DNA of 32,446 nt from positions 1 through 32,446 of the forward strand of contig CACZUK010000050.1 in NCBI GenBank assembly GCA_902784305.1. The letters run 5' to 3'. The notes beneath the pieces are model-generated. The model was not told the DNA's origin. It saw only the letters and a program-made list of their open reading frames with translations, and did no database searches. Below are positions 1-32,446 of this stretch, one piece after another (position 1 is the stretch's first letter; every line of letters starts with the position of its first letter). Source of the DNA: Oscillospiraceae bacterium. Lineage in GTDB: Bacteria > Bacillota > Clostridia > Oscillospirales > Oscillospiraceae. The translations under genes were made by a program, and so were the position numbers.

Positions 1-61
1 CCTGGTCGCGCAGGAAGGGGAGATGCCAGCTGCGCTGACGCTCAATTGCCCGTTTTGCCAC
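1..61 (-). CDS. 5' end of an unidentified gene running off the window
   Basis: On the minus strand a GTG codon at 61 is preceded by a strong AAAGGAGGGGG ribosome site, and the frame stays open for 20 codons to the window edge. The visible N-terminus (M-A-K-R-A-I-E-R-Q-R-S-W-H-L-P-F...) is basic and polar, with no recognisable domain. It lies downstream of, and in the same direction as, the response regulator at 334-985, so a partner histidine kinase is possible by position, but nothing in these 20 residues proves that. The gap to the regulator is filled by a repeat element. Confidence 0.45.
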   Translation of the reverse strand, partial: MAKRAIERQRSWHLPFLRDQ

Positions 62-81
62 AATTCCCCCTCCTTTTTTTA

Positions 82-322
82 AATCGCTTCGCCCGTCGGC
101 GCCCCGACTCGCTCAAAATGGGCAACGGTGTCCGGCGCCGAGGGTACAAAGTGCCTCGTACAGTAAATTGGTTTCCATCGTGGAAGCTGATTGGCGTTTC
201 AGATGGATTTTAGCTGGTTTTTGTTGGAAATTAGCGCCATTTGGTGTCAACTGAGGCTGATTCAATCACTGACCACGTTCCGCGACAAGCCCGCAGGCAG
301 ATTGCCTCCAGGCGCAGCCTGG
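82..322 (+). repeat. Intergenic repeat, copy 1 (REP/MITE-like)
   Basis: The core at 82-186 (begins AATCGCTTCGCCCGTCGG, ends with GTGCCTCGTACAGTAAATTGG then TTTCCATCG) is shared with 6625-6727 and, inverted, with 14665-14766. The right end at 308-322 is CCAGGCGCAGCCTGG, a 6-bp stem with a 3-nt loop. It lies 11 bp from the response regulator stop codon. Within 187-307 I see no gene. Confidence 0.8.
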
Positions 323-333
323 CGCATGCCTGG

Positions 334-985
334 TTAGAAGCCCCATTTGTAGCCGAAGCCCCAGACGGTGGTGATGTAGGTGGGATTGGTGGGGTCGTCC
401 TCCACCTTCAGGCGCAGGCGGCGGATGTTCACATCCACAATCTTCACCTCGCCGTAGTAGTCCCGGCCCCAGACGGCCTCCAGAATCTCCTCCCGGCTCA
501 GGGCCTTGCCCGGATTGTCCATGAACAGCTTGATGACCGAATACTCCACCTGGGTGAGCTTGATGCGCTCCCCGTTCTTGGACAGGGTCCGGTTCCGGGT
601 GTTGAGCAGGAAGGGCGCCGCCCAGACGCCGGGACAGGGCGTCCACCCGGGCGGTGAGCTCGGCGGGGGAGAAGGGCTTGGTGACGTAGTCGTCCGCGCC
701 GGTCATCAGGCCGGTGACCTTGTCCATCTCCTGGGTCCGGGCGGTGAGCATGATGATGCCCACCTTGCTGTTGGCGGCCCGAATGCGCTGGCAGACCTCA
801 AAGCCGTCAATGCCCGGCAGCATCACGTCCAGCAGGGCCAGCCGGATGTCCGGATGCTGCTTGAGCAGCTCCAGCGCCTCCTCGCCGCTGGCGGCCTCTA
901 CGGTCTCATAGCCCGCCCGGTTCAGATTCAGCACCACAAAGGAGCGGATATTGGACTCATCCTCTAAAACTAGAACTTTTTTCAT
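334..985 (-). pseudogene. OmpR/PhoB-type response regulator, frame-disrupted
   Basis: This is a two-component DNA-binding regulator. The receiver domain is intact over residues 1-118, with acidic residues at 8-9, phosphoacceptor D53 in LLDVMLPG, T81 and K103 in TKPF. The winged-helix output domain is also clear (ALSREEILEAVWG, then VDVNIRRLRLKVED and the terminal TTVWGFGYKWG), but it sits in a different frame from the receiver. The shift is by one base (or two lost) near 610-625, exactly at the interdomain linker, which is also shorter than usual. Without correction the receiver frame continues out of frame to 266. The start at 985 has a GATGAGG ribosome site. It follows the lipoprotein gene by 24 bp and is probably co-transcribed with it. 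A sequencing error cannot be excluded. Confidence 0.8.
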
Positions 986-1009
986 GATTATAACCTCATC
1001 AGTCGTCGG

Positions 1010-2392
1010 TCAGTCCACGGACCAGTCCGGGAGAATCAGGTGGAAGCGCTCCGCCAGGTCCCCCGGGGAGAGGGAGAGGGCGGAGGAGGTGTCCATCAGC
1101 TCGAAGGAGTAGCAGGCGCCGCTGTCCTGGGCAACGAGCACCCGATTGCCCTCCACGGAGCGCTTTTCCCGGTTGGCACCGGTGTTCTTGTAAAAGGCCA
1201 GGAAGGGCTGGCCCTTGGAGGGCCCGTCCCGGTAGTAAAACAGCACGCCGCGCTCGTTGGTGCTGCCCACGGCCACGTCCTGCCGGTCCAGGGAGAAGTG
1301 GCCCTGCCAGCTCTCGGGCAGCTCCAGATACCAGCCGTCGGAGCTGTTGTAATAGGTGGAGCACACAAAGGTGCTGGTGCCGTCGGAGCGGAACTGCTGC
1401 CAGCTGATGCCGTTGAAGCTGTCCGGGGGCAGGCTCCGGCCAAAGGCGGGCAGGGTGTAGGGGGAGGGCAGCTCCAGCACGCCGTCCCCGTTGATGTCCT
1501 GGGGGCTGGCCAGGTTGTAGCGCACGGTGCGGTCGCTGTTCAGGGTCTCCGGGTCCAGGGTCAGGTTCACCAGCCCCGACTCCTCCACCGAGAGCAGGTC
1601 CGTGAGCTGGGAGGTGGAGGCGCCCAGGCTGTTGAGCACCGAGCCGGTGACGTAGAGGGCGGGCGTGCCGTCGGCCAGCGGCCCGAATTGAATCCGGTCG
1701 ATGGAGGACAGGCTGGTGGACAGCGTCGCGCTGCCGGAGAGCTCCAGCACGTCCCGGCTCTTGTCGTAATAGTCCACCGTGTGCAGGGCGCCGTCCTCCC
1801 GCTCCAGGCTCATGACCACCAGCTCGTCCTCACCGTCCTCATCCAAATCCACGGCGCTGTAGCGGGTGTAACGGGGACAGGTAAGCAGCTCCACCGGCTG
1901 GAAGTTCACCAGAGAGTAGGCCGTGAGGGAGTACAGGGAGCTGGACGCCTGCCAGGACACCACCAGCTCCAGAGGGGAGTCCTCGCCCCCCAACAGCTGA
2001 CAGGCCCGGGAGGAGTTGAAGTTGCTGCCCCCTCCGGCGATGACGCAGGCGGTCTCGTAGGCTCCGGCGGTGTTTTTGCGGAAAATGTAGATTTTCAGGG
2101 GGCTGTCCTCGGCGTCCGGGTCCCGGAGGAAGGCGATGGCCTCGTCCTCGCCGTCCCCGTCCAGGTCCCGCAGGTGGACGGGCTGGGTGGTGGTGCCGCT
2201 CAGCGGCGGGGAGTACTCCATGCCGTCGTCCAGCAGCTCCTGGAGGCAGGCCTGGAGGGAATGGTACTCATCCGAGAGCCGGGGCAGGGCGAACAGACTC
2301 TCCGGCGTGCGGAAGAGAAAGCTGGAGTCCCCGCAGCCTGTGAGCAGCAGGAGCAGAACAAGCCCCGGCAGCAGGCTTCTCAAGCGCTTCAT
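1010..2392 (-). CDS. Lipoprotein with Asp-rich FG-GAP/VCBS-like repeats
   Basis: This encodes a 460-residue secreted lipoprotein of unknown function. The start at 2392 is chosen because it follows AGGGAGGTGAGG and begins a lipoprotein signal peptide (MKRLRSLLPG, hydrophobic stretch, lipobox LLTGC with Cys20). Three Asp-rich calcium-loop-like motifs occur near residues 76-85 (DLDGDGEDE), 182-191 (DLDEDGEDE) and 299-308 (DINGDGVLE). They are spaced as in beta-propeller/FG-GAP-type repeats. It lies upstream of the response regulator in the same direction, so it could act as an extracytoplasmic input to that system; this is inferred only from position. I do not recognise a named family. An extended -10 promoter lies just upstream. 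Confidence 0.75.
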   Translation of the reverse strand: MKRLRSLLPGLVLLLLLTGCGDSSFLFRTPESLFALPRLSDEYHSLQACLQELLDDGMEYSPPLSGTTTQPVHLRDLDGDGEDEAIAFLRDPDAEDSPLKIYIFRKNTAGAYETACVIAGGGSNFNSSRACQLLGGEDSPLELVVSWQASSSLYSLTAYSLVNFQPVELLTCPRYTRYSAVDLDEDGEDELVVMSLEREDGALHTVDYYDKSRDVLELSGSATLSTSLSSIDRIQFGPLADGTPALYVTGSVLNSLGASTSQLTDLLSVEESGLVNLTLDPETLNSDRTVRYNLASPQDINGDGVLELPSPYTLPAFGRSLPPDSFNGISWQQFRSDGTSTFVCSTYYNSSDGWYLELPESWQGHFSLDRQDVAVGSTNERGVLFYYRDGPSKGQPFLAFYKNTGANREKRSVEGNRVLVAQDSGACYSFELMDTSSALSLSPGDLAERFHLILPDWSVD

Positions 2393-2427
2393 ATCCCTCA
2401 CCTCCCTGACGTTCGCATTCAGATAAC

Positions 2428-2443
2428 AGTATAGCACAGTTCC
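2428..2443 (-). promoter_or_regulatory. Extended -10 promoter for the lipoprotein gene
   Basis: Minus strand reads TGC-TATACT (hexamer at 2428-2433) about 35 bp upstream of the start codon; the -35 region is poor, as expected for an extended -10 promoter. The 16 bp GGAACTGTGCTATACT are identical to those in the rlmB promoter at 22345-22360. Confidence 0.6.
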
Positions 2444-2498
2444 CGGAAAAAGCATATAGACATTTTGTGAAAACGAAAAAAATGGGGTGCCGGTTCCC

Positions 2499-2530
2499 AA
2501 AAAAAGCAGCCCCCGGAGGGACTGCTCTTT
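2499..2530 (-). terminator. Rho-independent terminator of the TRAP operon
   Basis: A 9-bp stem (2505-2513 with 2518-2526, one mismatch, loop CGGA) is followed on the minus strand by a run of seven T. It lies about 20 bp past the dctP stop codon. Confidence 0.8.
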
Positions 2531-2548
2531 TGTGTCGATGGGTGGGAA

Positions 2549-3544
2549 TCAGTTCTCTCCCACATAGGCCCCGTAGAGGGCGTCGTCGTTGACGGTTTTG
2601 CGGATGCTCTCGTAGACCGGGGCGGCGCTCTGCTTCATCTGCTCCAGCAGCTCGTCGCTCAGGGGCACGATTTCACAGCCGTGCTCCTCCATAATCTGGA
2701 TGCGGTCCGCGGCCCGCTCCGCCGCCTGCTCCCGGGCGTAGTCCTTGGCCAGGTCCGCCGCCTGCTGCACGATGCTCTGCTGCTCCGGCGTCAAGCCCTG
2801 GAAGAAGTCCTCGCTGACGATGAGGGAGATGAGGTGGGGCAGGTGGTTGGTCTGGATGGCGTACTTCTGCTGCTCGTAGAGCTTGGAGGAGACAATGACC
2901 TCGTAGGGGTTCTCCTGGGCGTCAATGGTGCCCTGGGAGAGGCCGATGTACACCTCGGAGAAGGTCATGGGCGTGGGGGCCGCGCCCAGGCTCTTCCAGA
3001 AGGCGATGTGGTTGGCGTTCTCCATGGTGCGGATTTTGATGCCCTTGAAGTCCTCCAGCTTCTCAACCTTCACGTTGGAGGACATGACGCGGAAGTTCTG
3101 GTCCGCCATGCCCAGCAGCCGGAAGCCGCCGGAGAGGTAGATGTCGTTGATTTTGCTCACGAAGTCCGGGTTGTCAAACACCGCCTGCACGTCGGCGATG
3201 TCGCTGTACACGCAGGGCAGGTCGAACAGGGCCAGCTTGGGCAGGTAGCTCACCTGAGGCGCGGTGTTCTGCACCACGAAGGGGATGTCGCCCACCTCGC
3301 AGCTCTCCAGCAGCTCCGTGTCGCCGCCCAGGGCGCTGTTGGAATAGACCTGAATCTTCATCTCGCCATTGGAGAGGCGCTCCACCTCCTCAGCGAACTT
3401 TTCCGAATAGAGCTGCGTCACCGTGTCCTCGCTGGAGGAGTGGGCCAGCACCCAGGCCATGTGATGGCTCTCGTCGGCGCAGCCGGTGAGGCACAGGCCC
3501 AGCAGCAGGCACAGGGCCGTGAGAAGGGCAAAACGTTTTTTCAT
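2549..3544 (-). CDS. dctP: TRAP transporter substrate-binding lipoprotein DctP
   Basis: This is the extracytoplasmic solute receptor of a TRAP transporter, which hands an organic acid (typically a carboxylate) to the membrane permease. It has 331 residues. The start at 3544 follows TAAGGAGGTG and opens a lipoprotein signal peptide (lipobox CLTGC, Cys22). DctP-family landmarks include GIKIRTMENANHIAFWKSLG with the carboxylate-binding arginine, and the GLSQGTIDAQENP motif. The lipid anchor suits a Gram-positive-type envelope, where a free periplasmic protein would be lost. It is the last gene of dctQ-dctM-dctP, 13 bp after dctM, and is followed by a terminator. The substrate cannot be told from the sequence. 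Confidence 0.93.
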   Translation of the reverse strand: MKKRFALLTALCLLLGLCLTGCADESHHMAWVLAHSSSEDTVTQLYSEKFAEEVERLSNGEMKIQVYSNSALGGDTELLESCEVGDIPFVVQNTAPQVSYLPKLALFDLPCVYSDIADVQAVFDNPDFVSKINDIYLSGGFRLLGMADQNFRVMSSNVKVEKLEDFKGIKIRTMENANHIAFWKSLGAAPTPMTFSEVYIGLSQGTIDAQENPYEVIVSSKLYEQQKYAIQTNHLPHLISLIVSEDFFQGLTPEQQSIVQQAADLAKDYAREQAAERAADRIQIMEEHGCEIVPLSDELLEQMKQSAAPVYESIRKTVNDDALYGAYVGEN

Positions 3545-3557
3545 CCTCGGCACCTCC

Positions 3558-4844
3558 TTACAGCAGCACCAGGCTGATGCCCGGAATGTAGGTGATGAGC
3601 AGCAGGGCCGCGAAGAACAGCACAATCATGGGCATGGCCTTCTTGGCAATCTCCGTCACGGGCACCTCCGACAGGGAGCTGGCCACGAACAGGTTTACGC
3701 CGATGGGCGGGGTCACGAAGCCGATGGCCAGGTTGCAGACCATCATAATGCCGAAATGCACCGGATTCATGCCAAAGGTGGTGACCACAGGCAGCAGAAT
3801 CGGGGTCAGAATCAGAATGGCCGGGGTGGTGTCCATGACCATGCCCACCACCAGCAGCAGCAGGTTGATGACAAGCAGCAGCACGATGAGGCTGTGGAAG
3901 TTGGCGGTGATCCAGGTGCTGACGGTCTGGGGGACCTGGAGCAGGGTCAGGATGCGGGAGAAGGCCACACTGGCCGCCAGAATGAACAGAATCGGGCCGT
4001 AGGTCCGGGTGGCCTCCACAAAGATGCCATACAGGTCCTTCAGCGTCAGGCTGCGGTAGACGAACAGGCTGATGATGAGGGCGTAGAACACGGAAATCAC
4101 CGCCGCCTCCGTGGGCGTGGCGATGGAGCCGTAGATGCAGCCCAGAATGATGACCGGGGTCAGCAGCGCCCAGAAGCTGTTCAAAAACACCTTGGCAAAG
4201 CCCAAATCCTTCAGCGGCTGCACCACACGGGCCACCGCGTCCTTGTCCTCGCCGTGGCGCGTGCAGTAGAACACCGCGTAGCCCATGAGCACAACGGCGA
4301 TGAGGATGCCGGGGATGATGCCCGCCAGGAACATGTCGCTGACGCTCACGCCGCTGGCCTGGGCGTAGAGGATGAAGGGGATGGACGGCGGGATGATGAC
4401 GCCCAGGCCGCCCGCCACCGCCACCAGGGCCACGCAGAACTTCTTGTCATAGCCCATCTCCAGCATCAGGGGGATGGTCATGGAGCCCACCGCCGCCACC
4501 GTCGCCGGAGCGGAGCCGGAGATGGCGCCGTAGAACAGGCAGGTGATGACCACCGCGCAGGGGATGCCGGCGGTGCGGTTGCCGATGAAGTAGGCGAACA
4601 CGTCAAAGATTTTGCGGGACACGCCGCCCTTGGCCATGATAATGCCCGAGAGCACGAACATGGGGATGGCCAGCAGGGTGAAGGAGTTCAGACCGCCCAG
4701 CATGGAGCGGACGATGTAGGTTCCGCCCACCGTGGAGCCGCCGATGAGGTTGGGCAGCATGGAGGCGATGCCCAGACACATGCCGATGGGGAAGGCACAG
4801 ATGAGCAGCACCACAAACAGGAGCATAATCAGCGCAGTGGTCAA
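3558..4844 (-). CDS. dctM: TRAP transporter large permease DctM
   Basis: This is the large, sodium-coupled permease subunit (about 12 transmembrane helices), 428 residues, normal for the family. I chose the TTG start at 4844: it follows GGAAGGGAGGG, gives the expected hydrophobic DctM N-terminus (TTALIMLLFVVLLICAFPIG) and overlaps the dctQ stop codon as TTGA, implying translational coupling. Longer ATG starts upstream would lie inside dctQ in another frame. Typical sequences include PIGMCLGIASM, ISGSAPATVAAVGSMTIP, GGLGVIIPPSIPFILYA and the C-terminal FVTPPIGVNLFVAS. It works with DctQ and DctP. Confidence 0.93.
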   Translation of the reverse strand: MTTALIMLLFVVLLICAFPIGMCLGIASMLPNLIGGSTVGGTYIVRSMLGGLNSFTLLAIPMFVLSGIIMAKGGVSRKIFDVFAYFIGNRTAGIPCAVVITCLFYGAISGSAPATVAAVGSMTIPLMLEMGYDKKFCVALVAVAGGLGVIIPPSIPFILYAQASGVSVSDMFLAGIIPGILIAVVLMGYAVFYCTRHGEDKDAVARVVQPLKDLGFAKVFLNSFWALLTPVIILGCIYGSIATPTEAAVISVFYALIISLFVYRSLTLKDLYGIFVEATRTYGPILFILAASVAFSRILTLLQVPQTVSTWITANFHSLIVLLLVINLLLLVVGMVMDTTPAILILTPILLPVVTTFGMNPVHFGIMMVCNLAIGFVTPPIGVNLFVASSLSEVPVTEIAKKAMPMIVLFFAALLLITYIPGISLVLL

Positions 4845-5332
4845 AACATTCTCCCTCCCTTCCGCAGATTGTGGATGGCCAGCAGAATGTACTGGAACAG
4901 CCGCACAGAGACCATCAGGAAGCCCACCAGCGGGGCCGCCTGCACCAGCGTCATGGGGATGCCCATGGCCGGGCTGGTGGAGCCGTTGTGCATGCACTGC
5001 TGCAAATAGCGCAGGGAGAAGGGCACCATGTACAGGCAGAAGGCCAGCAGAATCGCGTTGCGCACGATGTCGATGCTGTCCGCCAGCTTCTCCGGCAGCA
5101 GGGCCTCAAACTGGGTGATTTTGATGGAGATGCCCTTTTTGACACAGTAGCTAATGCTGATGAAGCCCGCCCAGATGAACAGGAAGCGCACCAGCTCCTC
5201 CGACCAGGTCAACGACTGGTGGAAGCAGTAGCGGCAGACGACCTGGATGATCATCAGCACCGCCATCAGGAACAGCAGCGCGACCATCAGGAACTCCTCC
5301 AGCCGCTCGTCAATGAGTTTAATCAGCTTCAT
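4841..5332 (-). CDS. dctQ: TRAP transporter small permease DctQ
   Basis: This is the small membrane subunit of the TRAP transporter, 163 residues with four predicted membrane helices (about residues 15-35, 48-66, 86-108 and 129-150). The motif CRYCFHQSLTWSEELVRFLF is typical of DctQ (FxxSLxWxEExxR). The start at 5332 follows GAGGTAATTC. It is the first gene of the operon, with a canonical promoter about 70 bp upstream, and its stop overlaps the dctM start. Confidence 0.92.
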   Translation of the reverse strand: MKLIKLIDERLEEFLMVALLFLMAVLMIIQVVCRYCFHQSLTWSEELVRFLFIWAGFISISYCVKKGISIKITQFEALLPEKLADSIDIVRNAILLAFCLYMVPFSLRYLQQCMHNGSTSPAMGIPMTLVQAAPLVGFLMVSVRLFQYILLAIHNLRKGGRMF

Positions 5333-5357
5333 GAATTACCTCGCCCTCTTTCTCTTT

Positions 5358-5378
5358 CTGATGGATACAACCCATCAG
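5358..5378. promoter_or_regulatory. Inverted repeat in the dctQ leader (possible operator)
   Basis: CTGATGG-N7-CCATCAG is a perfect 7-bp inverted repeat just downstream of the predicted dctQ transcription start and 26 bp upstream of the start codon. Size and position fit an operator (GntR-type regulators often control TRAP operons) or a small leader hairpin. No regulator gene is adjacent. Confidence 0.4.
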
Positions 5379-5400
5379 TTTGCACAAAGGATGTGAGCTT

Positions 5401-5429
5401 ATTTTAGCAAGAAACTATCAATATTGCAA
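5401..5429 (-). promoter_or_regulatory. Sigma-A promoter of dctQMP
   Basis: On the minus strand TTGCAA (5424-5429), 17 bp, TAAAAT (5401-5406). The spacer contains TATTGATAG, which recurs about 107 bp upstream at 5522-5530, so the pair may be regulator-binding sites. Confidence 0.7.
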
Positions 5430-5589
5430 GAGAGACAGGCGAAAAAAACGACAAATGTGGGGTATCTTTTGAAAAAGCGATAGTTTTTGATAAGGATAAT
5501 ATATGAATCTATGTGTAAAAGCTATCAATAAACCGTGGAGCAGCTCACGCTTTTGGGCGCGGGCGTGTCTCAGCTCACGCCCCAAGGCG

Positions 5590-5621
5590 CAAAAAAGGGG
5601 AAGGGGCCGGGCCCCTTCCCT
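5590..5621 (-). terminator. Terminator of the TrpF-like gene
   Basis: A perfect 9-bp G/C stem (GGGAAGGGG at 5598-5606 with CCCCTTCCC at 5612-5620) is followed on the minus strand by six T. It lies about 13 bp past the stop codon at 5634. Confidence 0.85.
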
Positions 5622-5633
5622 TTGGGTGTTCAT

Positions 5634-6266
5634 TCAGTTGAAGGAGCGGACCGCCTCCACGGCGCTGAGCAGCAGGGCGCGGTCCTTGACGCGCTCGGCC
5701 TCGCCGGGGCCGGTGGGCACCTCCACGCCGGAGCACAAATCCACGCCCCAGGGGTGGACGGTCTTGATGGCCTCGACCACGTTCTCCGGCGTCAGCTTGC
5801 CCGCCAGCAGGAAGTCCCGCGAAAAGCCCTCCACGGCGCTCCAGTCGGGCTTCTGGCCCGTGACCTGGGGGCAGTGGAGCAGGATGTGGTCCGCGGCGGA
5901 GTGCTCCGCGTAGGGGAGCACCACCTCGGGGGAGTGGACCTCGCAGGCCTTGATGATGGGCTTGCCGTAGCTCATCATCTGGAGGCTGGTGATGTACTCC
6001 TCCGACTCCGTGCCCTGGAGCTGAACCATGTCCACAATGCCCTGGCGCAGTGCCACCAGCACGTCGGAGAACTTGTCGTTGACGAACACGCCCACCAGCG
6101 GGATGTCGTCCCGGAGGCGGCGGCGGAGATTGCGGGCCTGGTCGAAGTCCACACAGCGCCAGAAGCGGCGGCAGAGCATGACGCTGGCCCAATCAGGGCG
6201 GGCTTCGTTGACGAAGTCGATGTCCTCCTCCCGACGCAGCCCGGAAATCTTGATTTTAATCGACAT
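5634..6266 (-). CDS. TrpF-like (phosphoribosylanthranilate isomerase fold) protein lacking catalytic residues
   Basis: The 210-residue protein follows the TrpF beta/alpha barrel pattern end to end: IKISGL at the N-terminus, PLVGVFVN (residues 56-63), VDMVQLQG (78-85), LLAGKLTPENV (153-163) and GVDLCSGVEV (174-183). In working TrpF enzymes the N-terminal motif is KICGL/T, with Cys as general acid; here it is Ser8. The catalytic Asp of the LLD motif is replaced (ILLHC, His131), and the GGTG phosphate loop is altered to VTGQ. The loss of both catalytic residues argues against isomerase activity. No other tryptophan genes are nearby. The start at 6266 follows GGAAGGG. It is a monocistronic unit with two upstream promoters and its own terminator. 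It could be a repurposed binding protein. Confidence 0.75.
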   Translation of the reverse strand: MSIKIKISGLRREEDIDFVNEARPDWASVMLCRRFWRCVDFDQARNLRRRLRDDIPLVGVFVNDKFSDVLVALRQGIVDMVQLQGTESEEYITSLQMMSYGKPIIKACEVHSPEVVLPYAEHSAADHILLHCPQVTGQKPDWSAVEGFSRDFLLAGKLTPENVVEAIKTVHPWGVDLCSGVEVPTGPGEAERVKDRALLLSAVEAVRSFN

Positions 6267-6362
6267 TGCAGCTTTCCCTTCCACACGATTATTCAACAAT
6301 CACACGCGCCGTGCGCTCCCCTGCCCGGGGAGGGCGTCCAACGCGCAAAACACACAGGCTCT

Positions 6363-6391
6363 ATTATACAGGCACGGCAGGGGAATTGCAA
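6363..6391 (-). promoter_or_regulatory. Proximal promoter (P2) of the TrpF-like gene
   Basis: Minus strand TTGCAA (6386-6391), 17 bp spacer, TATAAT (6363-6368), preceded by TG. The predicted start is about 90 bp upstream of the start codon. Confidence 0.7.
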
Positions 6392-6411
6392 TTGTTTCGG
6401 CTCGTTAAATT

Positions 6412-6448
6412 CCCAAAAAATAGGGACTTATTTTCGTGGGAACCCTAT
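6412..6448 (-). terminator. Possible attenuator between the two TrpF-like promoters
   Basis: On the minus strand a TAGGG...CCCTA stem (6443-6447 with 6421-6425) is followed immediately by TTTTTT. A competing TTCCCA...TGGGAA stem overlaps it and spans the T-run. This looks like a weak terminator with an alternative fold. Confidence 0.35.
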
Positions 6449-6575
6449 CATCTCGATAAAGTGACCGCCGTTTTTCCAAAAGTAAACCCCAGCTGTCCCG
6501 TTTTCCCTCCCAGGGAGGGGCGGCGGACGCGGGGGTGTACTTTAGCGGTTTACTGCGCTGCCCTGCTGACATGCC

Positions 6576-6604
6576 AGTATAGCAGAGCGCGGAACTTTTG
6601 TCAA
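6576..6604 (-). promoter_or_regulatory. Distal consensus promoter (P1)
   Basis: Minus strand TTGACA (6599-6604), 17 bp, TATACT (6576-6581), with TGC before the -10. It points toward the TrpF-like gene about 300 bp away and abuts the left end of repeat copy 2. Confidence 0.75.
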
Positions 6605-6605
6605 G

Positions 6606-6776
6606 CCAGGCTGCGCCTGGAGGCAATCGCTTCGCCCGTCGGTGCCCCGCACCGCGCAAAATGGGCGGCGGCATCCGGCGCCGAGGGGACAAAGTGCCTC
6701 GTACAGTAAAATGGTTTCCATCGTGGAAACTGACAGACGTAGGGTACGGAGGGAGCGTGCCAACGGGCGCAGCCTG
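6606..6776 (+). repeat. Intergenic repeat, copy 2, with terminal inverted repeats
   Basis: The left end is CCAGGCTGCGCCTGG (6606-6620), the shared core lies at 6625-6727, and the right end is GGGCGCAGCCTG (6765-6776). The ends are inverted relative to each other over 11 bp, giving a 171-bp element like a REP/MITE. No gene is seen in 6605-6910. Confidence 0.75.
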
Positions 6777-6876
6777 CTGCCTCATCGCTTACACGGCGCA
6801 TGGGCTCCAGGACCCGGCCAAACCCAGGCTGGAATGATGTCCGGACAGAGGAGGCCGGGAAGTGGGCAATTGCAAG

Positions 6877-6910
6877 GGTGCGGAGGGAGCATGCCAACAG
6901 GCGCAGCCTG
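6877..6910 (+). repeat. Extra right-end unit of the repeat abutting fabZ
   Basis: The segment GGTGCGGAGGGAGC...AGGCGCAGCCTG repeats 6743-6776 with a few changes and ends directly at the fabZ stop codon (6911). It forms an ACAGGC-TGC-GCCTGT hairpin right after the fabZ stop. Confidence 0.65.
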
Positions 6911-7324
6911 TCACTTTACCAAAGCAAAGGAGAACTCCGCGCTGACGCACAGCTTGCCGTTCACATAGCCCTTGGCGGCGCACCAGTAGAAGGGGCCCTT
7001 CTGCTTGATGACGCTGCTCTCACTCTCCAGAGTGTCGCCGGGCCGGACGGGGTTCTTGAAGCGCACCTTGTCCAGGCTGGTGAACATGGGGGTGGTGTCG
7101 GGGGTGGTCAGGTCCGCCAGCAGCACGCAGGCGCCCTGGGCCATCATCTCGCACAGGATGACGCCGGGGACCACCGGGTTGCCGGGAAAGTGGCCCTTGA
7201 GAAAGAACTCCTCCCCGGACACGTGGTATTTGGCGTGGGCGACGCCGTCCACCACCTCGGCCTCGTGGACCAGCAGCATATTGTCCCGATGGGGGATGAT
7301 TTTCTTGATTTCTTCCTGATTCAT
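6911..7324 (-). CDS. fabZ: 3-hydroxyacyl-ACP dehydratase FabZ
   Basis: FabZ dehydrates (3R)-3-hydroxyacyl-ACP to trans-2-enoyl-ACP in type II fatty acid elongation. The protein is 137 residues, normal for FabZ. It carries the hot-dog fold signature: IIPHRDNMLLV at the N-terminus, then FFLKGHFPGNPVVPGV with catalytic His45, and CEMMAQGA with catalytic Glu59. The start at 7324 lies only 3 bp after the stop of the accB-like gene, with GATGAGGA inside that gene's 3' end as the ribosome site, so translation is probably coupled. It is the last gene of the fab operon. No strong terminator follows; a repeat-derived hairpin sits at the stop codon. Confidence 0.95.
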   Translation of the reverse strand: MNQEEIKKIIPHRDNMLLVHEAEVVDGVAHAKYHVSGEEFFLKGHFPGNPVVPGVILCEMMAQGACVLLADLTTPDTTPMFTSLDKVRFKNPVRPGDTLESESSVIKQKGPFYWCAAKGYVNGKLCVSAEFSFALVK

Positions 7325-7327
7325 GGA

Positions 7328-8179
7328 TTATTCCTCATCTTTTCGTTCAGGGTCCGGCTCCTCCGCGGGGGCTTCGGGCGCTTCGGACTCCTCCACGGGT
7401 GTTTCGGCGGCTTCGGCTTCCCCGGAGGGCGCTTCGGCCTCCTCAGAGGGCTCCGGAGCGGACTCGTTCCAGGGGTCGGGGTCCTCCGAGGCGGGGTGGA
7501 GCAAATCGCTCAGCAGCGCGCCGCCCCGGCGCACCCCCGCCACGCCCAGCGCCACGGCGGCCTTTGCGGTGTTCACCACCGCCTCCGCCGTGCGGGCCAC
7601 GGCCTCCTTAGCCGCGTCGGTGTCCAGCTTGACGGGAGGCTCCACAGGCTCGTCGTCCTCCTCCGCGTCAGACGTTTCGGGGGCGGACTGAGGCTCGTAC
7701 TGCGGCACCTCGCCCACCACGGGCATTTCCTCCCGCTCGGGCGCGGCCTCGGGGGCCTCGGGCGCTTCGGCTTCGGGTGCGGTCTCAGATTCCTCGGCCT
7801 CGCTCAGCTCCACGTCGTAGGCGCCGGGCGTTCCGCCCGCCAGGTACTCGTCCCGCTTGGTCTTGAGGTAGCTGGCCCCGGCCTTCACGGTGCCCACCAC
7901 CGCGCTGCCCGCCTTCACCGCGCCCTTGCAGACCTTCTCGGCGGCCTCGTTCAGGTCAATTTCCACGTTGGTGCCCTCGTCTTCCACAGGCTCGGCGTCC
8001 TCCGCCTCCGGGGCTTCGGGGGTCTCCGGCGCGGCGGCGCGGAAGAGGTTCCAGGGGCGCTGGGGGGCAGGCGGGGTGAGCTTGAGGCGGATGGAGGTGC
8101 TGCGCTCCTTGTACTCCAGCTCGCAGACCCCGGCTTCCTTCATAAACGCAACGATCTCACGGATCTCATTCAGCTTCAT
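7328..8179 (-). CDS. AccB-like protein without a biotinyl domain, acidic Pro/Ala/Glu-rich
   Basis: The 283-residue product occupies the slot between fabF and fabZ where accB (biotin carboxyl carrier protein) normally lies in Firmicutes. The first ~34 residues match the AccB N-terminus in pattern (MKLNEIREIVAFMKEAGVCE then LEYKERSTSIRLKL). After that there is no biotinyl fold and no AMKM biotinylation motif in any frame. Instead two Ala-rich amphipathic helical segments (about 75-112 and 184-228, phasin-like in look) alternate with acidic, disordered P/E/A-rich stretches (40-74, 121-182, 229-283). The MKL start at 8179 is chosen because it aligns with AccB; AAAGGA lies 12 bp upstream. It cannot act as a normal carboxyl carrier. 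Function unknown; a scaffold for the fatty-acid complex is only a guess. Confidence 0.75.
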   Translation of the reverse strand: MKLNEIREIVAFMKEAGVCELEYKERSTSIRLKLTPPAPQRPWNLFRAAAPETPEAPEAEDAEPVEDEGTNVEIDLNEAAEKVCKGAVKAGSAVVGTVKAGASYLKTKRDEYLAGGTPGAYDVELSEAEESETAPEAEAPEAPEAAPEREEMPVVGEVPQYEPQSAPETSDAEEDDEPVEPPVKLDTDAAKEAVARTAEAVVNTAKAAVALGVAGVRRGGALLSDLLHPASEDPDPWNESAPEPSEEAEAPSGEAEAAETPVEESEAPEAPAEEPDPERKDEE

Positions 8180-8319
8180 AGTCCTTACCATTCCTTTCTG
8201 GCAATGTGGCAGGTGAGGAGCGCCGCTTCGGCTCCTTCTGGGGCCATTATCGCACACAGAGGGAGGAAAGGGTGTGAACGAATGGTAAATTTCCGATGAA
8301 AAAGAGTTAAAAAACCGAT

Positions 8320-9549
8320 TTAAATGGCTCTGAAGGCGACGCAGCCGTTGTGGCCGCCGAAGCCCAGGGACAGGGACAGCGCCGCGTCCAGAGGCGTCTC
8401 CACGGGGGTGTTGGGGGTCACGTCCAGATCGCACTCGGGGTCGCTGACCCGGTAGCCCGCGGTGGGGGGCACGGTGTCCCGGCTCAGGGCCAGCACGGTG
8501 ATGACCGCCTCCGTGGCGCCCGCGGCGCCCAGCATGTGGCCGGTGGCGCCCTTGGTGGAGCTGACGTGCAGCTTCGCGGCGTTCTCCGCGCCGAAGGCCC
8601 GCTTGATGGACAGAGTCTCGATGCGGTCGTTCATGGGCGTGGAGGTGCCGTGGGCGTTGATGTAGCAGCGGGCGGGGTCGAAGTCCCCGGCGGTGGACAG
8701 GGCCTGCGCGATGGCGTCCCCGCCGCCCTCACCCTCGGGGTCGGGAGCGGTGATGTGGTGGGCGTCGCAGGTGGAGCCGTAGCCGACTACCTCACAGTAG
8801 ATGTGAGCGCCCCGGGCCTTTGCGTGCTCATACTCCTCCAGCACCAGACAGGCCGCGCCCTCGCCCATGACGAAGCCGTTGCGCTCCTTGTCGAAGGGGA
8901 TGGAGGCCCGGTCCGGGTCCTCGGAGCAGCTCAGGGCCTGGCAGTTGATGAAGCCCGCCACGGCCACGGGCACGATGGTGGCCTCCGCGCCGCCGGCGTA
9001 CATGGCGTCGGCGTAGCCGTGGAGAATGGCCCGGTAAGCCTCACCCAGAGCGTGGGTGGAGGAGGCGCAGGCGGTGGCGATGTCCATGCAGGGGCCCTTG
9101 CAGCCGTGCCTGATGGCCACGGTGCCCGCGCTGGCGTTGCCCATCATGTTGGTGATGGCGTAGGGGGACACCCGGCGGGGCCCCTTCTCGGTGAGCTTGT
9201 GCTCCTCCTCCACGGTGGTCATCAGACCGCCGATGCCGGAGGAGAAATAGCAGCCCACGCGCTTGGGGTCGATGCTGCCGTCGAGGCCGGAGTCCTGCCC
9301 GGCCTGGGCCGCGGCGGCCACGGCGAACTGCACCACCAAATCGCTGCGGCGCACCTCACCGCGCTCCATATAGAGGAGGGGGTCGAAGTCCTTCACCTCG
9401 GCGGCCAGGGTGGCCTTGAAGCCGGTGGGGTCAAAGCGGGTGATGGGGGCGATGCCATGCTTTCCGGCCAGCAGAGCCGTCCACATGCTCTCCACATCGT
9501 TGCCCACGCTGGTGACAGCGCCCAGGCCGGTGACAACTACTCTTCTCAT
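8320..9549 (-). CDS. fabF: 3-oxoacyl-ACP synthase II FabF
   Basis: FabF condenses malonyl-ACP with acyl-ACP, the elongating step of fatty acid synthesis. The protein is 409 residues, a full-length KAS II. The catalytic triad is visible: Cys161 in DIATACASS, His300 in INAHGTSTPMND and His338 in STKGATGHMLGAAG, with Lys333 alongside. The start at 9549 gives the standard MRRVVVTGLGAVTS beginning and follows AGAAAGGA. It lies between fabG (164-bp gap) and the accB-like gene (140-bp gap). Those gaps hold small hairpins but no gene that I can see. Confidence 0.96.
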   Translation of the reverse strand: MRRVVVTGLGAVTSVGNDVESMWTALLAGKHGIAPITRFDPTGFKATLAAEVKDFDPLLYMERGEVRRSDLVVQFAVAAAAQAGQDSGLDGSIDPKRVGCYFSSGIGGLMTTVEEEHKLTEKGPRRVSPYAITNMMGNASAGTVAIRHGCKGPCMDIATACASSTHALGEAYRAILHGYADAMYAGGAEATIVPVAVAGFINCQALSCSEDPDRASIPFDKERNGFVMGEGAACLVLEEYEHAKARGAHIYCEVVGYGSTCDAHHITAPDPEGEGGGDAIAQALSTAGDFDPARCYINAHGTSTPMNDRIETLSIKRAFGAENAAKLHVSSTKGATGHMLGAAGATEAVITVLALSRDTVPPTAGYRVSDPECDLDVTPNTPVETPLDAALSLSLGFGGHNGCVAFRAI

Positions 9550-9713
9550 GGCGTGATTCCTTTCTGTAATGCACAATGTCGCACGCCGTCAGGAGCCGCG
9601 AAAAAAGAGGAGCGGCGGGAGTGCCCTGTGAGGGCAATGGCAATTCCTTTCTGCGGGCGTGCGGGCTTGCAATCCGCAATGTGCGTCAAAGGGGTTGGGA
9701 AATGAAGCTGGCC

Positions 9714-10463
9714 TCACATGGCGATGCCGCCGTCCACCCGGATGACCTCGCCGGTGATATACTTCGCGTCGTCGCTGGCCAGGAAGGCCACGCAGGCGGC
9801 GATGTCCTCGGCCTTGCCCATGTGGCCCATGGGGACGGTGGCAATCAGGGCCTTGAGGGCGTCCTGGTCCATGGAGGCGGTCATGGGGGTCTCAATGGCG
9901 CCGGGGGCCACGGCGTTGCAGGTCACGCCCCGGGTGGCCAGCTCCCGGGCCACGGTCTTGGTCAGGGCCACCACGCCGCCCTTGGAGGCGGAGTAGTTGG
10001 CCTGGGCGGCGTTGCCCATCAGGCCGGAGACGGAGGAGATGTTGATGACGCGCCCGGCCTTCTTCTTCATGAAGCCCCGGTAGCAGGCCTTGATGGTGTT
10101 GAACATGCTCTTCAGGTTGATGTCCAGCACCAGGTCCCAGTCCTGCTCGCTCATGGCCAGCAGCACCTTGTCCCGGGTGATGCCCGCGTTGTTGACCAGA
10201 ATGTCGATGCCGCCCAGCTCCTTGCTCAGGGCCTTGACGGCGATCTGCACGGCCTCGTAATTGCTCACGTCCACTCGGCGGAACAGGGCCATCACGCCGC
10301 ACTGCTCCGCAATGGCCTTTGCGGCCTCGTCGCCGGCCTCCTCGGGGCACAGGTCGAAAATCACGACGTTGGCGCCCTCCTGGGCCAGCCGCTGGGCGAT
10401 GGCGTAGCCGATGCCGCGGGCGGCGCCAGTGATCAGGGCGTTCTTGTTTTCCAGTTTACCCAT
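9714..10463 (-). CDS. fabG: 3-oxoacyl-ACP reductase FabG
   Basis: FabG is an NADPH-dependent short-chain dehydrogenase that reduces 3-oxoacyl-ACP. It has 249 residues, with cofactor motif TGAARGIG (12-19), NNAG (91-94) and the catalytic Ser144 (NISSVSG), Tyr157 and Lys161 (YSASK). The C-terminal ITGEVIRVDGGIAM is typical of FabG. The start at 10463 follows AAAGGAAG and yields MGKLENKNALITG. It sits 39 bp after fabD in the fab operon. Confidence 0.96.
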   Translation of the reverse strand: MGKLENKNALITGAARGIGYAIAQRLAQEGANVVIFDLCPEEAGDEAAKAIAEQCGVMALFRRVDVSNYEAVQIAVKALSKELGGIDILVNNAGITRDKVLLAMSEQDWDLVLDINLKSMFNTIKACYRGFMKKKAGRVINISSVSGLMGNAAQANYSASKGGVVALTKTVARELATRGVTCNAVAPGAIETPMTASMDQDALKALIATVPMGHMGKAEDIAACVAFLASDDAKYITGEVIRVDGGIAM

Positions 10464-10502
10464 AGTAATCTTCCTTTCCAAATCAACAGGGAGGAGCGGG
10501 AT

Positions 10503-11420
10503 TCAGCCCTTCACGGCCGCCAGGGCGGCGTTCAGCGTCTCCGCGTTCTCCACGTTCAGGGCCAGCGCGTCGGGCAGAATCCGCTTGACCAGCCCGGTGA
10601 GGGTGGCCCCGGGGCCTACCTCTATAAAGGTATCCACGCCGTTCCGGGCCAGGTCCTCCACAATGGCCTGCCAGCGCACGGGGTTCTCCACCTGGGCGCT
10701 GAGCAGCTCCTGGAACTGGCCGGGCTCGTAGGGCCGGGCGGTGAGGTTGGAGTAGAGGGGATACCGGGGGGTCTGGAACCGCATCTGCTCCAGCAGGGGC
10801 CGCAGACCCACGGCGGCGGAGTGCATGAAGGGGGAGTGGAAGGCTCCGGCCACCTTGAGGGGAATGGCCCGGCCTCCGGCGGCCTTGACGCTCTCCCGGA
10901 AGGCGGGCATGGAGGTGCTCAGCCCCGCGCACACGGTCTGGGCGGCGGAGTTGTAGTTCACGGGATAGACCTGCTCGGCCTGCGCGCACAGCGCCTCCAC
11001 CTGCTCCGGGGAGAGCTTCACCACGGCGCACATGCCCGTGCTCACTTCATCGGAGGCGGCCTGCATCAGCTCGCCCCGGCGGCACACGAAGCGGAAGGCG
11101 TCCTCCCGGCTCACCGCCCCGGAGAAGCCCAGCGCGGCCACCTCTCCCACGGAGAAGCCCGCCAGAAAGTCCGGCTCCACGCCCGCCTCGGTCAGAGCCG
11201 CGGCGGCGGCCAGCTCCACGGCGTACATGTCCGGCTGTGTGTTGGAGGTGACGGTCAGCTCCTCCTTTGTGCCGGTGAAGCACTGCTCTGAGGTGCCCGG
11301 CCGGAGGGTGTCCGCCATGGCGAACACAGCCGCCGCCGCAGGACTGACCCGGGCGAGCTCCTGCCCCATGCCGGGGTACTGCGCCCCCTGACCGGAGAAT
11401 AAAAACGCGATTTTACCCAT
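10503..11420 (-). CDS. fabD: Malonyl-CoA:ACP transacylase FabD
   Basis: FabD loads malonyl groups onto acyl carrier protein. The protein is 305 residues. It starts with the typical KIAFLFSGQGAQYPGMG; the nucleophile is Ser90 in GFSVGE (the usual GHSLGE is varied to GFS, as in many Firmicutes) and His195 lies in AGAFHSPFM. The start at 11420 follows GGAAGGGAG. It lies 130 bp downstream of acpP, separated by a terminator-like hairpin, so its expression may be lower than that of acpP. Confidence 0.95.
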   Translation of the reverse strand: MGKIAFLFSGQGAQYPGMGQELARVSPAAAAVFAMADTLRPGTSEQCFTGTKEELTVTSNTQPDMYAVELAAAAALTEAGVEPDFLAGFSVGEVAALGFSGAVSREDAFRFVCRRGELMQAASDEVSTGMCAVVKLSPEQVEALCAQAEQVYPVNYNSAAQTVCAGLSTSMPAFRESVKAAGGRAIPLKVAGAFHSPFMHSAAVGLRPLLEQMRFQTPRYPLYSNLTARPYEPGQFQELLSAQVENPVRWQAIVEDLARNGVDTFIEVGPGATLTGLVKRILPDALALNVENAETLNAALAAVKG

Positions 11421-11506
11421 AGTTTTCGCTCCCTTCCGGAAGAGATTCCCTGCCGAAGCGGGTTGGGACACCGGCGCAGCGCTGCCGCGGGGTGCCCGAT
11501 ATGTGA

Positions 11507-11537
11507 AAAGGACCTGCGGACAGAGCGCCCGCAGGTC
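11507..11537 (-). terminator. Terminator-like hairpin between acpP and fabD
   Basis: A perfect 9-bp stem (GACCTGCGG at 11511-11519 with CCGCAGGTC at 11529-11537) is followed on the minus strand by CTTTTC. The T-run is short, so partial termination is more likely than a complete stop. Confidence 0.55.
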
Positions 11538-11550
11538 GTACAGTGTAAGC

Positions 11551-11775
11551 TCAGTCCAGCTTGCTCTCGATGAACTTGACCAGCTCACCGATGGTGGCGA
11601 CCTTCTGGTCCAGCTCCAGCTCGGTGTCCAGCTCCTCCTCCAGCTCCATGACCATCTCAACGGTCTCCAGGGAGTCGATGCCCAGGCTCTCGAAGGTGGT
11701 GTCCAGGCTCAGCTCGGAAGCGTCGCGGCCAGTGTGGTCGGCCAGAACGGCAATGACTTTTGCGGCAATATCCAT
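11551..11775 (-). CDS. acpP: Acyl carrier protein
   Basis: This is the small acidic carrier of growing acyl chains, 74 residues. The phosphopantetheine site is Ser35 in LGIDSLETVEMV, and the four-helix ACP pattern is complete. The ribosome site GGAGGA is 9 bp upstream of the ATG at 11775. It is the first gene of the fab operon and has its own strong promoter. fabH and fabK, which often precede acpP in Firmicutes, are not present in this window. Confidence 0.96.
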   Translation of the reverse strand: MDIAAKVIAVLADHTGRDASELSLDTTFESLGIDSLETVEMVMELEEELDTELELDQKVATIGELVKFIESKLD

Positions 11776-11793
11776 GATAGCGTTCCTCCAAAT

Positions 11794-11805
11794 TGAAAAT
11801 TTTCA
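11794..11805. promoter_or_regulatory. AT-rich palindrome in the fab leader
   Basis: TGAAAATTTTCA is a perfect 12-bp palindrome ending about 18 bp before the acpP start codon and close to its ribosome site. It could be an operator, but it does not match the FapR or FabT consensus. Confidence 0.3.
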
Positions 11806-11869
11806 TGTTTGAGTCGTCTCTCATGACAGCCCTGAAGCCGCTGCACGGGTCCCGGCGCTGTCAGGGATT

Positions 11870-11898
11870 ATGATAGCCGACAATTCCCCGTTTGTCAA
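11870..11898 (-). promoter_or_regulatory. Sigma-A promoter of the fab operon
   Basis: Minus strand TTGACA (11893-11898), 17 bp, TATCAT (11870-11875). It gives a leader of about 90 nt before acpP that contains a GACAGC/GCTGTC hairpin. Confidence 0.8.
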
Positions 11899-11986
11899 GG
11901 GTGCAATTCCCACTTGCTGTTCACAAAACAAACACATCTTTTTGGAGATAATGCGGCATTTTGTGAATTATTTCAGGGATGCCGCC

Positions 11987-12014
11987 TTGACAGCGGGACA
12001 AAGCCTGCTATAAT
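11987..12014 (+). promoter_or_regulatory. Sigma-A promoter of the metK riboswitch transcript
   Basis: TTGACA (11987-11992), 16 bp, TATAAT (12009-12014), with TGC before the -10. The start would be about 12 bp before the SAM-I aptamer. Confidence 0.85.
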
Positions 12015-12032
12015 GAAGCTACAACTTCAGAT

Positions 12033-12171
12033 GCCTTATCAAGAGTGGCGGAGGGTACGGCCCTGTGAAGCCCGGCAACCTGCTTCGTTCTTCGGAGTAA
12101 GGTGCCAATTCCGGCGTGAGACGAGAGATGAGGAGAGCGAGCTGGCGTTCCGTTCTCCGGAGCGCTTTTTT
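12033..12171 (+). promoter_or_regulatory. SAM-I (S-box) riboswitch with terminator
   Basis: The aptamer spans about 12033-12132. Conserved S-box sequences are present in order: CTTATCAAGAG, GGAGGG, GGCCCTGTGAAGCCCGGCAACC, AAGGTGCCAATTCC, and the closing GAGATGAG that pairs with CTTATC to form P1. The expression platform is a terminator hairpin (GCGTTCCG 12145-12152 with CGGAGCGC 12158-12165) followed by six T. By the known mechanism, SAM binding stabilises the aptamer and permits this terminator, switching off metK, so the pathway product represses its own synthesis. Confidence 0.95.
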
Positions 12172-12271
12172 CATCCCGCGGCGCCGGGGCCATCTGAGGA
12201 GAGAGGGGCTGTGCGCCCCGCCCGGCGCGCCGGGTGTCGTTTATTTCTGAGATATAGAAAGGACAATTACC

Positions 12272-13453
12272 ATGAACAACCGGATTTTTACCTCTGAATC
12301 GGTCACTGAGGGCCATCCCGACAAGGTCTGCGACCAGATTTCCGACGCCGTGCTGGACGCCGTGCTGGAGCAGGACCCCATGGGCCGGGTCGCCTGTGAG
12401 AGCGTGACCAACACCGGCTTTGTGCTGGTGACCGGCGAGATTTCCACCTCCGCCCGGCTGGACATCCCCGCCATTGTGAAGAAGACCGTCACCGAAATCG
12501 GCTACACGAAGCCGGAGTACGGCTTCAGCGCCGACACCATGGCTGTCATGACCTCTCTGGAGCAGCAGAGCGCCGACATCGCCATGGGCGTGGACAGCTC
12601 CGCCGAGTACAGGGCCGACGGCGCCGACGAGGCCGACCTCATCGGCGCGGGCGACCAGGGCATGATGTTCGGCTACGCCTGCCGGGAGACCAAGGAGCTC
12701 ATGCCCGCGCCTCTGGCCCTGGCCCACAACCTGACTTTGGGTCTGGCGGAGAGCCGCAAGAGCGGCGCCCTGCCCTGGCTGCGGCCCGACGGCAAGAGCC
12801 AGGTCACCGTGGCCTACGACGAGAACGGTCAGGCCGAGTGGCTGCCCGCCGTGGTGGTCTCCACCCAGCACGACCCGGACATCTCCTACAAGGACCTGCG
12901 GGAGGCCGTCATTGAGGAGGTCATCCGCCCCAACCTGCCCAAGCGCATGCTCCGGCCGGAGACGAAGTTCTATGTGAACCCCACCGGCCGCTTCGTGGTG
13001 GGCGGTCCTGTGGGCGACGCGGGCCTGACCGGCCGGAAAATCATCGTGGACACCTACGGCGGAGCGGCTGCCCACGGCGGCGGCGCCTTCTCCGGTAAGG
13101 ACCCCACCAAGGTGGACCGCAGCGCCGCCTATATGGCCCGCCATGTGGCCAAGAATCTGGTGGCCGCCGGGCTGTGCGACAAGTGCCAGCTCCAGCTGGC
13201 CTACGCCATCGGCGTGGCGCACCCCATCTCCGTGCTGGTGGACAGCATGGGCACCGGCAAGGTCTCCGACGAGCGCCTGGCGGAAATCGTGAACCAGGTC
13301 TTTGACCTGCGCCCGGCCTCCATCATCCGGTATCTGGACCTGCGCCGCCCCATCTATCGGCAGACCGCCTCCTATGGCCACTTCGGCCGCCCCGACCTGG
13401 ACCTGCCCTGGGAGCGCCTGAACCGGGTGGAGGAGCTAAGGAACCTGCTGTAA
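12272..13453 (+). CDS. metK: S-adenosylmethionine synthetase
   Basis: MetK makes S-adenosylmethionine from methionine and ATP. It has 393 residues, normal length. Signatures include [20 protein letters not shown] (residues 6-25, ATP/Mg site), [12 protein letters not shown], and the P-loop-like [19 protein letters not shown]. The ATG at 12272 follows AGAAAGGA with normal spacing. It is controlled by the SAM-I riboswitch in its leader. The downstream ECF gene has its own promoter, so metK is probably transcribed mostly alone. Confidence 0.98.
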
Positions 13454-13495
13454 AAAAACAGCGCGTTTTTGCGCGCGCGGAACCCCATCCGGGCC

Positions 13496-13524
13496 TTGAC
13501 AGGGGCCCGGATGTCTGCTACAAT
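13496..13524 (+). promoter_or_regulatory. Sigma-A promoter of the ECF S component
   Basis: TTGACA (13496-13501), 17 bp, TACAAT (13519-13524), with TGC before the -10. The ~60-nt leader contains a perfect hairpin CCTAGT-GGAAA-ACTAGG (about 13540-13556) of unknown role. Confidence 0.75.
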
Positions 13525-13588
13525 CGAGAAACCAGTAAAACCTAGTGGAAAACTAGGAAATAAACGCTGGCAGAAGGGAGGGTGCGCA

Positions 13589-14075
13589 ATGAAACAGAAT
13601 CACACCCAAAAGCTGGCGCTCACCGGCCTGTTTGCGGCCCTGAGCTACGTTGTGTTCACCTTTTTGCAGTTCAAAATCTCCCTGGGCGGCGGCGACGCCA
13701 CCTCCATCCACCTGGGCAACGCCGTGGTGGTGCTGGGCGCGCTGCTGCTGGGCGGACCCCTGGGGGGCCTCGCCGGAGCCGTGGGCATGGCCATCGGGGA
13801 TTTGCTGGACCCCATTTACATCGTTTACGTGCCCAAAACCCTGGTGCTCAAGCTGTGCATCGGGCTGATTGCGGGCTTTGTGGCCCACAGGATTGGTCAT
13901 ATCCGGCAGCGGAAGGAGAGAGGGCAGCAGATGCTCTGGGCCGCTGACCCTGGCCTGGAACGTGGGCGCGACGCTCATCAACGCCGCGCTGTCCACGGTG
14001 GTGGCGGTGCTGGTGTACGCCGCTCTGCGCCCCGCCCTGGAGAAGGCCGGACTGACGGAGGACGGAAAGGACTAA
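13589..14075 (+). pseudogene. ECF transporter S component, frame-disrupted
   Basis: This is a small membrane substrate-capture protein of an energy-coupling-factor transporter (vitamin uptake), about 160 residues when repaired. The N-terminal two-thirds (MKQNHTQKLALTGLFAALSY onward) has S-component features: DATSIHLGNAVVVLGALLLG, GPLGGLAGAVGMAIGDLLDP and PKTLVLKLCIGLIAGF. Near 13930-13945 the frame breaks by one extra base (or two lost). The true C-terminus (LTLAWNVGATLINAALSTVV, ending LTEDGKD) continues in the next frame to a stop at 14073-14075, one base before the greA-type start, which supports the repair. Uncorrected, the N-terminal frame runs to 14092. The ATG at 13589 follows GAAGGGAGG. 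The vitamin transported is not evident. Confidence 0.75.
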
Positions 14076-14076
14076 C

Positions 14077-14607
14077 ATGCACGATCAACTGACAAAACAG
14101 GACATCCGCGAGATGCAGGAGGAGCTGGACTACCGCAGAAGGGTGCTCACGCCCAAGCTGCTGGAGGAGGTCAAGACCGCCCGCGCCTTCGGGGATTTGA
14201 GCGAGAATTTTGAGTACAAGGCCGCGAAGCAGGACCAGAACAGGAACCGCAGCCGGATTCGCTATCTGGAGAGGATGATTGCCACGGCCCGGGTGCTGCG
14301 GGACCACTCCGCCGCCGACGAGGTGGGGCTGTTCGACAAGGTGACAGTCTGGTTCGAGGAGGACGAGCTGGAGGAGGTCTACGAAATCGTGTCCACGGTG
14401 AAGGTGGACGTGATGAGCAACCGCATCAGCAACGTCTCGCCCCTGGGCAAGGCCCTGCTGGGCCGGAAGCAGGGGGACCGGGTGCAGGTCACCATGGAGA
14501 ACGGCCTGAGCTACTTCGTCACCATTCGGGCCATTGAAAAGGCCCAGGCTGCGCCTGGAGGCAAGCTGCTGACGCCGGAAACCGGTCCCCGGAAGATAAC
14601 CGGATAA
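14077..14607 (+). CDS. greA: GreA/GreB-family transcription elongation factor with a repeat-derived tail
   Basis: GreA stimulates RNA cleavage by backtracked RNA polymerase. The N-terminal coiled-coil contains the acidic tip motif ARAFGDLSENFEYKAAKQDQ (Asp and Glu that help coordinate the active-site metal). The C-terminal domain has YEIVSTVKVDVMSNRISNVS followed by PLGKALLGRKQGD. The protein is 176 residues, versus about 158 for typical GreA. Residues 156-176 (A-Q-A-A-P-G-G-K-L-L...) are encoded by the left end of intergenic repeat copy 3 and the DNA after it, suggesting that the original stop was overrun by the repeat. The ATG at 14077 is one base after the repaired stop of the ECF gene. 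Assignment to GreA rather than a paralogue is likely but not certain. Confidence 0.88.
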   Translation: MHDQLTKQDIREMQEELDYRRRVLTPKLLEEVKTARAFGDLSENFEYKAAKQDQNRNRSRIRYLERMIATARVLRDHSAADEVGLFDKVTVWFEEDELEEVYEIVSTVKVDVMSNRISNVSPLGKALLGRKQGDRVQVTMENGLSYFVTIRAIEKAQAAPGGKLLTPETGPRKITG

Positions 14608-14766
14608 AAATACGAATATAAACAAGAACTATCCAAATCCTGCCACGAACGCCAAGCAATGATTGCTATGGAAACCAATTTACTGTACGAGGCACTTTGT
14701 TCCCTCGGCGGCCCACGTGGTCCAAAACACTTGCACCCACGTCCGTGCCGCCGACGGGCGAAGCGA
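14544..14766 (-). repeat. Intergenic repeat, copy 3 (inverted), overlapping the greA 3' end
   Basis: CCAGGCTGCGCCTGG at 14544-14558 followed by AGGCAAGC matches the end unit of copies 1 and 2. The core at 14665-14766 is the reverse complement of 82-186 (shared GTACGAGGCACTTTGTTCC and CGACGGGCGAAGCGA). The order and spacing of parts resemble copy 1 read on the opposite strand. Confidence 0.75.
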
Positions 14767-14768
14767 AT

Positions 14769-14814
14769 AAAAAAAGAAGTGACCCGACGCTACCAGCATA
14801 CGTCGGGTCACTTC
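14769..14814 (-). terminator. Strong terminator of the candidate ncRNA
   Basis: A perfect 14-bp stem (GAAGTGACCCGACG at 14776-14789 with CGTCGGGTCACTTC at 14801-14814, 11-nt loop) is followed on the minus strand by a run of seven T. Confidence 0.85.
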
Positions 14815-14981
14815 CGATGTGTTTTGAAGTCAAGTTTCATGGCAGAACCTCGCTTTCGTTTGGATTTTTTCTTCAGGAGGTAATCAGATGAAACATCCAG
14901 CTTGTTTTGGATGGAAAGAGAACTTCAGGCTGGTTGACGGTCCAGCTGCCGCGGCTCCGGTGGGTCGCCCCTCCTTCGCCT
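14770..14981 (-). ncRNA. Candidate structured noncoding RNA (~210 nt)
   Basis: This minus-strand unit has a good promoter (14988-15016) and a very strong terminator (14769-14814) and encloses no convincing gene. The predicted RNA starts near 14981. It contains a GGCGAAGGAGGGGCGACC segment, a perfect CATCCA...TGGATG hairpin, and an ACCTCCT stretch that can pair with the upstream AGGAGG. Near the 3' end the longest peptide frame on this strand after a plausible start is only 10 codons. I could not assign it to a family. Firmicute RNAs of similar size, such as 6S or the raiA motif, are possibilities that need a covariance-model test. Confidence 0.5.
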
Positions 14982-14987
14982 ACCAGT

Positions 14988-15016
14988 AAGATACCATACT
15001 CCGGCTCAAAAGTCAA
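14988..15016 (-). promoter_or_regulatory. Promoter of the candidate ncRNA
   Basis: Minus strand TTGACT (15011-15016), 17 bp, TATCTT (14988-14993). Confidence 0.6.
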
Positions 15017-15069
15017 GCACTTTTTAAAAGTTTTTTGTTATTTTGTATCGCAGTAACAGAAGCGCGTAA

Positions 15070-15103
15070 CAGCCCTCCGGACGGACAGGCCGCCGGGGGG
15101 CTG
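15070..15103 (-). terminator. Hairpin after the ClC gene, probable terminator
   Basis: An 11-bp G/C stem (CAGCCCTCCGG at 15070-15080 with CCGGGGGGCTG at 15093-15103) lies just past the ClC stop codon. The T-run on the minus side is poor. Confidence 0.5.
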
Positions 15104-15111
15104 CGCTTTTC

Positions 15112-16470
15112 TTATCGATGCCGGGGACTGGGGGCAAATTCGCCGCGGCGCTCCCGGCCGAAGTACTCCTCGTGGCCGGTTTTGTCGATGAGCACCGTTT
15201 TCGTCTTGGAATACACAATCTTTTGCTCGTGATAGAGGCCCGTGTAGCCGCTGAGCATGTAGCTCACCGCCACCGCCAGCGCCAGAGGTGCCACGCTCAC
15301 CCCGCTGAAGAGCTCGTAGCCCAGCAGAATCGAGGTCAGCGGCGAGTTGGTCACGCCGCAAAATACGCTGACCATGCCCACCGCCGCGCTGAAGCTGGCC
15401 GAAAGCCCCAGAGACGGGCCAATCAGACAGCCGAAGGCCGCGCCCACAAAGAAGGAGGGCACAATCTCGCCGCCCTTGTAGCCCGCCGCCAGCGTCGCGC
15501 CGGTGAAGAGGATTTTCAGCACAAAGGACCAGGGCGCCGCCCGGCCCTCCAGCGCCTGGGCGATGATGTTCATGCCCGCGCCGTTGTAGTCCGTGCCGAA
15601 GAGCAGGGTCAGGACGATGACCAGCACACCGCCCGCCAGGACCCGGGTCCAGCGCCTGCCGCAGCAGCGCTGATAGAGCATCCGAAAGCCGTGCATGCTC
15701 CGGCAGAACAGATTCGCCAGCATACCGCACAGAGCGCCCAGCACAATCAGCTTCGCCATGCTGTCCGGACTCACCACCGCGCCGCCGTGAACCAGAAAGC
15801 GGGTGCCCGGGCAGCCCAGACGGCGGGCGATGAGGTTGGAGAGCATGGAGGAGACAAAGCAGGGGACAATGGCCGAATACTGCATCATGCCCACGCTCTC
15901 CACCTCCATGGCGAAGACCGAGGCCGCCAGCGGCGTCCCAAACAGCGCCGAGAAGCCCGCCGCCATGCCCGTCATGGTGGCAATGCGCTCGTCCTGTTCG
16001 TCCAGCTTGATGAAGCGCCCCACCGCCGCGCTCAGGCCGCCGCCGATTTGCAGCGCCGCGCCCTCCCGGCCCGCCGAGCCGCCGCAGAGATGGGTCAGCG
16101 TCGTGGCGATGAAAATCAGCGGCACCATGGTCAGGCGCAGATACCGCGGCTCCCGGGCGCTCTCCAGCACGCCGTCCGTGCCGGCGTCGTCGGACATGTC
16201 AAAGAGCTGATACAGCCCCACAATGACCAGACCCGCCAGCGGCAGGCAGAACAGCAGCCACGGGTGCGCCAGCCGCGTCCGGGTGGCCCACTCCACCGCG
16301 TGATGAAAGGCCGCGCCCGCCGGGCCCACCACGCAGCCCACCACCAGCGCAATCACCAGCCAGCGCACAAAGGCCTGACCCTCCCGGCCCAGGTAGAGCT
16401 GAAAGCGTCGCCACAGCCTCAGCAGCTCCCCCAGCAAATCCGCGTACGTCTCCTTTACCGTTTCCAACAT
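15112..16470 (-). CDS. ClC-family anion channel/antiporter (CLC-F-like features)
   Basis: This is a membrane anion transporter of 452 residues with about ten or more hydrophobic helices. The ClC gating motif is present: GSAGREGAALQIG with the gating glutamate at residue 136. The chloride-type GSGIP motif is missing (AGTDGVLE instead), and the later motif is GYKGGEIVPSFFVGAAFG with Glu335. A GGE-x-x-P form with a glutamate here is characteristic of fluoride/proton (CLC-F) antiporters, although the threonine normally two residues on is Val337. Fluoride export is therefore plausible but unproven; chloride remains possible. I saw no fluoride riboswitch upstream. The ATG at 16470 follows AAGAGG; an ATG at 16527 is possible but has no ribosome site. 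Confidence 0.85.
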   Translation of the reverse strand: MLETVKETYADLLGELLRLWRRFQLYLGREGQAFVRWLVIALVVGCVVGPAGAAFHHAVEWATRTRLAHPWLLFCLPLAGLVIVGLYQLFDMSDDAGTDGVLESAREPRYLRLTMVPLIFIATTLTHLCGGSAGREGAALQIGGGLSAAVGRFIKLDEQDERIATMTGMAAGFSALFGTPLAASVFAMEVESVGMMQYSAIVPCFVSSMLSNLIARRLGCPGTRFLVHGGAVVSPDSMAKLIVLGALCGMLANLFCRSMHGFRMLYQRCCGRRWTRVLAGGVLVIVLTLLFGTDYNGAGMNIIAQALEGRAAPWSFVLKILFTGATLAAGYKGGEIVPSFFVGAAFGCLIGPSLGLSASFSAAVGMVSVFCGVTNSPLTSILLGYELFSGVSVAPLALAVAVSYMLSGYTGLYHEQKIVYSKTKTVLIDKTGHEEYFGRERRGEFAPSPRHR

Positions 16471-16561
16471 GACGACAGGAACCTCTTTTCTCCTCTTCCA
16501 TGCGGTCTTTCCATTTTTCCAATACACCTGGGGATTATACCACGCCGCCCCGGCGGTTTCC

Positions 16562-16602
16562 AGAGCAAAAAGTGCCGCTCCGGAGGCCCCGAAGCGGCGT
16601 TT
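16562..16602 (-). terminator. Terminator after the 55-residue protein gene
   Basis: Stem GCCGCT/AGCGGC (roughly 16574-16599, with further pairing in the loop) is followed on the minus strand by CACTTTTT. It lies about 10 bp past the stop at 16609 and upstream of the ClC gene. Confidence 0.65.
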
Positions 16603-16608
16603 TCTTGT

Positions 16609-16776
16609 TCATTCTGTGGATTGTGCCCGCTCCAGACGCAGCAGGTAGCGCTCGGAGTCCTCCGTGGTCAGCTCGATGCAGTCCTTCTCCGGATTCCAGC
16701 GCAGGTCCCGGACGGCCAGGTAGCGGTATTCTCCGATGGCCTCCAGCAGAAGGTCCTTCAGCACCTCTGTTGTCAT
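16609..16776 (-). CDS. Small hypothetical protein, 55 residues
   Basis: This short minus-strand gene begins with ATG at 16776, preceded by GGAAGGAG at a spacing of about 11 bp. It encodes a soluble, charged peptide (MTTEVLKDLLLEAIGEYRYL, then AVRDLRWNPEKDCIELTTED, ending LRLERAQSTE). It has no signal peptide, membrane segment or known motif. A good promoter upstream (16865-16894) and a terminator downstream support it as a real transcription unit. It lies divergent to the ribbon-helix-helix gene. Function unknown. Confidence 0.65.
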   Translation of the reverse strand: MTTEVLKDLLLEAIGEYRYLAVRDLRWNPEKDCIELTTEDSERYLLRLERAQSTE

Positions 16777-16864
16777 AGATTTATCCACTCCTTCCGAAGA
16801 AATGCCCCTTTTGACTCTGAAATGGCATTATTAAACTGTTAGAAAGACATAATTCCGCTTTTTT

Positions 16865-16894
16865 ATGATACCACTTCGGTTATGATTACGTCAA
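16865..16894 (-). promoter_or_regulatory. Promoter of the 55-residue protein gene
   Basis: Minus strand TTGACG (16889-16894), 18 bp, TATCAT (16865-16870), about 90 bp upstream of the start codon. It overlaps the region where the divergent ribbon-helix-helix gene would be transcribed from. Confidence 0.6.
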
Positions 16895-16913
16895 GCCGAA
16901 ATGGGGTGATAGT

Positions 16914-17111
16914 TTGAAAAAAGAGGAAAGCAGGCTGAGCGTGCGCATCAACCGGGAGCTGGCCCGGAAGCTGTCCTATATCGCGGCCTACTACGGCAGG
17001 AGCCTGAACGGTCAAATCTACTGGCTGGCCAGAATGGAGATTGAACGCTTCGAGAAGGAGATCGGGCCCATCCGTCTGGAGGATTTGGAGGAGTACTATT
17101 CGGGAACCTGA
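16914..17111 (+). CDS. Arc-type ribbon-helix-helix protein
   Basis: This encodes a 65-residue probable DNA-binding protein. The beta-strand RLSVRINRELARKLSYIAAY followed by YGRSLNGQIYWLARMEIERF fits the Arc/MetJ ribbon-helix-helix pattern (one strand, two helices, conserved GRS-x-N turn). The start is TTG at 16914 with GGGGTG six bases upstream, a weak site; no better start exists. It is divergent from the 55-residue protein gene, and the shared ~140-bp region would be an obvious place for it to bind. It has no toxin gene beside it, so an antitoxin role is not supported. Confidence 0.75.
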   Translation: MKKEESRLSVRINRELARKLSYIAAYYGRSLNGQIYWLARMEIERFEKEIGPIRLEDLEEYYSGT

Positions 17112-17116
17112 CAGAG

Positions 17117-17152
17117 CAAAACCGGGGGCATCGGTTTCGACGCCCCCGGTCT
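17117..17152. terminator. Bidirectional terminator between the RHH gene and clpB
   Basis: Perfect stem ACCGGGGGC (17121-17129) with GCCCCCGGT (17142-17150). The minus side has TTTT, serving clpB, which converges with the plus-strand gene. The 17200-17225 stretch next to it has a direct repeat of ATTGTGCATT overlapping the clpB stop. Confidence 0.65.
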
Positions 17153-17221
17153 GCCTTGTATGGGTTTGAGGAGCTACGGACAGAGTTCCTCAAGCCGCCA
17201 TTGTGCATTGTGAATTGTGCA

Positions 17222-19783
<2,562 letters not shown>

Positions 19784-19907
19784 AGCAATCCTTCCTTTCC
19801 GACCCCACCGAGTGCCAGAAATTTGGGGGATGCACCGGGGGTCTCCCTGTTGTCTGGGCTCAGTATAGGACAGAGAATCGAAAAAAGGATGAACAGACTG
19901 TGAATTT

Positions 19908-19934
19908 TTAGCAGTCTGTTTTTAAGAGTGCTAA
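19908..19934 (-). promoter_or_regulatory. CIRCE operator (HrcA binding site) upstream of clpB
   Basis: On the minus strand TTAGCACTC-N9-GACTGCTAA, one mismatch from the consensus TTAGCACTC-N9-GAGTGCTAA. A TATACT box with a weak -35 lies between it and clpB. This predicts repression by HrcA and heat-shock induction. Confidence 0.85.
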
Positions 19935-19941
19935 ATCCGAC

Positions 19942-19974
19942 GAAGGGAAAGCGGGACGGCTCACACCGTCCCGC
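19942..19974 (-). terminator. Terminator of ftsH
   Basis: Perfect 9-bp stem GCGGGACGG (19951-19959) with CCGTCCCGC (19966-19974), loop of 6, then TTTCCCTT on the minus strand. It begins 8 bp after the ftsH stop codon. Confidence 0.75.
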
Positions 19975-19981
19975 CTGTGCG

Positions 19982-22123
<2,142 letters not shown>

Positions 22124-22236
22124 TCGGAAACCTTCTTCCTGAATCCCGGACACTGGGTCCGTCGGGTGATCCGCGGCGGACAGAAAGGGGCGCATCCGTC
22201 CCGGCCGCGCTCGCACAAATGTGCGCTGCACCGGTT

Positions 22237-22265
22237 ACTATACCATACTCTTTGGAGAATTACAA
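22237..22265 (-). promoter_or_regulatory. Sigma-A promoter of ftsH
   Basis: Minus strand TTGTAA (22260-22265), 17 bp, TATAGT (22237-22242). It predicts a ~105-nt leader before the TTG start. Confidence 0.7.
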
Positions 22266-22344
22266 GAAAATCCAGTTGAACAATTTGTAAAAATGCAAAA
22301 AGACCCGGGCGGAAAGTTTTGAAACTTTTTCTTTTTTAAGCGGA

Positions 22345-22360
22345 GGAACTGTGCTATACT
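22345..22360 (+). promoter_or_regulatory. Extended -10 promoter of rlmB
   Basis: TGC-TATACT with the -10 at 22355-22360 and a T-rich, non-consensus -35, about 50 bp before rlmB. These 16 bp are identical to the lipoprotein promoter at 2428-2443 (minus). Confidence 0.6.
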
Positions 22361-22410
22361 ATAAGCTGTGACACCAGCGCGTCCCGCCGGGCGCGCAGAG
22401 AGGGAAGCAT

Positions 22411-23208
22411 ATGAGCGAAGAAAAAAAGAGAAAGCCTCCCCGCCGGGACGACAGAGCCCGGGACCAGGAGGCCGACGGCCTCATCGAGGGCCGCAACGCC
22501 GTCATCGAAGCCCTGCGCTCCGGCACGGCCATTGATAAAATCTACATCGCCAAGGGGGATACGGACGCCGCTCTGGGCCACATCGCCGCCAAGGGCAAGG
22601 CTGCGGGCGCCGTGGTGGTGAACGTGGACCGGCGCAAGCTGGATTTCATGTCCCGCACCCACTCCCATCAGGGCGTCATCGCCATTTCCGCCGTGCGGGA
22701 GTACGCCGAGGTGGAGGACCTGCTCCAGCGGGCCCGGGAGCGGGGCGAGCAGCCCCTGCTGGTGGTCTGCGACGAGCTCTCTGACCCCCACAACCTGGGA
22801 GCGGTCATCCGCACCGCCGAGTGCGCCGGGGCCCACGGGGTCATCATCCCCAAGCGCCGCAGCGCGGGGCTCACCGCCGTGGTGGCCAAGACCAGCGCGG
22901 GCGCCGTGGCCCATCTGCCCGTGGCCCGGGTGCCCAACCTGACCCAGACCCTTCAGGACCTCAAAAAGCAGGGCATCTGGGTCTTCGGCACCGCCGCCGA
23001 CGGGGAAACCGCCCTCTATGACGCGGATTTGAAGGGCCCCGCGGCCCTGGTCATCGGCAGCGAGGGCAGCGGCATGAGCCGTCTGGTGGCTCAGCAGTGC
23101 GATTTCCGGCTCAGCATCCCCATGCGGGGCAGGCTCAACTCCCTGAACGCCTCCGCGGCCGCCGCCATCGTGCTCTACGAGGCTGTGCGCCAGCGATTGG
23201 GCCGCTGA
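22411..23208 (+). CDS. rlmB: 23S rRNA (guanosine-2'-O-)-methyltransferase RlmB, TrmH family
   Basis: This is a SpoU/TrmH-family (SPOUT knot) methyltransferase expected to methylate the ribose of G2251 in 23S rRNA using S-adenosylmethionine. It has 265 residues. The N-terminal substrate-binding domain (GLIEGRNAVIEALRSG) is followed by the three SPOUT motifs: DPHNLGAVIRTAECAGAHGV with N128 and R134, VIGSEGSGMS (214-223) and IPMRGRLNSLNASAAAAIVL. A basic ~20-residue extension precedes the domain. The start at 22411 follows AGAGAGGGAAG. It is probably co-transcribed with the large membrane protein 60 bp downstream. YsgA-type or other TrmH paralogues cannot be fully excluded. Confidence 0.9.
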   Translation: MSEEKKRKPPRRDDRARDQEADGLIEGRNAVIEALRSGTAIDKIYIAKGDTDAALGHIAAKGKAAGAVVVNVDRRKLDFMSRTHSHQGVIAISAVREYAEVEDLLQRARERGEQPLLVVCDELSDPHNLGAVIRTAECAGAHGVIIPKRRSAGLTAVVAKTSAGAVAHLPVARVPNLTQTLQDLKKQGIWVFGTAADGETALYDADLKGPAALVIGSEGSGMSRLVAQQCDFRLSIPMRGRLNSLNASAAAAIVLYEAVRQRLGR

Positions 23209-23268
23209 GCACCCATCACCCAGAAAAATGGGTCAAATGCTGTGATTTGACAGAAGGAAGAAACATTC

Positions 23269-25848
23269 ATGGATACTTTTCGCAAATGGAATCCCGTGGA
23301 GGACCTGGAGGACACCGACGCGCTGCTCAACAGCGGGGCCAAGCCCGACGAGTCGGAGTTCTCTCTGGAGGACATCCTCCAGGAATACGGTGCGGACGAG
23401 CTGCCCGTGATGAAGGAGGCCCACCGCAAGCCCCTTCCCGTGCTGGAGGAGATGCAGGAGCTGGAGCAGTCCCTGACCGCCCCGCCCGAGGAGCCGGAGC
23501 CGTCGGAGGAGCCTGAAAAGCCCGCCGAGACCGTTCCGCCCGCGCCTGTGCTCCTCTTCCCGGAGCGGCAGGAGCCCGAGGAGCCGGAGCCCGAACCGGA
23601 GCCGGAGGAGCCTGAAACTGAGCCGGAACCGGAGCCGGAACCCGAGCCTGAGAATCCGCCGGAGCCGGAGCAAGCCCCCGCGGAGGAGGAAGCCGCGTCC
23701 GAAGCGCCGGAGGAGGAGCCCATGGACGCCAGCGCCACCGCGGCCTTCATCGGACAGCAGGTGAGCCGTGCCATCACTCAGCAGGAGGAGGAGAACACGG
23801 AGCACAACACCACGGTGAACGGCCTGCGGCAGTTCTTCGTGGAGGCCCGCCGCCGCACCGCGGAGAAGAAGCTGCGCCGGGAGCAGCAGCTACGGGAAAA
23901 GGCTGCCGCCGCCGCCATGGCCGAAGCCGCCGCCGCGGTGAAGGAAGAGGAGGAGCTGGAGAAGGAGGAGGCCAAGGTGGTCGCCATGCCGGTGTCTCCC
24001 ATGCAGCCCCTTCGCCGGAGCTTTGGCCGGATTCAGGACAAGGCCAACGACTTCGCCGACAACATGTACAACCAGGCCGCAACTCCCGAGGAGGACAAGA
24101 AGGGCACCTACGTCTCCGCCATCGACACCGAGGACGAGGTGGAGGACCCCGGCGCCCCCCGCCGGGCCGGAAACGCCCCGCGGCCCAAAAAGCGCTACGC
24201 CGGCGCGCCGGACACCTCCGCGGAGGAGCTGGCCGCCCGGTATCGGCTGGGCCTCCAGTTCCTCCGCCAGAGAATCTACTATGTGCTGCTCATCGCCCTG
24301 GCCGCCCTGTATCTCTCCGTTGCCCCCAGTCTGAACCTGCCCCTGCCGGGCGTGCTGACGGGGCACCGGGTGGCCTCCGCCATCCTGACCTGGGTGCTGG
24401 CCTTTGGCAGCGCGGTGGGTCTGGACGTGCTGTGGCTGGGCATGACCGCCCCCTTCCGGGGCAGGCCCGGGATGCACAGTCTCACCGCGCTGGCGGTCAT
24501 CGCCACCCTGCTGGACGGCCTGTATTCCACCTTTGTGGGCCGGGACGGCCCCCTGCCCTTCGCGGGCATGGCGCTGATGGGCCTGTTCTTCGCCATGGTG
24601 GGCACCTATCAGCGCAAGCTGGCCCTCTACCTGGCCTGCCGCACCGCCGCGGGCGCCGCGCAGCCCTACCGCGTGACGCTGGACGAGGGCAAGTGGAAGA
24701 ATATGCCGGCCTTCTGCAAGGAATCCGGCACCTCCAGAGACTTTGGCAGCCAGATTCAGGGCATGGACGGCGCGGAGCGCATCTACCGGGTGTGCGTGCC
24801 CGTGCTCGCCGCCGCCGCCCTGGTGGGCGCGCTGGTGGCCTCCGTGGGCCGGGGCCATCCGACCATGGTCACCTGGTGCCTGTCCGCCATTCTGGTGGCC
24901 TGCGCGCCCCTCACCGGCCTGATGTCCTTCGGCTACCCCTATCTGCGCCTGACCCGGCGGCTGGACCGCTCCGGCGCCGTGCTGGCGGGCTGGGACGGCG
25001 TGGAGTCCATGACCGGCAAGGCCAACATTCTGGTCAAGGATGAGGATTTGTTCCCTGAGGGCAGCATCAGCGTCAAGTCCATCAAGCACGCCGAGGACGT
25101 GTCCCTGGAGAAGCTCACCGGCTGCACCGCCTCCATGCTGCGCTCAGCGGGCAGCGGCCTCTATCACATCTTCGACTCCGAGCTGCGGCGTCAGGGTGGC
25201 TTCTACCGCCGGGTGGACGACCTCCAGTGCTATGAGGCCGGCGGCCTGAGCGCCGACATCCGGGAGGAGCAGGTGTTGGTGGGCACCTACGGCTTCATGA
25301 CCGTCATGGGCGTGCCCCTGGAGAGCGGCATCAAGGTCAAGCAGGCGGTTTACTGCGTCATCAACCGCCGTTTGCAGGGCGTGTTCTTCCTGCTGTACGA
25401 TATGTCCCACTATGCCAGGACCGCCATGAGCGCTCTGGTGCGCAGCGGCGTGCGGCCGGTGCTGGTGACCCGGGACTTCAACGTCATCCCCAGTATGCTG
25501 CAAAAGCTCTTCGGCCTGCCCGTGGAGGAGATGGAATACCCGCCCATCCAGCGGCGGCGGGAGCTCTCCGAGCCCGGCGAGCCCCACAACAGCGTGCTGG
25601 GCGCGCTGCTGACCCGGGAGGGCATGGGCGCCTACTCCGACGCCGTCATCGGCGGGCGCAGGCTCTACACGGTGGTGCGCCTGAACGCGGTGCTCTCCGT
25701 GCTGGCCTCCGCGGTGGGGCTGGTGTTCTCCTTCCTGATGACCTGCATGCAGGCCTTCGACTCCCTGAGCCCCACGACCATGCTGGTGTTCCTGCTGCTG
25801 TGGGCGGTGCCCACGCTGGCGATTTCCGGCATTGTGGACCGGTTCTGA
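23269..25848 (+). CDS. P-type-ATPase-like membrane protein lacking catalytic motifs, with acidic N-terminal extension
   Basis: The 859-residue product has an acidic, disordered N-terminal region (1-330) including an E-P dipeptide-repeat stretch (about 72-150) and an Ala/Glu/Lys helix (195-235). Hydrophobic helices follow at about 335-353, 366-390, 403-421, 429-446, 507-527, 533-549, 805-826 and 834-854. The region after the sixth helix reads like a metal-type P-ATPase: ACAPLT in place of the CPC-containing motif, then GAVLAGWDGVESMTGKANIL where G-x-x-I-x-G-x-x-x-E-x-L precedes the phosphorylation site. The DKTGT motif is replaced by VKDEDLFPEG, TGD by TRDF, and no GDGxND is seen; the actuator domain is short and lacks TGE. 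I infer a catalytically dead P-type-ATPase fold. The start at 23269 follows AGAAGGAAG. A terminator follows. Confidence 0.7.
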   Translation: MDTFRKWNPVEDLEDTDALLNSGAKPDESEFSLEDILQEYGADELPVMKEAHRKPLPVLEEMQELEQSLTAPPEEPEPSEEPEKPAETVPPAPVLLFPERQEPEEPEPEPEPEEPETEPEPEPEPEPENPPEPEQAPAEEEAASEAPEEEPMDASATAAFIGQQVSRAITQQEEENTEHNTTVNGLRQFFVEARRRTAEKKLRREQQLREKAAAAAMAEAAAAVKEEEELEKEEAKVVAMPVSPMQPLRRSFGRIQDKANDFADNMYNQAATPEEDKKGTYVSAIDTEDEVEDPGAPRRAGNAPRPKKRYAGAPDTSAEELAARYRLGLQFLRQRIYYVLLIALAALYLSVAPSLNLPLPGVLTGHRVASAILTWVLAFGSAVGLDVLWLGMTAPFRGRPGMHSLTALAVIATLLDGLYSTFVGRDGPLPFAGMALMGLFFAMVGTYQRKLALYLACRTAAGAAQPYRVTLDEGKWKNMPAFCKESGTSRDFGSQIQGMDGAERIYRVCVPVLAAAALVGALVASVGRGHPTMVTWCLSAILVACAPLTGLMSFGYPYLRLTRRLDRSGAVLAGWDGVESMTGKANILVKDEDLFPEGSISVKSIKHAEDVSLEKLTGCTASMLRSAGSGLYHIFDSELRRQGGFYRRVDDLQCYEAGGLSADIREEQVLVGTYGFMTVMGVPLESGIKVKQAVYCVINRRLQGVFFLLYDMSHYARTAMSALVRSGVRPVLVTRDFNVIPSMLQKLFGLPVEEMEYPPIQRRRELSEPGEPHNSVLGALLTREGMGAYSDAVIGGRRLYTVVRLNAVLSVLASAVGLVFSFLMTCMQAFDSLSPTTMLVFLLLWAVPTLAISGIVDRF

Positions 25849-25869
25849 GGGAAACGCTGAAAAAAGACG

Positions 25870-25905
25870 AAACGCCCCGGTTTTCCTGAGAAAACCGGGG
25901 CGTTT
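25870..25905. terminator. Perfect 16-bp hairpin terminator after the P-ATPase-like gene
   Basis: AAACGCCCCGGTTTTC (25870-25885) with its exact complement at 25890-25905, loop CTGA, ending in TTT on the plus strand and rich in T on the minus side. Confidence 0.8.
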
Positions 25906-25911
25906 GACCGT

Positions 25912-25947
25912 AAAAAGGACCCTGCTCCGGGGAGCGGGGTCCCTTTT
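25912..25947 (-). terminator. Terminator of the NfeD/SPFH operon
   Basis: On the minus strand AAAGGGACC...GGGTCC, with GCTCC/GGAGC inside, is followed by TTTTT. It lies about 12 bp after the SPFH stop codon. Confidence 0.75.
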
Positions 25948-25957
25948 GTGTGCATGA

Positions 25958-26872
25958 TTACTTTTCCGCGGCGGCGGGGTCCTCCACGCTCAGCACGCCC
26001 TTGGCGCTGGCGGCCAAACCGGCCAGACCCTGAATCTCCGAGGGGATGATGATCTTGGTGGCCTTGCCGTTGGCGGCGGCCTGGAAGGCCTCCAGGCTCT
26101 TGAGCTTCACCACCTGGTCGTTGGGGGCGGCCTCGTTGAGCATCCGCAGGGCCTCGGCCTGAGCCTGCTGCACCTTCAGAATGGCCTGGGCCTGGGCCTC
26201 GGCCTCCAGCAGCTTGGCCTCCTTGGCGGCCTCGGCGCGCAGCACCAGGCTCTCCTTCTCGCCCTGGGCCACCAGAATCTTGCTCTGCTTCTGGCCCTCG
26301 GCCTGGAGAATGGCCTCACGGCGCTCGCGCTCAGCCTTCATCTGCCGCTCCATGGCGTCCTGAATCTCCTTGGGGGGCATGATGTTCTTCAGCTCCACGC
26401 GGTTGATTTTGATGCCCCAGGGGTCGGTGGCCTCGTCCAGAATCGCCCGCATCTTCGCGTTGACGATGTCGCGGCTGGTCAGGGACTGGTCCAGCTCCAG
26501 CTCGCCGATGATGTTTCTCAGAGTGGTGGCGGTCAGGTTCTCAATGGCCACCATGGGGCGGTCCACACCGTAGGTGTAGAGCTTGGGGTCGGTAATCTGG
26601 TAGAATAGGACGGTGTCAATCTGGATGGTGACGTTGTCCTTGGTGATGACCGGCTGGGGCGGGAAGTCCGCCACCTGCTCCTTCAGGGAGACCTTCCGGG
26701 CCACCCGCTGGAGGAAGGGCACCTTGACGTGAATGCCCACGTCCCACACGGCGTGGAAGGCACCCATGTTCTCCACCACAAAGGCCTGGGACTGGCGCAC
26801 GATGACCAGGTTCCTGGCCAGGATGACCACCACCAGAATGATGAGAATGATGAAAATAATGCGGAATAACAT
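25958..26872 (-). CDS. SPFH/Band 7 membrane protein (stomatin/QmcA type)
   Basis: This is a 304-residue membrane scaffold protein of the SPFH superfamily. One N-terminal membrane anchor (about 2-22) is followed by the Band 7 domain (RQSQAFVVENMGAFHAVWDV, then VKVPFLQRVARKVSLKEQ, VADFPPQPVITKDNV and RNIIGELELDQSLTSRD), and a long Ala/Glu/Gln coiled coil (about 175-255). The end is Ala-rich. The start at 26872 has an AAAGGAGGAG ribosome site. It is preceded by an NfeD gene (20 bp gap); NfeD proteins are usual partners of SPFH proteins in membrane microdomains. The exact role is unknown. Confidence 0.92.
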   Translation of the reverse strand: MLFRIIFIILIILVVVILARNLVIVRQSQAFVVENMGAFHAVWDVGIHVKVPFLQRVARKVSLKEQVADFPPQPVITKDNVTIQIDTVLFYQITDPKLYTYGVDRPMVAIENLTATTLRNIIGELELDQSLTSRDIVNAKMRAILDEATDPWGIKINRVELKNIMPPKEIQDAMERQMKAERERREAILQAEGQKQSKILVAQGEKESLVLRAEAAKEAKLLEAEAQAQAILKVQQAQAEALRMLNEAAPNDQVVKLKSLEAFQAAANGKATKIIIPSEIQGLAGLAASAKGVLSVEDPAAAEK

Positions 26873-26892
26873 CTGAAATCTCCTCCTTTACC

Positions 26893-27363
26893 TCATTGAA
26901 CGGCGGCTTCTCTGGCCGCGGGCTCCACCACCAGCTTCACGCCCTCGATGCGCAGCACCTGCACCTGCTCTCCGGCGAAGATGCGCACATCCTCCGCGCT
27001 GCGGGCGGTCCAGACCTGACCGGCCACCTGCACCTGACCGGTGGCGGCCAGGTTGTCGATGGTTTCCGTGACCACGCCCAGCTGGTTGACCACCCGGTCG
27101 GCGTTGGTGGGGACCTTGCCCTTGGGCTGCATCATCTTCTGGGCCAGAGGCCGGATGAGCAGCAGGGCCGCCAGGCTCACCACCGCGAACACCAGGGCCT
27201 GAATCCACAAATCGGGCACCACGAAGGACACCAACAGCGCCGCAAGCGCCCCCGCCGCGAACCAGATGGAGGTCAAAGCCACGCTGACCCCCTCCAGAAC
27301 GGCGAAGATGACCATCAGCACCAGCCACAGCACGGGCGGCGTCGCGGACAGGAATTGCAACAC
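26893..27363 (-). CDS. Short NfeD-family membrane protein
   Basis: This 156-residue protein has about three N-terminal hydrophobic segments (residues 10-75: VLWLVLMVIFAVLEGVSVAL, IWFAAGALAALLVSFVVPDL, ALVFAVVSLAALLLIRPLAQ). A C-terminal OB-fold-like domain (GVVTETIDNLAATGQVQVAG then QVWTARS) is typical of NfeD. It lacks the serine protease domain of long NfeD proteins. The start is GTG at 27363 with GGAGGGAACT upstream. It forms an operon with the SPFH gene; the pair probably works together at the membrane. Confidence 0.9.
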   Translation of the reverse strand: MLQFLSATPPVLWLVLMVIFAVLEGVSVALTSIWFAAGALAALLVSFVVPDLWIQALVFAVVSLAALLLIRPLAQKMMQPKGKVPTNADRVVNQLGVVTETIDNLAATGQVQVAGQVWTARSAEDVRIFAGEQVQVLRIEGVKLVVEPAAREAAVQ

Positions 27364-27426
27364 AGCAGTTCCCTCCTCTCCTCAGTTTCTGCGTCGGGAG
27401 CCGGAATGGCTCCCATCTGCCTGGTT

Positions 27427-27455
27427 ATGATAGCACGTTTTGCCCATTGTGTCCA
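27427..27455 (-). promoter_or_regulatory. Promoter of the NfeD/SPFH operon
   Basis: Minus strand TGGACA (27450-27455), 17 bp, TATCAT (27427-27432), with TGC before the -10, about 60 bp upstream of the GTG start. Confidence 0.65.
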
Positions 27456-27594
27456 TGACGAAATGATTACCATTGATTAAATTTTAATGATAAAGGAATG
27501 ATAAAGCCGTTTCAAGCCCCGCGGCCCCGGCGCTGCACGGGCGTTTTGCACCGAAAAGGGGGGAGAATTTTCGAAATGTTCACAGCTTTGGCTC

Positions 27595-27623
27595 TTGCGG
27601 CGGCGCAGCGCGGGCGCTATAAT
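27595..27623 (+). promoter_or_regulatory. Promoter of the RlmL-type methyltransferase gene
   Basis: TTGCGG (27595-27600), 17 bp, TATAAT (27618-27623), 80 bp before the ATG at 27704. Between the two divergent promoters (27456-27594) I see no gene. Confidence 0.65.
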
Positions 27624-27703
27624 AGGGGCTGCACGCGCCGCGGCCCGGCACAGGGCGGCGGAGTGCGCGTTCCAATCCGTATGATTTGCCCCAAGGTGAG
27701 CGC

Positions 27704-28822
27704 ATGAACTGTCTGTTTGAAATTCCCTGTCTGCTGGGGCTGGAGAAGGTCGTGGCGGATGAGCTGAAAAAATTGAAGATGGCCGAGGTCCGCGCGGAAA
27801 ATGGCCGGGTGCTCTGCCGGGGCGGCCTGGCGGACATCCCGCGGCTGAACCTCAACCTGCGCTGCGGGGCCAGAGTGCTGCTGGTGCTCGCCCGCTTCCG
27901 GGCCGTCAGCTTTGAGGAGCTGTTCCAGGGCACGAGGGCCGTGGCCTGGCAGGACTGGATTCCCCAGGGCTGGGAGTTCCCGGTGACGGGCTATTCCATC
28001 AATTCCCAGCTCCACAGCGTCCCCGCCTGCCAGTCCATCGTGAAAAAGGCCGTCTCCCAGAAGCTGGGGGAGGTCTACCACACCCAATGGCTGAACGAGG
28101 ACGGCCCCCGCTGCCAGATTCGCTTCTCCATCTTCAAGGATCAGGTGGATTTGTGCCTGGACACCAGCGGTCAGGGCCTCTACAAGCGGGGCTATCGGGC
28201 CGTGAACAACGGCGCGCCCCTGCGGGAGACCCTGGCGGCGGCGCTGGTGCTGCTCTCGGGCTACAAGGGCTTCGACCCCTTCTGCGACCCCTTCTGCGGC
28301 TCCGGCACCATCCCCATCGAGGCCGCCCTCATCGCCCGGAACCGGGCGCCGGGCCTGAACCGCTCCTTTGACGCCCAACGCTGGACCACACTGGGCACGA
28401 AGATGTGGATGAACGCCGTGGAGGAGGCCCTGGACAAGGAGTACCACCGTGGCTACGACATCTGGGGCGGGGACATCGACCCCAGGTGCGTGGAGCTCTC
28501 CCGGGCCAACGCGGAGAAGGCGGAGGTGGAGGACACCGTCCGCTTTGAGCAGTACGACGCCCGGCGCTTCTACTCCACCTCGGACTACGGCCGTCTGGTC
28601 ACCAATCCGCCCTACGGCGAGCGGATGATGGGCCAGAAGGAGGTGGCGGAGCTCTACCGGGCCTTCGGGCACAGCGTGCGGCTGCTGCCGCCCTTCTGGC
28701 GGGTGAGCATCCTCTCCAGCCACACGGAGTTTGAGGAGCTCTTCGGCCAGCGGGCCAGGAAGAAGCGCAAGCTGTACAACGGCATGATGAAATGCGATTT
28801 GTTCCAGTATGGAAAAGTGTGA
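27704..28822 (+). CDS. THUMP-domain class I RNA methyltransferase (RlmL/YpsC type)
   Basis: This 372-residue SAM-dependent methyltransferase is expected to methylate a guanine N2 of 23S rRNA. An N-terminal ferredoxin-like and THUMP region (about 1-155) binds RNA. It is followed by DTSGQGLYKRGYRAVNNGAP, the SAM motif DPFCGSGTIPIEAA (195-208), GGDIDPRCVELSRANA (motif II) and the catalytic TNPPYGERM (300-308). The ATG at 27704 is preferred because AAGGTGAG lies just upstream; a TTG at 27686 would add six residues. It lacks the second methyltransferase domain (RlmK) of the long E. coli RlmL. It is followed 18 bp later by the PrsA-like lipoprotein. Confidence 0.92.
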   Translation: MNCLFEIPCLLGLEKVVADELKKLKMAEVRAENGRVLCRGGLADIPRLNLNLRCGARVLLVLARFRAVSFEELFQGTRAVAWQDWIPQGWEFPVTGYSINSQLHSVPACQSIVKKAVSQKLGEVYHTQWLNEDGPRCQIRFSIFKDQVDLCLDTSGQGLYKRGYRAVNNGAPLRETLAAALVLLSGYKGFDPFCDPFCGSGTIPIEAALIARNRAPGLNRSFDAQRWTTLGTKMWMNAVEEALDKEYHRGYDIWGGDIDPRCVELSRANAEKAEVEDTVRFEQYDARRFYSTSDYGRLVTNPPYGERMMGQKEVAELYRAFGHSVRLLPPFWRVSILSSHTEFEELFGQRARKKRKLYNGMMKCDLFQYGKV

Positions 28823-28840
28823 AAAATGGAGGTTATCCCG

Positions 28841-30142
28841 ATGAACAAGAAATTTATCGCCCTGATTTTGGCTCTGGCCATGGCCCTGAGCCTGCTCACC
28901 GGCTGCAACAGCGGCAAGAGCGGTGACGCTTCCGCCTCCGCCGCCACGGACCCCGCCGATGAGCAGACCAAACTCATCATGGAGGCCGTGGCCCAGGTCA
29001 TCCCCGAGGAGGCCCAGGCGGACGTGGTGAGCTACCTCACCGACGGCGCGGTGAAGGCCGACACCGTTATCCTGAAGGCCGGTGACAAGGACGTCACCGC
29101 CGGCTACTACCTCTTCTGGCTGGGCCGGGAGCTGAGCAGCGTGAGCTCCTACTTCTCCCAGTACGGGATGACCATGGACCTGGACCAGGAGTTCAGCGAG
29201 GGCCAGAGCCTGCTGGACTACCTGAAGGAGCAGTCCCTCAGCGCCGTGAAGACCTACTGCGCCATTGAGCAGAAGGCGGAGGAGAAGGGCGTCAAGCTCA
29301 GCGCCGAGCAGGAGAAGCAGCTGGAGGAGTACGTCGCCAGCCTGGACACCGCCTCCGTCACCTACTACGGCACCACCGTGGAGGACCAGCGCGCCACCTA
29401 CACCCAGAACCTGCTCAGCGACGCCCTGAACGGCAAGCTCAAGGAGACCGGCGAGCTCAACGCCACCGACGAGACCATGGCCGACTACGTCAAGGACAAC
29501 GGCTACTACAACTGCCGCTACCTCCTCTTCGAGGTCGCCCAGGACGCCGACGAGAAGACCGACGCCGAGCAGAAGGCCAAGGCTCAGGCCGCCTATGACG
29601 AGCTGAGCAAGCTCTCCGGCGAGGAACAGCTGAAAAAGTTCCAGGAGTACCAGAAGGAGAACCCTGACGGCAACACCGACGAGTTCCAGTTCGACGCCAC
29701 CTCCACCATCGACGAGGGCTTCCGCGCCAAGGTCGAGGGCATGGAGGAGAACGAGCTGGGCATGACCGACAAGACCAGCTTCGGCTACTTCGTGCTGCTG
29801 CGCCTGCCTGTGAACACCGAGACTCTGAAGGAGAACTACCTGTCCGAGGCGTACTCCAACCTGGTGAAGCAGTGGGTCGAGGAGCTTCCGGTCGAGGAGA
29901 CTGAGGAGATGAAGAAGCTGGACCAGAAGGTCGCCGCCACCAAGCTGCTGGAGCTCCAGTCCAGCATGAACGACGCCGCCCAGAAGGCCGTTGCCGCCGC
30001 TGACGCCTCCTCCGCGGAGGGCTCCGCCGCAGCCATTGCCGAAGCCTCTGTGGTGGCCGACGCCGCTGCTTCCACTGACGCCGAAGCCTCTGTGGTGGCC
30101 GACGCCGCTGCTTCCACTGACGCCGACGCCTCCGCCTCCTGA
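28841..30142 (+). CDS. PrsA/SurA-like lipoprotein (peptidyl-prolyl isomerase family) with a repetitive Ala/Ser tail
   Basis: This 433-residue lipoprotein resembles extracytoplasmic foldases. The ATG at 28841 has GGAGG 8 bp upstream and begins a lipoprotein signal (MNKKFIALILALAMALSLLT, Cys22). The body is Glu/Lys/Tyr-rich and helical, as in SurA-N/PrsA chaperone domains (LLDYLKEQSLSAVKTYCAIE, KGVKLSAEQEKQLEEYV). A weak PPIC-like stretch (NCRYLLFEVAQDADEKTDAE ... ELGMTDKTSFGYFVLLRLP) lies at about 220-330. The last ~50 residues are low complexity, including two exact copies of a 14-residue unit beginning EASVVADAAAST. Isomerase activity is uncertain. It probably helps secreted proteins fold. 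Confidence 0.78.
   Translation: MNKKFIALILALAMALSLLTGCNSGKSGDASASAATDPADEQTKLIMEAVAQVIPEEAQADVVSYLTDGAVKADTVILKAGDKDVTAGYYLFWLGRELSSVSSYFSQYGMTMDLDQEFSEGQSLLDYLKEQSLSAVKTYCAIEQKAEEKGVKLSAEQEKQLEEYVASLDTASVTYYGTTVEDQRATYTQNLLSDALNGKLKETGELNATDETMADYVKDNGYYNCRYLLFEVAQDADEKTDAEQKAKAQAAYDELSKLSGEEQLKKFQEYQKENPDGNTDEFQFDATSTIDEGFRAKVEGMEENELGMTDKTSFGYFVLLRLPVNTETLKENYLSEAYSNLVKQWVEELPVEETEEMKKLDQKVAATKLLELQSSMNDAAQKAVAAADASSAEGSAAAIAEASVVADAAASTDAEASVVADAAASTDADASAS
30041..30124 (+). repeat. Two exact 42-bp tandem repeats in the lipoprotein tail
   Basis: 30041-30082 and 30083-30124 are identical, beginning GAAGCCTCTGTGGTGGCCGA. The unit is a multiple of three, so copy-number change would keep the frame. 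Confidence 0.95.
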
Positions 30143-30174
30143 GCGGACGCCGCGCACTGAAACGGGGGATGGGT

Positions 30175-30624
30175 ATGAAAAAGCTCCTGCGGGCCATTGA
30201 GTTTGACAACGCGGTCCGGGATTTGCTGGTTTTGCCGGAGGTGCAGCGGCTGCGCGCCTATCGCCATCACCGCACCAACCGCTATGAGCACACCCTCCGG
30301 GTGGCCCGGTGGTCCTTCCGGGCGGCCCGCTGGCTGGGGCTGGATGAGCGCTCCGCCGCCCGGGGCGCCGTGCTCCACGATTTGTTCTATCACGACCGGA
30401 GCTGCCGCCCTGAGGGCTATCGCGGCTCCGCGCTGGTCCGGCACCCCCGGGAGGCCGTGGAAAACGCCCGCCGCATCACCCGGCTCACCCCCAAGGAGGA
30501 GGACATCATCCTCTCCCACATGTGGCCCGTGTCCCCGCGTCACCTGCCCCACAGCGCCGAGGCGGTGCTGGTGAATCTGGTGGACGACGTGGTGGCCGTG
30601 GGTGATTTGGCGCCGAGACATTGA
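30175..30624 (+). CDS. Small HD-domain protein (probable phosphohydrolase)
   Basis: This 149-residue protein has the HD metal-binding pattern: His39 in RYEHTLRVARWSF, His68-Asp69 in GAVLHDLFYHD, a later histidine in VRHPREAVENA, and a closing aspartate in LVNLVDDVVAV. HD proteins hydrolyse phosphate esters, often of nucleotides; the substrate is not evident. I chose the ATG at 30175, with GGGGGATGGG upstream; an ATG six bases earlier (30169) is also possible. It follows the PrsA-like gene by about 30 bp and ends at a strong terminator. Confidence 0.82.
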   Translation: MKKLLRAIEFDNAVRDLLVLPEVQRLRAYRHHRTNRYEHTLRVARWSFRAARWLGLDERSAARGAVLHDLFYHDRSCRPEGYRGSALVRHPREAVENARRITRLTPKEEDIILSHMWPVSPRHLPHSAEAVLVNLVDDVVAVGDLAPRH

Positions 30625-30643
30625 GCGCATCGGCATAAAATGC

Positions 30644-30683
30644 AAAAAAACGTCCGTTTTCTCAGGGAAACGGACGTTTTTTT
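30644..30683. terminator. Bidirectional terminator between the HD gene and bioY
   Basis: Perfect 16-bp stem AAAAAAACGTCCGTTT (30644-30659) with its complement at 30668-30683, A-run on one side and T-run on the other. It serves both the plus-strand HD gene and minus-strand bioY. Confidence 0.9.
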
Positions 30684-30690
30684 ATCGGTT

Positions 30691-31248
30691 TTACTCTTTG
30701 CACTGCTCCGGCAGCAGGTGCGCCTTCTCCAGAGCCGACCGGGTGGAGCGGCCCAACAGCAGGGCCACCGCCATCTTCCCCAGGTCGATGGGCAGGAAGG
30801 GGAACACGCACAGGCTCAGCGCGCCCCACAGGGCCGTGCCCGTCTCCAGCATGAACCAGGCCGTGCCGAAGGCGTAGAGCACCGCCGTGCCCAGCGCCAT
30901 GCCCGCCAGCACCCCGGCGGCGCGGCGGTGTGTGTGCTCCGCAGCCGTGGAGCAGAGGAGGGTCAGGAAGAGATAGCCCACCAGATAGCCCCCGGTGGGA
31001 CCGGCCAGCTTCGCCAGACCGCCCTGGTAGCCGGAGAACACCGGCAGTCCCGCCGCGCCCAGCAGCAGATAAACGGCCAGACTCGTCAGGGACTCCCGCG
31101 GCCCCAGCACATAGGAGGTCACATACAGGGCCAGGGTCATCAGGGACACCGGAATGGGGCCGATGGGCACCGTCAGAGGCCCCAGCACGCACAGCAGCGC
31201 GGCCACCAGGCCGGAGACGGTGAGAGTGTAATAGGAATGGTGCTTCAT
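30691..31248 (-). CDS. bioY: Biotin transporter BioY
   Basis: BioY is the biotin-specific S component of ECF transporters and takes up biotin across the membrane. It has 185 residues with about six membrane helices. Family motifs include GPIPVSLMTLALYVTSYVLG, the YLLLGAAGLPVFSGYQGGL segment and GPTGGYLVGYLFL. The start at 31248 follows GGAGCG. It lies downstream of the amidase on the same strand, and the amidase reading frame, if not repaired, runs through the whole of bioY in a different frame. No BirA box was recognised. Confidence 0.92.
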   Translation of the reverse strand: MKHHSYYTLTVSGLVAALLCVLGPLTVPIGPIPVSLMTLALYVTSYVLGPRESLTSLAVYLLLGAAGLPVFSGYQGGLAKLAGPTGGYLVGYLFLTLLCSTAAEHTHRRAAGVLAGMALGTAVLYAFGTAWFMLETGTALWGALSLCVFPFLPIDLGKMAVALLLGRSTRSALEKAHLLPEQCKE

Positions 31249-31289
31249 GGCAGTTTACGCTCCTGAGTGGGATGAGCCTATAGCAATCC

Positions 31290-32359
31290 TCAAAATTCTT
31301 TGCACAGTTCGGGGCGCAGAACCGCCCAGAGCTTCGTTGCAGCCCTTGGAAATCCGTCAGGATTCCCTGCGGAAGCTTCTTCTGGTAGGAGGTCTTTTGC
31401 AGCCGCGCGTCCTCCTTTTGGTTGCTCATATAGCCCATTTCCACCAGAATGGAGGGGTTTGTGGCCCAGTTCAGGCCCGGCAGGTCGTGGCGGCTGATGA
31501 GGCCCCGGTCCTTGGCCTTGGTGTGCTCCACCATGCCCTTGCACACGCGTTTGGCGGCCTTGCGGCTGAGCTTGACCAGCTTCCGGGAGCAATAGGTGGT
31601 GTCGGGCACCAGCACCTCGATGCCGTTGACCCAAGAGTTGAAGGCGCTGTTGGTGTGGACGCGGATGGTCAGCTCCGCGCCGGCCTTGGTGGCGATTTCG
31701 CAGCGCTGGACATTGTTGAGGCTGCAATGGGCGTGCTTGCGGGTCATGACCACAGTGGCGCCCTGCTCTTCCAGGGCCTTCTGGAGGCGCCTGGCAACCT
31801 TGAGGTTGAGCTTTGCCTCGCTGTAGCGGTTGTAGGGGCTGGCGGTGCCGGTGGTGCCGCCGATGACCTTTTTGGAGCTGCCCGGGGCCAGGGGCACGCT
31901 TTTCAGGGTGTGCCTGCTGCCGTGTCCGGCGTCCACGCAGATGATGTGGCCGTAGAGGGGGTAGTAGTGCACCTCGGCGGCGGCGCTGCGCTCTCCCTCA
32001 ATCTGGGCGCCCAGGAAGGAGTAGGTGGCAAGCACCTGATAGGAACATTCGCTGCCCTTGGGGGGCGTGGTATCCTCCCAGTGGTTGGATTTTGCGATGC
32101 CCAGCAGGACGCGCTTGCCGCTGTTGAGCCTGCGCCAGACCTGATAGCGCTGGGCGCCCCTTACGCTGGTCCACTTCAGGTGCACCGCCTCGTCCCGGAC
32201 CGTCGCGTGGAGGGACCTGGGAGCGGGGAGGGGACCGGGCGGCAGGACAATCTCGGCCTGGGAGAGGCTGACGGCCAGGTCGTTGTCGGCCAGGGCCGCG
32301 GGGACCAGGGGGCAGAGCAGCAGCAGGGCGATGATGAGGGCGATGAATCGACGGGACAT
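31290..32359 (-). CDS. N-acetylmuramoyl-L-alanine amidase with FN3-like domain; probable C-terminal frameshift
   Basis: This is a secreted peptidoglycan amidase that cuts the bond between muramic acid and the stem peptide. It has a signal peptide (residues 1-24, ending AALA), an FN3-like domain (about 48-132: SLHATVRDEAVHLKWTSVRG ... CSYQVLATYSF) and an Amidase_3 domain (137-338) with zinc and catalytic residues His146 (DAGHG), Glu181 (YSEAKLN), His235 (TIRVHTNS) and Glu307 (SILVEMGYMSN). The domain ends near residue 338 (31346), but the literal frame has no stop until 30662, overlapping all of bioY. The given end (31290) is the stop reached in the adjacent frame if a shift near 31345 is repaired; this is my inference. 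The start at 32359 follows GAGGAG. Confidence 0.75.
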
Positions 32360-32391
32360 CCAAAGAACTCCTCTCGTGGGACATTTTTCCC

Positions 32392-32400
32392 ATTATAGCA
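32392..32400 (-). promoter_or_regulatory. Extended -10 promoter of the amidase gene
   Basis: Minus strand TGC-TATAAT (hexamer 32392-32397) with a weak -35, about 33 bp upstream of the start codon. Confidence 0.6.
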
Positions 32401-32410
32401 CAGCGTTTGA

Positions 32411-32446
32411 CAAAAAACCAGCCCCGATTCCAAAGAATCGGGGCTG
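32411..32446 (-). terminator. Terminator of a gene beyond the right edge
   Basis: Perfect 12-bp stem CAGCCCCGATTC (32419-32430) with GAATCGGGGCTG (32435-32446), followed on the minus strand by GG and TTTTTT. It ends a minus-strand transcript entering from outside the window. Confidence 0.8.

Follow-up and report, generated by a model that had tools for sequence, protein, structure and literature searches.

What does a protein do that begins like the biotin carboxyl carrier protein (AccB, or BCCP) of acetyl-CoA carboxylase (ACC), is encoded between fabF and fabZ and carries no biotinyl domain? The question is raised by a stretch of 32,446 nucleotides from an Oscillospiraceae bacterium (contig CACZUK010000050.1 of assembly GCA_902784305.1), hereafter the window. 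The gene concerned, here called X, lies in a minus-strand series of fatty-acid synthesis genes in the order acpP-fabD-fabG-fabF-X-fabZ, and our reading of this strand agrees with the preliminary description, which had placed X in the slot between fabF and fabZ. The features referred to below are the following:

6911-7324, minus strand: fabZ; the best model is slightly below its cut-off
7328-8179, minus strand: X, 283 aa, ATG start; AccB N-terminal unit followed by an acidic helical tail, no biotinyl domain
7499-7621, minus strand: tail helix 2 of X (residues 187-227), modelled as long, amphipathic; a copy of a repeated module
7841-7954, minus strand: tail helix 1 of X (residues 76-113), modelled as long; a copy of the repeated module
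8072-8179, minus strand: residues 1-36 of X, AccB-type segment, modelled as a helix (3-15) and two strands (20-26 and 29-35)
8246-8280, minus strand: promoter- or operator-like element CGTTCAC-N17-TGTGCGATAAT, 66 nt before the ATG of X
8320-9549, minus strand: fabF; TIGR03150 above cut-off
9714-10463, minus strand: fabG; TIGR01830 above cut-off
10503-11420, minus strand: fabD; TIGR00128 slightly below cut-off
11551-11775, minus strand: acpP, named by eye from the DNA
11870-11898, minus strand: promoter-like TTGACA-17-TATCAT before acpP

The X protein starts with MKLNEIREIVAFMKEAGVCELEYKERSTSIRLKL, continues with a Pro/Ala stretch and then passes into acidic low-complexity sequence, so that Asp and Glu together amount to 71 residues over the whole protein versus 25 for Lys and Arg. 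Acidic low-complexity stretches are also found elsewhere in the window, at the C-terminus of an FtsH-like protein and in the extended N-terminal region, rich in E and P, of a membrane protein (19982-22231 and 23269-25848; names given by eye), and thus the acidic style of the X tail may be a habit of this genome. A lipoprotein-like protein (28826-30142) has a C-terminal Ala/Ser/Asp-rich repeat containing EASVVADAAASTDA twice. Directly downstream of fabZ there are TRAP transporter genes and a trpF-like gene (2549-6299); a trpF-like gene also occurs about 6 kb past fabZ in loci of clade B (see below). We rejected a malonate route via these TRAP genes, since, among the loci compared, the TRAP-fab linkage is kept only in the near relative G006.

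Taken alone, the match of the window's X to the BCCP model TIGR00531 is weak: the first 42 residues align with profile positions 1-35 at E = 0.0042 and 17.6 bits, and the whole protein scores 16.4 bits, below the curated cut-off of 115.2. The model reached E ≤ 1 in 13 of the 14 X proteins, the window's included (best, 2.2e-4), while a Pfam search of X gave no match. A profile of 51 AccB rows of the same order (G263 being present twice), built on their first 42 residues, found all 15 X N-termini given to it, namely those of 13 complete genes, of the long G009 gene and of one gene cut by a contig end. Their E-values ran from 3.7e-11 to 2.2e-4, with G009 the weakest and the window's X at 2.6e-6. 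Among 2000 shuffled X N-termini the best value was 0.87, and all 15 X N-termini scored above it; among 1500 six-frame ORFs the best unrelated frame had E = 5.6, the five better frames being X genes themselves. Profile-profile alignment of X with the AccB N-terminus covered 39 of 39 columns with a probability of 98.7 and E = 1.6e-16 (a single comparison), and when the X N-terminal profile was run against 177,635 PDB sequences, the top match was E. coli BCCP (4hr7_B; E = 0.0037, register 1-38). In the reverse search, a profile of 14 X proteins matched 12 of 250 family genomes, four of them genus members. In the eight others only the N-terminal part matched, and all eight frames were AccB with the biotin motif, followed by fabZ. 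At the level of sequence, descent of X from AccB is thus well supported: the AccB N-terminal segment and the position between fabF and fabZ are both present. We rejected chance similarity, as every shuffle scored worse. The earlier statement that X begins like BCCP is therefore borne out, and the HMM check proposed with it yielded a significant similarity.

To examine the loss of the biotinyl domain, we built an HMM from the C-terminal 82 residues of the AccB rows and searched with it all six frames of the fabF-fabZ interval in 40 genomes, using pieces of at least 15 residues. Matches were obtained in 13 accB slots (E = 6.2e-42 to 1.4e-39), nine of them from genomes in the training set and four from outside it. 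The 13 X slots examined gave no match at E ≤ 10 in any of their six frames; G009, G020, G023 and G043 were left out of this test, and the G129 interval came out empty. Such a result excludes a frameshifted or misassembled biotinyl domain for these 13 slots and confirms that X, lacking the domain with its lysine motif, is not a biotin carrier of the AccB/BCCP kind. The accompanying claim that no AMKM motif exists in any frame holds for the slot, although the genome does encode one carrier with EAMKMEN on another contig (C12).

How common is X? Of 32 genomes of the genus, 17 have X; in 13 fabZ comes immediately after fabF, G014 has a true accB, and G046 shows only a distant fabF, its slot being unread. 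The 17 include G020, in which X is split over two contigs, and G023 and G043, in which it is cut by a contig end; the 14 complete genes come from separate assemblies. A search with the window's X alone detected X in 11 of 40 genomes, the window's among them, missed the X genome G009 and gave no match in 12 slot-less genomes (the 13th, G045, was outside the search set). Otherwise, presence and absence were judged by reading the slot, so that absence means absence from the fabF-fabZ slot. The group consists of uncultured bacteria, and the relatives' loci (16) are metagenome-assembled records. Overall, the survey of relatives that had been suggested shows X in the same slot in just over half of the genus genomes. 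In G009 (L078/L153), X is much longer (450 aa), with a different tail and no conserved upstream element. Six slot-less genus genomes (G005, G007, G008, G016, G022 and G024) have an additional fabF with about 52% identity to that of the window.

In a fabF tree of 42 rows, the 12 accB rows group apart from the rest (98/96). A single change accounts for the X rows, though it is poorly supported (49/59; found in 51% of bootstrap trees); for the slot-less rows two changes are required. Such a topology would be most simply explained if accB had been converted to X no later than in the ancestor of the genus and X had then been lost at least twice.

Constraint on X was estimated within clades C (seven genomes, 21 pairs), B (four genomes, six pairs) and A (two genomes, one pair). 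In each clade pN/pS was lowest, among the regions compared, in residues 1-36: 0.040 (C), 0.085 (B) and 0.155 (A). The helical modules gave 0.058 in clade C, 0.155 and 0.434 in B, and 0.344 and 0.422 in A, and sequence outside the N-terminus and the modules gave 0.211 (C), 0.283 (B) and 0.573 (A). Pooled over all 14 genomes, residues 1-35 gave 0.485, which counts against uniform constraint and which we read as saturation together with between-clade differences. These substitution ratios support purifying selection on X within clades.

The module is a helical unit of about 45 residues, present in two copies in clades A and B and in one copy in clade C. In 11 of 15 pairs of copies the alignment score beat all 1000 shuffles, some of these pairs being near relatives; the score was reached by 5 shuffles in 1000 within clade A, by 47 within clade B, by 2 for copy 2 of the window's genome (G000) against copy 1 of G006, and by 182 for clade A copy 2 against clade B copy 1. 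Helix 2 is amphipathic, shuffles being as high in 30 (G000), 56 (G006), 115 (G015) and 51 (G017) of 2000 cases, and in 20 of 2000 for G000 over a narrower angle range. Helix 1 was not significantly amphipathic, with 255 (the window's X), 525 and 408 of 2000 shuffles as high, and 156 in the run with the narrower angle range. Clade C has an extra Lys/Ala-rich helix, equalled by no shuffle.

Modelled alone, X had a mean pLDDT of 49.6; with 13 relatives (a 14-row alignment) the mean was 52.8 and the pTM 0.18, a model that is weak overall. In this model the N-terminal helix and the two strands have block pLDDT values of 82, 74 and 65, the two tail helices are at about 55-74, and most of the sequence that separates or follows them is below 50. 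The tail has acidic stretches, probably disordered, with one or two copies of the helical module. A Foldseek search of the PDB with the X model returned 70 matches, none at E ≤ 0.001. Two long tail helices amid low-confidence stretches were thus predicted, in line with the preliminary description, but its likening of them to phasins fails: no phasin family model matched any of 14 X members at E ≤ 1, and we rejected phasin membership.

In bacterial fatty-acid synthesis, the reaction of acetyl-CoA carboxylase is taken to be the first committed step. The genus keeps its FAS II genes (fabF and fabZ in the loci read, and fabH above cut-off in 25 of 32 genomes), and a biotin carboxylase (PF02785) was found in only one of the 32, G014, an outlier of 4.8 Mb with 10% contamination. 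This combination raises the question of where malonyl-CoA comes from. Among control genomes, 13 of 14 were positive for the biotin carboxylase, and whereas accC might lie on a missing stretch of one incomplete genome, this is unlikely for 31. A carboxyltransferase domain (PF01039) was present in 23 of the 25 genus genomes searched, the two without it being G001 and G005 (76% and 67% complete). In 22 of the 23 it was a single match, of the MmdA kind of about 500 residues or a fragment, and a pair of the accD/accA type was seen only in G014. TIGR00531 was below cut-off in both genus genomes included in that search, G000 and G044. No genus genome had fabK above cut-off (0/32), G014 being just below it (447.5 versus 453.1 bits). 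In G010 (L191, G010:C59), a short fabK-like fragment (E = 4.9e-10, in a 96-residue frame) lies upstream of fabD; as G014 has a fabK-like gene at the same place, the fragment is probably a remnant of a longer ancestral fab operon.

The window's genome contains one biotin_lipoyl match, on contig C12, together with OadA-like, OadG-like (114 aa, named by eye) and OadB genes; an mmdA-type gene stands alone on contig C10. In curated models MmdA, OadA and the carrier are below their cut-offs, and OadB is above. The proposed search of the genome for a second accB and for accC, accD and accA thus ended with one strong biotin carrier beside genes of the OadA/OadB type and one gene of the MmdA type. Because this genome shows such genes and a single small biotin carrier, the idea that the real carboxylase is encoded elsewhere is not supported as far as an ACC is concerned. 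Across the genus, biotin_lipoyl was strong (E ≤ 1.1e-17) in 24 of 32 genomes and reached E ≤ 0.001 in 28; the four of the 32 with no match (G001, G002, G004 and G021) are all X genomes. In seven family genomes of other genera the AccB model matched only weakly (E = 1e-9 to 1e-15). Six of them (G067, G182, G102, G298, G305 and G312) had no fabF match, so that FAS II may be gone there, and G283 had distant synthases only. Among the genomes looked at, then, the genus stands out in that it keeps FAS II genes without ACC. In literature searches, no title or opening of an abstract among the papers listed described an AccB N-terminus without a biotinyl domain or an ACC-less FAS II.

With this gene complement, X might be a glue subunit that holds together a malonyl-CoA-producing transcarboxylation complex, composed of the MmdA-type carboxyltransferase, the OadA-like protein and the small biotin carrier. 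The window's genome has all of these genes on contigs C10 and C12, and non-catalytic subunits of bacterial acyl-CoA carboxylases and plant BADC, both named in PMC11926652, would be precedents. However, an MmdA-type gene and a strong biotin carrier are also found in genus genomes without X, and the four X genomes named above have no biotin_lipoyl match at all. Moreover, X is not adjacent to any of these genes, and models that stay below curated cut-offs do not fix the substrate. We therefore regard a glue subunit as rather unlikely.

An alignment of the leaders of 13 X genes first revealed a conserved block upstream of X, the element listed above. Within the window the pattern CGTTCAC-N-TGTGNGANAAT has a single occurrence, and 100 shuffles yielded none; it was found in 46 of 194 loci, with many genomes represented more than once. 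Counted per genome, 16 of the 17 X genomes have the element, 60-86 nt upstream of the ATG and with a spacer length of 16 or 17; in G023 it differs in the first base, and G009 is without it. None of 13 slot-less genus loci and none of 28 accB loci had it. A scan for sigma-70-type consensus over 6850-8400 found no promoter, so that only the -10-like part and the conservation of the element make it promoter-like. Such a conserved element suggests that X, and perhaps fabZ, may have a start site of its own.

These observations bear on the view that X regulates fab expression, the autoregulatory part of AccB surviving to sense or set transcription through the upstream element. The element precedes X and was seen in neither the slot-less nor the accB loci, and James and Cronan are said to have found in 2004 that E. 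coli AccB autoregulates accBC, its N-terminal part being responsible. Yet no DNA-binding family was recognised in X at a convincing score, the tail is strongly acidic, and the element could simply be a promoter. A regulator of this sort is, in our opinion, unlikely.

One might also suspect a relic, that is, an accB decaying after the loss of ACC, with its open frame on the way out. The slot is empty in 13 of 32 genus genomes, neither accC nor a fabK above cut-off was found, and the tail is of low complexity and variable length. Decay is nevertheless hard to reconcile with a long complete open frame in 14 genomes, N-terminal pN/pS of 0.04-0.16 within clades, a helical module common to different clades and a conserved upstream element, and we consider it quite improbable. 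An artefact, either a biotinyl domain lost in assembly or an accidental N-terminal likeness, is exceedingly improbable: the window's genome is in 168 contigs and contig ends interrupt three X genes (G020, G023 and G043), but 14 complete X genes from separate assemblies agree, the N-terminal similarity beats every shuffle and the 13 X slots hold no biotinyl remnant in six frames, and we rejected an assembly deletion on these grounds.

The reading that we tentatively favour, although it falls short of an even chance, is that X is the assembly end of AccB, kept as an oligomerisation unit with helical arms and serving, without a catalytic function, to organise or regulate a FAS II that lacks ACC. 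The ancestral gene would have retained its N-terminal segment and its place between fabF and fabZ, while the biotinyl domain was lost and an acidic helical tail took its place. Since the AccB hairpin self-assembles in Chloroflexus aurantiacus BC1, X may by analogy form a small homo-oligomeric hub. Its arms would carry helices whose charge is neutral to slightly positive and of which at least the second is amphipathic; these might bind FAS II partners or the membrane, and X would in this way organise or regulate fatty-acid synthesis rather than form part of a carboxylase. Descent, loss of the domain, constraint, predicted shape and linkage are supported; oligomerisation, partners and role are inferred. 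Thus, the earlier proposal of a gutted and re-used accB is supported as far as the lost domain and the re-use of the remainder are concerned (N-terminal homology, slot, within-clade constraint), but not with respect to the carboxylase elsewhere.

Several points weigh against such a hub. The hairpin that serves as precedent belongs to a fused BC-BCCP protein, whose authors attribute the cohesion of the E. coli complex to the BCCP core, and the equivalence with X is one of position and predicted shape, not of sequence match to 8HZ4. The low overall confidence of the X model, the absence of a Foldseek match at E ≤ 0.001, the non-significant amphipathicity of helix 1 and the pooled pN/pS also count against it. 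According to PMC10863985, AF2 models place the AccB N-terminal domain only on AccC; as AccC was not found, the known partner of this segment is missing here. Any model that makes X indispensable has to face the 13 congeners without X in the slot. A broader scenario, which appears rather improbable to us, combines both themes: malonyl-CoA would come from transcarboxylation by MmdA, OadA and the biotin carrier in the absence of ACC, and AccB would have turned into a biotin-free, self-assembling hub with its own promoter, organising the Fab enzymes or tying them to the new carboxyl donor. Under the favoured reading as well, an AccB N-terminal end conserved without its enzyme offers a natural route to ask what this poorly understood segment does alone.

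Finally, we would like to compare X with known systems. X resembles AccB/BCCP (TIGR00531; 4hr7_B) in its first 36 or so residues, which align in register, in the Pro/Ala-rich stretch that follows and in the fabF-accB-fabZ position; it differs in having no biotinyl domain, no AMKM or AMKL motif and an acidic helical tail, and no biotin carboxylase (PF02785) partner was found in the window's genome. Plant BADC is likewise a BCCP relative without biotin, with a non-catalytic role at fatty-acid synthesis, as we infer for X. However, BADC is a BCCP homologue lacking the AMKL motif, whereas X has no biotinyl-type sequence at all. According to PMC11926652, BADC proteins are 25-30% identical to BCCP and form assemblies with both BC and BCCP; for X no BC partner was found. 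The glue subunits of bacterial acyl-CoA carboxylases, named in the same paper, are non-catalytic partners in biotin enzymes as well, while X derives from AccB itself. A further parallel would be the BCCP hairpin of C. aurantiacus BC1 (8HZ4). As PMC11077971 reports, four BCCP N-terminal hairpins form an eight-stranded barrel there, hold the tetramer and contact BC, and deletion of the hairpin gives dimers; heteromeric BCCPs widely carry such an N-terminal extension, but the E. coli complex is held by core domains. In BC1 the hairpin is fused to BC and bridges BC dimers; in X a hairpin is predicted in the N-terminal unit too, here joined to an acidic tail with helical modules.
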